Shown in pieces: positions 1 through 64,000 of a DNA stretch of 64,000 nt. Both the position numbers and the translations under genes were made by a program. This DNA is from Candidatus Halobonum tyrrellensis G22 (lineage in GTDB: Archaea > Halobacteriota > Halobacteria > Halobacteriales > Haloferacaceae). The DNA is taken from NCBI RefSeq assembly GCF_000495475.1, contig NZ_ASGZ01000013.1, positions 1-64,000 of the forward strand, in the 5' to 3' direction. Within the stretch, counting starts at the first letter, position 1; every line of letters starts with the position of its first letter. The notes beneath the pieces were generated by a model. That model saw only the letters and a program-made list of their open reading frames with translations. It was not told the DNA's origin and did not search any database.

Positions 1-374
1 CCGTCGGCGCCCACCGCGACGACGGCCGCGCCGAGGAGGTAGCCCGCCGGCAGCCAGTCGACGACGCGACACAGCGTCCGGACCGCCGCGGCCGCGGCGT
101 CCGGGCGGCCGCCGGCGTCGGTGACGACGGTCAGGCCGAGCAGGCGCTTGCCGAGCGTCCGGCCGGCGAGCGCCTCCAGCCCCGCGAAGTAGCCGAACCA
201 GACGACGGTGCCGACGCCGACGAGCAGCGACGGCTCCACCCGCCCGAACACCGCCAGCGGGACGCCGGCGACCGCCGCGAGGAGGGCGACGAGCGCGTGG
301 TCGACGGCGGCGGCGACCGCTCTCCGGCCGAGCGTGCGGAGGTCCGCGCCGTTCGGTGGGGGCGGGCTGGACAC
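1..374 (-). CDS. RDD family membrane protein, C-terminus cut by window edge
   Basis: The minus strand is open from a GTG at 374 to the window edge, giving 124 residues of an RDD-family membrane protein. It has the family pattern: an Arg-Asp-rich N-terminal part (GRRAVAAAVDHALVALL), a first hydrophobic span, then a short loop with Gly-Lys-Arg (RTLGKRLLGLTVVTDAGG), and a second span near the cut end. The 444-902 gene just upstream on the same strand is a paralogue, so the two look like a tandem pair, 69 bases apart. RDD proteins are poorly understood; some affect ion or solute transport. The GTG start is inferred, because no ATG lies nearby in frame. Confidence 0.7.
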   Translation of the reverse strand, partial: MSSPPPPNGADLRTLGRRAVAAAVDHALVALLAAVAGVPLAVFGRVEPSLLVGVGTVVWFGYFAGLEALAGRTLGKRLLGLTVVTDAGGRPDAAAAAVRTLCRVVDWLPAGYLLGAAVVAVGAD

Positions 375-443
375 GGTTCGCGCGTCGGACGGCCGCGAGA
401 AAAGTCCTCCGGGGAGCGGGCCGACGCGCCCGTACGACCGCCG

Positions 444-902
444 TTACTCCGCTTTCACGACGACGGTGTCGGCTACGATGTCGCCGATACGCTGGTTGTC
501 GTCGGTGAGGAAGATGAGGATGAGCGCGACGAGATACGGGATGACGATCCCGAGTTGGTCGACGATCCGGAGGAGGTTCCGGACGGTGGCGGAGCCGTAG
601 TCGCAGGCGCTGCCGTCCTCGTGGACCACCACGATGTCCAGCAGGCGCTTGCCGGGGGTCTGGCCGGACTTCCCCTCGAAGTAGATGAAGTAGCCGAACT
701 GGAGGAGGAGTCCGACCAGCCCGGCGACGAGCAGACCGGCGCCGAACACGCCACGGCTCCCGAACCCGGCGCCGAGCAGGCCGAAGACGAGCGCCAGCGC
801 GAAGACGACGACGCCGATCACCACCGTGTCGACGATGTACGCCAGGATTCGCGCGCCGATCACGTCACCCTCGGTTCCCATCCGCGGCTGTGGTCGAGCC
901 AT
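444..902 (-). CDS. RDD family membrane protein
   Basis: A 152-residue protein with the RDD domain. After a charged N-terminus (ILAYIVDTVVIGVVVF) come two adjacent membrane spans, then the conserved Gly-Gln-Thr-Pro-Gly-Lys-Arg loop (residues about 77-83), a C-terminal span (LVALILIFL) and the typical ending with QRIGDIVADTVVV. The ATG at 902 is chosen because residues upstream in the same frame look non-coding (Arg/Ser-rich). The protein is an integral cytoplasmic-membrane protein of unknown role. A second RDD gene lies directly downstream. The divergent neighbour is the methylmalonyl-CoA mutase gene, with no evident functional link. Confidence 0.85.
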   Translation of the reverse strand: MARPQPRMGTEGDVIGARILAYIVDTVVIGVVVFALALVFGLLGAGFGSRGVFGAGLLVAGLVGLLLQFGYFIYFEGKSGQTPGKRLLDIVVVHEDGSACDYGSATVRNLLRIVDQLGIVIPYLVALILIFLTDDNQRIGDIVADTVVVKAE

Positions 903-1026
903 GCGGGGTCGGTTAGTTGTCGGTCTCAAAAGCGTTCCGACGCGGTCGGCGCTCCCCGCGGGTCGAGAGCCGTCACGCGGGTGACCCTCCGGTACAGTCA
1001 AACGCCGCGAACGCGAACCGTGTGAC

Positions 1027-1449
1027 ATGAGCACACAGGAGCGGGAGGAGCGGACGGTCCGCTGTCTCATCGCCAAGGTGGGGCTCGACGGACACGACCG
1101 GGGGGCGCACGTCATCTCCCGGGCGTTCCGCGACGCCGGCTTCGAGGTGGTCTACTCGGGGCTCCACCGCGCGCCCGAGGAGATCGTTCAGGCGGCCGTC
1201 CAGGAGGACGTGGACGTGCTCGGCATCTCGATCCTCTCGGGGGCGCACAACACGCTCGTCCCGAAGGTGATCGAGGGGCTCGAGGAGTACGGCGCGTTCG
1301 ACGACACCCTGATCCTCGTCGGCGGGATCGTCCCCGACGAGGACCGCGAGAAGCTACTGGAGATGGGTGTCGCCGCCGTGTTCGGACCCGGCACGCCGAT
1401 GTCGGAGACGGTCGAGTTCGTCCGCGAGCACGCGCCCGACCGCCGATGA
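1027..1449 (+). CDS. methylmalonyl-CoA mutase, cobalamin-binding small subunit
   Basis: This 140-residue protein is a stand-alone B12-binding domain like the C-terminal part of methylmalonyl-CoA mutase. It shows the DGHDRG motif at residues 21-26, whose His23 is the lower axial cobalt ligand, followed by LGISILSGAH and LVGGIVP, the usual nucleotide-tail contacts. With a separate catalytic subunit, not in this window, it would interconvert methylmalonyl-CoA and succinyl-CoA in propionate, branched-chain amino acid and possibly polyhydroxyalkanoate metabolism. It overlaps the MeaB gene by four bases (ATGA), so the two are translationally coupled. Archaea often split the mutase in this way; the symbol mcmA2 is used in some genomes. 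Confidence 0.92.
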   Translation: MSTQEREERTVRCLIAKVGLDGHDRGAHVISRAFRDAGFEVVYSGLHRAPEEIVQAAVQEDVDVLGISILSGAHNTLVPKVIEGLEEYGAFDDTLILVGGIVPDEDREKLLEMGVAAVFGPGTPMSETVEFVREHAPDRR

Positions 1450-2672
1450 CGCCCGGCGACTCCGACGGCGAGACGACCGAGCGGGACGGGGCGTCGACGG
1501 CGAGCGGCGCGGCCGGAACCGAACGCGATACCGGCGGCGACGGCCGCGACGCCGACCTGGTCGACGCGCTCCTCGACGGCGAGCACCGCGCGCTCGCGCG
1601 CGTCATCTCGAAGATCGAGAACCGCGCGCCGGGCTACCGCGACATCGTCTCGCGGCTCCACGAGCACACGGGGAGCGCGTCGGTGGTGGGCGTCACCGGG
1701 TCGCCCGGCGCGGGCAAGTCGACGCTGGTGGACAAACTCGCGCGGGCGTACCGCGACCGCGGCGAGACCGTCGGCGTGATCGCGGTCGACCCCTCCTCGC
1801 CGTACACCGGCGGCGCGGTGCTGGGCGACCGCATCCGGATGGCGTCGAACGCGGGCGACATGGACGTGTTCTTCCGGTCGATGTCCGCCCGGGGGACGCT
1901 CGGCGGTCTCTCGACGGCGACCGCCGACGCGGTGAAGGCGCTCGACGCGTTCGGCAAGGACCGCGTCGTGATCGAGACGGTCGGCGCGGGCCAAAACGAG
2001 GTGGAGGTGGTGCGCACCGCCGACACCGTCGCGGTGTTGGTCCAGCCCGGCTCCGGCGACGACGTCCAGATGCTGAAGGCGGGCATCCTCGAGATAGGCG
2101 ACGTGTTCGTGGTCAACAAGGCCGACATGGACGGCGCGGGCCGGACGGTCGCCGACCTCCGCGAGATGCTCCACATGCGCGACGGCGACGCGAGCGGCGT
2201 CGGCGCGGCTGCGGGCCACCACGGCGTCGACGGGGACGGCCGCGGGGCCGACGCGAACGGCGCCGCCGGCTCCGACGGTCCCGTCGGCGCCGCGGGCGAC
2301 GCCGACCGACCCGACGACGCGACCGACGACGACTGGGACCCCGAGGTGCTCGAGACCGTCGCCACCGACGGCGAGGGGGTCGGGGAGCTGCTCGACACGC
2401 TCGACGCCCACCGGGCGTGGCTGGAGTCGTCCGGGCGGCTGGCCGACCGGGAGCGCGAGCGCCACGCGGCGGAGATCAGACACCTCCTCCGGAGCGACGC
2501 CGCCGCGCTCCTCGAACGCGAACTCGACGCGCGCGGCGGGGTCGACGCGCTCGCCGAACGGGTGCGCGCCCGCGAGACCGACCCCTACGCGGTCGCCGAC
2601 GAGGTGCTGGCCCCGCTGGCCGACTGCGTCGGCGAGGGGCGCGAGACGGGCGACCGTTCGGGCGACGAGTGA
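1446..2672 (+). CDS. meaB: methylmalonyl-CoA mutase-associated GTPase MeaB
   Basis: A 408-residue G3E-family GTPase. The P-loop GSPGAGKST starts at residue 85, the switch region carries DPSSPYTGGAVLGDR, and NKAD (224-227) is the guanine-specificity motif. MeaB proteins guard B12 loading and reactivation of methylmalonyl-CoA mutase, which fits the four-base overlap with the mutase subunit upstream. Two parts are unusual: an acidic leader of about 35 residues, and a low-complexity insert of about 50 residues rich in Gly, Ala and Asp (246-295) right after the G domain core. The C-terminal helical dimerisation region is intact. The insert is probably a haloarchaeal surface loop. Confidence 0.92.
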   Translation: MTPGDSDGETTERDGASTASGAAGTERDTGGDGRDADLVDALLDGEHRALARVISKIENRAPGYRDIVSRLHEHTGSASVVGVTGSPGAGKSTLVDKLARAYRDRGETVGVIAVDPSSPYTGGAVLGDRIRMASNAGDMDVFFRSMSARGTLGGLSTATADAVKALDAFGKDRVVIETVGAGQNEVEVVRTADTVAVLVQPGSGDDVQMLKAGILEIGDVFVVNKADMDGAGRTVADLREMLHMRDGDASGVGAAAGHHGVDGDGRGADANGAAGSDGPVGAAGDADRPDDATDDDWDPEVLETVATDGEGVGELLDTLDAHRAWLESSGRLADRERERHAAEIRHLLRSDAAALLERELDARGGVDALAERVRARETDPYAVADEVLAPLADCVGEGRETGDRSGDE

Positions 2673-2771
2673 CCGACGGTCCCGGGTCGGCCCCCGCCGG
2701 CGGGTCCGTCGTCGCCGGGTCGCCGGGTCCGTGCCACCCGAACTAAGTCGTCCGGGACCGAACCGCACGAC

Positions 2772-3752
2772 ATGCGACCGAAGTCAGTTCTCAAGTCGAC
2801 GCTCGCGGCGACGGCGGCGGGTGCGGTCGGGACGCTGGCGGCGACGCGCGCGCTCCGCCGGAGGGCCGGCCACCTCGAAGCCCCGCTGGCCGGCCAACAG
2901 GAGGCGTACCGCTGGCGCGGGATGGAGGTGGCGTACGCCGAACGCGGCGAGGAGAACGACGAGACGCTCGTCTTCCTCCACGGGATGAACGCCGCCGGGT
3001 CGGCCGGCGAGTGGCGCGAGGTGTTCACCGACCTCGGCGAGCAGTACCACGTCGTCGCGCCCGACTTCCCCGGCTTCGGCCGGTCGGACCGCCCGCCGCT
3101 GCGCTACTCGGCGGCGCTGTACGAGGACTTCGTCCGCGACTTCGTCTCGGAGTTCGACGACGCCCACGTGGTCGCCTCCTCGCTGACGGCCGCGTACGTC
3201 GCGGCGGTCGCCGACGACCTCGCCCTCTCGGGGCTCACGCTGGTCTGTCCGACCGGGACCGCCGGCCCCGAACCGCCCAAGACGTGGCTCCGTGAACTCC
3301 TCCGCGCGCCGGTCGCGGGCGACGCCGCCTTCGGTCTGCTGACGACCCGCGCGGGCATCCGCTACTTCAACGCCGACCACGGCTACTGGGACCCCGAGAA
3401 GGCGGGCGACGACTGGTCCGACTACGAGTGGCGGACCACCCACCAGCGGAACGCCAAGTTCGCGCCCGCGTCGTTCGTCTCGGGCCACCTCAACAGCGAT
3501 ATCGACCTCGGGAGCGCGCTCGCCGCCCTCGACGCGCCGGTGACGGTCGTCTGGGGGCGGGAGGCCGACCTCCCGCCGCTATCGGCGGGCCGCGACCTCG
3601 CCGAGACGGCGGACGCCGAACTCGTCGTCTTCGACGACGCGATGCTGCTGCCGCACGTCGAGTTCGGTCCCCAGTTCGCGGCGCTGGTGCGCGGCGACCT
3701 GCCCGACGGCCGGTCGGTGACGGTCGAACAGGAGTCGGGGTCGGAGCCGTAG
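2772..3752 (+). CDS. alpha/beta hydrolase fold protein
   Basis: A 326-residue alpha/beta hydrolase. The oxyanion-hole HG lies at residues 70-71 (FLHGMNAAG), the DFPGFGRSD stretch follows at 98-106, the nucleophile elbow is around Ser137 and a C-terminal His in LLPHVEFG completes a likely triad with Asp in GREADLPPL. The elbow reads Ala-Ser-Ser-Leu-Thr rather than Gly-x-Ser-x-Gly, so the site may be altered. The N-terminus (residues 5-27) is hydrophobic and Ala-rich, perhaps a membrane anchor or uncleaved signal. The substrate cannot be told. Haloarchaeal members of this group are usually annotated only as hydrolases. Confidence 0.82.
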   Translation: MRPKSVLKSTLAATAAGAVGTLAATRALRRRAGHLEAPLAGQQEAYRWRGMEVAYAERGEENDETLVFLHGMNAAGSAGEWREVFTDLGEQYHVVAPDFPGFGRSDRPPLRYSAALYEDFVRDFVSEFDDAHVVASSLTAAYVAAVADDLALSGLTLVCPTGTAGPEPPKTWLRELLRAPVAGDAAFGLLTTRAGIRYFNADHGYWDPEKAGDDWSDYEWRTTHQRNAKFAPASFVSGHLNSDIDLGSALAALDAPVTVVWGREADLPPLSAGRDLAETADAELVVFDDAMLLPHVEFGPQFAALVRGDLPDGRSVTVEQESGSEP

Positions 3753-3809
3753 CGACCCGGACGGAATCGGCTCACCCCGCGTCCGTGGGTCCCCGGGGCC
3801 CGAGTCACC

Positions 3810-4241
3810 TCACCGCGGGTCGAAGACGACCCGCCGGCGGGACCCGCCGTCGGTTCCCTCTCTCGGGTCGGTCGCCGTCGCGCCGACCGCCAGTCCGACG
3901 TCGACCGCGTCGGCGTCGACGCCGCGGACGACGCCGGTGAGCCGGACCGGCCCGAAGTCGGCTATCGCGGTCACGTACGGCGTCTCGTCGGCGAACGCGG
4001 GCGCGGCGACGTGGAGTTCCGAGAACGTGACCACCTCGCCCGCCTCGGGGAGCGGTTCCTCCGAGAGGTCGCGCGACTCACAGTCGGGGCAGACCCGCCG
4101 GGGCGGGAGCGAGCCGTGGCCGTTCGAGCACGCGAGGTAGAACCCCTGGCCGGCCGCGAGCGCCTCGACCCACTCGTCGTAGCCCGTGGCGCGCGGCGGG
4201 CCGCCCCCGCCCCCGTCTGCCCCCCCGCCGGAGCCGCTCAC
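3810..4241 (-). CDS. DUF35 OB-fold/zinc-ribbon acyl-CoA-associated protein
   Basis: A 143-residue protein made of a rubredoxin-like zinc ribbon (CSNGHGSLPPRRVCPDC) and a C-terminal OB fold with the family core FSELHVAAPAFADETPYVTAIADF. Proteins of this DUF35 group are stable partners of thiolases; in methanogens one bridges thiolase and HMG-CoA synthase and channels acetoacetyl-CoA. The GTG start at 4241 overlaps the thiolase stop by four bases (GTGA), so the two are coupled and probably form a complex. The first 14 residues are Gly-rich and may be disordered. The ribbon shows only three clear Cys, so zinc binding may involve the nearby His. Confidence 0.88.
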   Translation of the reverse strand: MSGSGGGADGGGGGPPRATGYDEWVEALAAGQGFYLACSNGHGSLPPRRVCPDCESRDLSEEPLPEAGEVVTFSELHVAAPAFADETPYVTAIADFGPVRLTGVVRGVDADAVDVGLAVGATATDPREGTDGGSRRRVVFDPR

Positions 4242-5413
4242 TCGACCACCTCCAGCACGTGGACCACCGCACTCGCGACGGTGCCGCCCGCGTTGTGGGT
4301 GACGCCGACGGTGGCGTCGGACGCGGCGTCGCTGTTGGGGTGGTCGCCGCGCAGCAGGCGCGTCAACTCGGCTATCTGGGAGCCGCCCGTCGCGCCGACC
4401 GGGTGCCCCTTCGCCTTCAGCCCGCCCGAGAGGTTCACGGGCACCGCGCCGTCGCGCGTCGTCTCGCCCCGCCGGGCGGCGCCGACCGCCTCCCCCGGTT
4501 CGTACAGCCCGAGCGACTCGAGCGCGAACACCTCCGCGACGGTGAAACAGTCGTGGACCTCCGCCACCCCGACGTCGGCGGGACCGACGCCCGCGTCGGC
4601 GTACGCCGCCTCGGCCGCGCGGTCGGCGGCGGGCGTCCGCGCGAGCTGTGCGCGGTCCTGGAGCGCCATCCGGTCTGCGCCCTGTCCGGTGCCGGTGACC
4701 GCGACGGGGGCGTCCAGATCGTTGTCGTCGGCGTACGCCTCCGAGACGAGCACGACCGCGCTCGCGCCGTCGGTGATGGGACACGCGTCGTACAGCGACA
4801 GCGGCGAGGCCACCGTCGGCGAGTCGAGCGCCTGCTCGACGGTTATCTCGCGCTGGTACTGGGCGTACTCGTTGTCGAGGGCGTTGGCGTGGTTCTTGAC
4901 CGCGACGTGCGCGAGGTCCTCCCGGCTCCCGCCGTACGCCTCGAAGTACGCCCGCGCCATCAGCGCGTACGCGCCGGGGAAGGTGACGCCCGCGCGCACC
5001 TCGAACAGTTCGTCGGCGGCGACCGCGAGCGCCTCCGTCACCTCCGGCGTCGGGAGGTTGGTCATCCGCTCCATCCCGCCCGCGACGAGCACGTCCGCCT
5101 CGCCGGCGCGGATCGTTTGGACCGCGGCGCGGACCGCCACTCCGGCGGAGGCGCACGCCTCCTCGTAGCGCGTCGCCGGACACCGCAGGCCCGCCGCCTC
5201 CGCCACGAGCGGCGCCTGGTGGCCCTGCCGCTCGGCGAGCGCGCCCATGAAGTTGCCGTAGTCGAGTCCCTCCACGTCGCCCGCGGCGACGCCCGCGTCG
5301 TCGAGCGCCGCGAGCGCCGCCTCCGCGAACAGGTCCCTGCCGGTCCGGCCGGCGTGTGCGCCGAAGGGAGTCAGCCCGACGCCCGCGACCCGGACTCCGC
5401 TCGCGCGGCTCAT
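4238..5413 (-). CDS. SCP-x type thiolase (acetyl-CoA acetyltransferase family)
   Basis: A 391-residue thiolase of the lipid-transfer-protein-associated (SCP-x) group. Visible signatures are the nucleophile Cys in YEEACASAG, the HDCFTVAEV motif that replaces NEAF of classical thiolases, and GGLKAKGHPVGATGGSQ near the C-terminus. It should condense or cleave acyl-CoA thioesters, using the DUF35 partner encoded immediately downstream with a GTGA overlap. I chose ATG 5413 because family proteins begin right before VRVAGVGLTPFG; an in-frame ATG at 5440 would add nine residues. The true chain length of its substrate is unknown: acetoacetyl-CoA synthesis for the mevalonate pathway or beta-oxidation are both possible. 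Confidence 0.9.
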   Translation of the reverse strand: MSRASGVRVAGVGLTPFGAHAGRTGRDLFAEAALAALDDAGVAAGDVEGLDYGNFMGALAERQGHQAPLVAEAAGLRCPATRYEEACASAGVAVRAAVQTIRAGEADVLVAGGMERMTNLPTPEVTEALAVAADELFEVRAGVTFPGAYALMARAYFEAYGGSREDLAHVAVKNHANALDNEYAQYQREITVEQALDSPTVASPLSLYDACPITDGASAVVLVSEAYADDNDLDAPVAVTGTGQGADRMALQDRAQLARTPAADRAAEAAYADAGVGPADVGVAEVHDCFTVAEVFALESLGLYEPGEAVGAARRGETTRDGAVPVNLSGGLKAKGHPVGATGGSQIAELTRLLRGDHPNSDAASDATVGVTHNAGGTVASAVVHVLEVVE

Positions 5414-5523
5414 GTGGGGGAGGAGCACGCGAGCGGCCATAGACCTGCCGGCGCGGCGGCGGCACTACGGAACGGCGAGAGCGCGGGAGAAGCCGGAGTC
5501 GGTGTCGGTCGTCGGCGACCGGG

Positions 5524-6054
5524 TTACCGGACGAGGAGGTCCTCGCCGCGTTCGACGACGATCCGGCAGGGCGGCGACATCTTGTTGTACGCCCGACGGA
5601 ACGCCTCCTTGGCCGCGGTGGCGTCGTCGACGTCGACGTAGGCGGTGAAGATGTTCTCGCCGGCGCCGACGCGGGCGGCGGTGCCGACGGGCTTGCCGAA
5701 CGCCTGGCGCATCCCGTCGGAGACGCGGTCCGCGCCCGCGCCGGTCGCCTGCTTGTTCTCCCGGAGCACCTGGTGGGGGAACTTCCGGAGCACCATCTTG
5801 TAGTTACCCTCGCCGAGTTCCTTCAGGAGGTGGCGGTTGGCCGACAGCCGCGCGGACTCCAACGAGCCGTGGCGGATCTGGAGGTCCTCCTCGCTCCGCA
5901 GCGAGATCTCGACGGGGTAGTCGTCGGGGTCGGCCTTTAGGTCGCCCATGTTGTGCTGTGCGATCTTCGAGCCCGGGATCCCCGTGATGTACTCGCGACG
6001 GGTGTACGACGGCTTGTCGATGTTCCGATACATCGACGCGGGTTTGTCGGACAT
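5524..6054 (-). CDS. rpl10e: 50S ribosomal protein L10e (uL16 family)
   Basis: A 176-residue protein, the normal length for archaeal L10e, which is the counterpart of bacterial L16 and sits near the peptidyl-transferase and 5S region of the large subunit. The N-terminus [21 protein letters not shown], the central [16 protein letters not shown] and the loop [24 protein letters not shown] are characteristic; the last contacts the tRNA acceptor region. It is a single-gene unit here, with its own TATA box at 6085-6093 and a very short leader. Codon and amino acid use match a highly expressed gene. Confidence 0.97.
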
Positions 6055-6084
6055 GGTTACTTAGCGGGAGAACGGCGGTCCGGC

Positions 6085-6093
6085 GAATAAACC
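6085..6093 (-). promoter_or_regulatory. TATA box of rpl10e
   Basis: On the minus strand this reads GGTTTATTC inside otherwise GC-rich sequence, 31-39 bases before the L10e ATG. It implies transcription starting about 10 bases before the start codon, so the mRNA has a very short leader. Confidence 0.6.
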
Positions 6094-6138
6094 CTGCGTT
6101 TTGACTCCCGGCGTGCGGGGGGCCGTCAGAGTCGCTCG

Positions 6139-6993
6139 CTACGTCCGCTCGTCCGCGCCGCTCCCGTCGGTCGCCGCGGCGTCGCCGTCCCCCCGGCCGA
6201 CGCCCTCGGAGGCTCCCGCGGCGCCCGACCCGTCCGACTCGGCGGCGTCCGGAGCGTCGGCCGCGCCCGCGGCGTCGTCGGGCGGGTCGACCGCGACGTG
6301 GCCTAACCCCTCCTCGGCCAACAGGTCGCGCGCCCGGTCGGTGATCGAAGGGGCGACCAGCACCCCCCGGACGGCGACGCCGTCGGGTTCCTCGCGTTCG
6401 ACCGCACCGACGTAGCGGGCGAGTTGGCCCACCGCGTCCGGGCCGACCCGCCGGCGTTTGAGTTCGACGACCAGCGGGTTGCCGTCGGCGTCCGTCCCGA
6501 ACACGTCGACCGGACCCGCCGCGGTCTCGCGTTCGGTCGCGGCCGGCTCGAACCCGTCTTCGACCAGCGACGGCTCCTCGACGACCCGCTGTTTGAGGTC
6601 GGCCTCGCTCCCAACGACGTCGACGCCGCGCCCGCCGGTCACGGGGTAGGACGCGAGATGCGAGACGGACGTGAAGCGCACGTCGAGCGTCTCGTCGGGC
6701 GAGGTGCGACTGCTCCGCACGCGGAGGCGGCCGTCGCGGACGGCGGCGCGGTGTTCGCTCCCCGGCGGCTGCCAGTTGACCGGCGTGCGGCCCTCGTCGG
6801 TGTGGACGAGCGCCGACCCGTCGGGTTTCAACACGAGCAGGCGCGCGCCCTCCCCGAGCGAGGAGGCGGCGCGCCCGTCGTACTCGACGGTGCAGGCGCC
6901 GAAGACGGTCACCATGTCGCCGCGGTCGAACGCCGCCTCCAGTTCCCACAGCGTCTCGCGGTGGCTCGGGTCGTGGAGGCTGACCGGACTCAC
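6139..6993 (-). CDS. nucS: mismatch-specific endonuclease NucS (EndoMS)
   Basis: A 284-residue NucS/EndoMS, which cuts both strands at mismatches and, with the sliding clamp, replaces MutS-MutL repair in many archaea and actinobacteria. The N-terminal beta-sandwich contains ALVHTDEGRTPVNWQPPGS; the C-terminal RecB-like nuclease has GPVDVFGTDADGNPLVVELKRRR, with the catalytic Asp, Glu and Lys (E-x-K). After the nuclease core comes an acidic Gly/Asp/Ala tail of about 50 residues that lacks an obvious PCNA-interaction motif at the very end. The GTG start at 6993 fits both family alignment (VSPVSLHDP) and a TATA box 24-31 bases upstream, so the mRNA is probably leaderless. Confidence 0.93.
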   Translation of the reverse strand: MSPVSLHDPSHRETLWELEAAFDRGDMVTVFGACTVEYDGRAASSLGEGARLLVLKPDGSALVHTDEGRTPVNWQPPGSEHRAAVRDGRLRVRSSRTSPDETLDVRFTSVSHLASYPVTGGRGVDVVGSEADLKQRVVEEPSLVEDGFEPAATERETAAGPVDVFGTDADGNPLVVELKRRRVGPDAVGQLARYVGAVEREEPDGVAVRGVLVAPSITDRARDLLAEEGLGHVAVDPPDDAAGAADAPDAAESDGSGAAGASEGVGRGDGDAAATDGSGADERT

Positions 6994-7016
6994 GTTCTGG
7001 CGTTGGCCGTCGGCGG

Positions 7017-7024
7017 TGATAAGC
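7017..7024 (-). promoter_or_regulatory. TATA box of nucS
   Basis: The minus strand reads GCTTATCA 24-31 bases before the GTG at 6993. The spacing supports a leaderless transcript and decides the start codon of nucS. Confidence 0.6.
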
Positions 7025-7129
7025 CGTCTGCCGCCCCCGCCCGCCGAGTGGGGAGGGACGTGCGGGACGCTGTCCGGTCGTGAAAGAGGAGAGAAACCGT
7101 AGTTCGTCGTCGCGTCGGACGCGGCGGCC

Positions 7130-7324
7130 TTACAGGCGCTCGAGGTTCGTCGCGCGCGGACCCTTCGGGGCCTGCTCGATGTCGAACTCGACTTCCTGCC
7201 CCTCTTCGAGGTCGGGGCCGCCGATGTCCTCCATGTGGAAGAACACGTCCTCGTCCGAATCGTCCGTCTCGATGAAACCGTAGCCGCCCGTGTCGTTGAA
7301 GAAGTCAACTTTCCCAGTTGCCAT
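7130..7324 (-). CDS. cold-shock domain protein (CspA family)
   Basis: A 64-residue single cold-shock domain. The RNP1 motif appears as GGYGFIE and RNP2 as VFFHMEDI, both on the OB-fold surface that binds single-stranded RNA or DNA; the C-terminal [11 protein letters not shown] is also typical. It probably acts as an RNA chaperone during cold or growth shifts. The protein is very acidic compared with bacterial CspA, as expected in a high-salt cytoplasm. A strong TATA box lies 23-31 bases before the ATG, so expression is from its own leaderless promoter. Confidence 0.95.
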
Positions 7325-7346
7325 ACCGGTCAGAGCGGACGACGCC

Positions 7347-7355
7347 GTATAATCC
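7347..7355 (-). promoter_or_regulatory. TATA box of the cold-shock gene
   Basis: The minus strand reads GGATTATAC, 23-31 bases before the cold-shock ATG at 7324. This is one of the clearest leaderless promoters in the window. Confidence 0.65.
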
Positions 7356-7648
7356 TTGCGAGACCGGACGCGGCGCGTGAGACGGTGACGATGCCCGGAT
7401 CGCCCGCAGAGTGGGTCGAGACCGGTTCCCGCCCGCGGTCCGGCGTGCGGACGAGCGACCCCGAGGGCCCCCTCACCGAGGCTTCCCCGTCGCGAAGCGC
7501 CCGACTCAGGTCTCTCCGCTGGAGGTAGTCGGCGTCGTCCGGAGTGTCGGCGTCCACAGGCCGTCGAAAACGCAGTCGATCGGCAATCTATTATCTATTC
7601 CGATAATTGGTTGATCACGTCTAAGTATCGGTAGACGGAGGAGTGAGT
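7356..7648. other. intergenic region with AT-rich inverted repeat
   Basis: No convincing gene lies here; open frames in it have shadow-like composition and cross the cold-shock promoter. The last 60 bases are strikingly AT-rich. They contain an inverted repeat ATTATC-N6-GATAAT at 7590-7607, 42 bases before the FkbM gene, plus a Shine-Dalgarno GGAGGAG at 7637-7643. The repeat could be an operator or part of the promoter of the FkbM gene. Confidence 0.5.
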
Positions 7649-8515
7649 ATGAGCGTCACCCGGGAGAGTTCGGTCGGCGAGAAGTACAGGCGGAGCGTCG
7701 AGGTGTTCGACGGGGAGGGCCTGAGCGGGCTAGCCGCGAGGGCGAACAAGTACCTGTACCACAACTACTACCGGCCCGTACAGACGCGGCTGACCGTCCG
7801 GCAGGGGACGATGGAACTCGACGTGAACGGTGTTCGGGGTCGATTCGACGTCTCGTCGGCGGCGAAAGCGAACGCGGTGTTGTACGCACGGGGGAACGAG
7901 CGGCGGCTGCTGGCCGACCTGCTCGGCGAACTCGAACCCGACGACACGGTCGTCGACGTCGGCGCCAACATCGGGATCGTCTCCTGTCTCGCCGCCGAAG
8001 CCGTGACCGACGGCCGCGTGGCCGCGGTCGAACCGTTCGGGCCGAACGTCGCGGCGCTCCACCGGAACCTCGAACTCAACGACGCCGCTGTCACGGTGGT
8101 CGAGTCGGTCCTCTCGGACGAACCCGGACTCGTGGAGTTCGCGTCGCCCGTCGACGAGGTCTGCGGGGTCGCCGCCATCGACCCCGCCGACTCGTGCGAC
8201 GCGCAGGTCCGCGCGGAACGCGGCGACGAACTGGTCCGGCGCGGCGACCTCCCCGCCCCGTCCGTCGTCAAGATCGACGTGGAGGGCGCCGAGCCGCTGG
8301 TGATCGACGGGCTGGAGCGGACGCTCGGCGACGACGACTGCCGACTCGTCTACTGTGAGGTCCACCACGACAGCTCGAACCGGCCGTCGTCGGACGACTT
8401 CGGCGCGTCGTACGACGCCGTCGTCGGCCGTCTCGAGTCGCTCGGGTTCGACGTGTCCGTGCTCGTCGAACGCGAAACCGAGACCCACCTCAAGGCGGAG
8501 AGGCCGGTCCGGTAG
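7649..8515 (+). CDS. FkbM family SAM-dependent methyltransferase
   Basis: A 288-residue methyltransferase of the FkbM type. The SAM-binding motif I is VVDVGANIGIVSCLA (about residues 105-119), the acidic residue after strand 2 is in AAVEPFGPN, and VVKIDVEGAEPLVIDGL is the family signature near the active site. FkbM enzymes O-methylate sugars or polyketides; in haloarchaea they often sit near glycosylation genes, but none are adjacent here. ATG 7649 is preferred over GTG 7643 because GGAGGAG ends five bases before it. The N-terminal 70 residues are basic with Tyr-rich stretches. The target is unknown. Confidence 0.88.
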   Translation: MSVTRESSVGEKYRRSVEVFDGEGLSGLAARANKYLYHNYYRPVQTRLTVRQGTMELDVNGVRGRFDVSSAAKANAVLYARGNERRLLADLLGELEPDDTVVDVGANIGIVSCLAAEAVTDGRVAAVEPFGPNVAALHRNLELNDAAVTVVESVLSDEPGLVEFASPVDEVCGVAAIDPADSCDAQVRAERGDELVRRGDLPAPSVVKIDVEGAEPLVIDGLERTLGDDDCRLVYCEVHHDSSNRPSSDDFGASYDAVVGRLESLGFDVSVLVERETETHLKAERPVR

Positions 8516-8659
8516 CGGTCGACGACGCGTTCGCCTACGCGGTGACGAAGCGACGAGGTCGTCCGACCGACCGGTCGCTCGGACGCGAACGCGGGAGACC
8601 GGACGTTGCGCGACCGGGAGCGTGCGCGCGTATTCGGTTCCTCGGTCCCGCCGCCGTCG

Positions 8660-9478
8660 CTACTCCCGACCGCCCTTGTACCGCTCCTCGACGATCCGGT
8701 CGCCGTCGGGCGACTCGACGAAGACGGTCTCCCCGCGGGTCGCCCAGACGGGGTCGTCGGCGCCCCAGTAGCGGTCAGCGTCGGTGTCCTCGCCGTCGCC
8801 GGCGTGGAGTGTGACGCGGGCGCCGGGGTCGAGCGTCAGGTCGTCGAACTCGTAGCGGCTCCCCGCCTCGTTGTGGACCGCCACGCCCGACAGGTCGAGC
8901 GGTCGTTCGCTCGCGTTCTCGAACGTGACGTACTCGTCGGACCCCGGGTCGAGGCTCCCGCCGGCCTCCCTGATCTCGTCGACGACGAGTCCCTCGTACC
9001 CCGTGCCGGTCGCGTCCGCCTCGTTCCGGGTGGTACTCGTGCCCGGCGTCGCGGACTCGGGGTCGGTCGGCGACTCGGCGCGGTCGCTCGACGCCACCGG
9101 TTCGCCCTCGCCCGTGTCGCTCACGGGACCGAAGTCGCCGGCGGCGTCGGGGTCGTCGACGTTCCGCGCCGCGGCCGCGCGGTCGTCGATCGAGTCGCGG
9201 TCGACGACCGCCCACGGCTGGTTCGACCCGGTCGTCCCCTCGGCAGTCCCGGACGCCTGATAGAGGAACGCCTTCCCCTCGGCGTCGAAGCGGGCGAAGA
9301 ACGCGTCCCACGACGACCCGTCGCCTACCCCCGCGTCGGGGTCGCGTTCGAGTCGGAGGCTGTCGGTCCCGTCGCCCTCGTCGACCACGGGGCGGACGCC
9401 ACGCACGTCGGCCCAATCGCGGATCAGTCGGTGGTTCGTCGTCCACCACTGCTCGCGCTCGCGAGTGTCGTCGACCAT
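8660..9478 (-). CDS. lamin tail domain protein with N-terminal haloarchaeal domain
   Basis: A 272-residue soluble protein. Residues about 8-95 form a small domain (WWTTNHRLIRDWADVRG ... SWDAFFARFDAEGKAFLYQ) that I do not recognise by name. Residues about 96-160 are an acidic Ser/Thr/Asp linker. Residues about 165-272 match a lamin tail (LTD) beta-sandwich: LVVDEIREAGGSLDPGSDEYVTFEN, then LSGVAVHNE, LDPGARVTLHAG and an aromatic C-terminus. There is no signal peptide, so it is likely cytoplasmic, unlike many secreted prokaryotic LTD proteins. The role is unknown. It stands alone, with 144 bases to the gene on its downstream side and 115 to the DoxX gene. Confidence 0.75.
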   Translation of the reverse strand: MVDDTREREQWWTTNHRLIRDWADVRGVRPVVDEGDGTDSLRLERDPDAGVGDGSSWDAFFARFDAEGKAFLYQASGTAEGTTGSNQPWAVVDRDSIDDRAAAARNVDDPDAAGDFGPVSDTGEGEPVASSDRAESPTDPESATPGTSTTRNEADATGTGYEGLVVDEIREAGGSLDPGSDEYVTFENASERPLDLSGVAVHNEAGSRYEFDDLTLDPGARVTLHAGDGEDTDADRYWGADDPVWATRGETVFVESPDGDRIVEERYKGGRE

Positions 9479-9593
9479 GGGCGCCCTTCGTCCCCTCGCG
9501 CGTTAGGCGCTTGGGCCGGCAGGGGCAACGTCCCGCGGGCGGACGACGCTCGTGGGCGGAGTGGAGGCGGCCGCACGGAGCGGCGTGGCCCGC

Positions 9594-10007
9594 TCACTCC
9601 CCCGCGAGCGTCGGGCGCGTGTACCACCACGCCCAGAGGACCAACGCGCCCTGCAGCGGGAGGCGGAGCCACGCCGCCGCGCGTGCGACGCCCGCCGCCC
9701 GGTCGGGGACCATCTCGGCCGCGATATCGTGGGTCGCCATGTAGACGTTCGCCGGGAACACCGCGACCAGGAGCGCGACCAGTCCCCACGCGGAGACCCG
9801 GCGCGTCCGGCGGACCGCAACGCCCACCCCGAGGACGACTTCGGCGACGCCCGAGAGGTACACCAGCGCGAGCGGTCGGGGGAACGACGGCGGGACGACC
9901 CGCTCGTACGCCCCGGGGACGAGGAAGTGAGTTACGCCCGCGACCGTATAGAAGAGGCTCATGACGTACAGCAGCGGCCGCTCGAGTCGGGTCGGGCTGT
10001 CGCGCAT
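9594..10007 (-). CDS. DoxX family membrane protein
   Basis: A 137-residue protein with four predicted membrane spans: LLYVMSLFYTVAGVTHF, LALVYLSGVAEVVLGVGVAV, WGLVALLVAVFPANVYMA and LQGALVLWAWWYT. This matches the DoxX/DoxD-like family; the short THFLVPGAYERVVP loop is common in the YphA-type subgroup. Its function is not established. Start choice is uncertain: ATG 10007 gives the compact family length, whereas a GTG at 10190 would overlap the upstream gene's stop by four bases and add a 61-residue extension built on the tandem repeat at 10093-10154. The extension changes composition part-way, so I favour 10007. Confidence 0.8.
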   Translation of the reverse strand: MRDSPTRLERPLLYVMSLFYTVAGVTHFLVPGAYERVVPPSFPRPLALVYLSGVAEVVLGVGVAVRRTRRVSAWGLVALLVAVFPANVYMATHDIAAEMVPDRAAGVARAAAWLRLPLQGALVLWAWWYTRPTLAGE

Positions 10008-10092
10008 CTCCTCGCGGGGACGGGGCGGCGCTCCAAGAGCGTTTCCCACGGCCCCACGGCACGCGCGCCCGCCGACGCGCGCGTCGGGTGTC

Positions 10093-10154
10093 GCCGGCGT
10101 CGTGTTGGCGCCGGCGTCGTGTTGTGGCGCCGGCGTCGTGTTGGCGCCGGCGAC
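10093..10154. repeat. short tandem repeat, 17-19 base unit
   Basis: The unit GCCGGCGTCGTGTTGGC occurs at 10093-10109, again as a 19-base version with an extra TG at 10110-10128, at 10129-10145, and as a partial copy to 10154. On the minus strand it could encode AGANTTPA-type peptide repeats in frame with the DoxX gene. The length variation (17, 19, 17) suggests replication slippage outside strict coding constraint. Confidence 0.8.
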
Positions 10155-10186
10155 GGCGCTGTCGGCGCCGCTCGCGTCGTCGCCGC

Positions 10187-11041
10187 TCACTCCCCGCCGA
10201 CCCACGCGGGCGTGACGACGCCCGGCCGGTCGAGGCGGAGACGGTCGCCCACCTCCACCTCCTCGATCACGTGCGGGTAGTCGAACGTCGTCGCCGCCGT
10301 CTTGAGCGCGCCGGGGTCGGCCTGGATCGACCGCCAGCGCCGCCAGTGCGTCGGGACGAGGCGGTCGATGCCGACGGCGTTCGCCGCGTCGATCACGTCC
10401 TGTGCGTCGTTGTACAGTTTCCGTCGGACCGGCTCGCCGTCGTCGCCCGGCAGGCGGCCGGTGGTGCCGTACGAGAGCATGCCGAGGTCGACGTCGAACT
10501 CGTCGCCGACCGCCTCGAACGCCTCACAGGGGCGGTTGTCGCCGCCGTGGAAGATCGTCCCCTCGGGCGTCTCGATCACGTAGGTGACGCTTCCGTCCGC
10601 GTCGGGGTCGCGCCCGCCGCGGACGTGGACGGTCAGGTCGCCGACCGCGTAGCTGTCGCCGGGGTCGACCGGGACCCGCCGGTCGTCGGGGACGCCGCTC
10701 ACGTCGTGGTTCTCGTAACACTCGGGGGGCGCGTGGACCGACCCGCCGTGGTCGAGCAGCGGCCCGAACGAGGGGGGCCAGAAGTGGTCGCGGTGGTCGT
10801 GGGTGCAGAACACCGCGTCACAGGCGCTCGCCCACCCCGGCTCCATCGGCACCGGGGGCATCCGGGCGACGTGTTCGCGGTCCCGTTCGGTGCTGAAGTA
10901 CGGGTCGATGTAGACGGTGGTCTCGGGCGTCCGGACCGCCCACCCGGTCACGCCGAGGAACCACATCGAGACGCCCTCGACCGCGGCGCCTTCGAGTTCC
11001 TCGCGGATCCACCACTCGCCCCAGTCGCTGGTGATGGTCAT
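10187..11041 (-). CDS. UlaG-like metallo-beta-lactamase fold hydrolase
   Basis: A 284-residue MBL-fold protein. The metal motif THDHRDH is clear, with further ligands in IFHGGDN and PTHW. The layout, starting with TSDWGEWWIREELEGAAVEGVSMWFLG and the substrate-side insert VYIDPYFS, resembles the UlaG group (L-ascorbate-6-phosphate lactonase and relatives). Activity on a sugar lactone or phosphodiester is therefore plausible but not shown. ATG 11041 is chosen since residues upstream in frame are Arg-rich and shadow-like. The DoxX gene lies 179 bases downstream. Confidence 0.85.
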   Translation of the reverse strand: MTITSDWGEWWIREELEGAAVEGVSMWFLGVTGWAVRTPETTVYIDPYFSTERDREHVARMPPVPMEPGWASACDAVFCTHDHRDHFWPPSFGPLLDHGGSVHAPPECYENHDVSGVPDDRRVPVDPGDSYAVGDLTVHVRGGRDPDADGSVTYVIETPEGTIFHGGDNRPCEAFEAVGDEFDVDLGMLSYGTTGRLPGDDGEPVRRKLYNDAQDVIDAANAVGIDRLVPTHWRRWRSIQADPGALKTAATTFDYPHVIEEVEVGDRLRLDRPGVVTPAWVGGE

Positions 11042-11167
11042 CGGCCTCCTCCCCGTCCGCCGCCGGTTGCGCCGCGGTGGTTCACGGGTGAGCAGTTCAC
11101 ACACCCGTCGGTAAAGGTTCCGACGCGACCCGTGGGTCGCTCGTTCGCTGTGTCGGACGCAGAAACG

Positions 11168-11190
11168 TGCCGCCTCCCGGATTTGAACCG
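11168..11190 (-). repeat. partial copy of the tRNA-Phe 3' end
   Basis: Twenty-three bases are identical to the 3' end of the tRNA-Phe gene (11290-11312), covering the acceptor strand, T-stem and T-loop start, in the same orientation and 122 bases away. Similarity continues a little further past the 3' end with one gap. Such a duplicate is what integration of an element into the tRNA gene leaves behind, although only about 100 bases remain between the copies. Confidence 0.8.
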
Positions 11191-11289
11191 AAACCGGACG
11201 TGCTCGCTTCGCTGCGCGCGTCTGGTAGGGTTCAGAATTCGTTCGGCGTCGTTTCTTCGGCTACTCACTCCGTTCGTAGCCGCAGAATA

Positions 11290-11363
11290 TGCCGCCTCCC
11301 GGATTTGAACCGGGGACAGCTCGATCTTCAGTCGAGTGCTCTCCCAGTCTGAGCTAAGGCGGC
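11290..11363 (-). tRNA. tRNA-Phe (GAA)
   Basis: Read on the minus strand, the gene folds into a full cloverleaf. The acceptor GCCGCCT pairs with AGGCGGC, the anticodon stem CTCGA pairs with TCGAG around the loop CTGAAGA (anticodon GAA), the T-stem CCCGG/CCGGG encloses TTCAAAT, and the discriminator is A. No CCA is encoded and no intron is present. An A/T-rich box (TTTTTTC on the minus strand) about 25-33 bases upstream could be its promoter. Confidence 0.97.
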
Positions 11364-11386
11364 GCGTCTCGAACGAGCCGCGCGGG

Positions 11387-11398
11387 TGAAAAAAGGAT
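11387..11398 (-). terminator. oligo-T stretch behind the 11425-12057 gene
   Basis: The minus strand has six T in a row (ATCCTTTTTTCAC) about 30 bases after the stop codon of the minus-strand gene at 11425-12057. Oligo-T runs are the usual archaeal terminators. The same bases lie 24-35 upstream of tRNA-Phe, so they may serve also as its TATA region. Confidence 0.45.
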
Positions 11399-11424
11399 TT
11401 CGAAACCCGTCCGCCGTCGCCGAC

Positions 11425-12057
11425 TCAGATCACGTCGCGGCGTTCGGTGAACGTCCGCGTCACGTCGGCCGACTCCACCGTCGTCCGGATCGTGATCCAA
11501 CCGTCGTTCTGCTGGACCGACAGCGCCGCGCCGAAGCCGAGGCTCACGCGCTTGGTCGCGGTGGTCGTCGCCCCCGCGTCGAGGCGTCCGACCGCCTCGC
11601 GCCCCCGCCAGACCCGCGCGTCGGCGTCGGTGGTGTTGCCCGCGAATATCCGGGTGCGGACCACGACGTCCTCGGCGGCCTGTCGGCGGTTGTTCGTCAA
11701 CTCGACGGTCACGTCCCGGCAGGTCCGCCCGCAGTTCTCTATCGCCGCGACGCTGAACGTGTACGGCGGCCGGTCCGCGTCGCCGCCGTCACCGCTCCCG
11801 CCACCCCCGCCGCCACCGGTACCGCTCCCTCCACCGCCACCGGTACCGCCGCTCCCCCCACCGCCGCCGGACCCGCCCGACCCGCCGGAGGGCGAGGGGC
11901 TGGCGGTCGCGGTGGGAACGTCGCCGGTCCCCGCGTCGGTGCCGCCGAACGGTCCGACGCCGACGACGAACGCGGCGACGCCGCAGGCGACGACGACGAT
12001 AGCGACGGCGACGACGGCGCGTCTCCCGCCGAACTGCGGCTCTCCCTCCGTGGGCAT
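11425..12057 (-). CDS. haloarchaeal membrane-anchored protein with Gly/Ser linker
   Basis: A 210-residue protein. One membrane span (VVAVAIVVVACGVAAFVVGV, residues about 15-35) is followed by a spacer of about 60 residues made of Gly, Ser and Thr. A folded C-terminal domain (YTFSVAAIENCGRTCRDVTVELTNNRRQAAEDVVVRTRIFAG ... LDAGATTTATKRVSLGF) looks like a CARDB/FxLYD-type beta-sandwich. Two Cys (NCGRTC) could form a disulfide, supporting an outside location. Function unknown. ATG 12057 fits the first plausible start before the span. The gene is divergent from the winged-helix gene at 12192. Confidence 0.78.
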   Translation of the reverse strand: MPTEGEPQFGGRRAVVAVAIVVVACGVAAFVVGVGPFGGTDAGTGDVPTATASPSPSGGSGGSGGGGGSGGTGGGGGSGTGGGGGGGSGDGGDADRPPYTFSVAAIENCGRTCRDVTVELTNNRRQAAEDVVVRTRIFAGNTTDADARVWRGREAVGRLDAGATTTATKRVSLGFGAALSVQQNDGWITIRTTVESADVTRTFTERRDVI

Positions 12058-12161
12058 ACGACCCGACACAGTGTCCGCGCGGGCAAAGATATGCTGTCTT
12101 CGCACGCAGCCCCGCGGTCGCCGGGGGAGAAGCCAGTGGCTACCGCGGTATCGGTCCACAT

Positions 12162-12169
12162 AGTTATAC
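12162..12169 (+). promoter_or_regulatory. TATA box of the 12192 winged-helix gene
   Basis: AGTTATAC lies 23-30 bases before ATG 12192 in an otherwise GC-rich divergent intergenic region, indicating a leaderless mRNA. Confidence 0.6.
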
Positions 12170-12191
12170 GGACTGCCACACCATTCGGCCC

Positions 12192-13154
12192 ATGGCCGAG
12201 GCACCCGCCGACCTCGACCCCGTCTCGATGTTCTCGCTCCTCGGCGACGAGACGCGTCTGGCGGTCCTACAGGCGCTGTACGACGAGACGCGGGGTCGGG
12301 GGACCGGCCGGGGCGCCGTCGCCTACTCGACGCTACGCGAGGCGGTGGGCGAACCCGACAGCGGGCGGTTCAACTATCATCTGACGCAGCTCACCGGCCA
12401 CTTCGTCGAGAAGTTGCGCGGCGGCTACGCGCTCCGCGCTCCGGGCCGGGAGGTGGTGCGCGTCCTGCGCGCGGGGACGCTCACCCAGTCGCCGAGGGTC
12501 GACCCCGTCGGGACGGGCCGCGTCTGCCCGCGGTGTGGCGGGCAGGTCCGTCTGTCGTACGCCAACGAACACGTGTTCGTCCACTGCGCCGACTGCGTCG
12601 GCCTACTGGAGTTCGACTACGTCCCCGACGGCACGCTCCTCGCCGTCTCGTTTCCGCCCGCGGGCGCGAACGCCCGCGACCCGTCGACGCTGCTCGCGCC
12701 GGCGACGCTCGGGTACGAACGTCGCCTCCAGACGATGACCGACGGGCTCTGTCCGGACTGCGGCGGCGTCGCGACGCCGAGCGTCCGCCGGTGTGAGTGC
12801 CACCGCCAGACCGGGTCGACCACCTGCGACCGGTGTCACACCGGGTTCGAGGCGCTGGTGGAACTGTCGTGTGAGACGTGCGAGCGCCGTCGGGTCGCCC
12901 CACCGGCGTTCGCGTTCACCCACCGCGACCCGGTCCGGGAGGCGCTCTCGGCCGCCAACGCCGACGGCGACGCCTGGCGGCGGTACGTGACGGTGGTCGA
13001 CTGGCCGACTCGCGTCCGCCGCGCCGACGGGGGCACCCCGGAGGTGGTGTACGCCCCGCCCGACGACCGCGAGGTCGTCGTCGCCGCCGACGGGTCGGTC
13101 CGCAGGGAGGCGCCGTCGCCGCCCGACGAACTCGGCGCGCACCTCAGCGAGTGA
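12192..13154 (+). CDS. winged-helix regulator with zinc ribbons
   Basis: A 320-residue protein. Residues about 8-100 form an ArsR-like winged helix: MFSLLGDETRLAVLQAL, YSTLREAVGEPDSGRFNYHLTQL and a wing with YALRAPGREVVRVL. The rest holds several zinc-binding pairs: CPRCGG with CADC, CPDCGG with CEC, and CDRCHTGF with CETC, so two or three zinc ribbons. This architecture is frequent in haloarchaeal putative transcription regulators; its ligand and targets are unknown. A leaderless TATA box precedes the ATG. It converges on the RidA-like gene and diverges from a membrane protein that it might regulate. Confidence 0.85.
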   Translation: MAEAPADLDPVSMFSLLGDETRLAVLQALYDETRGRGTGRGAVAYSTLREAVGEPDSGRFNYHLTQLTGHFVEKLRGGYALRAPGREVVRVLRAGTLTQSPRVDPVGTGRVCPRCGGQVRLSYANEHVFVHCADCVGLLEFDYVPDGTLLAVSFPPAGANARDPSTLLAPATLGYERRLQTMTDGLCPDCGGVATPSVRRCECHRQTGSTTCDRCHTGFEALVELSCETCERRRVAPPAFAFTHRDPVREALSAANADGDAWRRYVTVVDWPTRVRRADGGTPEVVYAPPDDREVVVAADGSVRREAPSPPDELGAHLSE

Positions 13155-13186
13155 GCCGGAGCGGACGGTAACGGGTCGTTACCGCG

Positions 13187-13696
13187 TCACTCCTCGGGGT
13201 CGGTCTCGACGGGCGCGGCGACGTCCCAGCCGTCGTCGGGGACGACCGCGTCGGCGTCCACCTCGATCAGCAGGTCGTCGAACGCCAGCGACTCGACTTC
13301 GACCAGCGTGCTCGCGGGGTAGTGCTCGGGGTCGAAGAACTCGTCGCGCACCTCGTGGACGGTGACGAACTCCTCGTCGGCCACGCTGTCGACGTACACC
13401 CGGACGCGCACGATGTCGTCCATCCCCCCGCCGAGTTCCGCGAGGTAGCTCTCGATGGTCTCGAGGACGGTCCGCGTCTGCGTCTCCACGTCGCCGACGC
13501 CGACGACGTTCTCCTCGTCGTCGAGGGCGACGACACCCGAGAGGAACACCCGGGTGTAGCCGTCCATCCCGACCGCGACGCCGTTCGAGTGGACCAGCCC
13601 GTCCACCTCGCTGTCGTCGAACGCGTCCAACTGCTCGCCCACGCCGGGGTCGATGACGGTCTTTCTCACTCCGTGTCGGTCTCGCCGCTCGTACAT
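13187..13696 (-). CDS. RidA-like (YjgF/UK114) family protein lacking the catalytic Arg
   Basis: A 169-residue member of the RidA superfamily. It shows HSNGVAVGMDGYTRVFLSG, GDVETQTRTVLETIESYLAELGGGMDDIVRVRVYVDS and a C-terminal FDDLLIEVDADAVV, all standard landmarks of the trimeric fold. In enamine deaminases an Arg follows Pro-Ala (YPARS); here the sequence is YPASTLVEVE, so the Arg is replaced by Ser, as in Rid subfamilies without proven 2-aminoacrylate deaminase activity. It lies 61 bases downstream of the potC-like gene on the same strand and may belong to that transport operon. ATG 13699, one codon upstream, is equally possible. Confidence 0.85.
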   Translation of the reverse strand: MYERRDRHGVRKTVIDPGVGEQLDAFDDSEVDGLVHSNGVAVGMDGYTRVFLSGVVALDDEENVVGVGDVETQTRTVLETIESYLAELGGGMDDIVRVRVYVDSVADEEFVTVHEVRDEFFDPEHYPASTLVEVESLAFDDLLIEVDADAVVPDDGWDVAAPVETDPEE

Positions 13697-13757
13697 CACC
13701 GTTTCGCACGGGGTGGCGGTCTCGGGACCGAAACGCCGGACGAGCGGCGTCCGGCCG

Positions 13758-14591
13758 TCACCGCCGCGCGACCAGTTCGACCCGCGTGAGCGAGACGGCG
13801 ACCAGCACCATCCCCACCGCCACGAGCAGGAAGACGACGCTGATGACGTTCACCTCGGGCGTGACGTCGTACCGGATCTGGTTCCAGATGTACACCGGGA
13901 GCGTCGGCGCGCCCGACCCCTTCACGAAGTAGGTGAAGACGAACTCGTTGAACGACATGGTGAACGCGAGCAGGCTCCCGGCGACGATGCCGGGGAGGAT
14001 GTTGGGGAGGGTGACCTGCCGGAACGTCCCGAACTCGTCGGCGCCCAGGTCCTTCGACGCCTCCTCCAGCCCGCGGTCGAACGTCAGCATCGTCGGGAGG
14101 ATGACCAGCGTGGCGAACGGCAGCGTCCGGATCACGTGTGCGAGCACCGTCGAGACGTAGCCGGGCAGCCCGAGCGTGCCGTCGAAGAACAGCACCATCG
14201 CCACGCCCGTCACCACCAGCGGGACGACGATGGGGAGCGTCGCGAGCAACTGGAGCGCGTCCCGGCCGGGGAACGCGTACCGGTCGACGGCGTACGCGAT
14301 CATCGTCGCGAGGGTGACGGTGACCACCGTCGCGGGCAGCGAGATGGTGAGCGTGGTCACGATGGCTTCGAGCGCGGCGTCGTTCGAGAGGAACGCGCCG
14401 TACCACCGCAGGGTGAGTTCCTCGGGCGGGAACGACAGCACGCCCCCGTCGGCGAACGACATGAACACGAGCACCGCGATGGGCACCCAGAGGAACGCCA
14501 CCACGAGCGCGGTCACGGCCGCGGCCAGCCGCGAGGCGTGCGCGTGCGCGAACCGCTCGACGGGCCGCGAGAGTCGGTCGAGCGGGCTCAC
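13758..14591 (-). CDS. ABC transporter permease, PotC type
   Basis: A 277-residue inner-membrane permease with six predicted spans and the EAA loop EEASKDLGADEFGTFRQVTLPNILPG that contacts the ATPase. It resembles PotC of spermidine/putrescine importers. The GTG start at 14591 overlaps the stop of the partner permease by four bases (GTGA), so both are made in equal amounts. It is the last transporter gene of the D-A-B-C set. Related haloarchaeal systems may carry other substrates such as thiamine or iron, so polyamine specificity is inferred only from similarity. Confidence 0.9.
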   Translation of the reverse strand: MSPLDRLSRPVERFAHAHASRLAAAVTALVVAFLWVPIAVLVFMSFADGGVLSFPPEELTLRWYGAFLSNDAALEAIVTTLTISLPATVVTVTLATMIAYAVDRYAFPGRDALQLLATLPIVVPLVVTGVAMVLFFDGTLGLPGYVSTVLAHVIRTLPFATLVILPTMLTFDRGLEEASKDLGADEFGTFRQVTLPNILPGIVAGSLLAFTMSFNEFVFTYFVKGSGAPTLPVYIWNQIRYDVTPEVNVISVVFLLVAVGMVLVAVSLTRVELVARR

Positions 14592-15520
14592 GCCTCCTCA
14601 CCCCCAGAGCCGAGCAGGCCGCCGCCGAGCCGCGTCCCCGCGAGCAGCAACAGCACCACCACCGCCGAGATGATCATCCCGATGGCGGCGCCGAACGGCC
14701 AGTTGAACGCGCTCTTGAACTGGTTCTCGATCACCATCCCGATCATGATGTTGCTGGTCCCCCCCAGGAGCCGGGGCGTGACGAACGAGCCGAACGTCGG
14801 GATGAACACCAGGATGACGCCCGTGATCACGCCGTTGACCGTCATGGGGAGCGTGACCGAGCGGAACGTCCGGATCGGTCCCGCACCCAGGTCCTTCGAC
14901 GCCTCGATCAGCGCCGGGTTCAGGTTGGTCAACGACGCGTAGAACGGCAACACGGCCAGCGGGAGCCAGACGTACGTGAACCCGATGATCACGGCGGGCT
15001 CGCTGTACAACAGCCCCACCGCGGGCAGGCCGAGCAGTTCGAGCGTCGAGTCGAGCACGCCGTCGCTCTGGAGGATGTTGATCCACGCGTACATCCGGAT
15101 GATGTAGCTGGTCCAGAAGGGGAGGATGACCAACAGCAGCAGCGCGGTCGTCCGTTTCGAGAACCGGACGATGCTGTACGCCAGCGAGTAGCCGACCACG
15201 GTGACGATGGCCGTCACCTGCACGCTGACGACGAACGTCTTCCAGACCACCGTGAGGTACGTCGACGAGGTCACGAACCCCGTGTAGTTCGACAGCGTCC
15301 ACGCGCCGCCGATCTCGCCGGTCTGAAACGAGATGACGACCATCGCGACCAGCGGGACCGCGAAGAACAGCAACAGCACCGCGTACGGCGGGCCGGCGAC
15401 CGCGAGCGTCCGCAGCCGCGGCCGGTCGCGGAGGTACGCCGTCAGCCCGCCCAGCCGCCCGTCGCGGGCCGCCGCCCCGTCCGCGCGGGTCGACCCCGTC
15501 GACCCCGAACCCTCGGCCAC
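14588..15520 (-). CDS. ABC transporter permease, PotB type
   Basis: A 310-residue permease with about six spans after an N-terminal cytoplasmic stretch, and the EAA loop EASKDLGAGPIRTFRSVTLPM. It resembles PotB. I place the start at GTG 15520, four bases after the ATPase stop; an in-frame ATG at 15580 would overlap the ATPase gene by 56 bases and add Pro/Arg-rich residues that look like a shadow. It pairs with the PotC-type permease downstream, whose GTG start overlaps its TGA stop. Confidence 0.9.
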   Translation of the reverse strand: MAEGSGSTGSTRADGAAARDGRLGGLTAYLRDRPRLRTLAVAGPPYAVLLLFFAVPLVAMVVISFQTGEIGGAWTLSNYTGFVTSSTYLTVVWKTFVVSVQVTAIVTVVGYSLAYSIVRFSKRTTALLLLVILPFWTSYIIRMYAWINILQSDGVLDSTLELLGLPAVGLLYSEPAVIIGFTYVWLPLAVLPFYASLTNLNPALIEASKDLGAGPIRTFRSVTLPMTVNGVITGVILVFIPTFGSFVTPRLLGGTSNIMIGMVIENQFKSAFNWPFGAAIGMIISAVVVLLLLAGTRLGGGLLGSGGEEA

Positions 15521-15524
15521 GGGG

Positions 15525-16757
15525 TCAGCCCCCCGCTCCCGGCCCGGTCTCGGCCTCGGGTCCGGATCCGGACTCCGCACCCGCCGCCCCGGTCCCGGTG
15601 GCCGCGTCGCGTTCGTAGAGGTGGACGTCCGCGCCGTCCCACGCGACGGTGACCGCGTCGTCGACGTCGAACGAACCGGTCCGCACCTCCGCGGAGACCG
15701 GCCCCCACCGCTCGGTCTCGACGGCGTACAGCGAGTCGCTCCCCTGGTAGCTCCGGCTCCGCACCGTCCCCGGCGACGAGAACGTCCCCGCCACCCGGTC
15801 GGCGTCTGTGTCCGTACCGGCGTCCGCGTCGGTATCCGTGCCGGCGGCCACGGCCGCGTCGGCCTCGGTGTCGCCGGCCGGCGGCTCGGCGGTGACGCGC
15901 ACCAGATACGGCCGGACGCAGACGTCGACGGCGTCGCCCGCCGCCACGTCGGGCGAGCGCTCGCGCGGGACCCCGACCGGCCCGGAGCCGGCGTCGACCA
16001 CGACCCGGTCGGTCTCGACCGCCTCGACTCGCGCCTCGACGGCGTTGACGTCGCCGATGAAGTCCGCGACGAACTTGTTCGCGGGCGCCTCGTACAACTG
16101 TTCGACCGGGCCGACCTGCTGGATCCGGCCGTCGTCGAGCACGATCAGCCGGTCGGACACCGCGAGCGCCACCTCCTGGTCGTGGGTGACGTAGAGGAAC
16201 GTGGTGTTCGTCTCCGCTTGGATCCGCTGGAGTTCCCCCTGCATGTGCTGGCGGAGCTTGCGGTCCAGGCTGGAGAGCGGTTCGTCGAACAGCACGAGCG
16301 CCGGCTCGTTCACGAGCGCGCGCGCGAGCGCGACCCGCTGCTGTTCGCCGCCCGACAGTTCCGCGGGGTTGCGGTCGCCGTACCCCTCCAATCGCACCAT
16401 CTCAAGCATCCGCTCGGTCCGTTCGCGTCGCTCGTCGGCGGGGACGCCCCGCTGTTTGAGCCCGTAGCCGATGTTGTCGGCGACGGTGAGGTGGGGGAAC
16501 AGCGCGAGGTCCTGAAACACCATGTTGACGTCGCGCTCGAACGGCGGCGACCCGACCACGTCGTCGCCGGCGAGCCGTATCTCGCCGTCGGTGGGCTGTT
16601 CGAACCCCGCGACCATCCGGAGGACGGTCGACTTGCCCGACCCGCTGGGGCCGAGGATCGAGACGAACTCGCCGTCCTCGACGTCGAACCCCGCGTCGTC
16701 GACCGCGGTGAGGTCGCCGAACTCCTTGGTCAGACTGCGGACGCGAAGCAGCGACAT
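15525..16757 (-). CDS. ABC transporter ATP-binding protein, PotA type
   Basis: A 410-residue ATPase. Walker A is GPSGSGKST (36-44), the Q-loop is in MVFQDLALFPHLTV, the signature is LSGGEQQR, Walker B is ALVLFDEPLSSLD and the switch His is in YVTHD. The C-terminal TOBE region (from about residue 240) carries an acidic insert built on repeats of Thr-Asp-Thr-Asp-Ala-Asp around residue 310, probably a solvent-exposed loop. The protein powers the permeases encoded next. Only one base separates the binding-protein stop from its ATG, so the genes are cotranscribed. Confidence 0.93.
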   Translation of the reverse strand: MSLLRVRSLTKEFGDLTAVDDAGFDVEDGEFVSILGPSGSGKSTVLRMVAGFEQPTDGEIRLAGDDVVGSPPFERDVNMVFQDLALFPHLTVADNIGYGLKQRGVPADERRERTERMLEMVRLEGYGDRNPAELSGGEQQRVALARALVNEPALVLFDEPLSSLDRKLRQHMQGELQRIQAETNTTFLYVTHDQEVALAVSDRLIVLDDGRIQQVGPVEQLYEAPANKFVADFIGDVNAVEARVEAVETDRVVVDAGSGPVGVPRERSPDVAAGDAVDVCVRPYLVRVTAEPPAGDTEADAAVAAGTDTDADAGTDTDADRVAGTFSSPGTVRSRSYQGSDSLYAVETERWGPVSAEVRTGSFDVDDAVTVAWDGADVHLYERDAATGTGAAGAESGSGPEAETGPGAGG

Positions 16758-16758
16758 C

Positions 16759-17880
16759 CTACGCCGCCTTGACCGCGGTCCAGATCTCGTCGTACTGCGA
16801 CCGGACCTCGTCCGAGAGCGTGGCCGAGAAGACGAGGTTCCACTCGTCGGGCCAGTCGACGAACTCGGCGTCCTCCTCCGAGAGCTGGTCGGTGATGTCG
16901 ACCGCGGGCAGGTAGCCCATCGTCTCGAACAGCCGGGAGGCGTTCTCGGGCTGGCTGGCCCAGTTGGTGAACTGGAGGCTCGCCATCGGATTGGGCGCCC
17001 CCCGCGGGATGACGAACAGGTCGCTGGTGTACATCGCCCCCTCCTCGGGTGCGGTGTAGTGGACGGGCGCCCCCTCGCCGAACCGCGCGGTGTACGTCCG
17101 GCCCATCGTGAGCGGACCCGCGACCACGTCCTCGTTGACGAACAGGCTCATGCCCTGCTGGTAGTCGCCCCAGTAGGTGCGCAACAGCGGCTTCTGTTGG
17201 ATCAGCACCTCCCGGATCTCGTCGAAGTCGTCGGGGTCGATCGGGTCCTGGCCGGTGTACATCGCCGCTATCTGACACGAGACGGTGGCGTTGTCCCACA
17301 TGCACAGCTCCCCCTCGTGTTCGTCGTCCCAGAGGACGCCCCACGAGGTGGGTGCGGAGTCGAAGTACTCGTCGTTGTACGTCAGCGGGTACAACACCAA
17401 CGCCTCCGGGACGGCGTAGACGCTGCCGTCCTGCTGGTAGGAACTCGCCTGCTTGACCCGGTCGGTGATGTTCTCCCAGGCGGGCATCACGTCGACCGGG
17501 AGTTCGTGGAGGAAGTCGTTCTCGATCGAGCGTTCGACCCAGTTGGTCGTGGCGGCGATGTTGTCTATCTCGGAGTTGTCCGCCTCCAACTGCGAGTACC
17601 ACTGGTCGGGCGAGGAGTAGCCCGTGTTGCTCACGCTCACGTCGAACTCCTCCTCGAACGCCCCGCTGGCCCACTCGACCCAGCTGTCGTACCAGTTCCA
17701 CATGTTCAACTGCGAGCCGATGTCCTCGGGCGGCCACTCGGCGACGTCCATCGGGACGCGGTCGTCGCCGCCGCCACCGCCGCCGAGACAGCCCGCGGCC
17801 GACGCGGTGATCCCCGCCGCCGCGGCGCCTTCGAGGAACCGCCGGCGGTTCAACGCCGGCGGGTCGGACCGCTCACGCAT
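16759..17880 (-). CDS. ABC transporter substrate-binding lipoprotein, PotD type
   Basis: A 373-residue extracellular binding protein. The N-terminus has a Tat signal (NRRRFLEGAAAAGITASAAGC) that ends in a lipobox Cys, so it is exported folded and lipid-anchored outside the membrane, as is common in haloarchaea. The mature part resembles PotD/PotF (LNMWNWYDSWVEWASGAFEEEF, then YAVPEALVLYPLTYN). ATG 17880 is chosen because the Shine-Dalgarno-like GGTGA lies five bases upstream and the Tat motif sits at normal distance; ATG 17946 would lie above the predicted transcription start. First gene of the importer operon. Confidence 0.92.
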   Translation of the reverse strand: MRERSDPPALNRRRFLEGAAAAGITASAAGCLGGGGGGDDRVPMDVAEWPPEDIGSQLNMWNWYDSWVEWASGAFEEEFDVSVSNTGYSSPDQWYSQLEADNSEIDNIAATTNWVERSIENDFLHELPVDVMPAWENITDRVKQASSYQQDGSVYAVPEALVLYPLTYNDEYFDSAPTSWGVLWDDEHEGELCMWDNATVSCQIAAMYTGQDPIDPDDFDEIREVLIQQKPLLRTYWGDYQQGMSLFVNEDVVAGPLTMGRTYTARFGEGAPVHYTAPEEGAMYTSDLFVIPRGAPNPMASLQFTNWASQPENASRLFETMGYLPAVDITDQLSEEDAEFVDWPDEWNLVFSATLSDEVRSQYDEIWTAVKAA

Positions 17881-18137
17881 CCCGCTCACCCCGGAAGGGA
17901 CCCTCTCCCGTCCCGCGGTCGTGGTGATGTGCCATGCGATACTCACTCTAGGTGGGGGAGATAAGAGTGTCGGATGGGTTCCCGCCGCGGCGGCCGAACC
18001 GAACGCTCGACCCGCAGTTCCCGATCGGTTCGGCGCCGCGTTCGCCCGTCGGTAGACGTTCGGTCGGCGTTCGCGACGTCGACCGGAGGATTACCCCAAC
18101 ACCGACCCCTATGGTCCCCCCGGGGTGTAGTCGGGGT

Positions 18138-19307
18138 ATGACAGTCCGAGACGCGGACGCGTTCGACGAACCGGTCGGGAGCCGGCGGGTGCGCGGCATG
18201 AACGAGTCGGTCATCCGCGAGATGACCCGCGAGGCCCGCCGCCACGACGCGGTCAACCTCTCGCAGGGCATCCCCGACGAGGACGAGACCCCCGCGTCGG
18301 TCAAGCGCGCGGCGAAGGAGGCCATCGACACGTCGAGCCAGTACACCATCACGTGGGGGCTGCCCGAACTCCGCGAGGCGGTCGCCGAGCGGTACGCCGA
18401 CTGGAAGGGCGTCGCGTACGACCCCGAGACGGAGGTGACGGTGACCTGCGGCACCAGCGAGGCTATCATGTCGACGCTGCTGTCGCTGTGCGACCCCGGC
18501 GACGGCGTCGTCTACTTCGAGCCGACGTACGAGAGCTACATCCCCGGCGTCCAGTTCGCCGAGGGCCGGCCGCTCCCGCTGGACATCACCGACGGCCTCG
18601 CCGTCGAGGAGGAACCGCTCCGGGCGGCCGCACGCGACGCCTCCGTTCTGATCTTGAACCACCCCCAGAACCCCACGGGGAAGGTGTTCACGCCCGCCGA
18701 ACTCGACCTGATCGCCGACGTGGCCGTCGCGGAGGACCTGGTCGTGATCACCGACGAGATATACGAGCACATCGTCTACGCCGACCACTACCGCAGCCCC
18801 GTCACCGTCGACGGCCTCGCCGAGCGAACCGTCGTCTGTACGGGCATGTCGAAGACGTTCTCGGTCACGGGCTGGCGCGTCGGCTTCGCGCTCGCGCCCG
18901 AACCGCTGTCGGCGGAGCTCCGGAAGTTCCACGACTACACCAGCATCTGCGCGCCCACGCCGTTCCAGCGCGCGGGCGTCGAGGCGCTCTCGCTGCCCGA
19001 CGACTACTACGACGACCTCTCCGACTCGTACGAGCGGCGTCGCGAGCGGCTGTACGACGGGCTGCGCTCGGTGGGGCTCGACCCCGTGAAACCCGACGGC
19101 GCCTACTACATGCTGACCCGCTACCCGACCGACGAACCGGACACCGAGTTCACCCTGCGGCTGATCCGCGAGGCGGGCGTCGCCGCCGTCCCCGGGAGCA
19201 GTTTCTACACCGACGAGGGCGAGGACTGGGTCCGGTTCACCTTCTCGCGCAACCGCGACACCATCGACGAGGCGCTCACCCGCCTCGACGAGAACCGCTT
19301 CTGGTAG
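18138..19307 (+). CDS. PLP-dependent class I/II aminotransferase
   Basis: A 389-residue fold-type I aminotransferase. The PLP lysine lies in GMSKTFSVTGWRVGF, preceded by NHPQNPTGKVF (phosphate and substrate contacts) and TDEIYEHIVY, with the C-terminal Arg in FTFSRN binding the substrate carboxylate. It resembles aspartate/aromatic aminotransferases of the AspC-like archaeal group; exact substrate unknown. The gene diverges from the importer operon, which might hint at joint use of amino compounds. ATG 18138 is the first start consistent with the family; residues before it look non-coding. Confidence 0.9.
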   Translation: MTVRDADAFDEPVGSRRVRGMNESVIREMTREARRHDAVNLSQGIPDEDETPASVKRAAKEAIDTSSQYTITWGLPELREAVAERYADWKGVAYDPETEVTVTCGTSEAIMSTLLSLCDPGDGVVYFEPTYESYIPGVQFAEGRPLPLDITDGLAVEEEPLRAAARDASVLILNHPQNPTGKVFTPAELDLIADVAVAEDLVVITDEIYEHIVYADHYRSPVTVDGLAERTVVCTGMSKTFSVTGWRVGFALAPEPLSAELRKFHDYTSICAPTPFQRAGVEALSLPDDYYDDLSDSYERRRERLYDGLRSVGLDPVKPDGAYYMLTRYPTDEPDTEFTLRLIREAGVAAVPGSSFYTDEGEDWVRFTFSRNRDTIDEALTRLDENRFW

Positions 19308-19346
19308 CTGACGCGGCGACGGCCCGACGCCGGAGACGACGCGGCG

Positions 19347-20621
19347 TCACGACAGCAGTCGCCGGGCGGCGTCCGCGACGACGCCGCCCGCCGTCGACAC
19401 CTCCGGCCACGCGATGCTCTCGTTGGGGAAGTGCGCCTCGTCGATGTCGCCCGGGCCGAAGAGGACGGTCGGTATCCCGGCGTGGATGTAGTGCCGGGAG
19501 TCCGCGCCGTACGTCTCGCCGACCGGTTCCCCCTCGACCCCCGCGGCGGCCATCGCCTCGCGGAGCGCCCCCACGACCGCCGCGTCGGGGTCGGTCTCGC
19601 CGGGCGTGAACTGGATGGCGGTCCGCTCGAACGTCGGCGGGTGCGCCGAGAGCCACTCGCTGTCGGCGACCACCTCGGCCAACCGCTCGTCGTACTCCGC
19701 CTCCACCTCCTCGAGCGTCTCGCCCGGCGCGACCCCGATCCGCACGTCCGCGTCGAGCGACGCGGGCACCGACGAGGGCCACGACCCCGCGCGGACCACG
19801 CCCACGTTGACCGGCCACGGCGAGTCGAACCGCTCGTACAGCGGGTGGCGGACCCGTTCCGCTCGTTCGGCCTCCAGTCGCTCGAACGCCCGTCGAATCC
19901 GCTCGAAGTGCGGGAGGACGGACTCGCCGTTCCACCGGCGCGCGGCGTGCGCCGACCGGCCGTCGACGTGGAGCCGCTTCATCACGCTCCCCTCGGTGGC
20001 GACCACGGGGGTCAGCCCCGTCGGCTCGGCGACCAGCGCGGCGTCGCGGTCGAACGGGTACGGGTTGTCGAGCGCCGCCGTCGCGGCGCCGACGCCGCCC
20101 TCCTCCTCGCCGACGACGCTCTCGACTACCACCCGACCGTCCAGGCCCGACGCCTCGCCCGCCTCGGCCGCGTCCATCAGCAGTCTAGCGGCGAAGACGC
20201 ACGCGCTCAGCCCGGCTTTCATGTCCGCCGCGCCCCGAGCGGTCAGCGTCTCCTCGCCGTCTTCCTCGCCCCACACTGGGTCGAACGGGTCGGTCTCCCA
20301 CAGCGTCTCGTCGGCGGGCACCACGTCGACGTGGCCGTTCAGTACGACCGTCGGCCCGGCGTCGGGGTCGCCGAACTCGACGGCGCCCGCGACGCTCGGC
20401 CGATCTTCGACCTGTATCTCCGCGGGGTCGTCGGGGAACTCGGGGTGGACCGCGAGCGCCTCGGCGTCGGCGGCCCACTCGTACGTCTCGAAGCCGAACG
20501 CCTCGAACCGTTCGCGGAGCCACTCCTGGGCGGCGAGTTCCCCCCCGCCGGTGGTGTCGAACTCGATCAGCGACTCCACGAACGTCCGCAACTCCTCGTC
20601 GTACTCGGAGAACTCGGGCAT
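19347..20621 (-). CDS. M20 family metallopeptidase/deacylase (ArgE/DapE type)
   Basis: A 424-residue zinc-dependent amidohydrolase. Metal and catalytic residues are visible in LNGHVDVVP, ARGAADMKAG (bridging Asp), VVGEEEGG (catalytic and metal Glu), VAEPTG and the C-terminal YGADSRHYIHAGIPTVLFGPG, where the last His ligand follows as AHFPNE. The central dimerisation domain starts near KRLHVDGRSAHAA. The family includes acetylornithine deacetylase, succinyl-diaminopimelate desuccinylase and aminoacylases; the substrate cannot be assigned. It converges with the aminotransferase gene, with only 39 bases between the stops. Confidence 0.9.
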   Translation of the reverse strand: MPEFSEYDEELRTFVESLIEFDTTGGGELAAQEWLRERFEAFGFETYEWAADAEALAVHPEFPDDPAEIQVEDRPSVAGAVEFGDPDAGPTVVLNGHVDVVPADETLWETDPFDPVWGEEDGEETLTARGAADMKAGLSACVFAARLLMDAAEAGEASGLDGRVVVESVVGEEEGGVGAATAALDNPYPFDRDAALVAEPTGLTPVVATEGSVMKRLHVDGRSAHAARRWNGESVLPHFERIRRAFERLEAERAERVRHPLYERFDSPWPVNVGVVRAGSWPSSVPASLDADVRIGVAPGETLEEVEAEYDERLAEVVADSEWLSAHPPTFERTAIQFTPGETDPDAAVVGALREAMAAAGVEGEPVGETYGADSRHYIHAGIPTVLFGPGDIDEAHFPNESIAWPEVSTAGGVVADAARRLLS

Positions 20622-20694
20622 CTATCGCGTTGTTGCTCCGAGAATCGACACAAAAACGTGTCGGTGGCGGCGGCCGAACGGGAGGAGTCGGTCT

Positions 20695-22032
20695 CTACTC
20701 CCGCTCCTCCGGCGGTTCGTCGGTGTCCGTCTCGTGGATCCGCACCGTCACGATTCGGGCCCCCTCGACGCTCGTCACCTCGGCGACGTGACCGGTGATT
20801 TCGACGCTGTCACCGACTTCCGGCGTGCGGTTGAGTCGTTCGAGCACCAGTCCGCCGATGGTCTCTACCTCATCGCTCTCGAAGCCCGCACCGAGAGCGT
20901 CGTTGAGTCTCGACAACGGAACCCCTCCGTCGACGTCGTACCCCCCGTCGTCGCGCGGGCGAATCGAGGGTTCGCGCTCGTCGAGGTCGAACTCGTCTCG
21001 GAGGTCCCCGACGAGGGCCTCGACGATGTCTTCGACCGTCGCCATCCCCTCGAACGCTCCCCACTCGTCGATGACCGCGGCCACCTGTTGGCGGTCCTCC
21101 CTGAACTGCCGCAGGAGGTCGCCGATCGTCATCGTCTCCGGGACGACGAGAATCTCGCGGGCGACGTCGCCGACTACCTCGGCGTCCCCGTCGCCCACCT
21201 CCGCTCGCAACACGTCCTTGACGTCGACGAATCCGACGACTTGGTCCCCGTCGTCGGCGTCGAGAACCGGGTAGCGCGTGTGGCCCGCCTCGAAGACGAT
21301 GGACTCGAGCTCCGACAGCGCGGCGTCCTCCGGAACGCTCACCACGTCCGGTCGCGGAACCATGACCTCCCGCACCACGATATCGTCGAGATCGAACACG
21401 CGCTCGATCATCTTCACCTCGGCCACGTCGATGTCTCCCTCTTCGCCGGATCGAGCGAGTACCCGGAGGAGTTCCCGTTCGCCGAGCGTCTCGTCCGACT
21501 CGGAGGCGGACGGCACGCCGAGCGACCGCGTGAACGCGTTTGCCGCCCCGTTGAAGACGACGATCCCCGGATAGAGGAGGTAGTAGAAGAGTTTCATCGG
21601 CGGAGCGAGGAACAGCGAGAGTCGCTCGGTCTGGGCGATCGCGAGCGTCTTCGGCGCGAGTTCGCCGAAGACGACGTGGAGGAACGTGATGATACCGAAG
21701 CCGATAGCGAAGGCGACGAGGTGGAGCGTCGTCTCGGGGAGAATCGGAGCCAGTACGGGTTCTATGAGCGCCGCCACGGCGGGTTCGCCGACCCACCCCA
21801 GCCCCAGCGACGCGATGGTGATGCCGAGCTGCGTCGTCGCGAGGTAGTTGTCGAGGTTCGTCATCACCCCCTGGAGCGCCCCCGAGCCGGGTCGCCCCTC
21901 CGCGGCGAGCTGTTCGACCGACGTTCCCCGGATCCGGACGAACGCGAACTCCGAAGCGACGAAAAAGCCGTTCAGAACCACGAGAAACAGCGCGACGACG
22001 ACCTGTCCCACCGAGAGCGCGACGTCTACCAT
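20695..22032 (-). CDS. CNNM/CorC (HlyC/CorC) family transporter
   Basis: A 445-residue protein. Residues about 1-190 are the DUF21/CNNM membrane domain with the conserved LNGFFVASEFAFVRIR helix and further spans (LGITIASLGLGWVGEPAVAALI). Next comes a CBS-domain pair (VMVPRPDVVSVPED ... VVPETMTIGDLLRQFRED) and a C-terminal CorC_HlyC domain. The family exports or senses magnesium and other divalent ions. ATG 22032 is the only start before the first span; upstream residues in frame have shadow composition. A TATA-like ATTTAGA occurs about 75 bases upstream, so the transcript may have a leader. Confidence 0.9.
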   Translation of the reverse strand: MVDVALSVGQVVVALFLVVLNGFFVASEFAFVRIRGTSVEQLAAEGRPGSGALQGVMTNLDNYLATTQLGITIASLGLGWVGEPAVAALIEPVLAPILPETTLHLVAFAIGFGIITFLHVVFGELAPKTLAIAQTERLSLFLAPPMKLFYYLLYPGIVVFNGAANAFTRSLGVPSASESDETLGERELLRVLARSGEEGDIDVAEVKMIERVFDLDDIVVREVMVPRPDVVSVPEDAALSELESIVFEAGHTRYPVLDADDGDQVVGFVDVKDVLRAEVGDGDAEVVGDVAREILVVPETMTIGDLLRQFREDRQQVAAVIDEWGAFEGMATVEDIVEALVGDLRDEFDLDEREPSIRPRDDGGYDVDGGVPLSRLNDALGAGFESDEVETIGGLVLERLNRTPEVGDSVEITGHVAEVTSVEGARIVTVRIHETDTDEPPEERE

Positions 22033-22198
22033 CGGCGCTCCCGAGACGTGCCGTCGTTCGCTCGTAGCGTGTTCACACCGGTTCCTCTCGTTCCATCTAC
22101 TAAAACCATCTAAATACGCCGCGGACGGTGGCCCGCCGTCGTCGGCGAAGCGGAGAAGAACGCGTACGAGATACGTTCCACGCCGTCCAGCCGATGCG

Positions 22199-22280
22199 GG
22201 CTCGTCGCGTCCGCTCACTCCGTTCGCTCCGCTCCTCGCGGTGGCGGCGTCAGAAGTGGGCTCGGGCGGAGTCGAACCAC
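22199..22280 (-). repeat. distal copy of tRNA-Val 3' end plus flank (82 bases)
   Basis: These 82 bases match 22463-22544 with three mismatches. The right-hand 24 bases equal the 3' end of tRNA-Val (acceptor, T-stem, T-loop), and the left 58 bases equal the sequence just beyond the tRNA 3' end. The offset is 264 bases. It is not a functional tRNA because the anticodon and D arms are missing. Confidence 0.85.
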
Positions 22281-22370
22281 GCCGACGTCGCTCGCTGGCA
22301 CTCGCTCGTCGTCTACTTCGACGCCGCCTCGCGGGACGTCTCGGCCCTCGCTACCGCTCGGGCACTCGAC

Positions 22371-22393
22371 TGGGCTCGGGCGGAGTCGAACCG
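22371..22393 (-). repeat. middle copy of the tRNA-Val 3' end
   Basis: Twenty-three bases starting TGGGCTCGGGCGG equal the tRNA-Val 3' end (22521-22543) except for the last base, without the extra flank found in the distal copy. Together with the other copy it makes three tRNA-Val 3' ends within 290 bases. Confidence 0.8.
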
Positions 22394-22462
22394 CGGTCGT
22401 TCCGCTCGCGCTGCTCGCTCCACTCCCTGATTCGACTCCGCTAACGCCACGCAGACGCCACC

Positions 22463-22544
22463 GGCTCGTCGCGTCCGCTCACTCCGTTCGCTTCGCTCCT
22501 CGCAGTGGTGGCGTCAGAAGTGGGCTCGGGCGGAGTCGAACCAC
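22463..22544 (-). repeat. proximal copy: tRNA-Val 3' end with its flank
   Basis: This is the partner of 22199-22280. It overlaps the genuine tRNA-Val 3' end and extends 58 bases beyond it. The outer part contains CTCACTCCGTTCG, also found beside tRNA-Phe. Confidence 0.8.
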
Positions 22545-22593
22545 CGATCTCTTCCTTGTAAGGGAAGCGTCATAACCACTAGACCACGAGCCC
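22521..22593 (-). tRNA. tRNA-Val (TAC)
   Basis: On the minus strand the acceptor GGGCTCG pairs with CGAGCCC, the anticodon stem CTTCC pairs with GGAAG around CTTACAA (anticodon TAC, read UAC), the T arm contains GGTTCGACTCC, and the discriminator is A. CCA is not encoded and no intron is seen. A TATA-like CGTTATTCG lies 25-33 bases upstream (22618-22626). Confidence 0.96.
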
Positions 22594-22748
22594 GCACCCG
22601 TTCGAACCCGCCGCGGTCGAATAACGCTTTTCGTTCCGACCCGGCGCTCGGGGGTCGCGTCGCCCCGCGTTCGCGCCGGGACCCCATCCGGTCGGCCTCT
22701 CCTCGCCCGCTCCGACACGCTTTCGGTGACGGACGGCCTCGTACGGTC

Positions 22749-23258
22749 GTGAACGTACGCGACGTAGCGGTGTCGGTGCTCGCCGTCGCTCTCGTGTTGG
22801 CGGGCGTGTACGCCGTCGCCCCGGGCGCCGTCGGGTCGGCGGTCCCCGGTCTCGGCGGGGGCGGCGACTACGACCGCACCACCGTCGCCGTCCGCGACGA
22901 GAACGGGTCGTCGCTGGCGACGGTCGAGGTCCGTATCGCCGACACGCGCGCCAAGCGGTACACCGGTCTCTCGGACACCGAGTCGCTCGCCGACGGCGAG
23001 GGGATGCTGTTCGTCCACCCGAACGGCGGCCGCCACGCGTACGTGATGCGCCGGATGGAGTTCCCGCTCGACATCGTGTTCGCGTCCGCGAACGGCACCG
23101 TCACCCGCATCCACCACGCCGAACTCCCGCCCGAGGGCGCCGACAGCCTGCGGCGCTACCCGGGCGAGGGGCGGTACGTCCTGGAGGTGCCGTACGGCTA
23201 CGCGAATCGGACGGGGATCGACGTGGGCGACCGACTGGTGGTCGGCGGCGATTACTGA
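22749..23258 (+). CDS. DUF192 family protein, membrane-anchored or secreted
   Basis: A 169-residue protein. The N-terminal hydrophobic segment (VAVSVLAVALVLAGVYAVA) is a signal or anchor, and a short Gly spacer follows. The DUF192 domain has VEVRIADTRAKRYTGLSDTESLADGEGMLFV, then MRRMEFPLDIVFASANGTVTRIHH and LEVPYGYANRTGIDVGDRL. DUF192 proteins are small extracytoplasmic beta-barrel-like domains of unknown function. The start is a GTG at 22749; no in-frame ATG lies before the hydrophobic segment. Confidence 0.88.
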   Translation: MNVRDVAVSVLAVALVLAGVYAVAPGAVGSAVPGLGGGGDYDRTTVAVRDENGSSLATVEVRIADTRAKRYTGLSDTESLADGEGMLFVHPNGGRHAYVMRRMEFPLDIVFASANGTVTRIHHAELPPEGADSLRRYPGEGRYVLEVPYGYANRTGIDVGDRLVVGGDY

Positions 23259-23337
23259 CGCTCGGGGGCGCGACGCGAACCGACGCGGAGCCGGCGGGAA
23301 CCCCCGCGAACCGGCGTGTTTCGATTCGAAGGGAACC

Positions 23338-23344
23338 CTTTAGG
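23338..23344 (+). promoter_or_regulatory. TATA box of the ABC exporter gene
   Basis: CTTTAGG lies 26-32 bases before ATG 23370, with no Shine-Dalgarno between, supporting a leaderless start. Confidence 0.5.
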
Positions 23345-23369
23345 GCGACCGTCTCGTGTCCTCTGCTCA

Positions 23370-25328
23370 ATGAGTCACCCCGCCGAAGAAGACGACCCCT
23401 TCGAGGACGTCCGTGAGGAGACGGACAACCCGATGCGGCGGCTGTTCGCCGAGTACGGTCGGGAGAACTCCCTCCAGTTCGTCGTCGGTACGCTCGCGAG
23501 CGTCGTCGCCCGCGTGCTCGACCTGATGCCGCCGCTCGTGTTGGGTGTCGCCATCGACGCGCTGTTCAACGAGGGGGCGAACCTCACGTTCGCCGAGGCG
23601 GCCGCCCAGACGCTGCCGCTGTTGACGCCCGCCATGTTGGATGGGGTGGTACCCGCGACCCGCGAGGGGCAGTTCTACCTCGCCATCGGGCTCATCGCGC
23701 TCGGCTTCTTCGGCGGGTCGGCGTTCCACTGGACGCGCAACTGGGGGTGGAACTCGTTCGCCCAGAACATCCAACACGACATCCGCGTCGACACGTACAA
23801 CAAGATGCAGCGGCTCAACATGGACTTCTTCGCCGACAAGCAGACCGGGGAGATGATGTCGGTGCTGTCGAACGACGTCAACCGGCTGGAGCGGTTCCTC
23901 AACGACGGGATGAACTCCTTCTTCCGGCTGTCGGTGATGGTGGTCGCCATCGCGGTGATCCTCTTTACGATGAACTGGCAGCTCGCGCTCGTCGCGCTGG
24001 TGCCGGTGCCGCTCATCACGTTCTTCACGTGGAAGTTCATCAAGACCATCCAGCCGAAGTACGCCGACGTGCGCTCGTCGGTCGGGCAGATGAACTCCCG
24101 GCTGGAGAACAACCTCGGCGGCATCTCCGTCATCAAGACGTCGAACACGGAGGACTTCGAGTCCGACCGCGTCGACGACGTGTCGATGGAGTACTTCGAC
24201 GCCAACTGGGACGCCATCGGCACCCGGATCAAGTTCTTCCCCGGCCTGCGCGTCATCGCGGGTATCGGCTTCGTGCTCACGTTCCTCGTCGGCGGGCTGT
24301 GGGTGCTGAGCGGGCCGCCCGGACCGTTCACGGGGTCGCTCGAACTCGGGCAGTTCGTCGTGTTCATCACGCTGACCCAGCGGTTCATCTGGCCGATGGC
24401 GCAGTTCGGGCAGATCATCAACATGTACCAGCGGGCGCGCGCCTCCTCGGCGCGCATCTTCGGGCTGATGGACGAACCCTCCCGGATCGCCGAGGACCCC
24501 GACGCCGACGCCCTCGACGTGACCGACGGCGAAGTGGTGTACGACGACGTCACCTTCGGCTACGACGACGACGAGACCATCGTCGAGGACGTGAACGTCA
24601 CCGTCCCCGGCGGCGACACGCTCGCGCTCGTCGGTCCGACGGGCGCCGGGAAGTCGACGGTGCTGAAACTGCTCCTCCGGATGTACGACGTCGACGAGGG
24701 GTCGATCACCATCGACGGCCAGGATCTCCGGGACGTCACGATCCCGAGCCTGCGCCGACAGGTCGGCTACGTCTCACAGGACACGTTCATGTTCTACGGG
24801 ACGGTCGCCGACAACATCGCGTACGGCACGTTCGACGCCGACGAGGAGTCGGTCGTCGAGGCGGCGAAGGCCGCGGAGGCCCACGAGTTCATCACCAACC
24901 TCCCCGACGGCTACGACACCGAGGTGGGCGAACGCGGCGTGAAGCTGTCGGGCGGCCAACGCCAGCGGCTCTCCATCGCGCGCGCCATCCTCAAAGACCC
25001 CGAGATCCTGATCCTCGACGAGGCCACGTCGGACGTGGACACGGAGACGGAGATGCTGATCCAGCGGTCGCTCGACGACCTGACCGCCGACCGCACCACG
25101 TTCTCCATCGCCCACCGGCTGTCGACGATCAAGGACGCCGACCAGATCGTCGTCCTGGAGGGCGGCCGGATCGTCGAGCGCGGCCAGCACGACGAACTGC
25201 TCGCCGAGGACGGCCTGTACGCGCACCTCTGGGGCGTCCAGGCGGGCGAGATAGACGAACTCCCCCAGGAGTTCATCGAGCGCGCGACCCGGCGCACCTC
25301 CCGGACGGGCGCCGAGAGCGACGACTGA
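23370..25328 (+). CDS. ABC exporter, fused membrane and ATPase domains (MsbA/MDR type)
   Basis: A 652-residue half-transporter that should act as a homodimer. The N-terminal half has six spans (ABC type-1 exporter fold) with the coupling-helix region MQRLNMDFFADKQTGEMMSVLSNDVNRLE. The ATPase half has Walker A GPTGAGKST, Q-loop VGYVSQDTFMFYGTV, signature LSGGQRQRLSIARA, Walker B ILILDEATSDVD and switch His in SIAHRLSTI. It exports lipids, peptides or drugs; the substrate is unknown. The first 30 residues are acidic and charged. It stands alone between the DUF192 and pgk genes, the latter with its own promoter. Confidence 0.95.
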   Translation: MSHPAEEDDPFEDVREETDNPMRRLFAEYGRENSLQFVVGTLASVVARVLDLMPPLVLGVAIDALFNEGANLTFAEAAAQTLPLLTPAMLDGVVPATREGQFYLAIGLIALGFFGGSAFHWTRNWGWNSFAQNIQHDIRVDTYNKMQRLNMDFFADKQTGEMMSVLSNDVNRLERFLNDGMNSFFRLSVMVVAIAVILFTMNWQLALVALVPVPLITFFTWKFIKTIQPKYADVRSSVGQMNSRLENNLGGISVIKTSNTEDFESDRVDDVSMEYFDANWDAIGTRIKFFPGLRVIAGIGFVLTFLVGGLWVLSGPPGPFTGSLELGQFVVFITLTQRFIWPMAQFGQIINMYQRARASSARIFGLMDEPSRIAEDPDADALDVTDGEVVYDDVTFGYDDDETIVEDVNVTVPGGDTLALVGPTGAGKSTVLKLLLRMYDVDEGSITIDGQDLRDVTIPSLRRQVGYVSQDTFMFYGTVADNIAYGTFDADEESVVEAAKAAEAHEFITNLPDGYDTEVGERGVKLSGGQRQRLSIARAILKDPEILILDEATSDVDTETEMLIQRSLDDLTADRTTFSIAHRLSTIKDADQIVVLEGGRIVERGQHDELLAEDGLYAHLWGVQAGEIDELPQEFIERATRRTSRTGAESDD

Positions 25329-25438
25329 ACCGGGGGCGGGCGCGGGGAACGGCCGACCGTCCGACGCGACCCGCGACCGGCCGTGGGTCGGGCCCGCGGC
25401 CTCACAATCTAAGTGGGAGTCGGGCGACGTTCCGCCCG

Positions 25439-26680
25439 ATGGCATCCGCATCCCCCTCGTTTCAGACGCTCGACGACCTGGCGTCCGGACGGCGCGTCCT
25501 CGCCCGCCTCGACCTCAACTCCCCCGTCGAGGACGGCGCGGTCCGGGACAACCGGCGGTTCTCCCGACACGCCGAGACCGTCGCCGAACTCGCCGACGAC
25601 GGCCACCGCGTCGCGCTGTTGGCCCACCAGGGTCGGCCCGGCGACGACGACTTCGTCTCGCTCGAGGGCCACGCCGAGGTCCTCGCGGAACACGCGGGCG
25701 TCGACGTGGAGTTCGTCCCCGACACGTTCGGCGAGGCGGCGCTCGCGGCGATAGACGACCTGGAGGCGGGCGACGTGCTCCTCCTGGAGAACACCCGGAT
25801 GTGCGGCGACGAACTCCCCGAGGAGGAGCCGGAGACCAAAGCCGACACCGAGTTCGTCCGGACGCTCGCCCCCGAGTTCGACGCGTACGTCAACGACGCT
25901 TACTCCGCCGCCCACCGCAAGCACGCCTCGCTCGTCGGCTTCCCGCTCGTCTTACCCAGCTACGCGGGGCGGGTGATGGAGACGGAGTACGAGGCCAACA
26001 CCGCCATCGCCTCCCGCGAGTTCGACGGCGACGTGACGATGGTGGTCGGCGGGACGAAGGCGACCGACGTGGTCGGCGTGATGGAGGCGCTCGACGAGAA
26101 AGTCGACACGTTCTGTCTGGGCGGCGTCGCCGGCGAGTTGTTCCTCCGCGCGGCGGGCTACCCCGTCGGCCGGGACGTGGACACCGACCTGTTCGACGAC
26201 CAGTGGGCCGACAACGAGGACACCATCCGCTCGGTGCTCGAAGACCGCGAGGGGCAGGTTCGTCTCGCCTCCGACCTGGCGTACGAGGACGACGACGGCG
26301 ACCGCGCCGAGGTGGCGGTCGACGACGTCGACGAGAAGGAGCGGTCGTTCCTCGACGTGGGGAGCGACACCGTCGACGAGTACGACGAGGTGATCCGCGG
26401 GTCGGAGGCGGTGTTCGTCAAGGGCGCGCTCGGCGTCTTCGAGGACGAACGGTTCAGCGATGGGACCGTCGGCGCGCTGTCGGCCATCGCCGAGACCGAC
26501 TGCTTCTCGGTGGTCGGCGGCGGCGACACCTCCCGCGCCATCGAGATGTACGGGCTGAGCGAGGACGACTTCTCGCACGTCTCCATCGCGGGCGGGGCGT
26601 ACATCCGCGCGCTGACGGGCGAACCGCTGCCCGCGATCGAGCTACTCGAACGGAACGCGGCCGGCGAGTTCGACGGGTGA
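25439..26680 (+). CDS. pgk: phosphoglycerate kinase
   Basis: A 413-residue archaeal-type phosphoglycerate kinase, which transfers phosphate between 1,3-bisphosphoglycerate and ADP. The N-terminal substrate side shows LARLDLNSPVEDGAVRDNRRFSRH, then LAHQGRPG and LLLENTRM; the C-terminal nucleotide side shows VVGGTKATDV, KGALGVFED, VVGGGDTSRA and a closing SIAGGAYIRALTGEPLPAIELL. Its partner enzyme GAPDH is encoded 3 kb away on the other strand. A weak TATA (CAATCTAAG at 25404) lies about 27-35 bases before ATG. The last 39 bases overlap the convergent gene at 26642-26992. Confidence 0.96.
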   Translation: MASASPSFQTLDDLASGRRVLARLDLNSPVEDGAVRDNRRFSRHAETVAELADDGHRVALLAHQGRPGDDDFVSLEGHAEVLAEHAGVDVEFVPDTFGEAALAAIDDLEAGDVLLLENTRMCGDELPEEEPETKADTEFVRTLAPEFDAYVNDAYSAAHRKHASLVGFPLVLPSYAGRVMETEYEANTAIASREFDGDVTMVVGGTKATDVVGVMEALDEKVDTFCLGGVAGELFLRAAGYPVGRDVDTDLFDDQWADNEDTIRSVLEDREGQVRLASDLAYEDDDGDRAEVAVDDVDEKERSFLDVGSDTVDEYDEVIRGSEAVFVKGALGVFEDERFSDGTVGALSAIAETDCFSVVGGGDTSRAIEMYGLSEDDFSHVSIAGGAYIRALTGEPLPAIELLERNAAGEFDG

Positions 26681-26992
26681 CGGACGGGTCCCGGGAGGCT
26701 CCTCCCCGTCGCCCTCGCCGTCGTCCGCGCTTCCGTCATCATCGTCGGTATGGTCGCCGCCGCCGGAGCCGTCGGCGGCCGTGCCGTCCGAACCGGCCTC
26801 GCCACCACCGGCGGTCGCCTCGCGGACGGCCGCGAGCGTGCCGTTCAGCAGGCCGTGGGCCGCGAGCCACCCGCCGGGGACGGCGGTCACGACGGCGCCG
26901 TGGCTGTGCGGTTCGGCGACGGCGTAACAGATACCGTACGCGGCGACGGTGAGACCGACCGCGACGTACGCCGGGTAGCGGAGGGGGACCAT
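26642..26992 (-). CDS. small haloarchaeal membrane protein, acidic C-terminus
   Basis: A 116-residue protein with two predicted hydrophobic segments (YVAVGLTVAAYGICYAVAE and VVTAVPGGWLAAHGLLNGTLAAV) followed by a disordered tail rich in Gly, Asp and Glu. The composition is that of a real haloarchaeal protein, but I do not recognise the family. Its 3' end overlaps the 3' end of pgk by 39 bases in the opposite direction, so the final 13 residues (ELAGRVPFE region) may be constrained by pgk rather than by function. Confidence 0.6.
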   Translation of the reverse strand: MVPLRYPAYVAVGLTVAAYGICYAVAEPHSHGAVVTAVPGGWLAAHGLLNGTLAAVREATAGGGEAGSDGTAADGSGGGDHTDDDDGSADDGEGDGEEPPGTRPSPVELAGRVPFE

Positions 26993-27021
26993 ACCGCTTC
27001 GTTACCGGTCAGCCACATAGC

Positions 27022-27261
27022 GGTTTCGTCGCGTTCCGAGCCCTCGGGGACGAGGGTTACACTGTCGAACGGGAGACCAATCACACGGTCGACCTGCCGG
27101 CGTCGCTCGCGTCCCCCTTCTACGCCGCCCACCTACTGACGCTCGCCCTCGTCGGCTACTGGCTGGTGTGGTGGTACGGGTGGGCGCGCCTCCACCGGGA
27201 GTTCGGCTGGGTCCACGAGTCGGAGCGGCCGGAGCGGTCTGAGCGGCCGGGTCGGGTGTGA
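27022..27261 (+). pseudogene. possible remnant of a small membrane protein, no start codon
   Basis: About 80 codons are open and protein-like, ending at TGA 27261: GFVAFRALGDEGYTVERE, a spacer, a clear membrane span (AAHLLTLALVGYWLVWWYG) and an amphipathic basic tail with repeats of Glu-Arg-Pro/Ser. The frame stays open back to a stop at 26950-26952, but contains no ATG, GTG or TTG in the whole stretch. A lost 5' end, an upstream frameshift or a non-standard start are all possible. It faces the YihY gene, with 15 bases between the two stop codons. Confidence 0.45.
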
Positions 27262-27276
27262 GTCGGTCGCCGACCG

Positions 27277-28077
27277 TCAGCGCTTCCGCGGGAGCGTCGC
27301 GAGCGGCGTGGGCCGGGCGAGGACGACGTTGACCACCGCGCCCACGAGCAGGATGATCCCTGCGAAGTAGAGGAACAGCACGAACAGCACCAGCGCGCCG
27401 AGGAGGCCGTACGCCTGATACCGGGTGGCGCCGCTGGCGTAAATCCGGAAGGCGATCTGGAGGAGGAGCCACCCGACGGCGGTGAACACCGCCCCGGGGA
27501 GCGTGTGCCGTACCGTCACCGGAACCGGCGGGAGCACGTAGTACAGCGGGAGGAGCGCGACGGCCACCACGACCAACGCGGTCAGGTTCCCGACCACGCG
27601 CGGAAACGGGACCTCGAACGACCCGTACGTCAGCGCGATGCTCGTCGCCGACAGCAGGACGAACGCGAGCAAGATCAGCCCGAGGACGACCACCCCGTCT
27701 TTGAGTTCGTCGACCAGCGACGGCGTGTCGCCCGTGTCGTACACCTCGGCGAACGCCGTCGAGAGCCCGCGGAACACCTTCAGTCCGCTCCAGAGCGCGA
27801 GCAGCAACCCCACGACACCCGCGGCGCCGTGGCCGGCCTCGGCGGACAACAGCGGCTGGAGGACGCCCGCGACGCTCTCGGGGACGTTCGACTCGACGGC
27901 GGAGACCACCGCACCCGCCGCGCCGACGTACGAGAGGAGCGCGATCACGACGACGAACAGCGGGATCAGCGACGCGAGCGCGTAGTGGGCGAAGCTCGCC
28001 GCCATGAACGTGATCTCCCTGTCCCGAGCCGTATCGACCACCCGACGTGCGTTGCTCTCAAGCGACACCGGATTCAC
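27277..28077 (-). CDS. YihY/UPF0761 family membrane protein
   Basis: A 266-residue integral membrane protein with six predicted spans. Landmarks are TFMAASFAHYALASLIPLFVVVIALL at the N-terminus, the central LWSGLKVFRGLSTAFAEVYDT and the late TLPGAVFTAVGWLLLQIAFRIYASGATRYQAYGLLGALVLFVLFLYFAGIILLVGAVVN. The family was once labelled ribonuclease BN, which is wrong; its real role is unknown, perhaps envelope related. The start is a GTG at 28077, the first codon fitting the family's charged N-terminus (SLESNARRVVDTARDREI). Confidence 0.9.
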   Translation of the reverse strand: MNPVSLESNARRVVDTARDREITFMAASFAHYALASLIPLFVVVIALLSYVGAAGAVVSAVESNVPESVAGVLQPLLSAEAGHGAAGVVGLLLALWSGLKVFRGLSTAFAEVYDTGDTPSLVDELKDGVVVLGLILLAFVLLSATSIALTYGSFEVPFPRVVGNLTALVVVAVALLPLYYVLPPVPVTVRHTLPGAVFTAVGWLLLQIAFRIYASGATRYQAYGLLGALVLFVLFLYFAGIILLVGAVVNVVLARPTPLATLPRKR

Positions 28078-28217
28078 CCGACATGCCCGCCCCTGCTCGC
28101 GCCGACACTATCAGAGTTGTCGCCGATCCGGCCGCGCGACCCCCCCGCGGCCGTTGATTTCACGCACCAGGCGTCGTATCTTCTGCGGCCAGCCCCGCGG
28201 GACCGGGGGGCGAGGGG

Positions 28218-28330
28218 GTGAGCGACGAGCCGAGTCGAGGCAGTGCGGGCGCGGAGTGGCGCGGGGCGCGGGGCGACGCGGGGGCGAGGAGCGGCGCGGG
28301 GCGAGGAACCGCACGTGACCGCCCGGGGGT
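28218..28330 (+). other. GC-rich low-complexity leader region
   Basis: The 282-base gap between the YihY and phosphodiesterase genes contains runs based on GCGGGGCG and GGGCGAGG between about 28240 and 28305. Open frames across it are Arg/Gly-rich and non-coding in character. No promoter box is obvious. Confidence 0.4.
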
Positions 28331-28359
28331 TGATGAGCGACGAGGACGGAACGTCGCCC

Positions 28360-28848
28360 ATGCAGATCGGCGTCGTCTCCGACACCCACGACAACGCACG
28401 CTACGTCGAACGCGCGGTCGACCTGTTCGAGAGCCGGGCGGACGCGGTGGTCCACTGCGGCGACGTGGTGGCGCCCTTCTCGGCGGCGCCGTTCGACGCC
28501 GACTTCGACTTCTACGCCGTCCGCGGCAACAACGACGGCGAGTGGGCGCTCTCCGGGACGATAGACGAGTTCGGGACGTACCTCGGCGAGATGGGCGAAC
28601 TGACGTTCGACGGGGTCGAGTTCGCAGTCTACCACGGGACGAGCGAGCCGATAGTCGACGCGCTGTGTGCGTGCGGGTCGTACGACTACGTCCTCCGCGG
28701 GCACACCCACGAGCGGGTCCGCGAGGAGCGCGGCGGGACGGTCCACCTCAACCCCGGCGGCGTCCCCATCCCCGGCCAAGAGGCGGAGCCGGCGGCGATG
28801 CTCGTCGACACCGAGTCGGGCGAGGTGACGACCGAGTCGCTCGGGTAG
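28360..28848 (+). CDS. YfcE-type metallophosphodiesterase
   Basis: A 162-residue calcineurin-like phosphoesterase. All metal motifs are present: GVVSDTHDN (D-x-H), VVHCGDVV (GD), VRGNNDGE (GNxD), YHGTSE and LRGHTHERVR (GHTH). Size and order match the YfcE/MJ0936 group, which hydrolyses phosphodiesters in vitro; the physiological substrate is unknown. ATG 28360 puts the first beta-strand at the N-terminus as in homologues; ATG 28333 would add nine acidic residues and is also possible. Confidence 0.88.
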   Translation: MQIGVVSDTHDNARYVERAVDLFESRADAVVHCGDVVAPFSAAPFDADFDFYAVRGNNDGEWALSGTIDEFGTYLGEMGELTFDGVEFAVYHGTSEPIVDALCACGSYDYVLRGHTHERVREERGGTVHLNPGGVPIPGQEAEPAAMLVDTESGEVTTESLG

Positions 28849-28894
28849 CGGTGCGAGCGGGAAGCGTGCCGTCCCGCCTAGACACCGGTGGGGT

Positions 28895-29602
28895 CTACTC
28901 CCGGACGACGATGATCGGGAGGTGAGTCTGCTCGGCGACCGACTCGTACATCTCGCCGAACACCCGCTCGTACCCGGTGTCTTGCGTCTCGCCCATGATG
29001 ATCAGGTCGTAGCCGTCGGCCGCGCTGCTGACCGCGAACGACGGGTCGTCGGAGACGACGACTTCGGTGTCGACGCCGGTCGAGGGGTAGCCCGCCTCGA
29101 CCAGGCCGGTCTTGACCTCCGAGAGGAACGCCTCGGCGTCCGCCACCGCGTCGTCGTCGTCCGCGACGTGCAACAGCGTCGTGTGGATGAGTCCGGACTC
29201 CTCGAGCGTGCTCACGAACTCGACGACCGGATCGGCGAACTTGCGGTCGCGGATCGGGACCAGGATCCGGCCGAGCGTGGTGATGGGGTTGGTGATCAGG
29301 AGCGCGTCGGCGTCCCGTTCTTCGGCCACGGTGGAGGGGACGTCGGTCAGGTCGTGCCCCATGACGAGTTCGACCTCCGCGGTCTCCCCCTCCCGGACGA
29401 AGTTCGACGCCAGACTGTACAGCGTGTTCTTCGCCTCTATCTCACGGCGGTGTCTCTCGTCGTCGTCGACGCCGTCGGGGAGTTCGTACACGCCGAGCAG
29501 GACCACCCGACAGGGTGTCGTGACGTCGATGAACGTCGGGGGGAGCGGGTCCGGGTCGGGAAACTCGATCGGGATGACGACCGTCTGGGGTTGTGCGTCC
29601 AT
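28895..29602 (-). CDS. tandem universal stress protein (UspA) domain protein
   Basis: A 235-residue protein made of two Usp-like alpha/beta domains. The first (residues 1-110) begins TVVIPIEFP and ends ADALLITNPI. The second (about 112-235) begins RILVPIRDRKFADPVVEFV and has the ending DLIIMGETQDTGYERVFGEMYESVAEQTHLPIIVVRE. The ATP-binding Gly-x2-Gly-x9-Gly-Ser pattern is degenerate in both. Related haloarchaeal proteins are linked to stress or transport regulation. A TATA box 25-33 bases before the ATG gives a leaderless mRNA. Neighbour gap has its own promoter and the same direction. Confidence 0.82.
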   Translation of the reverse strand: MDAQPQTVVIPIEFPDPDPLPPTFIDVTTPCRVVLLGVYELPDGVDDDERHRREIEAKNTLYSLASNFVREGETAEVELVMGHDLTDVPSTVAEERDADALLITNPITTLGRILVPIRDRKFADPVVEFVSTLEESGLIHTTLLHVADDDDAVADAEAFLSEVKTGLVEAGYPSTGVDTEVVVSDDPSFAVSSAADGYDLIIMGETQDTGYERVFGEMYESVAEQTHLPIIVVRE

Positions 29603-29626
29603 CGGGTACGATGTCCGGCGGAGCGT

Positions 29627-29635
29627 GCTAAAAGC
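29627..29635 (-). promoter_or_regulatory. TATA box of the Usp gene
   Basis: The minus strand reads GCTTTTAGC, 25-33 bases before ATG 29602. Confidence 0.6.
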
Positions 29636-29656
29636 GATGGGGACACGCGCCCGGGT

Positions 29657-30730
29657 TCAGTCGCCGGCTTCCCGGGGGACGACCCGCTGGCGCGCGCCGC
29701 CGAACAGCGATTCGAGGCCGACCCCGAGCGTCTCGTCGGTGGTCGCCATGCTCGTCGCCCGGTCCTCCCGGTCCAACAGCGCGCGGACCGCGTCGATGTT
29801 CTCGGGGATCACGTCCGACTCCTGGTGGATCGACTGGAACAGGTACAGATCCGCCCCGTCGACCGAGATGGAGTCCTCCCAGATGCAGTTCTCCCAGAGG
29901 TCGCCGCGCGGGCGGCCGGTGTCCATCGCGAACTCCTTCAGCTTCCCCGTGCCGTCGATGCCCGTCTCCTCGGGGACGAGGAACAGCCGCGACTCCGCGT
30001 CGAGCAGGTCGTGAACCGCCTCGACGTCGGGTTCCGCCTCGAGCGTGACGTTGACCGAGTGGAGATGCATCAGCGTCGCGGGCACCTTCACGCCGAGCGT
30101 GTCGATGTCGACGTCCGGGAGGATGGTGTTCACGTCCGGGCCGTGATGGGAGGGGATGTGGACCGGGTCGGGGAGGATGTCGTTGATCGGGCCGCGGGAG
30201 GTCTGGCCGGGGTCGCCGCCGCGGCGAACCAGCGTCACGCGCGCCTTCTCGACGCCGTACTCCTCGTCGAGCGGCGCGAGCAGTCGCGAGAGCCCCGTCG
30301 TGTTACACGAGACGACGCGGACGTACTCCACGTCGTCGTCGGTCGCCAGGTCGTAGTTCGCGCGGGCGTTGAAGCTGGCGTCGCCCACGTCGGCGCCCTC
30401 GCCGCCCTGGAAGATGGCGGGCGTGTCGTACTGCTCGTACAACTCGCGGTTCTGCTCGCCGATGCCCGACGGCGTGGTGTCGATGACCACGTCCGCTCGC
30501 ATCACCATGTCCTCGACCTCGCCCGCGATGTCGATGCCGGCGTCGTGGAACAGTTCCGCGCGCTCGGGGATCGCGGCGTACAGCGGGTACCCCTTCCGGA
30601 CGGCCGCCTCCGCCTCGTAGTTCGGGCTGGTCTTGGCCACGCCCGCCAACTCCATGTCGGGCTGTCCCGCCACCGCGTCCGCGACCCGCTTTCCGATCGT
30701 GCCGTACCCGTTGACGCCGACCTGTATCAT
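29657..30730 (-). CDS. gap: glyceraldehyde-3-phosphate dehydrogenase, archaeal type II
   Basis: A 357-residue archaeal GAPDH that interconverts glyceraldehyde-3-phosphate and 1,3-bisphosphoglycerate. The N-terminal Rossmann motif is [15 protein letters not shown], and the catalytic Cys lies in [15 protein letters not shown]. Downstream are [21 protein letters not shown] and the HSH region ([19 protein letters not shown]) typical of the type II enzyme. In Haloferax the type II enzyme serves mainly gluconeogenesis; by analogy this one may too. A strong TATA box lies 25-35 bases upstream. The pgk gene lies nearby, convergent but not cotranscribed. Confidence 0.96.
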
Positions 30731-30754
30731 TGGTGGTGAGTCGCCGGGCTGGTA

Positions 30755-30765
30755 GGTTAATAGTT
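30755..30765 (-). promoter_or_regulatory. TATA box of gap
   Basis: The minus strand reads AACTATTAACC, 25-35 bases before ATG 30730, in an AT-rich island between gap and the divergent peptidase gene. Confidence 0.6.
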
Positions 30766-30873
30766 ACGTGCCTACTCGAAAAGGAATAATCCGGTCGCGA
30801 GTAACTCCCCGCGTCGGGGACGGCCGCCCGGCGCGAAAGGAAGACCTAACGCCCGGGCGACCGACCGGCGGGT

Positions 30874-31824
30874 ATGGACGACGACCTCCGGACGGCCGCC
30901 GAGACGGCGGTCGAGCAGTGTCTGTCGCTCGGTTCCGAGGAGTCGCTCGTCGTGGTCACCGACGACGAGCGCGTCGAGATCGGCGAGGCGCTGTACGGCG
31001 TCGCGAGCGGCGTGACCGACGACGCGAGCGTCGTGCGCTACCCGCCGGGCGACCAACACGGCGGGGAACCGCCCGCGCCCGTCGCCGCCGCGATGGAGGC
31101 GGCGGACGCGTTCCTCGCGCCGACGACCAAGAGCCTGAGCCACACCCGCGCGCGCGGCGCGGCCTGCGAGGCGGGCGCGCGCGGCGCGACGCTCCCCGGC
31201 ATCACCCGCGAGGTGTTCACGGCGGGGCTCGACGCCGACTACGACGCCATCGCGGCCGCCTGCGACGACGTACTCGCGCAGGTCGCAGACGCCGAGACGG
31301 TGCGCGTGACGACCGAGGCGGGCACCGACATCACCGTCGAAGCCGGCGACCGGGCGTGGCGGAGCGACACGGGCGACGTGAGCGACCCCGGCGCGTTCTC
31401 GAACCTGCCCGCGGGCGAGGTGTTCGTCAGCCCCGAGACGGCCGACGGCACCTACGTCGTCGACGGGACGATGATGCCCCACGGGCTGTTGGAGGGCGAG
31501 CGGCTCCGGTTCGAGGTGGCGGACGGCTACGTGACCGACATCTCCGACGACGAGGTCCGCGCGCAAGTCGAGACCGCCGCCGATGAGGTGGGCGACGACG
31601 CGTACAACCTCGCGGAACTCGGCATCGGGACGAACGTCGCGGTCGACGAACTGGTGGGGTCGGTGCTGCTCGACGAGAAGGCCGCCGGCACCGTCCACCT
31701 CGCCATCGGCGACGACGCCGGCATCGGCGGCGACACCGACGCGCCGCTCCACCTCGACGGGATCGTTCGCGAGCCGACCGTGTACGCGGACGGCGAGGTC
31801 GTAGACCTCCCGGTCGAGCGGTGA
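30874..31824 (+). CDS. M29-type aminopeptidase (thermophilic aminopeptidase family)
   Basis: A 316-residue protein resembling the M29 aminopeptidase group, including the shorter archaeal leucyl-aminopeptidase homologues. Recognisable parts are DAFLAPTTKSLSHTRARGAACEAGARGATLPGIT, a central VRVTTEAGTDITVEAGDRAWRSDTGDVSDPGAFSNLPAGEVFVSPE with metal-binding Glu, and the C-terminal NLAELGIGTN ... GTVHLAIGDDAGIGGDTDAPLHLDGIV carrying further metal ligands. It should remove N-terminal residues from peptides in the cytoplasm. Divergent from gap across a 143-base promoter region. Confidence 0.85.
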   Translation: MDDDLRTAAETAVEQCLSLGSEESLVVVTDDERVEIGEALYGVASGVTDDASVVRYPPGDQHGGEPPAPVAAAMEAADAFLAPTTKSLSHTRARGAACEAGARGATLPGITREVFTAGLDADYDAIAAACDDVLAQVADAETVRVTTEAGTDITVEAGDRAWRSDTGDVSDPGAFSNLPAGEVFVSPETADGTYVVDGTMMPHGLLEGERLRFEVADGYVTDISDDEVRAQVETAADEVGDDAYNLAELGIGTNVAVDELVGSVLLDEKAAGTVHLAIGDDAGIGGDTDAPLHLDGIVREPTVYADGEVVDLPVER

Positions 31825-32097
31825 AACCGCGAGACGGCGGGGCAGTGGAACTGCCTCGGTAATGTGAGCGGTGACGCGGGAGCCGCGAGCGGGGGCGGTC
31901 GGAGCGGTCCGGCTACGGACCGGACGGCCGTCCCGTTCGTCCCGTCCGCACGCCGCGTTCAGCCGGCCGTACGTGCGGGGACGCCAGGCGTCACCTCGCC
32001 GCGGAGCCACCGCTCTCGGGGTCGGCGCGTCGTTCCCGGCAGGCGCCCGCCTCGGCGAAGCGGGGGCGGGCCGGCCGGGTGACGGGACCCGACCGCC

Positions 32098-33030
32098 TCA
32101 GAGGTAGGTGAACCAGTCGTCGTGGTCGTCGGTCCGCCGCTCGACCAACTCGAAGAACGCCGACTGGAGTTCCTCGGTGACGGGACCGCGCGAGCCGTTG
32201 CCGATCTCGACGTTGTCCACCTTCCGGATCGGCGTCACCTCAGCGGCCGACCCGGTGAAGAACAGTTCGTCGGCGGTGTTGAGTTCCCCCCGCGAGATGG
32301 AGGCGGTGTCGTTCACCTCGTAGCCGCGCTCGCGCGCGAGCGTGATGACCGTATCGCGGGTGATGCCGTCGAGGATCGACTCGCTCAGACCGGGGGTGTA
32401 GATCGTGTCGTCGCGCACGAGAAACAGGTTCTCGCCGGGACCCTCCGCGACGTTCCCCTCCTTGTTGAGCACGACGGCCTCGGCGTAGCCGTTCCGACGG
32501 GCCTCCTCGCCCGCGAGCAGCGAGTTGACGTACAGCCCGGTGGTCTTGGCGTTCGTGGGGATCTGACTCGACGCGTGCTTGCGCCACGACGACACCATCA
32601 CCTCGATGCCGTTCTCCAGCGCCTCCTCGCCGAGGTACGCGCCCCACGGCCACGCGGCGATGGCGACGTCGGTCGGGCAGTCGCGCGGGGAGACGCCGAG
32701 GCTGTTGTAGCCGTAGTAGGCGATCGGGCGGATGTACGCCGATTCGAGGCCGTTCCGGCGGACGGTTTCGAGCGCCGCCTCGGTGAGTTCCTCCCGACCG
32801 TACTCGATGTCCATGTCGTACGGCTTCGCCGACTGGTAGAACCGGTCGAGGTGTTCGTCCCACCGGAACACCGCCGTCCCCTCGTCGGTGTCGTACGCGC
32901 GGACACCCTCGAACACGCCCGTCCCGTAGTGGAGCCCGTGGGTGAGCACGTGGGTGGTCGCCTCCTCCCAGTCGAGGTACTCGCCGTTCTTCCAGATGGT
33001 GTCGACGTCCATCTCCGCGAAGCCAGCCAT
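32098..33030 (-). CDS. ilvE: branched-chain amino acid aminotransferase
   Basis: A 310-residue fold-type IV PLP enzyme, the last step of valine, leucine and isoleucine synthesis and the first of their breakdown. Key features are HGLHYGTGVFEGVRAY, RPIAYYGYNSLGV, the PLP lysine in IPTNAKTTGLYVNSLLAGEEA, EAVVLNKEGNVAEGPGENLFLV and the phosphate-binding FFTGSAAEVTPI. Length and motifs match archaeal IlvE. A TATA box 25-34 bases upstream in an AT-rich stretch suggests leaderless initiation at ATG 33030. The 273 bases on its downstream side, up to 31825, contain no gene I can support. Confidence 0.96.
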   Translation of the reverse strand: MAGFAEMDVDTIWKNGEYLDWEEATTHVLTHGLHYGTGVFEGVRAYDTDEGTAVFRWDEHLDRFYQSAKPYDMDIEYGREELTEAALETVRRNGLESAYIRPIAYYGYNSLGVSPRDCPTDVAIAAWPWGAYLGEEALENGIEVMVSSWRKHASSQIPTNAKTTGLYVNSLLAGEEARRNGYAEAVVLNKEGNVAEGPGENLFLVRDDTIYTPGLSESILDGITRDTVITLARERGYEVNDTASISRGELNTADELFFTGSAAEVTPIRKVDNVEIGNGSRGPVTEELQSAFFELVERRTDDHDDWFTYL

Positions 33031-33054
33031 GCCCGAGCGCAGGAATCGACCGAC

Positions 33055-33064
33055 AATAAATACC
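33055..33064 (-). promoter_or_regulatory. TATA box of ilvE
   Basis: The minus strand reads GGTATTTATT, 25-34 bases before ATG 33030. It is among the best TATA matches in the window. Confidence 0.65.
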
Positions 33065-33225
33065 GGAGATGCGGCACTCGACGTGTCGGACCCGCCCGGG
33101 GGTGCCGCCCGTCCCGCGGACCGAGACGGGAGCGGCCGACCGCCGGGCCGCCGTGCGACCGCTCGCCGACCGTGCGTGTCGCCGCCGCGACGGTAACCAA
33201 CGACCGGGAATAATAAATCCGCTCC

Positions 33226-33234
33226 GCTTAATTA
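33226..33234 (+). promoter_or_regulatory. TATA box of nhaC
   Basis: GCTTAATTA lies 24-32 bases before ATG 33258. A second AT-rich box (AATAATAAATCC) sits at 33209-33220, so the promoter region of this antiporter is unusually AT-rich. Confidence 0.55.
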
Positions 33235-33257
33235 CTTCAGTGAATTAGTCGGGGGTG

Positions 33258-34697
33258 ATGGGAACCGGAACTCCCCGCACGTACGACGACTTCGACCCCG
33301 ACCGGCGGCCGAGCACCGCGGAGGCGCTGGTGCCGATGCTGGTCGTGGTCGTCTCCTTGGGCGTCGGCTCCGGTCTCTTGGGGCTGGCGCCGCACGGCCC
33401 GCTGCTGTGGTCGGTCACGCTCGTCGGACTGTTCGCGCGCTACCGGCTGGGGTACGGGTGGTCGGAGGTGTACGACGCCGCCGAGGGCGGTCTGCGGATG
33501 GGCCTGCAGGCGATACTGATCCTGTTCGTCATCTACGGGCTGATCGCGACGTGGACGAGCGCCGGCACCATCCCGGGGCTGATGTACTACGGGCTGGGGC
33601 TGCTCTCGCCCGGCGTGTTCCTCCCCGTGACGGCCGTGCTGGCGGCGGTCGTCGCGTTCGCCATCGGGTCGTCGTGGACCACCGTCGGGACGCTCGGCGT
33701 CGCGTTCATCGGCATCGGCAACGGGCTGGGCGTGCCCGCGCCGATGACCGCGGGCGCCATCGTCTCGGGGGCGTACGCGGGCGACAAGCAGAGCCCGCTG
33801 TCGGACACGACCAACCTCGCCGCCGCGGTGACGAACACCGGCCTGTACGACCACATCCGCGCGATGCGGACCGGAACCGCCGTCGCGTTCGGCCTCTCGG
33901 TCGTCGGCTACGCCGCGCTCGGGCTGTGGGCCGTCACCGGCTCCGGCGGCGACACCGCCGCGATCACCGGCCCGCTGGCGTCGACGTACGCGCTCGGGCC
34001 GCTCGTCTTCCTCCCGCTGGCGGTCACGTTCGGGCTGGCGCTGCGGGGCTACCCCGCGCTGCCGTCGCTGGTCGCGGGCGTGTTCGCGGGCGTCGGCACC
34101 ACCATGCTGACGCAGGGCGCGTCGTTCACTCGCGCGTGGGAGGTGTTCCTGAACGGGACCAACCCCGCGACGGGCAGCGAGACGGTGAACACCCTGCTGA
34201 CGACCGGCGGCATCTCGGGGTCGGCGTGGACCATCGCCGTCGTCGTCGCGGCGCTCGCGCTCGGCGGACTCCTGGAGGGGACGGGCGTGCTCGCGACGCT
34301 CGCCAGCCGACTGGCGGACGTGGTCTGGTCGGGCGGGTCGCTGGTCGTCGGCACGGGGGTCGCCGCGCTCGCGACCAACGCGTTCTCCGCCCAGCAGTAC
34401 ATGAGCATCGTCGTGCCGGGCGTGAGCCTCCGCGGGCTGTACGACGACTACGGGCTGGACTCGCGGGACCTCTCGCGGGCGGTCGAGGCGGCGGGCACGC
34501 CCACCGGCCCGCTGTTCCCGTGGCACGCCGGCGCGGTGTTCATGGCGTCGGCGCTGGGCTTCTCCTCGTCGTGGGCGTTCGTCCCGTACTACTTCTTCGG
34601 GCCGCTCTCCGTGTTCACGCTGTTCGCGATGGCGGGGACCGGTCACGCGACCACGCCGTCGACGGTGCCGGGCGACCCGGCGGCCGACGACGACTGA
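33258..34697 (+). CDS. nhaC: Na+/H+ antiporter, NhaC family
   Basis: A 479-residue membrane protein with about eleven spans. It carries typical NhaC stretches such as GSSWTTVGTLGVAFIGIG, GAIVSGAYAGDKQSPLSDTTNLAAAV and FSAQQYMSIVVPGV. These antiporters expel Na+ in exchange for H+, basic to life in high salt where K+ is kept inside and Na+ outside. The ATG at 33258 is preceded in frame by a GTG at 33255; the TATA spacing fits either as a leaderless start. C-terminal residues are acidic. It converges with ribB, with 40 bases between the stops. Confidence 0.93.
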   Translation: MGTGTPRTYDDFDPDRRPSTAEALVPMLVVVVSLGVGSGLLGLAPHGPLLWSVTLVGLFARYRLGYGWSEVYDAAEGGLRMGLQAILILFVIYGLIATWTSAGTIPGLMYYGLGLLSPGVFLPVTAVLAAVVAFAIGSSWTTVGTLGVAFIGIGNGLGVPAPMTAGAIVSGAYAGDKQSPLSDTTNLAAAVTNTGLYDHIRAMRTGTAVAFGLSVVGYAALGLWAVTGSGGDTAAITGPLASTYALGPLVFLPLAVTFGLALRGYPALPSLVAGVFAGVGTTMLTQGASFTRAWEVFLNGTNPATGSETVNTLLTTGGISGSAWTIAVVVAALALGGLLEGTGVLATLASRLADVVWSGGSLVVGTGVAALATNAFSAQQYMSIVVPGVSLRGLYDDYGLDSRDLSRAVEAAGTPTGPLFPWHAGAVFMASALGFSSSWAFVPYYFFGPLSVFTLFAMAGTGHATTPSTVPGDPAADDD

Positions 34698-34737
34698 CGG
34701 GCGGGCGGAGACCCGAGAATCGAGAGCCGAGCGCCGG

Positions 34738-35418
34738 TCAGTCGAGCGCCGCGACCAGGTCCGCCCCCTCGACGTACGGGAACTCGTGGCGGCGGGCGTA
34801 CTCGCGGGCGGCGTCGGGCGCGAGCGCCCGGCCGGTCTCGTCGTCGAGCATCTCGCAGACGACGACCGCCGGGGGTCGCTCGGCGGCGGCCGCCAGCGCC
34901 AGCCCGAGTTCGGTGTGGCCGCGGCGGTCGCCGAGACCGTCGGGCGCCCCCCGGAGGACGTGGACGTGCCCCGGCGCGCGGAACTCGGCGGCGAACTCCT
35001 CGGGGCCGTACCCGACGCCGGTCTCGACCGCCGACGCCGCGGACGCGAGTTCGGTGATGGTGCGCGCGCGGTCCTCGTCGGTGATCCCCGTGAACGTGTC
35101 GCGGTGGTTGACCGGCAGCGAGAACGACGACCGGTCGTCGTACCCCAGGTCGTGGGCGTCGGCCGTCGGGTGGGCGAGTTCGTCTTCGAGGAACGGCAGG
35201 TCGACCGCGTCGGCGACCGAGTCCGACAGGGCGACACAGACCAGCCCGCCCGCGTCGTTGCGCATCCGCGCGACGGCCTCCGGCGTCACCACGTCGGCGG
35301 GGTAGACGAGGTCGGTCTCCCCCTCGCGGTCGTCGTGGTCGTGGACCAACACCGGGCCGCCCGCGCGGAACGCCGCGAGCGCGCGGTCGGACCGGCTGGC
35401 CTGCGAGCGGTGGCTCAC
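34738..35418 (-). CDS. ribB: 3,4-dihydroxy-2-butanone 4-phosphate synthase
   Basis: A 226-residue enzyme that turns ribulose 5-phosphate into dihydroxybutanone phosphate and formate for riboflavin. Family motifs are [19 protein letters not shown] (acidic Mg2+-binding loop), [32 protein letters not shown] and a substrate-binding [12 protein letters not shown]. The start is GTG 35418, overlapping the ribK stop by four bases (GTGA). There is no fused GTP cyclohydrolase II domain, as usual in archaea. It forms a two-gene flavin operon with ribK. Confidence 0.95.
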
Positions 35419-36206
35419 GCGTCCTCCGCGTCGGCGGGCGCGACCCCGCTCGTGCTCCCGCCCGCCGTCTCCCGCTCGCCGTCTCCCGTCTCGGACGAGT
35501 CGCCGTCGCCGAGGTCCTCGATGCGGACGGTCACGTCGTCGCCGTCGTCGATGCCGAGTTCGTCGCGGAGCTTCGCGGGCGCGATGACTTCGAGCTGTGC
35601 CTCGTCGTGGTGGGTCCGCTCGGGGACGATGACGTGGGCCGGTTCGACCGCCCCGCCGTTCGACTCCACGACCGCGGCGTAACACGTCGCCGGGCCGAAC
35701 GTGCGCTCGTCGTCCTCCCAGCCGTCGATGGGGACGCCCGCGACGGAGTCGAGGCCGGCGCGGGCGCGCACGCTCGCCTCCGCGAGTTCGACGTTGAGCG
35801 TGCCGGGAAACGGCTCGTACCCCAACCGCTCGACGAACTGCTCGTGGTACCCCGACAGCTGGATGTAGTGGCGACCCTCGCCCATCCCGCTCGTGGCCGC
35901 CCCGGACAGCGCCAGCCCCGTCTCGTCCTCGAACAGCCGGCGGTAGTCGGCGTACTCGCCGCGGAGGCGGCGCTCGCCCGCGCCGGTGACCGACACCCAC
36001 TGGCCGTCGCTCACCACGTCGCGGTCGACCAACCCCGCGGCTTCCAGCCGCTGGAGCCGGCGGGAGGCGGTCTGACTCGACGCGCCGAGGCGGTCGCCGA
36101 GCGCCGAACACGACACCTTGACCGGTTCGGCCAGCCCGCCCCGGAGCGCGACGGTCTTGAGCGCGGCCACCTCGTCGTGGCCGACGGTCGATGCGCTGGT
36201 TGACAT
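35415..36206 (-). CDS. ribK: CTP-dependent riboflavin kinase with N-terminal winged helix
   Basis: A 263-residue fusion. Residues about 10-95 are a winged helix-turn-helix ([34 protein letters not shown]). The rest is the DUF120 archaeal riboflavin kinase with [36 protein letters not shown] and [29 protein letters not shown], which makes FMN using CTP. Such fusions act also as regulators of flavin genes in some archaea (RbkR type). The acidic C-terminal tail is low-complexity. ATG 36206 has a TATA-like CTTTTG 24-29 bases upstream. Confidence 0.94.
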
Positions 36207-36541
36207 TGCCACCACTCCGACCGCCGGACCCAAAAGCGTAGCGGATGTGAGACGCGTTCCAGAACTGAGACGGTTCGTCACGGTCGACGGTGTAGGTTCG
36301 CCGGCCCGTCACGGACGCGTGACGCGTATCCGGGTCGGTGTGGGAGCGTTCGCCGGGAAAAGCCGTCGGTTCCGACACCCGCCGGCTCGTGGGTTTCGAC
36401 GCCGCCGGACGGACGGGCGAGCGGACGGAACCGGTCCCGTCGGTCCCCGGTCGGAACGGGGAGCCGGCGCGGAGCGGGCCGGCAGGGGGCCGGCCGGCGC
36501 GGTTCGGAAACCCCTTATCGGCGGCGGCGGAACCCCCGCGC
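36207..36541. other. divergent promoter region between ribK and argS
   Basis: This 335-base gap contains the ribK promoter (CTTTTG on the minus strand, about 36230-36235) and the argS TATA CCCTTATCG at 36512-36520, 22-30 bases before the argS ATG. Open frames in the rest have Arg/Pro/Gly shadow composition. I see no RNA element or RbkR-like inverted repeat by eye. Confidence 0.5.
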
Positions 36542-38320
36542 ATGTTCAGGCAGTTCCGGTCGAACGTCGAGGCGGCGCTCGAAGGGGCGCTCGCCGACCT
36601 CGACTACCCGACCGACGACCTCGGCATCGAGGAGCCGCCGGGCGACGTGGACGCGGCACTCGCCTCCAGCGTCGCGTTCCGGCTGGCGAGCGAGGCGGGC
36701 GCGCCGCCGCCGCAGGTCGCCGGGGAGGTGGCCGACGCCGTCGACCCTGCGGGCGTGGAGTACCTCGCGCGCGTCGAGACCAGCGGGCCGTACCTCAACT
36801 TCTTCACCGACGACGCGTACGCGGCCGACACGCTGGAGGCGGCCCGAGACGAGCGCTACGGTCGGCTCCCCGACCGCGGCGAGTCGGCGGTGGTCGAACA
36901 CACCTCCGCGAACCCCACCGGACCCGTGCACGTCGGCCGCGCGCGCAACCCCATCGTCGGCGACGCGACCGCGAACGCGCTGGAGTACGCGGGCTACGAC
37001 GTCGACCGCCACTACTACGTCAACGACGCCGGTCGGCAGATCGCGGTGTTCACGTGGGCGTACGAGACGTTCGACGAGGCGGACCTGCCCGAACCGGAGC
37101 GCGACAAGCCCGACTACGACCTCGTGCGCTACTACCGCGCGGGCAGCGAGTTGCTCGAAGAGGGCGACGAACGCGAGGTCGAGGCGGCCGAAGCGGAGGT
37201 CCAAGCGATCCTCCAGGGGTTAGAGGAGGGCGACGAGGCGACGTACGACCGGGTCGAGGAGGTGGTCGACACGGTGCTCGCGGGAATGCGCGAGACGCTC
37301 GAACGGCTCCCCGCCGAGTTCGACGAGTTCGTCAAGGAGACGCGGTTCATGCGCGACGGGAGCACCGACCGGGTGGCCGAGCGCCTCCAAGCGATGGACG
37401 AGGCGACGCTCGAAGAGGGCGCGTGGCAGCTCGACCTCTCGGAGTTCGGCATCGAGAAGAAGCTCGTCTTCCTCCGGTCGGACGGCACGTCGCTGTACAC
37501 GACCCGCGACCTGGCTCACCACGAGTGGAAGTTCGAGCGGTACGACCGCGCGGTGACGGTGATCGGCGAGGACCACAAGCTGGCGTTCGACCAGCTCAGG
37601 CACGCGCTCGGCCTGCTGGGCAACGACACCGAACAGCTGGAGCAACTGTTCTACTCGTGGGTGAACCTCCCCGGCGGCGAGGGGATGAGCACCCGCGCGG
37701 GCACCGGCGTCGACCTCGACGACCTGCTCGACGAGGCGGTCGCCCGCGCCCGCGAGGAGGTGGAGACGCGGATGGACGACCGCATCCGCGACGACGACCT
37801 CGGGGAGGCGGACGTCGACCGGATCGCCCGCCAGGTCGGCATCGGCGCGGTCCGGTACGACATCGTGAGCAAACAGCCCACCAAGGCGATCACGTTCGAG
37901 TGGGAGCGCGCGCTCGACTTCGAGGCGCAGTCCGCCCCGTACGTCCAGTACGTCCACGCGCGCTGTTGCGGCATCCTCGCGGAGGCGGAGAAGGGTGACG
38001 CCGACGAGTCGCAGGCGGCTGCCGGCGCCGAGGTCGACCCCGACGCGCTGTCGACGCCCGAGGAGCGCGCGCTGGTCGCCGAGATAGCGCGCTTCCCCGC
38101 GGTCGTCGAGGAGGCCGCCGAGGACCTGGAACCCCACCGGGTGGCGACGTACACCCGGTCGTTCGCGGAGACGTTCAACGCGTTCTACCGGGAGTGTCCG
38201 GTGCTGTCGGCCGACGACCCCGACACCCGGACCGCCCGGCTGGCGCTGGTGGCCGCGGCGCGTCACACCGTCGCGAACGCCCTCGACGTGCTCGGCGTCG
38301 CCGCTCCGGAGTCGATGTAG
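36542..38320 (+). CDS. argS: arginyl-tRNA synthetase
   Basis: A 592-residue class I aminoacyl-tRNA synthetase. The N-terminal additional domain recognises the tRNA D-loop; then comes the HIGH-type signature as [18 protein letters not shown], and a KMSK-like loop represented by [19 protein letters not shown], as in archaeal Arg[17 protein letters not shown] and [13 protein letters not shown] are further family landmarks. The C-terminal DALR anticodon-binding domain ends with [25 protein letters not shown] box lies 22-30 bases before ATG, suggesting a leaderless mRNA. Confidence 0.96.
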
Positions 38321-38336
38321 GTCGAGGGAGGCCGGC

Positions 38337-38486
38337 TCAGGCCGGGAACGCCGGGAAGATGGCCTCGGCGGGTGCGATCAGCGACCCGCCCGAGGAGACG
38401 ACCGCGAGCGCCCCGAGCCCCAGCGCGAGAACGACGAAGACGAGGATCCACCACAGCGGGACGGAACTGCTCTCTGCTTGGCTCAT
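38337..38486 (-). CDS. small single-span membrane protein (49 residues)
   Basis: A short gene encoding MSQAESSSVPLWWILVFV and onward: one membrane span (residues about 11-30), then a short outer segment GGSLIAPAEAIFPAFPA. Its composition is clean, and it starts with ATG and ends with TGA 17 bases from the convergent argS stop. It follows the MinD-family gene on the same strand, with 60 bases between them, and may be cotranscribed. Function unknown; the size fits small bitopic proteins that accompany larger complexes. Confidence 0.65.
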   Translation of the reverse strand: MSQAESSSVPLWWILVFVVLALGLGALAVVSSGGSLIAPAEAIFPAFPA

Positions 38487-38546
38487 ACCCGGTGTGCGAC
38501 CGCGCGCGTAGAAGAAAGTCCCGATACCCGCCCGGGGAGCCGCCGG

Positions 38547-39812
38547 TCAGCGGAACAGCCGACCCAGCAGGCCGCCGCCGGCCGGGGCGTCGCCCGCCTC
38601 CGTGTCGTCGTCGACGCCCGCGACCGGTCCCTCGACCACCTCGCCGAGCACCGTCCGCGGGGCGTCGACCGCGTCCGCGTCGCCGTCCGCCGGGTCGGCG
38701 TCGACGACCGCGTCGGCGTCGTCGAGCGGCGTTATCGCCGGTGGGGCGCCGTCGTCGAGCGACCGGGGCGCCGGCGCGTCGTCGGCGCTCCCGGTATCAC
38801 CGTCGACAGCGTCGCCGGCGGCCGTCTCCGCCCCGCTCCCGCCGTCGGCCGTGGCGTCCAGCCGGACTATCGCGGGCGTCACGTCGCCGTCGACCGAACG
38901 GGGGGCGGGTGTCGGAGCGGCGTCCGCTCGCCTCCCCAGCCCCGCGTCCGCGTCGGCGTCTACCGGGTCGAGGTCGGTGGCGGCCGGGTCGGCGGCGGTG
39001 TCGTCGGCGTCGTCCGCGTCCGTGGCAGTGTCGGCGGACGGTTCGGCGGCAGTGTCGTCGAACGGTTCGGCGGCGGTGTCGGCGGACGACTCGGCGTCGA
39101 TGTCGACGAGCGCGGACGCGACCGCGCGGTACGCCGCCGCGGCGTCGCTGTCGGGTGCGAACGCCGAGAGGGGTTCGCCCGCCGCCGCGGCCGCTTCGAC
39201 GACCGGGTCCTCGGGGACCCGCCCGAGCACCGGCACGTCGAGCGGCGAGGGGTCGACGCCGCCGTCGGCGCCGTCCGGCACGCCGTCGGCACCCACGCGC
39301 GTCAGCGTCAGCCCGACGACGTGCCCGCCGAGTCGCTCCGCGAGTTCGAGCGTCCGACTCGTGTCCGCGAGCGCGTTCCGCGTCGGCGTCGACGCCAGCA
39401 CCACCCCGTCGGCGACCGACAGCGGCAGGACGCTCTCGTGGGTGACCCCCGCGCCCGTGTCGACGACGACGTACTCCGCGCCGGTGACGGCCCCGACCGC
39501 CTCCGTGATCCCCGAGGGGTCGGCCGCGCGGAACGCGTCGAGCGTCCGCCCGCCGGGCATGACCGCCAGCCCGTCGGGTCCCTCGTACGTCGCCTCGACC
39601 GGGTCCGCCTCGCCCGCGAGCACGTCGTGGAGCGTCGCACCCCCCTCGGGCACCTCGACCCCGAGCGTCGCCGCGAGGTTCGGCGTGCCGAGGTCCCCGT
39701 CGACGACCACCGTCGTATGGCCGGCGGCCGCGAGCGCGGCCGCGAGGTTCGCGGCCGTCGTCGTCTTCCCGACGCCACCTTTCGCGCTCGCGACGGCGTA
39801 CATCGTCGGCAT
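38547..39812 (-). CDS. MinD/ParA-family ATPase with long C-terminal extension and membrane-targeting helix
   Basis: A 421-residue protein. Residues 1-237 are a MinD-type deviant Walker ATPase: KGGVGKTTTA (11-20), VVVDGDLGTPNLAATLG and VVVDTGAG. Residues about 238-410 are a disordered acidic linker with a duplicated segment (TPAPRSVDGDVTPAIVRLD at 301-319; APAPRSLDDGAPPAITPLD at 346-364). The last ten residues GGGLLGRLFR look like an amphipathic membrane-targeting helix as in bacterial MinD. Haloarchaea have several MinD paralogues; MinD4 of Haloferax has a C-terminal extension and helps place archaella and chemosensory arrays. This gene may be its equivalent, partly because it too lies near the ATP synthase genes, but that is inference. 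Confidence 0.88.
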   Translation of the reverse strand: MPTMYAVASAKGGVGKTTTAANLAAALAAAGHTTVVVDGDLGTPNLAATLGVEVPEGGATLHDVLAGEADPVEATYEGPDGLAVMPGGRTLDAFRAADPSGITEAVGAVTGAEYVVVDTGAGVTHESVLPLSVADGVVLASTPTRNALADTSRTLELAERLGGHVVGLTLTRVGADGVPDGADGGVDPSPLDVPVLGRVPEDPVVEAAAAAGEPLSAFAPDSDAAAAYRAVASALVDIDAESSADTAAEPFDDTAAEPSADTATDADDADDTAADPAATDLDPVDADADAGLGRRADAAPTPAPRSVDGDVTPAIVRLDATADGGSGAETAAGDAVDGDTGSADDAPAPRSLDDGAPPAITPLDDADAVVDADPADGDADAVDAPRTVLGEVVEGPVAGVDDDTEAGDAPAGGGLLGRLFR

Positions 39813-39836
39813 TTGCGTGTTGGTGACGACTTCGGG

Positions 39837-39845
39837 GTATAAACC
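39837..39845 (-). promoter_or_regulatory. TATA box of the MinD-family gene
   Basis: The minus strand reads GTTTATACC, 25-33 bases before ATG 39812, supporting that start over the ATG three codons inside. Confidence 0.6.
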
Positions 39846-40061
39846 TACGCGCCGAGAACTCAGTTCTGAGTCTCGGCTAGCCGACGCGGGGACTCCGCCT
39901 CTGTGCGACGGGAGCGGCGGGCGGTCGAGCGGTCGTGCCGGCGTTCGGACGGGAGCGGCGACTGGGACGGCCGAACGGGGCGGATAGCGGTTACGGACGT
40001 GTGCGATCCGACCACAGTATTCAACAGGTACTTACACCGCGGCCGGCCAACGTTCCGTATA

Positions 40062-41318
40062 ATGAGTAGCGACGCCGAAGAGGGAGCTCCGTCAGACGAC
40101 AGACGCCGATACGAGTTCCTGAAAGTCCTCGACGAACTCGACGAGTTCGAGGGGTCGGGAACCCAGCTCGTCACCATCTACATCCCCGAGGACAAGCAGG
40201 TCTCCGACGTGGTGGCACACGTCACCCAGGAGCACAGCGAGGCGTCGAACATCAAGTCGAAGCAGACCCGGACGAACGTCCAGGACGCGCTCACGTCCAT
40301 CAAGGACCGCCTGCGCTACTACGACACGTTCCCGCCGGACAACGGGATGGTCATCTTCTCGGGCGCCGTCGACTCCGGCGGCGGCCAGACGGAGATGGTC
40401 ACCCGGGTGTTGGAGTCGCCGCCGGACCCCGTCCAGTCGTTCCGCTACCACTGCGACTCGAACTTCCTGACCGGGCCGCTCGAGGACATGATGGCCGACA
40501 AGGGGCTGTTCGGTCTCATCGTCCTCGACCGGCGGGAGGCCAACGTCGGCTGGCTCAAGGGCAAGCGGGTCGAACCCGTCAAGTCGGCGTCGTCGCTCGT
40601 CCCCGGGAAACAGCGGAAGGGCGGCCAGTCCGCACAGCGGTTCGCCCGTCTCCGGCTGGAGGCCATCGACAACTTCTATCAGGAGGTCGCGGAGATGGCG
40701 AACGACCTGTTCGTCCCCAAGCGGCACGAACTCGACGGCATCCTCGTGGGCGGTCCCTCCCCCACCAAAGACGAGTTCCTCGACGGCGACTACCTCCACC
40801 ACGAGCTACAGGACAAGGTGCTCGGGAAGTTCGACGTGGCGTACACCGACGAGTCCGGGCTGTCGGACCTGGTCGACGCCGGCCAGGAGGTGCTCGCCGA
40901 CCAGGAGGTCGTCAAGGACAAACGCCAGATGGAGGAGTTCTTCGAGAACCTCAACACCGGCGGCGAGGCCACCTACGGGTTCGAACAGACCCGGCGGAAC
41001 CTCGTGATGGGGTCGGTCGACCGCCTGCTGCTCTCGGAGGACCTCCACCACGACGTGGTCGTCTACGAGTGTCCCAACGACCACGAGGAGTACGAAGTGG
41101 TCGAGCGCCGCCACGCCACCCCCGAGCACACCTGCAGCGAGTGCCGCGAGGAGGCCGAACCCGAAGAGCGCGAGGACGTGGTCGACCACCTGATGAACAT
41201 CGCCGACCAGCGCGGCACCGAGACCAAGTTCATCTCCACCGACTTCGAGAAGGGCGAACAGCTCATGGACGCGTTCGGCGGCATCGCCGGCATCCTCCGC
41301 TACTCAACGGGCGTCTAA
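40062..41318 (+). CDS. prf1: peptide chain release factor aRF1
   Basis: A 418-residue archaeal class-1 release factor that recognises all three stop codons and hydrolyses peptidyl-tRNA. The stop-codon-reading NIKS motif is at residues 63-66, and the catalytic GGQ at 187-189 within VPGKQRKGGQSAQRFARLR. The C-terminal domain has a zinc-finger-like pair (YECPNDHEEYE and HTCSECREE) and binds aRF3-like partners. The gene's own terminator codon TAA is followed by a tandem copy of its last 21 bases, giving a second TAA in frame. A TATA-like ACTTACACC lies 24-32 bases upstream. Confidence 0.97.
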   Translation: MSSDAEEGAPSDDRRRYEFLKVLDELDEFEGSGTQLVTIYIPEDKQVSDVVAHVTQEHSEASNIKSKQTRTNVQDALTSIKDRLRYYDTFPPDNGMVIFSGAVDSGGGQTEMVTRVLESPPDPVQSFRYHCDSNFLTGPLEDMMADKGLFGLIVLDRREANVGWLKGKRVEPVKSASSLVPGKQRKGGQSAQRFARLRLEAIDNFYQEVAEMANDLFVPKRHELDGILVGGPSPTKDEFLDGDYLHHELQDKVLGKFDVAYTDESGLSDLVDAGQEVLADQEVVKDKRQMEEFFENLNTGGEATYGFEQTRRNLVMGSVDRLLLSEDLHHDVVVYECPNDHEEYEVVERRHATPEHTCSECREEAEPEEREDVVDHLMNIADQRGTETKFISTDFEKGEQLMDAFGGIAGILRYSTGV

Positions 41319-41341
41319 ACCTACTCGACGGGCGTTTAAAC
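41300..41341 (+). repeat. 21-base tandem duplication over the prf1 stop codon
   Basis: CTACTCAACGGGCGTCTAAAC (41300-41320, 21 bases ending just after the stop) is followed at once by a second copy with two changes. The unit length keeps the frame, so a second TAA lies in phase 21 bases later. Confidence 0.85.
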
Positions 41342-41367
41342 CGTCTCCCCGGGCGTCGCTCGCACCC

Positions 41368-41781
41368 TCACTCCAGCAGCGCGTCCGCCTGCGCCGCCCG
41401 GCGTTCGAGGTCGAACTGCGGTTCGACGCCGGGCGCCCCGGCGAGTCGGTCGAGCGCCAGGTCGACGTCGACCCCCTCGCGTTCGGCGGCCGCGCGGAGT
41501 CGACTCGCCGACTCCTTCCGGAGCGTCACCGACGGCAGCGTGCCGACGAACAGCGCGAACGCGACCCCGCCGGCGCCGGCGGGAAACCGCTCGTGGACGC
41601 GCGAGAACGCGGGGTCCTCTCCGTCCGACTCGTCCGCGCCGAACGCCGCCGCGGGCGCGACCGCCAGACACCGGGGGCACACCGCCGCGACGGCCGCCCG
41701 GTCGGGCGCCGCCTCCCGGAGGTCCGGGGGGACCGCGAAGGTGACCGCCGCCGCCTCGGCGCCGCAGTCCGGACACGTCAT
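41368..41781 (-). CDS. DUF6276-like haloarchaeal zinc-ribbon protein
   Basis: A 137-residue protein. It starts with a zinc ribbon (MTCPDCGAEA ... VCPRCLAVAPA), followed by an alpha-helical part with GVAFALFVGTLPSVTLRKESASRLRAAAEREGVDVDLALDRLAGAPGVEP. It matches the general look of the haloarchaeal DUF6276 family, of unknown function. ATG 41781 is chosen since it begins right at the ribbon. It converges with prf1 and diverges from the GNAT gene. Confidence 0.75.
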   Translation of the reverse strand: MTCPDCGAEAAAVTFAVPPDLREAAPDRAAVAAVCPRCLAVAPAAAFGADESDGEDPAFSRVHERFPAGAGGVAFALFVGTLPSVTLRKESASRLRAAAEREGVDVDLALDRLAGAPGVEPQFDLERRAAQADALLE

Positions 41782-41902
41782 GGTCGGGCGTGCGGGGGCG
41801 AGGGGCAAAGACCCACCGACGCGGGGACGGCCCGCCGGCCGGACGAACGGGCGGCGACGAACGGCCACCACACTCAATTCGGGGGCGAGCGAACGTCGAC
41901 CG

Positions 41903-42763
41903 ATGACCGACGAGCCAGCCGTCCGCACCGCGGAACCGGAAGACGGCGACAGGGTCCACGAGCTCGTGGAGAGCGCGATGACCGTCTCGTACGCCCTCAG
42001 CCCCGACCAGATCGAGACCATACTCGAAACCGAGTACGGCGAGGAGGCGTTCGAGGAGAAACTGAACGACGAGACGGCCGTCCTGTTCGTCGCCGAACTC
42101 GACGACCAGGTGGTGGGCGTGATCGACGGGACCGTCGACGGCGAGGGGACGGTCCGCAGGCTCCACGTCGACCCCGAACAGCGCGGACGCGGCGTCGGGA
42201 CCGCGCTCGTCGAGCGGGCGGTCTCGGAGATGCACGACCGCGGCGCCGACCCCCTCCGGGCGCTCGTCGTCACCGCCAACACCGAGAGCGGCGACTTCCT
42301 CACCACGTTCGGCTTCGCCCGGACCGACGAGCGCGAGGTCGACGTCGGCGGTATCGACCTCGTCGAGGAGGTGTACACCGAGGGCGCCGAAGAGGCGGAC
42401 GACGAGGCGGTATCCGACGGGGACGTAGCCGAGACCAGCGAGAGCGGGTCGCCCGCCTCCGACCTCTCCGACGACGACGCGGAGTCGGACGAGGAACGGC
42501 CCTCGACGGGCGACCCGGACGACCTGCCGGACACGGTGACCCAGAACGGCGGGGAGCGGTACGTCGGCGACGACCTCCTGTCGGGCACCGAGGGTCCGTT
42601 CGCACCCACCTACGAGGACGAGGCGCGCGAGGAGGCGTACGGCTACTACTGCGGCAACTGCGGGTCGACCGACGTCTCGGTCGACAGCATGGACCGCCTG
42701 AAGTGCGCCGACTGCGGTAACACCCACCAGGCCGACGGCGAGTACGACGGGTCGTACCTGTAG
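41903..42763 (+). CDS. GNAT N-acetyltransferase with C-terminal zinc ribbon
   Basis: A 286-residue protein. Residues about 5-150 form a GNAT acetyltransferase with the acetyl-CoA loop RLHVDPEQRGRGVGTALVERA (Q-x2-Gly-x-Gly/Ala pattern) and the late strand ALVVTANTESGDFLTTFGF. Residues about 160-225 are a very acidic Ser/Asp/Glu linker. The end is a zinc ribbon, YYCGNCGSTDVSVDSMDRLKCADCGN. The acceptor is unknown; the ribbon suggests a protein or nucleic acid contact, for example ribosome-linked modification, but this is a guess. Confidence 0.85.
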   Translation: MTDEPAVRTAEPEDGDRVHELVESAMTVSYALSPDQIETILETEYGEEAFEEKLNDETAVLFVAELDDQVVGVIDGTVDGEGTVRRLHVDPEQRGRGVGTALVERAVSEMHDRGADPLRALVVTANTESGDFLTTFGFARTDEREVDVGGIDLVEEVYTEGAEEADDEAVSDGDVAETSESGSPASDLSDDDAESDEERPSTGDPDDLPDTVTQNGGERYVGDDLLSGTEGPFAPTYEDEAREEAYGYYCGNCGSTDVSVDSMDRLKCADCGNTHQADGEYDGSYL

Positions 42764-42803
42764 CTCGACACGGGGTCGACCGTCGACGACCGGCGGGCCA
42801 AGT

Positions 42804-42865
42804 GAACGGAGAACGAGTCGAGAACCGAGCGAACGGAGAACGGGCCGAGGGCCGAGCGGACGGAG
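42804..42865. repeat. 27-base tandem repeat between the GNAT gene and atpD
   Basis: A 27-base unit beginning GAACGGAGAACG occurs at 42804-42830 and 42831-42857 with four differences, and a partial third copy (GGACGGAG) follows. It lies between two convergent stop codons (42763 and 42927), so it is intergenic and may be a transcription end region. Confidence 0.75.
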
Positions 42866-42926
42866 CCGGTGGGGCGGGGAGCGGACGGACGACCGCGCCC
42901 GCCGCCGGTGCCCACGTCAGTCCGTA

Positions 42927-43625
42927 TCAGTCGTCCGCGGTGACCTTCTGCTCGCCGAGTTCCGCCTCCTCGCGGGCCTCCTCGGCTTCGAGTTTCTCCT
43001 CTTCCTCCTTCTTCGCCTTGATCTTCTTGAGCCGGAAGATCTCCTCGCGCTCCTGCTCTTCGAGTTTCTGCTCGATGAACTCCTGGTTCTCGCGGAGGTC
43101 GGGCAGCAGTTTGAACTCCAGGGCGTTGACCCGCCGCTTCGTGGTCTCGATCTCGGTGAGCATCTTCTTCATCGCCGTCTCCACCTCGGCGGCGAGGATG
43201 ATCGACTCAAGCAGTTCCTCGTAGGCGTCGGCCGCCTCGTCGATCCGCGCGGACGACCCCAGCAGGCCGTACCCCCGCTCGTCGAGGTCCTTCCGCACCT
43301 TCGACGACTCGATCTGCGGGACGACCACGCCCATGATGTTCTTCGACTGGCTGGTGATCTCGGGGTGCTCTTTGAGCGCCGCCGCCGCGCCGCGGACCGC
43401 CACGTCCCCCTCCATGGCGCGGGCCTTGTTGATCTTCGATTGGGCCACCTCGTAGTTGGTCTCGACGTCGTCGCGGACGTCCTGCGCCTGGTCGAGGATG
43501 TCCATGAACTCCATGATCAGGCCGTCGCGCTTCTGTTCGAGCGTGTCGTGGCCCCGCTCGGAGAGGTCGATCCGGTCTTCGATCTCCATCAGGTTCTTGC
43601 GGGTCGGCTTGACGTCCTCGGCCAT
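42927..43625 (-). CDS. atpD: A-type ATP synthase subunit D
   Basis: A 232-residue central-stalk subunit that forms the rotor shaft with subunit F. The N-terminal [36 protein letters not shown] and the C-terminal [46 protein letters not shown] make the long coiled coil; the last 30 residues are an acidic Glu-rich tail. The gene is on the same strand as the main cluster but 3.4 kb away from atpB. A plus-strand gene lies just before it, so it needs its own promoter (possibly GGTTAACA around 43654-43661). The start is ATG 43625. Confidence 0.96.
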
Positions 43626-43691
43626 GGTCTTGGGGGCGATTGACGGCGGAGGATGTTAACCCTTGTTAGTCCCCACCTCGTCGCTCCGCCC

Positions 43692-44939
43692 GTGAACGAC
43701 CCCTCGCTGCTCGTCGTCAACGACGTCGAGACGGCGTACGACGACCCCGACCGGGTGGGTCGACTCGCCGGCCTGCTCTCGGCGCTCGGTGACGACCGGA
43801 CGCCCCTGCTCGACGCGGGCGACGCCACCGCCCTCGGGGCGCTCGCGTTCGCCACCGACGAGGGGCGTGCGCACGCGCTGCCGTTCTTCGAGGCGGTCAC
43901 CCCGGACGCGCACGTCCCCGGCAACCACGACTTCGACGAGGGGGTCGACGCACTCCGGCGTATCGCCGAGCGCTCGCCCGGCGTCTGGCTGGCCGCGAAC
44001 GTCCCCGCTCTCGGCTTCCCCGCCACGACGACCCTCGACGCGGGCGACGCGCGCGTCGGCGTCGTCGGGGTGTGTCACCCGGAGACGGCCGATATCTGCG
44101 CGGCGATCGACCTGGCGTTCGACGACCCCGTCGCGGCGGCCCGCCGCGGGGTGGCGGAACTCCGCGACCGGGGCGTCGACCGGACCGTCGTGCTCTCGCA
44201 CTGCGGGGCGCTCGACGCCGACGTCGCCGCGGGCGTCGACGCCGACGCCGTCGTCGGCGGACACGACCACGACCGGGTCGTCGACCGCGTCGACGGCGCG
44301 CTCGTCGCCCGGAGCGCCGGCGTGGGTCACGAGGCGGTGGCGGTCGACCTCGGAGAGCCGCCGACCGCGACGGTCCACGCGACGGCCGACGCCGCGCGCG
44401 ACGAGGAGGTGGCGGCGACGTACCGCGAGCGTCTCGCCGGCGCGGGCCTCGGCGAACGGGTGGCGACGCTCGACGCGCCCCTGTCGGCGGAGCGGACCGC
44501 CCGGTTCGTCGCCGACGCCTACCGGGTCCGCGCCGAGGCGGACGCCGGCGTGGTGCTCGCGGCGTCGGTCCGCGAACCGCTCCCGGCGGCGGTCACGGCC
44601 GCGGACGTCGTCGGCACCGTCCCGTTCGGCTCGCACCTCCTGACGTTCGAGATGCGGGGGGCGGACCTGCGCGCGGCGTTGCGCGCCTCCCGCGGCACCC
44701 TCGACGACACCCACGGCGCCGCGGTGTGGGCCGGCGCCGACCCCGACGCCCTGACGGTCGACGGCGCGCCGGTCGAGGCGGGCGAACGCTACCGCGTCGC
44801 CGGGATGAGCTACCTCGCGACCGTCGACGTACTCGCGGGGACCGACCGCGACCGGGTGGTCGACGACCGTGGCCCCCAACACGAACGCGTTCTCGCGCAC
44901 GCGCGCGAGAGCGGACTCCCCGCCCCGGACGCGGAGTAG
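43692..44939 (+). CDS. 5'-nucleotidase-like metallophosphatase, cytoplasmic
   Basis: A 415-residue protein with the 5'-nucleotidase/UshA layout. The phosphoesterase half has LLDAGDATALG, VPGNHDFDEG, VVLSHCG and VVGGHDHD; the C-terminal half has the nucleotide-binding domain (VVGTVPFGSHLLTFEMRGADLRAAL). The first metal motif reads VVNDVETAY where the family has Asp-x-His, so the usual His is a Glu. There is no signal peptide, so it is probably cytoplasmic, unlike most relatives. The GTG start at 43692 is inferred. It runs opposite to the ATP synthase genes around it. Confidence 0.82.
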   Translation: MNDPSLLVVNDVETAYDDPDRVGRLAGLLSALGDDRTPLLDAGDATALGALAFATDEGRAHALPFFEAVTPDAHVPGNHDFDEGVDALRRIAERSPGVWLAANVPALGFPATTTLDAGDARVGVVGVCHPETADICAAIDLAFDDPVAAARRGVAELRDRGVDRTVVLSHCGALDADVAAGVDADAVVGGHDHDRVVDRVDGALVARSAGVGHEAVAVDLGEPPTATVHATADAARDEEVAATYRERLAGAGLGERVATLDAPLSAERTARFVADAYRVRAEADAGVVLAASVREPLPAAVTAADVVGTVPFGSHLLTFEMRGADLRAALRASRGTLDDTHGAAVWAGADPDALTVDGAPVEAGERYRVAGMSYLATVDVLAGTDRDRVVDDRGPQHERVLAHARESGLPAPDAE

Positions 44940-44984
44940 CTGACGCCGCGCCGTCGACGCGTTCCACGGCTCGCGGGGCGAGAC

Positions 44985-46076
44985 TCACTCGTCCGCGGCC
45001 GACCGCCACACCCCTTCGGCGGCGTCCATCCACGACACGACGACGACGTGCGGGAGCGTGAGCAGCGAGACGAACACCAAGTAGAGCGCGACGGCCGCCG
45101 GCAGCGTCGACGGCGGCCGGGGGACGACGACGGCCGCCCCCGCGAGCATCGCGAGCGCGAGCGCGGACAGCGGCGCCGCCTCGCGGGCGAACCGCGCGAG
45201 CGGCCCGACCACGCGGCCGGCGTCGAGTGCGGCCGCGCTCGCGGGGTCGAGGCGGGCGAACCGGACGACGTGTCTAACCGAGTGCCAGCAGACGAAGTAG
45301 CCGCCCACGGCCGTCACCGGCGGGACCGCGAGGAAGAGCAGCGAGAGCAGCGCCGTCTCGGCGGCGTCGACTCGCCACGCGGACCGGCCGGCGTCGGTGG
45401 ATGCGGAGCCGGACCGGGCGGCCGCCCACCCCGACGCCACCTCCCAGCCGACGAGACACGCGAACGCCGCGCCCAGCGCCGCCCGCACCGCCGGGTCGAA
45501 CGGCCACGACGGCACCGGGCCGCCGCCGAACCGGGCGACGAACCCCCCGACCACGGTGCGGTACTGGTCGGGCCAGGCGACCAGCGGTACGAGCATCGGG
45601 AACCCGCCTCTGGCGGCGACGAACAGCACGCGCCGGCGGCGCGTCGGGAGGTACGCCCGGTCGACGAACGCCCGCATCGCGTGGAGGTCGCCCTGCCCCC
45701 AGTGGAACCACGTGAGCGCGATGAACGCCGCCGCGGCGACGACCGGGGCGACGACCCACACGACGGCGTACGCGACGCCGAGCAGGAGGTAGAGGATCCC
45801 CACACCGAGATACCAGTGCCGCCGTCGCGCCGCGGACGCCCCCGCGACGCGCGCGGCCGCCAGCGGGTCAATCGCGCCGTGCGGCAGCCCCAAGACGACG
45901 GCGCTGACGACCAGCGGGACGTACCGGTACCGACTCGGCAGGCCGACGAGCGTCACCGCCACGAGACCGACCGCGGCGACCCAGCCGGGCAGGAGCGCGA
46001 CCCGACGCGTGCGGGCGCCGGCCGTCGCCGTCGCGCCGCCGGTGGGGGGACTCAGTCCCACTGCGCCATCACCCAC
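44985..46076 (-). CDS. beta-carotene 15,15'-dioxygenase, Brp/Blh family
   Basis: A 363-residue integral membrane enzyme that cleaves beta-carotene to two retinals, the chromophore of rhodopsins. The iron-binding His motifs of the family are present: VVLGLPHGAIDPL, ALTWFHWGQGDLHAMR, VCWHSVRHVVRFARL and LTLPHVVVVSWMD, spread over about eight to nine spans. The GTG at 46076 overlaps the lycopene cyclase gene by 25 bases; a GTG five codons further in is an alternative. It follows that cyclase directly, so the pair makes beta-carotene and then retinal. Confidence 0.92.
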   Translation of the reverse strand: MGDGAVGLSPPTGGATATAGARTRRVALLPGWVAAVGLVAVTLVGLPSRYRYVPLVVSAVVLGLPHGAIDPLAAARVAGASAARRRHWYLGVGILYLLLGVAYAVVWVVAPVVAAAAFIALTWFHWGQGDLHAMRAFVDRAYLPTRRRRVLFVAARGGFPMLVPLVAWPDQYRTVVGGFVARFGGGPVPSWPFDPAVRAALGAAFACLVGWEVASGWAAARSGSASTDAGRSAWRVDAAETALLSLLFLAVPPVTAVGGYFVCWHSVRHVVRFARLDPASAAALDAGRVVGPLARFAREAAPLSALALAMLAGAAVVVPRPPSTLPAAVALYLVFVSLLTLPHVVVVSWMDAAEGVWRSAADE

Positions 46077-46867
46077 CGCCAGAGCAGCAGCCCCTGGACG
46101 ACGAACAGCGTCGTCACCACGAAGAACACCGCCTCCTCGACCGGGAGTCCGAACGGCTCGACCCCGAGGCTGTACCGGTCGCCGATCACCCAGATCCCCT
46201 CACGGATCGCCAGCCGGTCGACCGCACACAGGTACGCCGCCGGGACGACCACCCCGGCGGCGACCGTGCGCGCGTGCCGAACCAGGTGGGGCCAGCCGAC
46301 CGCCCACTGGAGCGCGAGCACCGGTCCCGCCCACGCGAGGATCGCCCCGAGGTAGAACCCCGACGGGGGACCGAGACACAGCGCCGCGCCGACCGCGCCG
46401 ACGGACGCCCCCGCGACGGCGCCGGCGAGCCGCTGTCGGCGGGAGACGCCCCGCGGCGTCGGCGGCGGCGAGGGGACCCGCGCGAGCCACAGCGCCACGA
46501 CGAGCGTCTGGAACACGACGAACAGGTACTCCTCGATAGGGGCGCGCCAGACCACCCCGACGACGGCACCCTCGGCGTACTCCCACACCCCGCGACCGAT
46601 CAGGTAGTTGTCCCACGGGGTCGTGTACACTAACGCGAGCGCGACCAGCAGGCCGACGGGCGCCGGCGGGACCCGCCGCAGCGACCGTCCGGGTCGGGCG
46701 ACCGCCGCGAGCGCGAGGAGCGCGAGCGGCGGGAGGACGAACCAGAGGTGGAACTCGAGGTACGTGATCGGCGACGACGGCGAGAACGCGGCCGGCGCGG
46801 ACCCCGGGCGGGACGCGAGACCGGACGCGGAGGCGACCGTGAACTGTCGGACGGTGTACTCGGACAT
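46052..46867 (-). CDS. crtY: lycopene beta-cyclase, CrtYc/d heterodimer type
   Basis: A 271-residue membrane protein, about seven spans, made of two halves that resemble the CrtYc and CrtYd subunits. The paired signatures are YTTPWDNYLI plus APIEEYLFVVFQT in the first half and REGIWVIGDRYSLG plus PVEEAVFFVVTTLFV in the second; the Glu-Glu pairs are conserved. It closes the ends of lycopene to give beta-carotene. ATG 46867 is the start. It is 121 bases downstream of atpB on the same strand, so it may be transcribed by read-through from the ATP synthase operon. Confidence 0.92.
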   Translation of the reverse strand: MSEYTVRQFTVASASGLASRPGSAPAAFSPSSPITYLEFHLWFVLPPLALLALAAVARPGRSLRRVPPAPVGLLVALALVYTTPWDNYLIGRGVWEYAEGAVVGVVWRAPIEEYLFVVFQTLVVALWLARVPSPPPTPRGVSRRQRLAGAVAGASVGAVGAALCLGPPSGFYLGAILAWAGPVLALQWAVGWPHLVRHARTVAAGVVVPAAYLCAVDRLAIREGIWVIGDRYSLGVEPFGLPVEEAVFFVVTTLFVVQGLLLWRWVMAQWD

Positions 46868-46988
46868 GGGACGGGACGCGGTCGGCGACCGGCGAGCCGC
46901 GAGCCACGACCGGCTCTGACGGGCGTCACCCGGTCGCCGACCGTGCCCCCGCCCCCCGAACCTCCCCCGGTCGAGTCGAACGCTCGGC

Positions 46989-48425
46989 TCAGTCCGCGGA
47001 GAGTTCCTCGGCCGACTCCTCGTCGTCGGCCGCGGGCGTCTCCTCGCGGTAGTGCTCTTCGATCATCTCCTCGTCGATCCGGTTGAGCTCCGCCTTCGGG
47101 ATCATCGACAGCAGGTCCCAGCCGATCTCGATCGTCTCGTCGATCGAGCGCTCGGTGTCGAACCCCTGGTCGACGAACTCGTCTTCGAACCGGTCGGCGA
47201 AGTCGAGGTACTTGTTGTCGAGTTCCGACAGCGCCTCGCGGCCGACGATGTTCACCAGGTCGCGGAGGTCCTTCCCCTCCGCGTACGCCGCGAACAGCTG
47301 GTCTTTCACGTCGGCGTGGTCGGCGCGGGTCAGCCCCTCGCCGATCCCGTCGTCCATCAGCCGCGAGAGGCTCCCCGAGACGTTGATCGGCGGCTCGATC
47401 CCCTTGGAGTTGAGCGCGTTGTCCATCATGATCTGCCCCTCCGTGATGTACCCCGTCAGGTCGGGGATCGGGTGGGTCTCGTCGTCGCCGGGCATCGTGA
47501 GGATCGGGAGCTGCGTCACCGACCCCTCCTCCCCCTTGATCCGGCCCGCGCGCTCGTACAACTGCGCCAGGTCGGTGTACATGTACCCGGGGTAGCCCCG
47601 GCGACCCGGAACCTCCTCGCGGGCGGCGCCGATCTCGCGGAGCGCCTCGCAGTAGTTCGTCATGTCCGTCAGGATGACGAGGACGTGGTAGTCCTTCTCG
47701 AACGCGAGGTACTCGGCGGTCGTCAGCGCCATCCGCGGCGTGACCGTCCGCTCGACGGCGGGGTCGTCCGCGAGGTTCATGAACACGACCGAGCGCTCTA
47801 GGGCACCGGTGCGCTCGAAGTCCTCCATGAACTCGTTGGCCTCCTCCTGGGTGATCCCCATCGCGCCGAAGATGACGGCGAACTCGCTGGCCTCGTCGCC
47901 CTCCTCGGCCGCCTCCTCGGGCACGGTGGCCTGGCGGGCGACCTGGAGTGCGAGTTCGTTGTGCGGCAGCCCCGACGACGAGAAGATGGGGAGCTTCTGG
48001 CCGCGCACGAGCGTGTTCATCCCGTCGATCCCGGAGACGCCCGTCTGGATGAACTCCTCGGGGTACTCCCGCGAGTAGGGGTTGATCGCCGCGCCGACGA
48101 TGTCCTGTCGCTCGTCGGGCACGATCTCCGGGCCGCCGTCGATCGGCTGGCCCGAGCCGTCGAGCACCCGCCCGAGCAGGTCCTCGGTGACGGGCATCTT
48201 CAGCGTCTCGCCGAGGAACCGGACCGACGCGTTGCGGTCGATCCCGGTCGTCCCCTCGAACACCTGGATCGCGACGAGACCGTCCTCGCTTTCGAGGATC
48301 TGGCCGCGTTTGGTGTCGCCGCTCGGCGTCTCGATCTCGACCATCTCGTCGTAGCCGATCGGTTCGTCGACTTCCGCGTACACCAGCGGGCCGCTGACTT
48401 CCGTGATCGTCTTGTACTCTTTCAT
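46989..48425 (-). CDS. atpB: A-type ATP synthase subunit B (regulatory nucleotide-binding)
   Basis: A 478-residue non-catalytic subunit that alternates with subunit A in the head hexamer. It has [41 protein letters not shown] in place of a P-loop, [28 protein letters not shown] and [15 protein letters not shown]. The tail ([12 protein letters not shown]) is acidic. Its ATG at 48425 is five bases after the atpA stop, so it is coexpressed. It is the last gene of the contiguous subunit block before the carotenoid genes. Confidence 0.97.
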
Positions 48426-48430
48426 GGGGT

Positions 48431-50190
<1,760 letters not shown>

Positions 50191-50194
<4 letters not shown>

Positions 50195-50541
50195 GAGTTA
50201 GCTTCGTCTCCGTCCGCGTTGTCGTCGTCGCCCATCAGGTCGATCCCGATGGCGCGTCGGATCTGTTCGCGTAGGCCGCTGCCGGCGCCGGCGCCGAGCG
50301 TCACCAACACCGGCTCGACGCTCCCCTCGGCGGTCCGCCGCATCTGCCGGGAGAGGTGATCGAGGTCGGCGTCCCGCATCACCACGATGCCGACGTCGTC
50401 GTCGTCGAGCGTCCGCTCGACCGCGTCGTCGAGCCGTTCGTCCTTCTCGTCGTCGGGGACCGACTCGACCTTCCGGACGCCCGCGAGCCGGAACCCGGTC
50501 GTGAACTCCGGGCTGCCGACGACCGCGATCTCCTGGCTCAT
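50191..50541 (-). CDS. atpF: A-type ATP synthase subunit F
   Basis: A 116-residue central-stalk subunit with a CheY-like fold: [21 protein letters not shown], a central [14 protein letters not shown] and PVLVTLGAG. The C-terminal tail is acidic. It overlaps both neighbours by four bases: its ATG with the atpC stop and its stop with the atpA ATG. That indicates strict translational coupling C-F-A. Confidence 0.95.
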
Positions 50542-51590
50542 AGGATCACCAGTTCGTCTTCGATCTCGTCCTCGCTCAGCCCCGCCTCCTTGCCGCGGGC
50601 GATCGCGCGGATGTTCTCCACCTCGCGCTGCTTGGCGAGGATGTACGACACCACCGGCGTCACCGACACGGGGTGGATCCGGCCGAGCGAGTCGGCGTAC
50701 TCCAGCAGCGACGCCTCCATCGCGCGCTCGAACGCGATCAGGCTCGTGCCCTCGTCGAGCGTCGACAGCGGCGTCGACAGCTCCTCGCCGTACCGGCTCT
50801 CGCGGATCCGGTCGGCGAGTTCGTCGGGCGACCCCACGAGCCCCCGTAGGTCCGCCGCCGAGAAGAGCGTGCCGCCGTCGATGAAGTACTCCGCCGGGTC
50901 GATATCCGCGCCCGACCGGGCGAGCCGGAGCGCGTTGATCGCGTTCCGGAAGTCGATCTCCGCTTCGAGGAACTCGCGGTACTCGACGAGCGCCTCCCCG
51001 CGGAGGTCCTGCGTCGAGAGCCGCCCGTAGTACGCCCGGTCGACCGCGTTCTCCAGTGGAACGAGCACGCCCGTCTCCTCGTACTCCTCGTACGCCGCTT
51101 CGAGCGGGTCGCCGAAGATCGTATCCGAGAGCACCTCGACGACGTCCTCGATCGTCGCCGCGTCGAGCAGTCTGGTGAGGCGGCGCTCGTCGAACTCGCC
51201 GGCGCGGATCAGGTCGACGTCGACCGTCTCGCGGTCGGCGTCGGCGTACAGCCCCCGCAGCACCGTCTTGACGTTCCACGCGTCGAACTGCCGGAGGTAG
51301 CGGGCGACCAGGTCGTACAGCCGGCCCTGACACCAGTCGAGGATGTCGTTGAAGTCGTCCGCGAGGCTCCGGTTGAGCGCGTACTCGATGAGGTCGACCC
51401 CCGAGAACCGCGAGCCGAGCGCGTTGATCTCCTCCTCGTACGCCGGCGACTCCTCGAGGTAGCGCGCGATCTCGGCGGGCCCCATCCGGAGCATCTTCCG
51501 GTAGTCGTCGTCGTCGAACAGCGCGCCTCGACGCGACCGGACGCGCGCGTTCACGTACTCCGGATTCGAGCTACCGGCGCGACTACTCAT
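50538..51590 (-). CDS. atpC: A-type ATP synthase subunit C
   Basis: A 350-residue funnel-shaped subunit that joins the central stalk to the c-ring. It is mostly helical with three related repeats; visible markers are YVNARVRSRRGALFDDDDYRKMLRM, WNVKTVLRGLYADADRETV and the C-terminal [45 protein letters not shown]. The start overlaps the atpE end by eight bases. Confidence 0.96.
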   Translation of the reverse strand: MSSRAGSSNPEYVNARVRSRRGALFDDDDYRKMLRMGPAEIARYLEESPAYEEEINALGSRFSGVDLIEYALNRSLADDFNDILDWCQGRLYDLVARYLRQFDAWNVKTVLRGLYADADRETVDVDLIRAGEFDERRLTRLLDAATIEDVVEVLSDTIFGDPLEAAYEEYEETGVLVPLENAVDRAYYGRLSTQDLRGEALVEYREFLEAEIDFRNAINALRLARSGADIDPAEYFIDGGTLFSAADLRGLVGSPDELADRIRESRYGEELSTPLSTLDEGTSLIAFERAMEASLLEYADSLGRIHPVSVTPVVSYILAKQREVENIRAIARGKEAGLSEDEIEDELVIL

Positions 51591-52167
51591 CGGCGAACAG
51601 TACGTCGCTCAGTTGCTTCAGGTTGTCCTCCCACACCTCGTCGAGCACCGAGTCGAACGTGTTGTTCACCCGGACGCGCGACTCCTCGCTCTCGACGACG
51701 ACGCCGCCGAAACAGTCGTGTTCGCCGGCGTACGACCAGCCCTCGTAGTCGGCGAGCACGCGCGTCAACAGCGCCTCGTCGGACGCGCGGCCGTACACCG
51801 ACACCGACTCGACCGTCCGGAACTCCTCGGCCGCCGAGTCGAGCAGCGACCGCGTCAGCGACTCGCGGCGGTCGCCCTCCAGGTTCGCCACCTCCGTCTC
51901 GACCGCCTCGCGGACCTCCTCGAGGACGTCCCGGCGGGCTTCAAGCCGGTCCTGTTTCGCCTCGAGCGTCGCGCTCGAGACGGTCTGCTCGCGCTCCTGT
52001 TCGATCTGTCTCTCGACCGTCTCCTGGCGCTCGTCGCGGATCCGCTCGGCCTCCGTTCGCGCCTCGGCGACGATCTCGTCCGCGCGCGCTTCGCCCTCTT
52101 CCCTGATTTCCTCCGCACGCGCGCGGGCCTCGTCCCGAATGTCTTCGACGACAGTATCCAAACTCAT
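51583..52167 (-). CDS. atpE: A-type ATP synthase subunit E
   Basis: A 194-residue peripheral-stalk subunit. Residues 1-105 are a long charged coiled coil (IRDEARARAEEIREEGEARADEIVAEA ...), which pairs with subunit H. The C-terminal globular head has TRVLADYEGWSYAGEHDCFGGVVVESEESRVRVNNTFDSVLDEV and binds subunits A/B. ATG 52167, 21 bases after the atpK stop. Confidence 0.96.
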   Translation of the reverse strand: MSLDTVVEDIRDEARARAEEIREEGEARADEIVAEARTEAERIRDERQETVERQIEQEREQTVSSATLEAKQDRLEARRDVLEEVREAVETEVANLEGDRRESLTRSLLDSAAEEFRTVESVSVYGRASDEALLTRVLADYEGWSYAGEHDCFGGVVVESEESRVRVNNTFDSVLDEVWEDNLKQLSDVLFADE

Positions 52168-52188
52168 GGTGAAAAGAGCGGGGTGGAG

Positions 52189-52449
52189 TTACCCCAGGAA
52201 GAACGTGACCAGCGCGAGAATGACGAGCGTCTCGGGCAGGACCGTGAAGATCAGCCCCTGCACGAACAGGTCGTTGTCCTCGGCGACCGCGCCGATCGCG
52301 GCCGACCCGATGCCGCGCTCCGCGTACCCGGCGGCGAGTGCCGCGAGACCGACCGCGAGCGCCGCCATGGCGTTCTTCGTGAGCGCGGGACCGCCCGTGG
52401 TGGTATCTTGCAGTACGACGTTACCCAGTTCCGTGGTTAGCTCAAGCAT
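52189..52449 (-). CDS. atpK: A-type ATP synthase subunit K (c-ring)
   Basis: An 86-residue hairpin subunit with two membrane spans: MAALAVGLAALAAGYAERGIG and LFVQGLIFTVLPETLVILALVTFFLG. The ion-carrying carboxylate is the Glu in LPETLVI; no extra Na+-coordinating polar pattern is obvious, so H+ is the likely ion. Several copies form the rotor ring. It is separated from atpI by 287 bases, so it may have its own promoter to supply the extra copies. Confidence 0.95.
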   Translation of the reverse strand: MLELTTELGNVVLQDTTTGGPALTKNAMAALAVGLAALAAGYAERGIGSAAIGAVAEDNDLFVQGLIFTVLPETLVILALVTFFLG

Positions 52450-52736
52450 GGGTTGGAGTGACCGATTGGCAGTCTTCGGACAGTCCGTGGTTGGGCCGAC
52501 GGAAGGCATAAAGCTTCCCAAAGAAATCGACCGACGCGGCCGCGTACGGGCGGAACGAGACGCACTGCGTTCGACGCCTGCGCTTAAAAGTATCGCGGAA
52601 TCGGTCGGGAGGCTGACGCGGGTGCTCCGACGAACGTGACGCGGTCGAGCGGAGAACGGGAACCGATCGGCGAGAGAGAACCGTCGCGTCGGGTCGCGGG
52701 TCGGCGCCGACCCGCGACCCGTCGACCCCGGACGGA
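52450..52736 (-). promoter_or_regulatory. gap with possible internal promoter before atpK
   Basis: This 287-base stretch within the ATP synthase cluster has no gene. It contains two TATA-like boxes on the minus strand, ACTTTTAAGC around 52582-52591 and GCTTTATGC at 52507-52515. The second lies 58-66 bases before the atpK ATG. An internal promoter, or an mRNA processing site, would let the ring subunit be made in excess. Confidence 0.45.
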
Positions 52737-54992
52737 CTACTCCGAGGTGGTGTGTTCGCGTTCGTAGCCGAGCGGTTCGTACTCGGCGCCGCCGCCGTCG
52801 AAGAACTTCGAGAAGAACTCGTAGTACTCCAGACGCACGGCCTGCAGGCCGGCGGACGTGACCCCCAGGACGAGCACGATCAGGTGCCCGAACAGCAGGA
52901 TCAGGATGCCGCCGACGACGGCGGCCGCGCCGCCGTGGACCAGGCCGCCGAACATGATCTCGGTCACCTCGTGGCCGTGGTGCATCGCGCCGACTTCGGG
53001 CATCTCCGAGAGCGCGAAGTGCCACTCGGCCTCCGACCCCTCGCCGGTGACGTACACGCCGAAGAACAGGAGGTTGACGACGAACGCCATCCCCGCCTTC
53101 GCGAGCAGCACCGCCGCCAGCCGGGTGTACGACAGGCCGTTGACGAACACCTGGAGGAACAGCGCCTCGATGGCCTCGCCCCACTCGCCCGACATCCAGA
53201 TCAGCACCAGTCCGAGGAGGAACGCGCCGAACCCGAGCTGGCCGACGAGCACCGAGAAGCCGTCGAAGCCGAGCGCGATCGGTTGGCCGTCGAAGACGCT
53301 GAAGATGAACGCCGGTTTCGAGCCGCCGAGGAAGCCGCTGAGCACGAACACCCAGAAGCCGTTGAGCATCAGCAGCCACGAGCCGCTCTCGAGCATCGCG
53401 TCCTTCAGGCCGTGGAACTCGTAGTTCTCGGCGAAGCTGAACACGTAGCCCACGTCGAGGTGGACGACGCTGGCGACGATGCTGAGGACGAGCCACGCGG
53501 TCGCCCAGTCCGAGTAGTACGGCTGGAGCCCCTTGTGGATCGGCGGGCTCATCCCGAGCGCTCCCTCCCAGAAGTAGGTGGCGACCAGGTGGAGTCCGAA
53601 CACCTCGCCGTAGAGCACGCCGAACAGCATCGTGAACAGGCCGGCGAAGACGGTGACCCCGCCCATGCTCTTGAACGCGTCCGAGTCGAAGTTGCTGTAG
53701 AGGAACGCCCCGATGAGCGTGTACAACAGCCCGTAGCCGAGGTCGCCGATCATGAACCCGAAGAACAGCGGGAACGTCAAGAACAGGACGATGCTCGGGT
53801 CGAACTCGGAGTACTTCGGCCGACCGACCGCGCGCACCAACACCTCGAACGGCCGAACCAGCCCGGGGTTGTCCTGAACCACCGGCGGGTCGTCGTTCCG
53901 CATCACGACCGGCCCGCCCGAGCCGTCGGCGACCGCCCGCTGTGGCTCCTCCTCCTCCTCGTCCGGCTGCTCCTCGCGGTCGGACGACGCCTCGGCGGTC
54001 GACGGCGGGACGTCCTCGCGGAGTTGGACCGCGCCGTCGGAGCCGAACGCGGCCCGCTCTAGCTCCTCGACTTCGACGTGCGAGCCGACCGCGTCCTGGA
54101 TGGCCGACGCGAACTCGGTGTAGCGCTCGGTCGGGATCCACCCCTCGGCGACGAACGCGTTCTCCGTCGTCGCGAAGGAGAGCGGCGCCTCCGCCCGCTG
54201 GACCTCGATGGTGAGTCGCTCTTCGACCGCGAGCAGGAACTTCGCGGTGTCCATCCGGACCGTCTCGAGTTCGTCCTCGACGTCGTCGAGGTCCGACTCG
54301 ATCCGCTGGCGTTCCGCCTCTATCTCCTGGAGGTGGTCCTCGGGGCTGACCCGCGACCCCTCGACCGTCGGCACCTCGTAGGTGGTGAACTCCACGCCGA
54401 CGAGCACGTCCGAGAGCGCGTCGGCGTCGGCATCCGTTTCGAGGTACGCGAACACGCCGAGCACGTCGTCGCCCGAGAGCAGTTCGTAGTTGACGACCTC
54501 CTCGGCGTCGACGAGCGCGCGTTCCACCTCGTCGCGGTCACCCTCGCCGACGGCGACCGCGAGCGTGTCGTACCCCTGCAGCAGGTCGAGGTCGACCCCG
54601 AGGTCGGCGAACGGCGCGACCGCGTCGGCGCGCTCTTCGACCTCGCGCAGCCGGTCGCGGAGCTCGTCGCGCCGGTCGTCGAGCCGGTTCACCCGGTCGC
54701 GGACCTCGTCGAGTTCCTCGTCGAGCGCCTCGTCGGTGACGACCCACGGCTGGCCCTCCTCGTCGGCGGCGTCTTCGATGCCGAGGATCGACTGGATCGA
54801 CCGGACCGTCACCAGCTTGTCCGCGGCGTCCTCGGCGCCCTCGGCGGGCTGGCCGGGGTCGAACCCCGCCCACGAGTCGTCGTAGTCGGTGACGTGGAGC
54901 TGGTGGAGGTCGTACACCGTCCCGATGACCTCGTCCATCACCCGCTTCGATCCCGTCACCGAGACCTTGCTCATTCGCTCAGGTCTGAGCAT
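52737..54992 (-). CDS. atpI: A-type ATP synthase subunit I (a-subunit)
   Basis: A 751-residue protein. The N-terminal half (about 1-390) is cytoplasmic with long coiled coils (DEVRDRVNRLDDRRDELRDRLREVEERADAV) and a Glu-rich low-complexity insert (EEQPDEEEEEPQ). The C-terminal half has about seven to eight spans, with FLTFPLFFGFMIGDLGYGLLY and the half-channel region around LSYTRLAAVLLAKAGMAFVV, whose Arg faces the ring carboxylate. MLRPERMSKVSV is the expected N-terminus, so ATG 54992 is kept; it overlaps atpH by 14 bases. Confidence 0.96.
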   Translation of the reverse strand: MLRPERMSKVSVTGSKRVMDEVIGTVYDLHQLHVTDYDDSWAGFDPGQPAEGAEDAADKLVTVRSIQSILGIEDAADEEGQPWVVTDEALDEELDEVRDRVNRLDDRRDELRDRLREVEERADAVAPFADLGVDLDLLQGYDTLAVAVGEGDRDEVERALVDAEEVVNYELLSGDDVLGVFAYLETDADADALSDVLVGVEFTTYEVPTVEGSRVSPEDHLQEIEAERQRIESDLDDVEDELETVRMDTAKFLLAVEERLTIEVQRAEAPLSFATTENAFVAEGWIPTERYTEFASAIQDAVGSHVEVEELERAAFGSDGAVQLREDVPPSTAEASSDREEQPDEEEEEPQRAVADGSGGPVVMRNDDPPVVQDNPGLVRPFEVLVRAVGRPKYSEFDPSIVLFLTFPLFFGFMIGDLGYGLLYTLIGAFLYSNFDSDAFKSMGGVTVFAGLFTMLFGVLYGEVFGLHLVATYFWEGALGMSPPIHKGLQPYYSDWATAWLVLSIVASVVHLDVGYVFSFAENYEFHGLKDAMLESGSWLLMLNGFWVFVLSGFLGGSKPAFIFSVFDGQPIALGFDGFSVLVGQLGFGAFLLGLVLIWMSGEWGEAIEALFLQVFVNGLSYTRLAAVLLAKAGMAFVVNLLFFGVYVTGEGSEAEWHFALSEMPEVGAMHHGHEVTEIMFGGLVHGGAAAVVGGILILLFGHLIVLVLGVTSAGLQAVRLEYYEFFSKFFDGGGAEYEPLGYEREHTTSE

Positions 54993-55311
54993 GTACCGCC
55001 TCCTCGAACCGCGTCAACGCGAGCTCGACCGCCTCGTCGGTGTGCTCGTGCGCCTCGTCCGCGAGTTCGGCCCGCTCGGTGTGGCCGTCCGCGATGATCT
55101 GCTCGCGCTCCCGCTCGATCTCCTCGCGAGCCTGTTCCAGCCGTTGTTCCTCCATCTCGTCGGCTTCGCGCTCCGCTTCGGCGACGATCTCGTCGGCCTC
55201 CGAGCGGGCCTCCGAGATGCGCTCCTCGCGGTCGGCCTCCGCCGCGGCGACGATCTCTTTCGCCTCGGCTTCGGCCTCCTTGACGCGTTCGAGAACTTCG
55301 GGTCTCGGCAT
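54979..55311 (-). CDS. atpH: A-type ATP synthase subunit H
   Basis: A 110-residue, almost fully helical protein of Ala/Glu/Arg heptads (EVLERVKEAEAEAKEIVAAAEADREERISEA ...), the coiled-coil partner of subunit E in the peripheral stalk. It is the first gene of the operon. ATG 55311 is chosen as the N-terminus PRPEVLERVKEAE matches the family; upstream residues in frame are shadow-like. A TATA box lies 33-41 bases upstream, giving a leader of about 10 bases. Confidence 0.92.
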   Translation of the reverse strand: MPRPEVLERVKEAEAEAKEIVAAAEADREERISEARSEADEIVAEAEREADEMEEQRLEQAREEIEREREQIIADGHTERAELADEAHEHTDEAVELALTRFEEAVHAQT

Positions 55312-55343
55312 AGGTGTTCGTCGTTCGTGGGTTGTGCCACCTG

Positions 55344-55352
55344 CGTATAAGG
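55344..55352 (-). promoter_or_regulatory. TATA box of the ATP synthase operon
   Basis: The minus strand reads CCTTATACG, 33-41 bases before the atpH ATG. It is the only strong box in the upstream gap for this operon. Confidence 0.6.
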
Positions 55353-55669
55353 TGTTTGCGGAAGGCGGCGGCCACGAACCGCCGGGCGGCCGCGACCTGC
55401 CGGGGGTCACGCTCCGCTCGCCGGTCGGCCGCGCGGAGGCGCACACCGCCGGCCGGACGACCAAGTTCCCACCCGTTCCGGTCCGAGCGCTCGGCCGCGC
55501 CGGACGCGTCGTCGCGGGCCACCGCGCGGGCTGTCACGGGCCGCCGCGCGCCGTCGCGGACACGCGGGTCGCATCGGGTTAGCACGAACGTGCATATATC
55601 AGGGGTTCGATCCGCCCTCTGCGGGGTACTATCACCACCCATACGCAAGACTGCCGTCCGAAGACCGAA
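55353..55669. other. divergent intergenic region atpH / purine permease
   Basis: Between the atpH TATA box and the permease TATA box there is no supportable gene. Sequence from 55360 to 55580 is GC-rich with Arg/Pro shadow frames. An AT-rich patch GTGCATATATCAGG occurs at about 55590-55603 and could be a regulator site or a distal promoter for the permease. Confidence 0.4.
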
Positions 55670-55679
55670 CCCTTAAGAG
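55670..55679 (+). promoter_or_regulatory. TATA box of the purine permease gene
   Basis: CCCTTAAGAG lies 22-31 bases before ATG 55701, fitting a leaderless transcript. Confidence 0.6.
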
Positions 55680-55700
55680 ACGAATACACATGCGTGCCGT

Positions 55701-57113
55701 ATGGCGCTCAGGGACACCTTCGCGCTCGCCGACCGCGACACCGACGTCTCGACCGAGATCAGGGCCGGCATCACCACGTTCCTCACGATGAGCTACATCG
55801 TCGTGGTCAACCCGAGCATCCTCGTCGGGCTACCCGAGGGCGCGGAGGGCGGCCCGAAACCCGGGATCATCCTTGGCAACTACTCGTACGCGGAGACGGT
55901 CCAGATGGTCGCGGTGGTGACGCTGCTGTCGGCCGCGGTGGCGACGCTCGTGATGGCGGTGTACGCCGACCGGCCGTTCGGGCAGGCGCCCGGTCTCGGA
56001 CTCAACGCCTTCTTCGCGTTCACCGTCGTCGGCGCGCTGGGCGTCCCGTGGCGGACCGCCCTCGCCGCCGTCGTGGTCGAGGGGGTCGTCTTCGTCCTCC
56101 TGACCGCCGTCGGCGCCCGCGAGTACATCATCCGCGCGTTCCCCGAACCCGTCAAGTTCGCGGTCGGTACCGGTATCGGCCTGTTCCTCGCGATCATCGG
56201 ACTGGAGGCGATGGGCATCGTCGTCGACGACCCCTCGACGCTGGTCACGCTCGGGGCGGTGGCGTCGGACCCGGTGGCGATCCTCTCGGTGCTCGGGCTG
56301 TTCTTCACGTTCATGCTGTACGCCCGCGGCGTCCGGGGCGCGATCATCCTCGGTATCCTGCTCACGTCGGCGGCGGGGTACGCGCTCACCGCGTCCGGGG
56401 TCGTCGCCCCGAGCGCCGGTCTCACGGGGGACCTCTCGGCGGGCGCGACGTACGACATCTCGCCGCTGGTCGGGGCGTTCGTCGCCGGCTTCGAAGGGGT
56501 CGACGCGTTCACGTTCGCGCTGGTGGTGTTCACGTTCTTCTTCGTCGACTTCTTCGACACCGCGGGCACGCTCACGGGCGTCTCGCAGGCCGCGGGCTTC
56601 CTCGACGAGGAGGGGAACCTCCCCGACATCGACCGGCCGCTGATGGCCGACGCCGTCGGGACGACGGTCGGCGGGATGCTCGGCACGTCGACGGTGACGA
56701 CGTACGTCGAGTCGGCGACCGGCGTCGAGGAGGGCGGCCGGACCGGCCTGACCGCGCTCGTGGTGGGGCTGCTGTTCCTCGTCTCGCTCGCGTTCGTCCC
56801 GCTGGCGGCGTGGATCCCGCAGTACGCCTCCCACATCGCGCTGGTCGTCATCGGGGTCGTGATGCTCCGGAACGTCGTCGAGGTGGCGTGGGACGACCTC
56901 ACCGCCGCCATCCCCGCCGGGCTGACGGTGCTCGTGATGCCGTTCACCTACTCCATCTCGTACGGCATCGCGGCGGGCATCGTCTCGTACCCGGTGGTGA
57001 AACTCGCCGCCGGCCGCGCCGACGAGACCCGGCCGGGCCACTGGGCGCTCGCGGCCGCGTTCGTCGTCTACTTCGTCGTCCGGACCGGCGGCTTCCTCGC
57101 GGCGAACGTCTGA
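55701..57113 (+). CDS. NCS2 family purine permease (AzgA-like, guanine/hypoxanthine)
   Basis: A 470-residue transporter with 14 helices expected. It contains FLTMSYIVVVNPSIL at the N-terminus, the half-helix motif GQAPGLGLNAFFAFTVV, KFAVGTGIGLFLAIIGLEAMGI, and FFFVDFFDTAGTLTGVSQAAGFLDEEGNLP, all typical of the AzgA branch that imports hypoxanthine, guanine or adenine with H+. The GTSTVTTYVESATGVEEGGRTGLTA stretch is also diagnostic. Phosphoribosyltransferase-fold genes (gfcR, pyrE) lie within 5 kb, but no cotranscription is evident. Confidence 0.93.
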   Translation: MALRDTFALADRDTDVSTEIRAGITTFLTMSYIVVVNPSILVGLPEGAEGGPKPGIILGNYSYAETVQMVAVVTLLSAAVATLVMAVYADRPFGQAPGLGLNAFFAFTVVGALGVPWRTALAAVVVEGVVFVLLTAVGAREYIIRAFPEPVKFAVGTGIGLFLAIIGLEAMGIVVDDPSTLVTLGAVASDPVAILSVLGLFFTFMLYARGVRGAIILGILLTSAAGYALTASGVVAPSAGLTGDLSAGATYDISPLVGAFVAGFEGVDAFTFALVVFTFFFVDFFDTAGTLTGVSQAAGFLDEEGNLPDIDRPLMADAVGTTVGGMLGTSTVTTYVESATGVEEGGRTGLTALVVGLLFLVSLAFVPLAAWIPQYASHIALVVIGVVMLRNVVEVAWDDLTAAIPAGLTVLVMPFTYSISYGIAAGIVSYPVVKLAAGRADETRPGHWALAAAFVVYFVVRTGGFLAANV

Positions 57114-57210
57114 GCCGGGCGACCCGTCGGCGTCCCGTCCGCCGAGTCTGGACCGGCCGCGCCGCGTCGAAGCGCAAGAGTTTCACCGACCGCTCCCCCC
57201 GGAGCGGACG

Positions 57211-58632
57211 ATGGCGCTCACCTCCCAGTCCGGTCGGTGGGCCGCGCGCACGCTCGCGCTCATCTGCGTGCTCGGCCTGGTCGCGCCCGCCGCCGTACAG
57301 GCGGTCGGTCCCGACCGGGGCGACACCGCGGCGTCGGTCGGCCGCCAGGCCGGGGCGGTCACCGACCCGGCCAACGGGACGACCGTCGTCTCGATACAGG
57401 GGTTCCACTTCGAGGGGCAAGGCTCGACCAAGAAGCCCGCGGGTCTCGTCGGCGTCGGACCGCGGGGGTCGACCCTCTGGGAGCTCGACGGCACCAAGCG
57501 GGGCGCGACGTGGTTCTACGACGTCGACCCGCTCTCGAACGGCAACCTGCTCGTCGTCTCGACCACCCCGCTCGGCACCGTCGTCTTCGAGTTGAACCCC
57601 GAGACGCGCGAACGAGTGTGGGAACAGCAGTTCGACATCCGCGACACCCACGACGTCGACATGCTCCCCAACGGGAACCTGCTCGTCGCCAACATGCGCA
57701 ACTGGAACGAGTCGGCCGGCCGGAGCGACGACCGCCTGTTCGTCTACAACCGCACGACCGACGAGGTGGAGTGGGAGTGGTACTTCCGCAACCACTACCC
57801 CGCGTCGACCGACGGCGGCTACGCGGAGGACTGGAGCCACGTCAACGACGTCGACCGGATCGCCGAGGGCCGCTACCTCGTCTCGCCGCGCAACTTCGAC
57901 CAGGTGATCGTCGTCGACCGCTCGACCGGGGAGATCACCGAACGCCTCGGGAGCGACGGGAACTACGACGTGCTCTACGAGCAGCACAACCCCGACTGGC
58001 TGGTGTCGGAGTCGGGCGACCCCACGATACTGGTCGCCGACTCCGAGAACGACCGCGTCGTCGAGTACGCGCTCCGCGACGGCGAGTGGACCGAGGTCTG
58101 GGAGGTGGGCGTCGGCGGCGGGCTGTCGTGGCCGCGCGACGCCGACCGCCTCCCCAACGGCAACACGCTGATCACCGATTCGCTCAACCACCGGGTGATC
58201 GAGGTCACCCCGCGCGGCGAGATCGTGTGGGAGTACTACGCGACGTGGGGACCGTACGAGGCCGAACGGGTCGCCCACGGCGGCGGGTCGAACGGCCCGA
58301 CGATGGCCGACCTGAACGCCTCGGGGAGCTACGAGCTGTCGGGGAGCGCGGGTCTCACGCCCGGCACCGGCGACGGCCTCACGTTCCCCGCGGCGGTCCA
58401 AGAGGTGTTCGCGGGCACGCCGCTCGACACCGCCGCCGCCGGGTTCGCGGTCCAGTGGTCGCACGTCGTCCCGTGGATCCGCCCGGTGTGGATGGGGAGT
58501 TGGGCGTTCGCGGGGCTGGCGTGCGCGCTGCTCGTCGGTCTCTGCTGGGGGGCGGCCGAACTCGTGGCCGCGCGCGACCGGGTGGTCGGCGCGCTCCGCC
58601 GGGCGGGTCGGCGGGTCCGGACGACCCGGTGA
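57211..58632 (+). CDS. arylsulfotransferase-like beta-propeller protein, exported
   Basis: A 473-residue protein. An N-terminal signal-like helix (TLALICVLGLVAPAAVQAV) and a C-terminal membrane span (WAFAGLACALLVGLCWGAAELV) flank a six-bladed propeller with blades such as DTHDVDMLPNGNLLVANMRNW and DRLPNGNTLITDSLNHRVIEVTPRGEIVWEY. The layout matches the arylsulfotransferase (ASST) family. The conserved His pairs (TTHD-like DTHD, DWSHVNDV, EQHN) needed for sulfate transfer are present. Haloarchaeal members are outer-surface, membrane-bound proteins; the sulfate acceptor is unknown. Confidence 0.86.
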   Translation: MALTSQSGRWAARTLALICVLGLVAPAAVQAVGPDRGDTAASVGRQAGAVTDPANGTTVVSIQGFHFEGQGSTKKPAGLVGVGPRGSTLWELDGTKRGATWFYDVDPLSNGNLLVVSTTPLGTVVFELNPETRERVWEQQFDIRDTHDVDMLPNGNLLVANMRNWNESAGRSDDRLFVYNRTTDEVEWEWYFRNHYPASTDGGYAEDWSHVNDVDRIAEGRYLVSPRNFDQVIVVDRSTGEITERLGSDGNYDVLYEQHNPDWLVSESGDPTILVADSENDRVVEYALRDGEWTEVWEVGVGGGLSWPRDADRLPNGNTLITDSLNHRVIEVTPRGEIVWEYYATWGPYEAERVAHGGGSNGPTMADLNASGSYELSGSAGLTPGTGDGLTFPAAVQEVFAGTPLDTAAAGFAVQWSHVVPWIRPVWMGSWAFAGLACALLVGLCWGAAELVAARDRVVGALRRAGRRVRTTR

Positions 58633-58674
58633 GCGGTCGACCCGGGCGGGTCCGACCGCTCGGACGGCACGGGC

Positions 58675-59388
58675 TTACTCGAACGACGCGAGCGCGCCGA
58701 CCGGCGCGTCGGTGAGTTCGCGCGCGCGGTCGATCCCCTCGACGCCGGCGGCGATGAGCGCGAACACGCCGACCACCTCGGCGTCGGCCTGAGCGGCGAT
58801 GTCGAGGAGGAGTTCCTGCGTCTCGCCCGACCGGATCAGGTCGTCGACGACGAGCACCCGCTCGCCCGCGTCGACGGCGCCCGCGGGCAGGTAGTAGGTG
58901 AGTTCGATCCCCGACGCCAGCCGCTGGCGCGACTCGATGAACTCCTCGACGGCCGTCTCCTTCGACTTCTTGGCGTACGCCACGCGGGCGTCGAAGTGGC
59001 TCGCCATCGCCGCCCCGAGCGTGATGCCGTCCGTCGCCGCCGTCAACACCACGTCGGGCGTCTCGAACCCCAGCGACTCGGCGGCGACGGGCGCGACCAG
59101 GTCGAGGAACGGCTGGTCGAAGACGACGCCGGAGTTGTCGACGTACCCCTCGTCGTCGAACGCGACGCGGGCTTCGAGCTCGGCCGCCAGCGTCTCGCGG
59201 CCGACGCCGCCGACCACCTCGTTCGCCCGCTCGGCGCCCGGCAGGACGTGCCCGTTGACGTAGCGGTTCAGGTCGCCCGCCGGGAGTCCGGTCAGCGCCG
59301 CGAGTTCGTCGTACGTCCGCGTCTCCTTGAGCGTCCGCAACACCGCGACCGCCCGCAACTGGAGGGCGGCCTTCTCGGCCCGGTTCAT
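58675..59388 (-). CDS. gfcR: transcription regulator GfcR (HTH-phosphoribosyltransferase fusion)
   Basis: A 237-residue protein. Residues about 1-70 are a helix-turn-helix (LRTLKETRTYDELAALTGLPAGDLNRYVNGHVLPG). The rest is a PRTase fold with VVLTAATDGITLGAAMA and the PRPP-loop variant VLVVDDLIRSGETQELLL. In Haloferax GfcR activates genes of sugar breakdown, using a sugar-linked metabolite as signal. Enzymes of the same pathway, pgk and gap, are encoded in this window, though whether they are targets is unknown. ATG 59388 begins the typical MNRAEKAALQLRAV. Confidence 0.9.
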   Translation of the reverse strand: MNRAEKAALQLRAVAVLRTLKETRTYDELAALTGLPAGDLNRYVNGHVLPGAERANEVVGGVGRETLAAELEARVAFDDEGYVDNSGVVFDQPFLDLVAPVAAESLGFETPDVVLTAATDGITLGAAMASHFDARVAYAKKSKETAVEEFIESRQRLASGIELTYYLPAGAVDAGERVLVVDDLIRSGETQELLLDIAAQADAEVVGVFALIAAGVEGIDRARELTDAPVGALASFE

Positions 59389-59581
59389 TTCCCGGATCCT
59401 CACGGTCGCGCGAGTATGAACACTTCGATACGACCGTCCGCACGAACTAGACAGGTACGTGGGTGTCGGTGCGGGGAGGGCGGTGACGGCAGCGAGGGCG
59501 AGGGAACGCGAGGGTGGCCGTGACAGTGGCGAGAGCGAGGGGGCCGAGGTGATCGGCGGGACCGCCCGCGCGACGTGTCCC

Positions 59582-60181
59582 CTACCGGTCGGCGTCGGCC
59601 AGCAGGTCGGAGGCGGTGAGCAGCGCCTCCAACTCGACGCCGTGGTCGGCGAGCAGTTCGCGGGCGCCCTCCTCGCGGTCGACGACGACCAACACCCGGT
59701 CGACGACCGCACCCGCCTCGCGGAGTGCCTCGACGGCGTCGACCGCGGACTGGCCCGTGGTGGCGATGTCCTCCAACACCACCACCGCCTCGCCGTCGGT
59801 CAACTCCCCCTCGATTCGGTTTCCGGTGCCGTACTCCTTCGCCGCTTTGCGCGCGATGACGTACGGCCGCCCGGTCTCCACAGCGGTCGCCGCGACCAGC
59901 GGGACCGCCCCGAGGGCGACGCCCGCGAGTTTCGCGTCGCCGACCCGGTCGGCGAACGCCGCCGCGATGAGTTCCAGGCAGCGAGGGTCGGTCTCGAAGC
60001 GGTACTTGTCGACGTAGTACTCGCTCGTGCCGCCGTGGGAGAGTTCGAACTCGCCGAACAGCACCGCCTCGGCGTCGCGGAGCGCCGCGACCAGGGCGGC
60101 GTCGCCGCCCCGGCCGTCCGCGCTCCCGCCGTCGGCGTCGCCGCTGCCGCCCGCCTCGTCCGCGTCGTCCGGGTTCGTCAT
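59582..60181 (-). CDS. pyrE: orotate phosphoribosyltransferase
   Basis: A 199-residue enzyme that makes orotidine monophosphate for pyrimidine synthesis. It has [67 protein letters not shown] and the PRPP loop [27 protein letters not shown] Gly/Asp-rich leader of about 25 residues precedes the core, longer than in relatives; the true start could lie further in. ATG 60181 is used. It is 193 bases upstream of gfcR on the same strand; that gap contains no gene. Confidence 0.94.
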
Positions 60182-60233
60182 CACCGAAGCGGCGGGGTCG
60201 CGGAGCGAAAAACCACCGGTTCCGACGCCGCGC

Positions 60234-60710
60234 TCACTCGGACGCCTCACACCGCTGGACCGCGCTCGCGGGGATGGGCTGGGTCACCTCGTGGGTCAGC
60301 ACCGTCTCCGTCCCCGTCCGCCCCTCGAAGACGACCCGGTAGGTGCTCCCCTGGCGCGGACAGCCGAGCGCCGTCCCCCGCCCGGTGATGCGCGCGACGC
60401 CCGGCGCGCTCCGGGTGTCGTTCCACGGCACGCGCGCGCCGTCGCCGTCGACGACGAACACGCGGTCGGCTGCCGGCAGCGAGCCGTTTGGGTGTTCGAC
60501 GACCACCGCGACGTCGTTGCCGTCGCTCTGGACGGAGGCGACCAGCCCCTCGGGCGGGACCGGACCGCCGATGCCGGTCGCGACGGTGCCCGCGATACCG
60601 GCGACGCAGAGTGTGGTGAGGAGCATGCTCGCCATCGCGATATGTGGGAGCGCCACGCGCACCCGCTCGCGGAGGCTCAGCGTCGCCTCGTCGTCCGTCG
60701 GCCCCCCCAT
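60234..60710 (-). CDS. haloarchaeal protein with one membrane span, unknown function
   Basis: A 158-residue protein. A hydrophilic start ([22 protein letters not shown]) is followed by one span ([26 protein letters not shown]) and an outer domain rich in beta-strands with two Cys (TALGCPRQG and QRCEAS) that could pair. It resembles no family I can name. ATG 60710 was preferred to GTG 60716; a TATA-like CGCTTTAGC is centred about 33 bases upstream. Confidence 0.7.
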
Positions 60711-60849
60711 CGTCACGTCCCGACGGGAGGGGCGTGCCCGCTAAAGCGCGTCGTCCCGGGTATCAAATCTGGGTCTGAGGAGCGAGAGGGCCGACCCCTG
60801 CGGCTCGATCCCGACCGCGTCGCGTCGTTCGGCTCCGCGGGACCCCCCG

Positions 60850-61404
60850 CTACCAGGGTTCGTCCTTCAGCCCGAGCCAGTAGGCGACGGCGTTCGTCCC
60901 GACGTGGAGCAGCGGGGTGACGACGACCACGACCGCGACCCGCGCGAGCGAGAACGTCGCGCCGAACCACGCGGGGGCGAACAGCGCCGCGAGCGCGAGC
61001 GCGCCGACCACGAAGTCGAGTTGGTCGAGCACGGGGAACGCCGCGCCGCGCTCGCGGCCCGTCCGTCGCTTGAGGAACGACGCCGCCACGTCGCCGCACA
61101 TCGCGCCGAACGCCAACCCGACGGCGGCCGCGAGCGGGAACCCCGGGAGGTCGAACCCGACCGCGTCGCCGGCGGCGGGCGCGACGGCGTCGAGCGCGAG
61201 CGCGAGGACGACCCCGACGGCGGTGCCGACGGCCGTGCCGCGCCACGTCTTGCCGTCGCCGAGCAGGCGCCGCCCGTTGAGCGTCCGCCCGCCGTCGATG
61301 GGGCGGCCGCCCCCCGCGAGCACCGCCGCGTTGTTCGGCACGTACGCGGGCAGCATCGCCCACAGCGCCCCCGCGACGAGTTCGAGCGTTCCGAGTCCGG
61401 CCAT
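60850..61404 (-). CDS. carS: CDP-archaeol synthase
   Basis: A 184-residue membrane enzyme that activates di-geranylgeranylglyceryl phosphate with CTP, the step before polar headgroup attachment in archaeal lipids. The DUF46/CarS core is visible: [46 protein letters not shown], then [36 protein letters not shown] with conserved Asp and Lys. About five spans. A TATA box 22-31 bases upstream of ATG 61404 implies a leaderless mRNA. Confidence 0.95.
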
Positions 61405-61425
61405 GTCCTCGCCTGCACCGGACCC

Positions 61426-61435
61426 GTGATTAACC
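61426..61435 (-). promoter_or_regulatory. TATA box of carS
   Basis: The minus strand reads GGTTAATCAC, 22-31 bases before ATG 61404. Confidence 0.6.
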
Positions 61436-61674
61436 CCGTGGTCCGCGGCCGCCCCGGCCCGTATTCGACGGGACGCGGCGGAGACGGGGGACGGCTCGGC
61501 CCGTCGGGCGTGAGTGGGGCGGGACAGGGGACGGGTCGGGCGCGGGTCGGCAGGCCGGCGGAGAGCGATGGAGACGGGGGCACGGGCTGGGCGTGAGCGC
61601 GGCGACACCGAACGGGGGTGGGTGGGGTACCCCGACCGCGACACTCAAGAGACGGGGGATCGCAAGGGACGGAC

Positions 61675-62514
61675 GTGATTCCCCCCATCGCTAGCCGGTT
61701 CGTCGCAGGGGAGACGCCGGCGGCGGCGTTCGAACACACCCGCGAGACGAACGAGGAGGGCGTGAAAGTCATCCTGAACCTGCTCGGCGAGCACTACCAC
61801 GACGCCGCGGACGCCGCGGCCGACACCGAGGTGTACGAGCGACTGGTCGCCGACATCGGCGGGACGGACCTCGACGCGTGCGTCTCGGTCAAACCCTCCC
61901 AACTCGGACTCGACGTGAGCGACGCGACGTTCGTCGACAACTTCCGCCGGGTCGTCGAGGCGGGCGACGAACACGGCGTGTTCGTCTGGTGTGACATGGA
62001 GGACGCCGACACCACCGACGTGACGCTCGACGCGTTCGAGGAGTTGGCGCGCGAACACGACGGCGGCGTCGGCCAGTGCGTCCAGGCCAACCTCCGGCGG
62101 ACGCGCTCGGACCTCGACCGGCTGGCGGACGTGCCCGGGAAGATACGGCTCGTCAAGGGGGCGTACGACGAGGGGGAGGCGGTGGCGTACACCGACAAGA
62201 CGGACGTGAACGAGGCGTACCGCGAGGACCTGGAGTTCCTGTTCAAGGAGCGCGACGCCGGTATCGCGGTGGGGAGCCACGACCCGAAGATGATCTCGTA
62301 CGCCAAGGAACTCCACGACCAACACGAAAGCGAGTTCGAGGTGCAGATGCTGATGGGCGTCCGCGGGGAGGCCCAGCGACGACTCGCCCGCGAGGGGTAC
62401 GAGGTGTGGCAGTACGCACCCTACGGCGGGAAGTGGCTGTCGTACTTCTACCGGCGGGTGCGCGAGCGCCGCGAGAACCTGACGTTCGCGCTCCGTGCCG
62501 CCGCGGGCGTGTGA
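61675..62514 (+). CDS. proline dehydrogenase
   Basis: A 279-residue FAD-dependent enzyme that oxidises proline to pyrroline-5-carboxylate. It is a TIM barrel of the monofunctional PRODH type: SVKPSQLGLDVS, VFVWCDMEDADTTDVTLDAF, VGQCVQANLRRTRSDLDRL, IRLVKGAYDEGEAVAYTDK, AVGSHDPKMI and a C-terminal YAPYGGKWLSYFYRRVRERRENL, where the Arg pair binds the proline carboxylate. Start: GTG 61675, whose product begins IPPIASRFVAGETPAAAF, with CTCAAGAG 25-32 bases upstream as a weak TATA. It lacks the P5C dehydrogenase half found in PutA. Confidence 0.93.
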   Translation: MIPPIASRFVAGETPAAAFEHTRETNEEGVKVILNLLGEHYHDAADAAADTEVYERLVADIGGTDLDACVSVKPSQLGLDVSDATFVDNFRRVVEAGDEHGVFVWCDMEDADTTDVTLDAFEELAREHDGGVGQCVQANLRRTRSDLDRLADVPGKIRLVKGAYDEGEAVAYTDKTDVNEAYREDLEFLFKERDAGIAVGSHDPKMISYAKELHDQHESEFEVQMLMGVRGEAQRRLAREGYEVWQYAPYGGKWLSYFYRRVRERRENLTFALRAAAGV

Positions 62515-62580
62515 GCGGCCGACCGACGGGTCAACCCGTGCGGAACCGATGTGGAAGGGCTGATATGGCCCGGCCGCACA

Positions 62581-62592
62581 GGAGGAGGTGAG
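62581..62592 (+). promoter_or_regulatory. Shine-Dalgarno of the DUF502 gene
   Basis: GGAGGAGGTGAG is nearly a full match to the 16S 3' end and ends six bases before ATG 62599. It decides that start over the ATG at 62551. It is among the few strong ribosome sites in this mainly leaderless region. Confidence 0.75.
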
Positions 62593-62598
62593 AACCGA

Positions 62599-63282
62599 AT
62601 GTCATCGTGGAAGCGCGACTTCGCGAGCGGGCTCATCGTCGTCACGCCGATCCTCGTCATCATCTTCGTCGCGACGTGGCTGTACGACGCGCTCGCACAA
62701 CTCCCGTTCATCCCCACGATCGGCCCGGAGGACCCCCCCGCGAACGTCGCCCCCTTCTACGACTTCGCGGAGGTGATGATCGCGCTGGTCGTGTTCGTGC
62801 TCATCGTGTTCTCGGCGGGCTACCTGATGCGTACCACCGCCGGACGGCTCGCCGAGGGGATGCTCGACGACCTGATCAACCGCGTGCCGGGACTGCGGGT
62901 CATCTACAACGCCTCGAAGCTCGCGGTCGAGACCGCACTCAGCGGCACCGACGACCTCCAGAAGCCGGTGAAGATCACGCCGTGGAACGGGATGCGGCTC
63001 ACCGCGTTCAAGACGGGCCAGACCACCGACGACGGCCGGGAGGTCCTGTTCATGCCGACCGCGCCCAACATCACCTCGGGGTTCGTCATCGAGGTGAAAC
63101 CGGACGACGTGATCGAGACCGACGAGGGCGTCGAGGAGGCGCTCACGCGCGTGCTGTCGGCGGGGTTCGGTGAGGGCGACAGCCCGAGCGGGCGGGACGT
63201 GACCGACATCCCCGTCGAGGACCTCGGCAAGTCGCCGTCGAAGACGGACTCCGGAGCCAACGCCGACTCGGACGACGACTGA
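62599..63282 (+). CDS. DUF502 family membrane protein
   Basis: A 227-residue protein with two spans: ASGLIVVTPILVIIFVATWLYDAL and VMIALVVFVLIVFSAGYLM. The conserved soluble core follows: RVPGLRVIYNASKLAVETALSG, PVKITPWNGMRLTAFKTGQ and VLFMPTAPNITSGFVIEV, ending with an acidic tail (ADSDDD). DUF502 proteins are widespread but uncharacterised; in plants relatives act at membranes. A strong ribosome site at 62581-62592 sets the start at 62599. Confidence 0.9.
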   Translation: MSSWKRDFASGLIVVTPILVIIFVATWLYDALAQLPFIPTIGPEDPPANVAPFYDFAEVMIALVVFVLIVFSAGYLMRTTAGRLAEGMLDDLINRVPGLRVIYNASKLAVETALSGTDDLQKPVKITPWNGMRLTAFKTGQTTDDGREVLFMPTAPNITSGFVIEVKPDDVIETDEGVEEALTRVLSAGFGEGDSPSGRDVTDIPVEDLGKSPSKTDSGANADSDDD

Positions 63283-63325
63283 CGCCCGTCAGAACCGTCA
63301 AGTGCGCGCCGGCCGCCGGTCCGGT

Positions 63326-63853
63326 ATGGACGACCCCGACGGTCCCGGCGGCCCCGGAACGCCGGACGGACCCGCGACCGACGACCCCGACGACCCGTTC
63401 CCCGAACTCGACGCCGACCACGTCGACCTGCTCCAGTCGTTCATCGAGAGCCACGGCTTCCTCTCCTGGCTGAACCTCGCGGTGGAGGAGCTCGACCGCG
63501 GGCGGGTCGTGATGTCGGTGCCGTACGACGAGAAACTCGTCAACCCCGGCTCGCCCGTCGGCTCGATCCACGGCGGCATCGCGGCGACGCTCGTCGACAC
63601 CGCCTCGGGGTTCGCGCTCCGGTCGACGTTCGACGACCCCACGACCGGGTCGCTCGCGACGACCGACCTCAACGTGACGTACCTCCGGCCGGCGACCAGC
63701 GACCTCCGCGTGGAGGCGGAGGTGCTCCGGGCGGGCCGGTCGATGGGCTACACCGACACGATGGTCACCAGCGTCGACCCCGACGGCGAGGAGAAGGCCG
63801 TCGCGGTCGGGCGGACCTCCTACCGGCTGTTCCGCGACGCGACCCGGGAGTAG
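63326..63853 (+). CDS. PaaI-type hotdog-fold thioesterase
   Basis: A 175-residue protein. After a Pro/Gly/Asp-rich leader of about 30 residues comes a single hotdog domain with the helix motif VGSIHGGIAATLVDTASGFAL (the His-Gly-Gly sequence is the acyl-CoA thioesterase signature), LATTDLNVTYLRPA and DLRVEAEVLRAGRSMGYTDTMV. It likely hydrolyses an acyl- or aryl-CoA thioester. ATG 63326; GTG 63302 is an alternative. Confidence 0.88.
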   Translation: MDDPDGPGGPGTPDGPATDDPDDPFPELDADHVDLLQSFIESHGFLSWLNLAVEELDRGRVVMSVPYDEKLVNPGSPVGSIHGGIAATLVDTASGFALRSTFDDPTTGSLATTDLNVTYLRPATSDLRVEAEVLRAGRSMGYTDTMVTSVDPDGEEKAVAVGRTSYRLFRDATRE

Positions 63854-63965
63854 CCGGGACGGCGGCTCCCGTCGCGGTGCCGCGGGACGGTCGGTCGGGG
63901 TGACGGACCGGGCGACGCGGGCGACCGAGGAACCCTTATGCGGGCGCCGCGCGAACCCACCCGGC

Positions 63966-64000
63966 ATGTACCGCGGGGAGCGCGTCGAGTACGAACCGGT
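63966..64000 (+). CDS. start of a gene running out of the window
   Basis: An ATG at 63966 opens MYRGERVEYEPV up to the window edge. A TATA-like CCCTTATGC lies about 27-35 bases upstream (63932-63940), the pattern seen for leaderless genes elsewhere in this window. Too little is visible to name the product. Confidence 0.4.
   Translation, partial: MYRGERVEYEP

Follow-up and report, generated by a model that had tools for sequence, protein, structure and literature searches.

Among the closest described relatives of the MinD considered here are the MinD ATPases of Haloferax volcanii, which has four MinD paralogues (PMC11588486, PMC11621097). MinD4 (HVO_0322) oscillates and affects the placement of archaella and chemosensory arrays (PMC11588486, PMC11621097); its C-terminal tail is extended, and truncating that tail impairs motility (PMC11621097). 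MinD2 (HVO_0595) carries K16 and D117, the published codon for the latter being GAT, and is followed downstream by HVO_0596, the tagged product of which is diffuse (PMC11588486, PMC11621097) and the deletion of which gave no phenotype (PMC11588486). The membrane anchor of E. coli MinD is given as KGFLKRLFGG (PMC5471200).

We analysed a 64,000-nucleotide stretch of the genome of Candidatus Halobonum tyrrellensis G22 (contig NZ_ASGZ01000013.1 of assembly GCF_000495475.1; hereafter the window). It carries a minD coding sequence of 421 aa on the minus strand (38547..39812), identified by Pfam, NCBIfam and structure matches and by its place in a tree, with an acidic linker and a putative C-terminal anchor that suggest a MinD4-type protein. 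A TATA-like TTTATA lies 26-31 bases 5' of its start (39838..39843, minus strand). Sixty bases separate the minD stop from the start of a second minus-strand gene (38337..38486), which encodes a small one-helix membrane protein of 49 aa recognised as an open reading frame, by hydropathy and by the conservation of its family; the original prediction of a MinD reading frame with a tiny one 60 bases downstream therefore described two real genes. The pair is flanked by the convergent arginyl-tRNA synthetase gene argS (36542..38320, plus strand; TIGR00456, 469.7 bits against a cut-off of 261.65) and the divergent gene for peptide chain release factor aRF1, prf1 (40062..41318, plus strand; TIGR03676, 538.5 bits against a cut-off of 234.7), both conserved in place. 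This block, prf1-minD-small gene-argS, is seen in the window and in related genomes. For comparison we used 148 genomes of the window's family, 132 of which have a minD orthologue at E 1e-40 or better; the window's own genus (g1) is represented by one genome only. Two irregularities among the flanking genes were seen along the way. In G130 the argS match (L277 2064-4431) is split: query 6-481 and query 557-592 align separately, some 835 bases apart, which resembles an insertion or a strongly diverged stretch inside the gene. G017 has two prf1 copies (C8:9837-11066 and C1:87635-88864; 80% and 79% identity to the query).

The ATPase core of the window MinD spans residues 1-238 (39099..39812, minus strand), and solved MinD structures align over about residues 4-233. 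It has both the deviant Walker A motif (KGGxGKT), here AKGGVGKT with K16 (39762..39785, minus strand), and the Walker B aspartate, D118, the combination by which MinD/ParA ATPases are recognised. Pfam returned ParA (E 1.1e-18; 68.1 bits, cut-off 27.1) and CbiA (E 1.9e-17), and the archaeal MinD model TIGR01969 (minD_arch) matched at E 3.8e-53 with 180.2 bits, close to but below its curated cut-off of 201.75. The top solved-structure match was 1hyq, named MinD-1 (E 6.9e-35). Together, the Pfam, TIGR01969 and 1hyq matches bear out the earlier claim of a complete MinD core. Plasmid records searched with MinD and the small protein gave zero matches to either, and a contig scan with P0001, for which low-complexity patterns were chosen, found just five loci, distant and bacterial.

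We then asked which H. volcanii MinD this protein most resembles. Like MinD4, the window MinD has an extended C-terminal tail, of 183 residues past residue 238. The orthologue at this locus (the locus MinD) was the longest MinD-like frame in all five of the compared genomes that have it, and likewise in 15 of 15 genomes of genus g28, at 611-741 aa against 226-520 aa for the other matches. Two g28 genomes (G084 and G123) also encode a tail-less paralogue of 257 aa that carries K16 and D117 and is overlapped by a soluble-looking ORF downstream. Their locus MinDs carry K16 and D117 as well, and the D117 codon is GAT in G084 and GAC in G123 for the paralogue, with the reverse for the locus MinD. 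Because locus MinD and paralogue share both residues, it is the tail, the neighbour and the tree, and not K16 and D117, that decide the type of MinD.

A tree was built by a quick method from 125 MinD cores and came with long-branch warnings. In it, 32 paralogues fell on one branch apart from the locus MinDs (support 92), and a MinD2-like clade of 18 was also separate from them (support 100). Second, shorter MinDs from one genome each of g17 and g5 (L171, L172) grouped among the locus MinDs, and five rows labelled as paralogues are second copies of locus MinDs. The window's row was joined by five distant paralogues, a placement that probably reflects rooting and long branches. Within the MinD2-like group, a conserved ORF begins at the last codon of the paralogue and overlaps it (L175, L174, L173, L177, L178), and this ORF is likely the counterpart of HVO_0596. 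The MinD2-like paralogue was also found in G005 and G108, both of which are without a tailed MinD and without the archaellum marker PF04659.

The possibility that the window protein is itself MinD2 was considered and judged unlikely on its tail, its downstream gene and its place in the tree. As in the HVO_0595-HVO_0596 pair, a MinD is here followed by a conserved neighbour gene; the MinD2-like paralogue, however, is about 257 aa long with neither tail nor tip, overlaps a soluble-looking neighbour and forms a separate clade. The small protein of the window does not belong with the HVO_0596 family, which is soluble-looking and stands beside the MinD2-type paralogue: it consists of one hydrophobic helix and sits next to the locus MinD instead. 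With MinD4 as described, the window protein shares a MinD core, an extended tail of the kind reported to matter for motility (PMC11621097) and a haloarchaeal host; the loss pattern fits a role in motility. Since tail, neighbour and tree set the locus MinD apart from the MinD2-like clade, a MinD4-type protein is the best reading, and the window MinD is most likely an orthologue of HVO_0322, a name we infer from features, elimination and the pattern of loss.

The tail ends in GGGLLGRLFR (38550..38579, minus strand), a putative membrane-targeting sequence of MinD type that nearly matches the anchor of E. coli MinD, KGFLKRLFGG (PMC5471200). The deviant Walker A is likewise common to the window protein and E. 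coli MinD. This amphipathic G-h-h-x-R-h-h motif stands at the extreme C-terminus, where MinD membrane-targeting sequences are found. As a pattern (G, once S, then [FIL]-[FLI]-[GSRK]-[RW]-[LFI]-[LF] and up to four residues), the tip is present in 130 of the 132 family orthologues. The two exceptions are incomplete or disrupted: one (G086) contains unread letters beyond which the frame changes, and the other (G037) is cut at a contig end, so that the count becomes 130 of 130 complete tails. The helical moment of LLGRLFR is 0.96, a value reached by 5.8% of shuffles of the same letters. The original prediction of a membrane-targeting tip is thus upheld at the level of sequence, and the tip probably serves as the membrane anchor of the window MinD. 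In other families the strict pattern, which was made for the window's family, fits 1 of 28 locus MinDs; on visual inspection, another 22 close with a related hydrophobic cluster (for example GVLGRLGSLFK, GLFARLARLFG or GVFGLFN), and none was seen in the five locus MinDs of family f4.

Between core and tip lies the linker (residues 239-411; 38580..39098, minus strand), whose 173 residues, 28% of them D or E, agree with the acidic stretch of about 170 residues first described. The E. coli MinD linker is short, unlike this one. From one genus to another the linker sequence is little conserved, and the tail past residue 238 ranges from 19 to 497 residues across the family orthologues; the shortest tails, of 19-107 residues, are those of genus g24, in which tip and small gene are kept in 12 of 12. 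With the tip present in 130 of 130 complete tails of such differing length, the tip is the constant part and the linker the variable one. By analogy with bacterial MinD and with the work on MinD4, ATP-bound dimers would most likely pair two C-terminal amphipathic tips and in this way bind the membrane, and the long acidic linker, presumably disordered, would be a fast-evolving flexible tether between ATPase and anchor.

The linker had drawn attention for a duplicated segment, which was suggested to dock a partner. Both copies are present: segment 1 (residues 301-319, TPAPRSVDGDVTPAIVRLD; 38856..38912, minus strand) and segment 2 (residues 346-364, APAPRSLDDGAPPAITPLD; 38721..38777, minus strand) have PAPRS at residues 302 and 347 and PAI..LD at 313 and 358, and over a 19-residue length taken over from the original segments they agree at 11 of 19 residues and 39 of 57 bases. 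When the linker was shuffled at constant composition, 111 of 2000 shuffles matched this identity, which makes the duplication weak, while just 9 of 500 matched the BLOSUM score, the one figure that speaks for lineage-specific functional docking motifs. PAPRS and PAI..LD were looked for in the other 131 family orthologues and found in none, so the repeat occurs in the window protein alone among 132. A general docking feature was rejected on that count, and because the other 131 orthologues are without the repeats the suggestion of partner docking is unsupported; even a docking function confined to this lineage appears very unlikely, and the repeat is of no demonstrated importance. APRTVLGE (residues 384-391; 38640..38663, minus strand), originally read with its next residue as a decayed third copy, APRTVLGEV, is better taken as the counterpart of ARRTVLGE, ARGTVLGR and ARTTVLE in close relatives (g5, g10, g17). 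Other short linker segments are better supported than the repeat: TVL[GED] occurs in 19 of 132 orthologue linkers against 1.3 expected from shuffles, and [AVI][IV]PF, missing from the window's protein, in 33 of 132 against 0.1 expected, counts that are inflated by kinship and concern patterns defined after the tails had been read. One or two such short conserved patches may bind partners.

As a MinD4-type protein, the window MinD would be polar and oscillating and would help to position archaella and chemosensory arrays. Within the family, 123 of the 132 genomes with minD have the archaellum marker PF04659, compared with 5 of the 16 that lack minD (Fisher p 4e-8); among the 133 genomes at least 90% complete, the counts are 118 of 125 with minD and 2 of 8 without (p 6e-6). 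The window's own genome carries the marker. Exceptions run both ways, with nine family genomes having minD without PF04659 and five having PF04659 without minD, and in other families G183, G193, G225, G227 and G165 keep minD without the marker. A paired test on an argS tree (FastTree, 115 rows), underpowered for all trait pairs tried, gave for minD and PF04659 an average of 2.1 concordant pairs against 0.2 opposed, which is not significant; with only five well-supported independent pairs, the association is not established beyond kinship. These losses also bear on whether the window MinD acts in cell division as E. coli MinD does, which a common protein family and a common type of membrane anchor might lead one to expect. 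The orthologous minD is, however, missing from well-assembled genomes (for example G113, one contig and 98% complete), and deletion of all four minD genes in H. volcanii left growth and division unaffected (PMC11588486), so that we hold a division role to be extremely improbable. The window MinD is most likely of a known kind, MinD4, with a well-conserved anchor.

We turned to the small protein, whose presumed transmembrane segment covers residues 11-32 (LWWILVFVVLALGLGALAVVSS; 38391..38456, minus strand) by hydropathy. The consensus of its family reads MAExxSVPFWWIVLFLLLALGxGAxAVxAVGGSLI, with W13, F17, L20, G23, G33 and G34 invariant among 32 chosen members, and over a 24-codon core the median dN/dS was 0.12-0.33 in six genus groups (median dS 0.14-0.64). 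Against Pfam and NCBIfam the family gave weak matches only, none over cut-off, and against solved structures no match. Among the weak ones, 16 of the 32 members matched FixP_N (PF14715, the N-terminus of cytochrome cbb3 CcoP; best E 0.0026). FixP_N has the pattern P-x-W-W-xxx-F ahead of a single helix, as does the small protein; the likeness is weak, the small protein has no cytochrome domain, and the resemblance is probably convergent. Literature searches on HVO_0321, HVO_0323 and HVO_0324 returned no papers, and the available text of the published work on H. volcanii MinDs makes no mention of the small gene.

A P0002 search with a threshold of E 2e-4 found the small gene in 96 of the 148 family genomes; twelve with weaker matches were left out, eleven of which sit in frames of at least 153 aa, while the 61-aa frame of the other (G040) might be a real copy. 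In 90 of the 96 it is the gene immediately following minD, at a median gap of 46 bases (range -4 to 169; at most 120 in 88 of the 90 loci), and about 1.5 kb downstream in G047. Among genera with minD, 18 have the small gene in every sampled member (counting G047) and 8 in none. With a widened profile and a threshold of E 0.001, 99 of 292 genomes across the class matched, three just weakly. Among 34 genomes of other families, chosen by their small-gene match and so unusable for rates, 26 have minD, the small gene and argS in order (prf1 inside the stretch in 24), six have small-gene loci without minD, and two have minD beyond argS. When looked for beside this MinD type elsewhere, as first proposed, the small gene was thus present with 91 of 132 family orthologues and in other haloarchaeal families. 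It represents an old, conserved and unnamed haloarchaeal family of predicted membrane proteins.

Upstream of the small gene we found a promoter-like element (ATCGGGACTTTCTTCTA; 38509..38525, minus strand), 23-39 bases 5' of the ATG. Its shared form (INDEPENDENCE: AA[AC]CGGGAAGTTCTTTTA) stands at about -40 to -24 from the ATG, and positions -39, -36, -33, -30, -27 and -26 are among those of highest agreement, both across the 90 loci and with one locus per genus in 18 genera. The element keeps a fixed distance to the ATG across gaps to minD of -4 to 169. It is present in three genomes without minD (G005, G108, G113) and not clearly so in two others (G003, G030). Presumably the element is a haloarchaeal promoter of a leaderless transcript, to which it fits. 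Because it keeps its place before the ATG whatever the gap to minD, the small gene is unlikely to be a strict operon partner. Column agreement of the element (CGGGAAGTTCTTTTA) is above that of the TATA region of minD, and in the window's family it is without the usual TTTATA; in other families, TTAAG or TCTAAA-like boxes take its place at several loci.

The original prediction put the small protein forward as a natural partner or membrane receptor of MinD. As a dedicated receptor or regulator, a MinE stand-in or polar landmark, it would bind the ATPase or the linker and set the site at which MinD docks. Its position, directly downstream in 90 of 96 family genomes and within 120 bases in 88, speaks for such a role, as do the same gene block in other families and genus g24, where none of 12 loci showed argS beside minD and all 12 still had the small gene there. 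By count the two genes are associated (the small gene is in 91 of the 132 genomes that have minD and in 5 of the 16 that lack it; p 0.005, uncorrected for kinship), which favours some link. A partner would also fill a place, the H. volcanii MinDs being reported to have no clearly identified MinE equivalents (PMC11621097). However, the small gene is kept without minD in 5 of 16 family genomes (G003, G005, G030, G108, G113) and in six elsewhere (G230, G292, G309, G337, G299, G275), where the best MinD-like matches are at E 2e-35 or weaker, the strongest lying in the paralogue branch, and where G275 has no MinD-like match at 1e-8. Of the 132 family genomes that have minD, 41 do not have the small gene, among them 29 of 29 in genus g14. 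No sampled member of g12, g14 or g16 has it, and minD there is without prf1 or argS within the stretch; in the six genomes compared there (G036, G011, G015, G038, G013 and G104), minD and prf1 are at least about 10 kb apart. HVO_0596, downstream of MinD2, gave no deletion phenotype (PMC11588486). The small gene's own element, its survival without minD and its absence from 41 of 132 minD genomes make an obligate partnership unlikely and weaken the partner proposal; an occasional receptor is possible, and a dedicated one we regard as rather unlikely. With losses in both directions, the neighbour is conserved but separable from minD, and a gene that outlives MinD is probably not simply its partner.

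Taken as a whole, the observations are probably best explained by a MinD4 orthologue tethered to the membrane by its tip through a flexible linker, beside a separate haloarchaeal membrane-protein gene that would have its own promoter and a main job not dependent on MinD. A more speculative and quite doubtful proposal is that MinD4-type proteins use the small tryptophan-rich helix as a landmark or switch at the membrane, and that it serves another client where MinD4 has been lost. If this were true, the small protein would be the first such partner at the membrane for any archaeal MinD known to us.

MinD4 helps to organise the archaeal cell pole, and the H. volcanii MinDs are reported to have no clearly identified MinE-like partners (PMC11621097). 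The present analysis places likely MinD4 orthologues in one conserved gene block and points to the tip as the constant part of their tail. The loss pattern cautions against taking the small neighbour as a partner of MinD, and with a conserved neighbour now named, the question of a MinD partner becomes directly testable.
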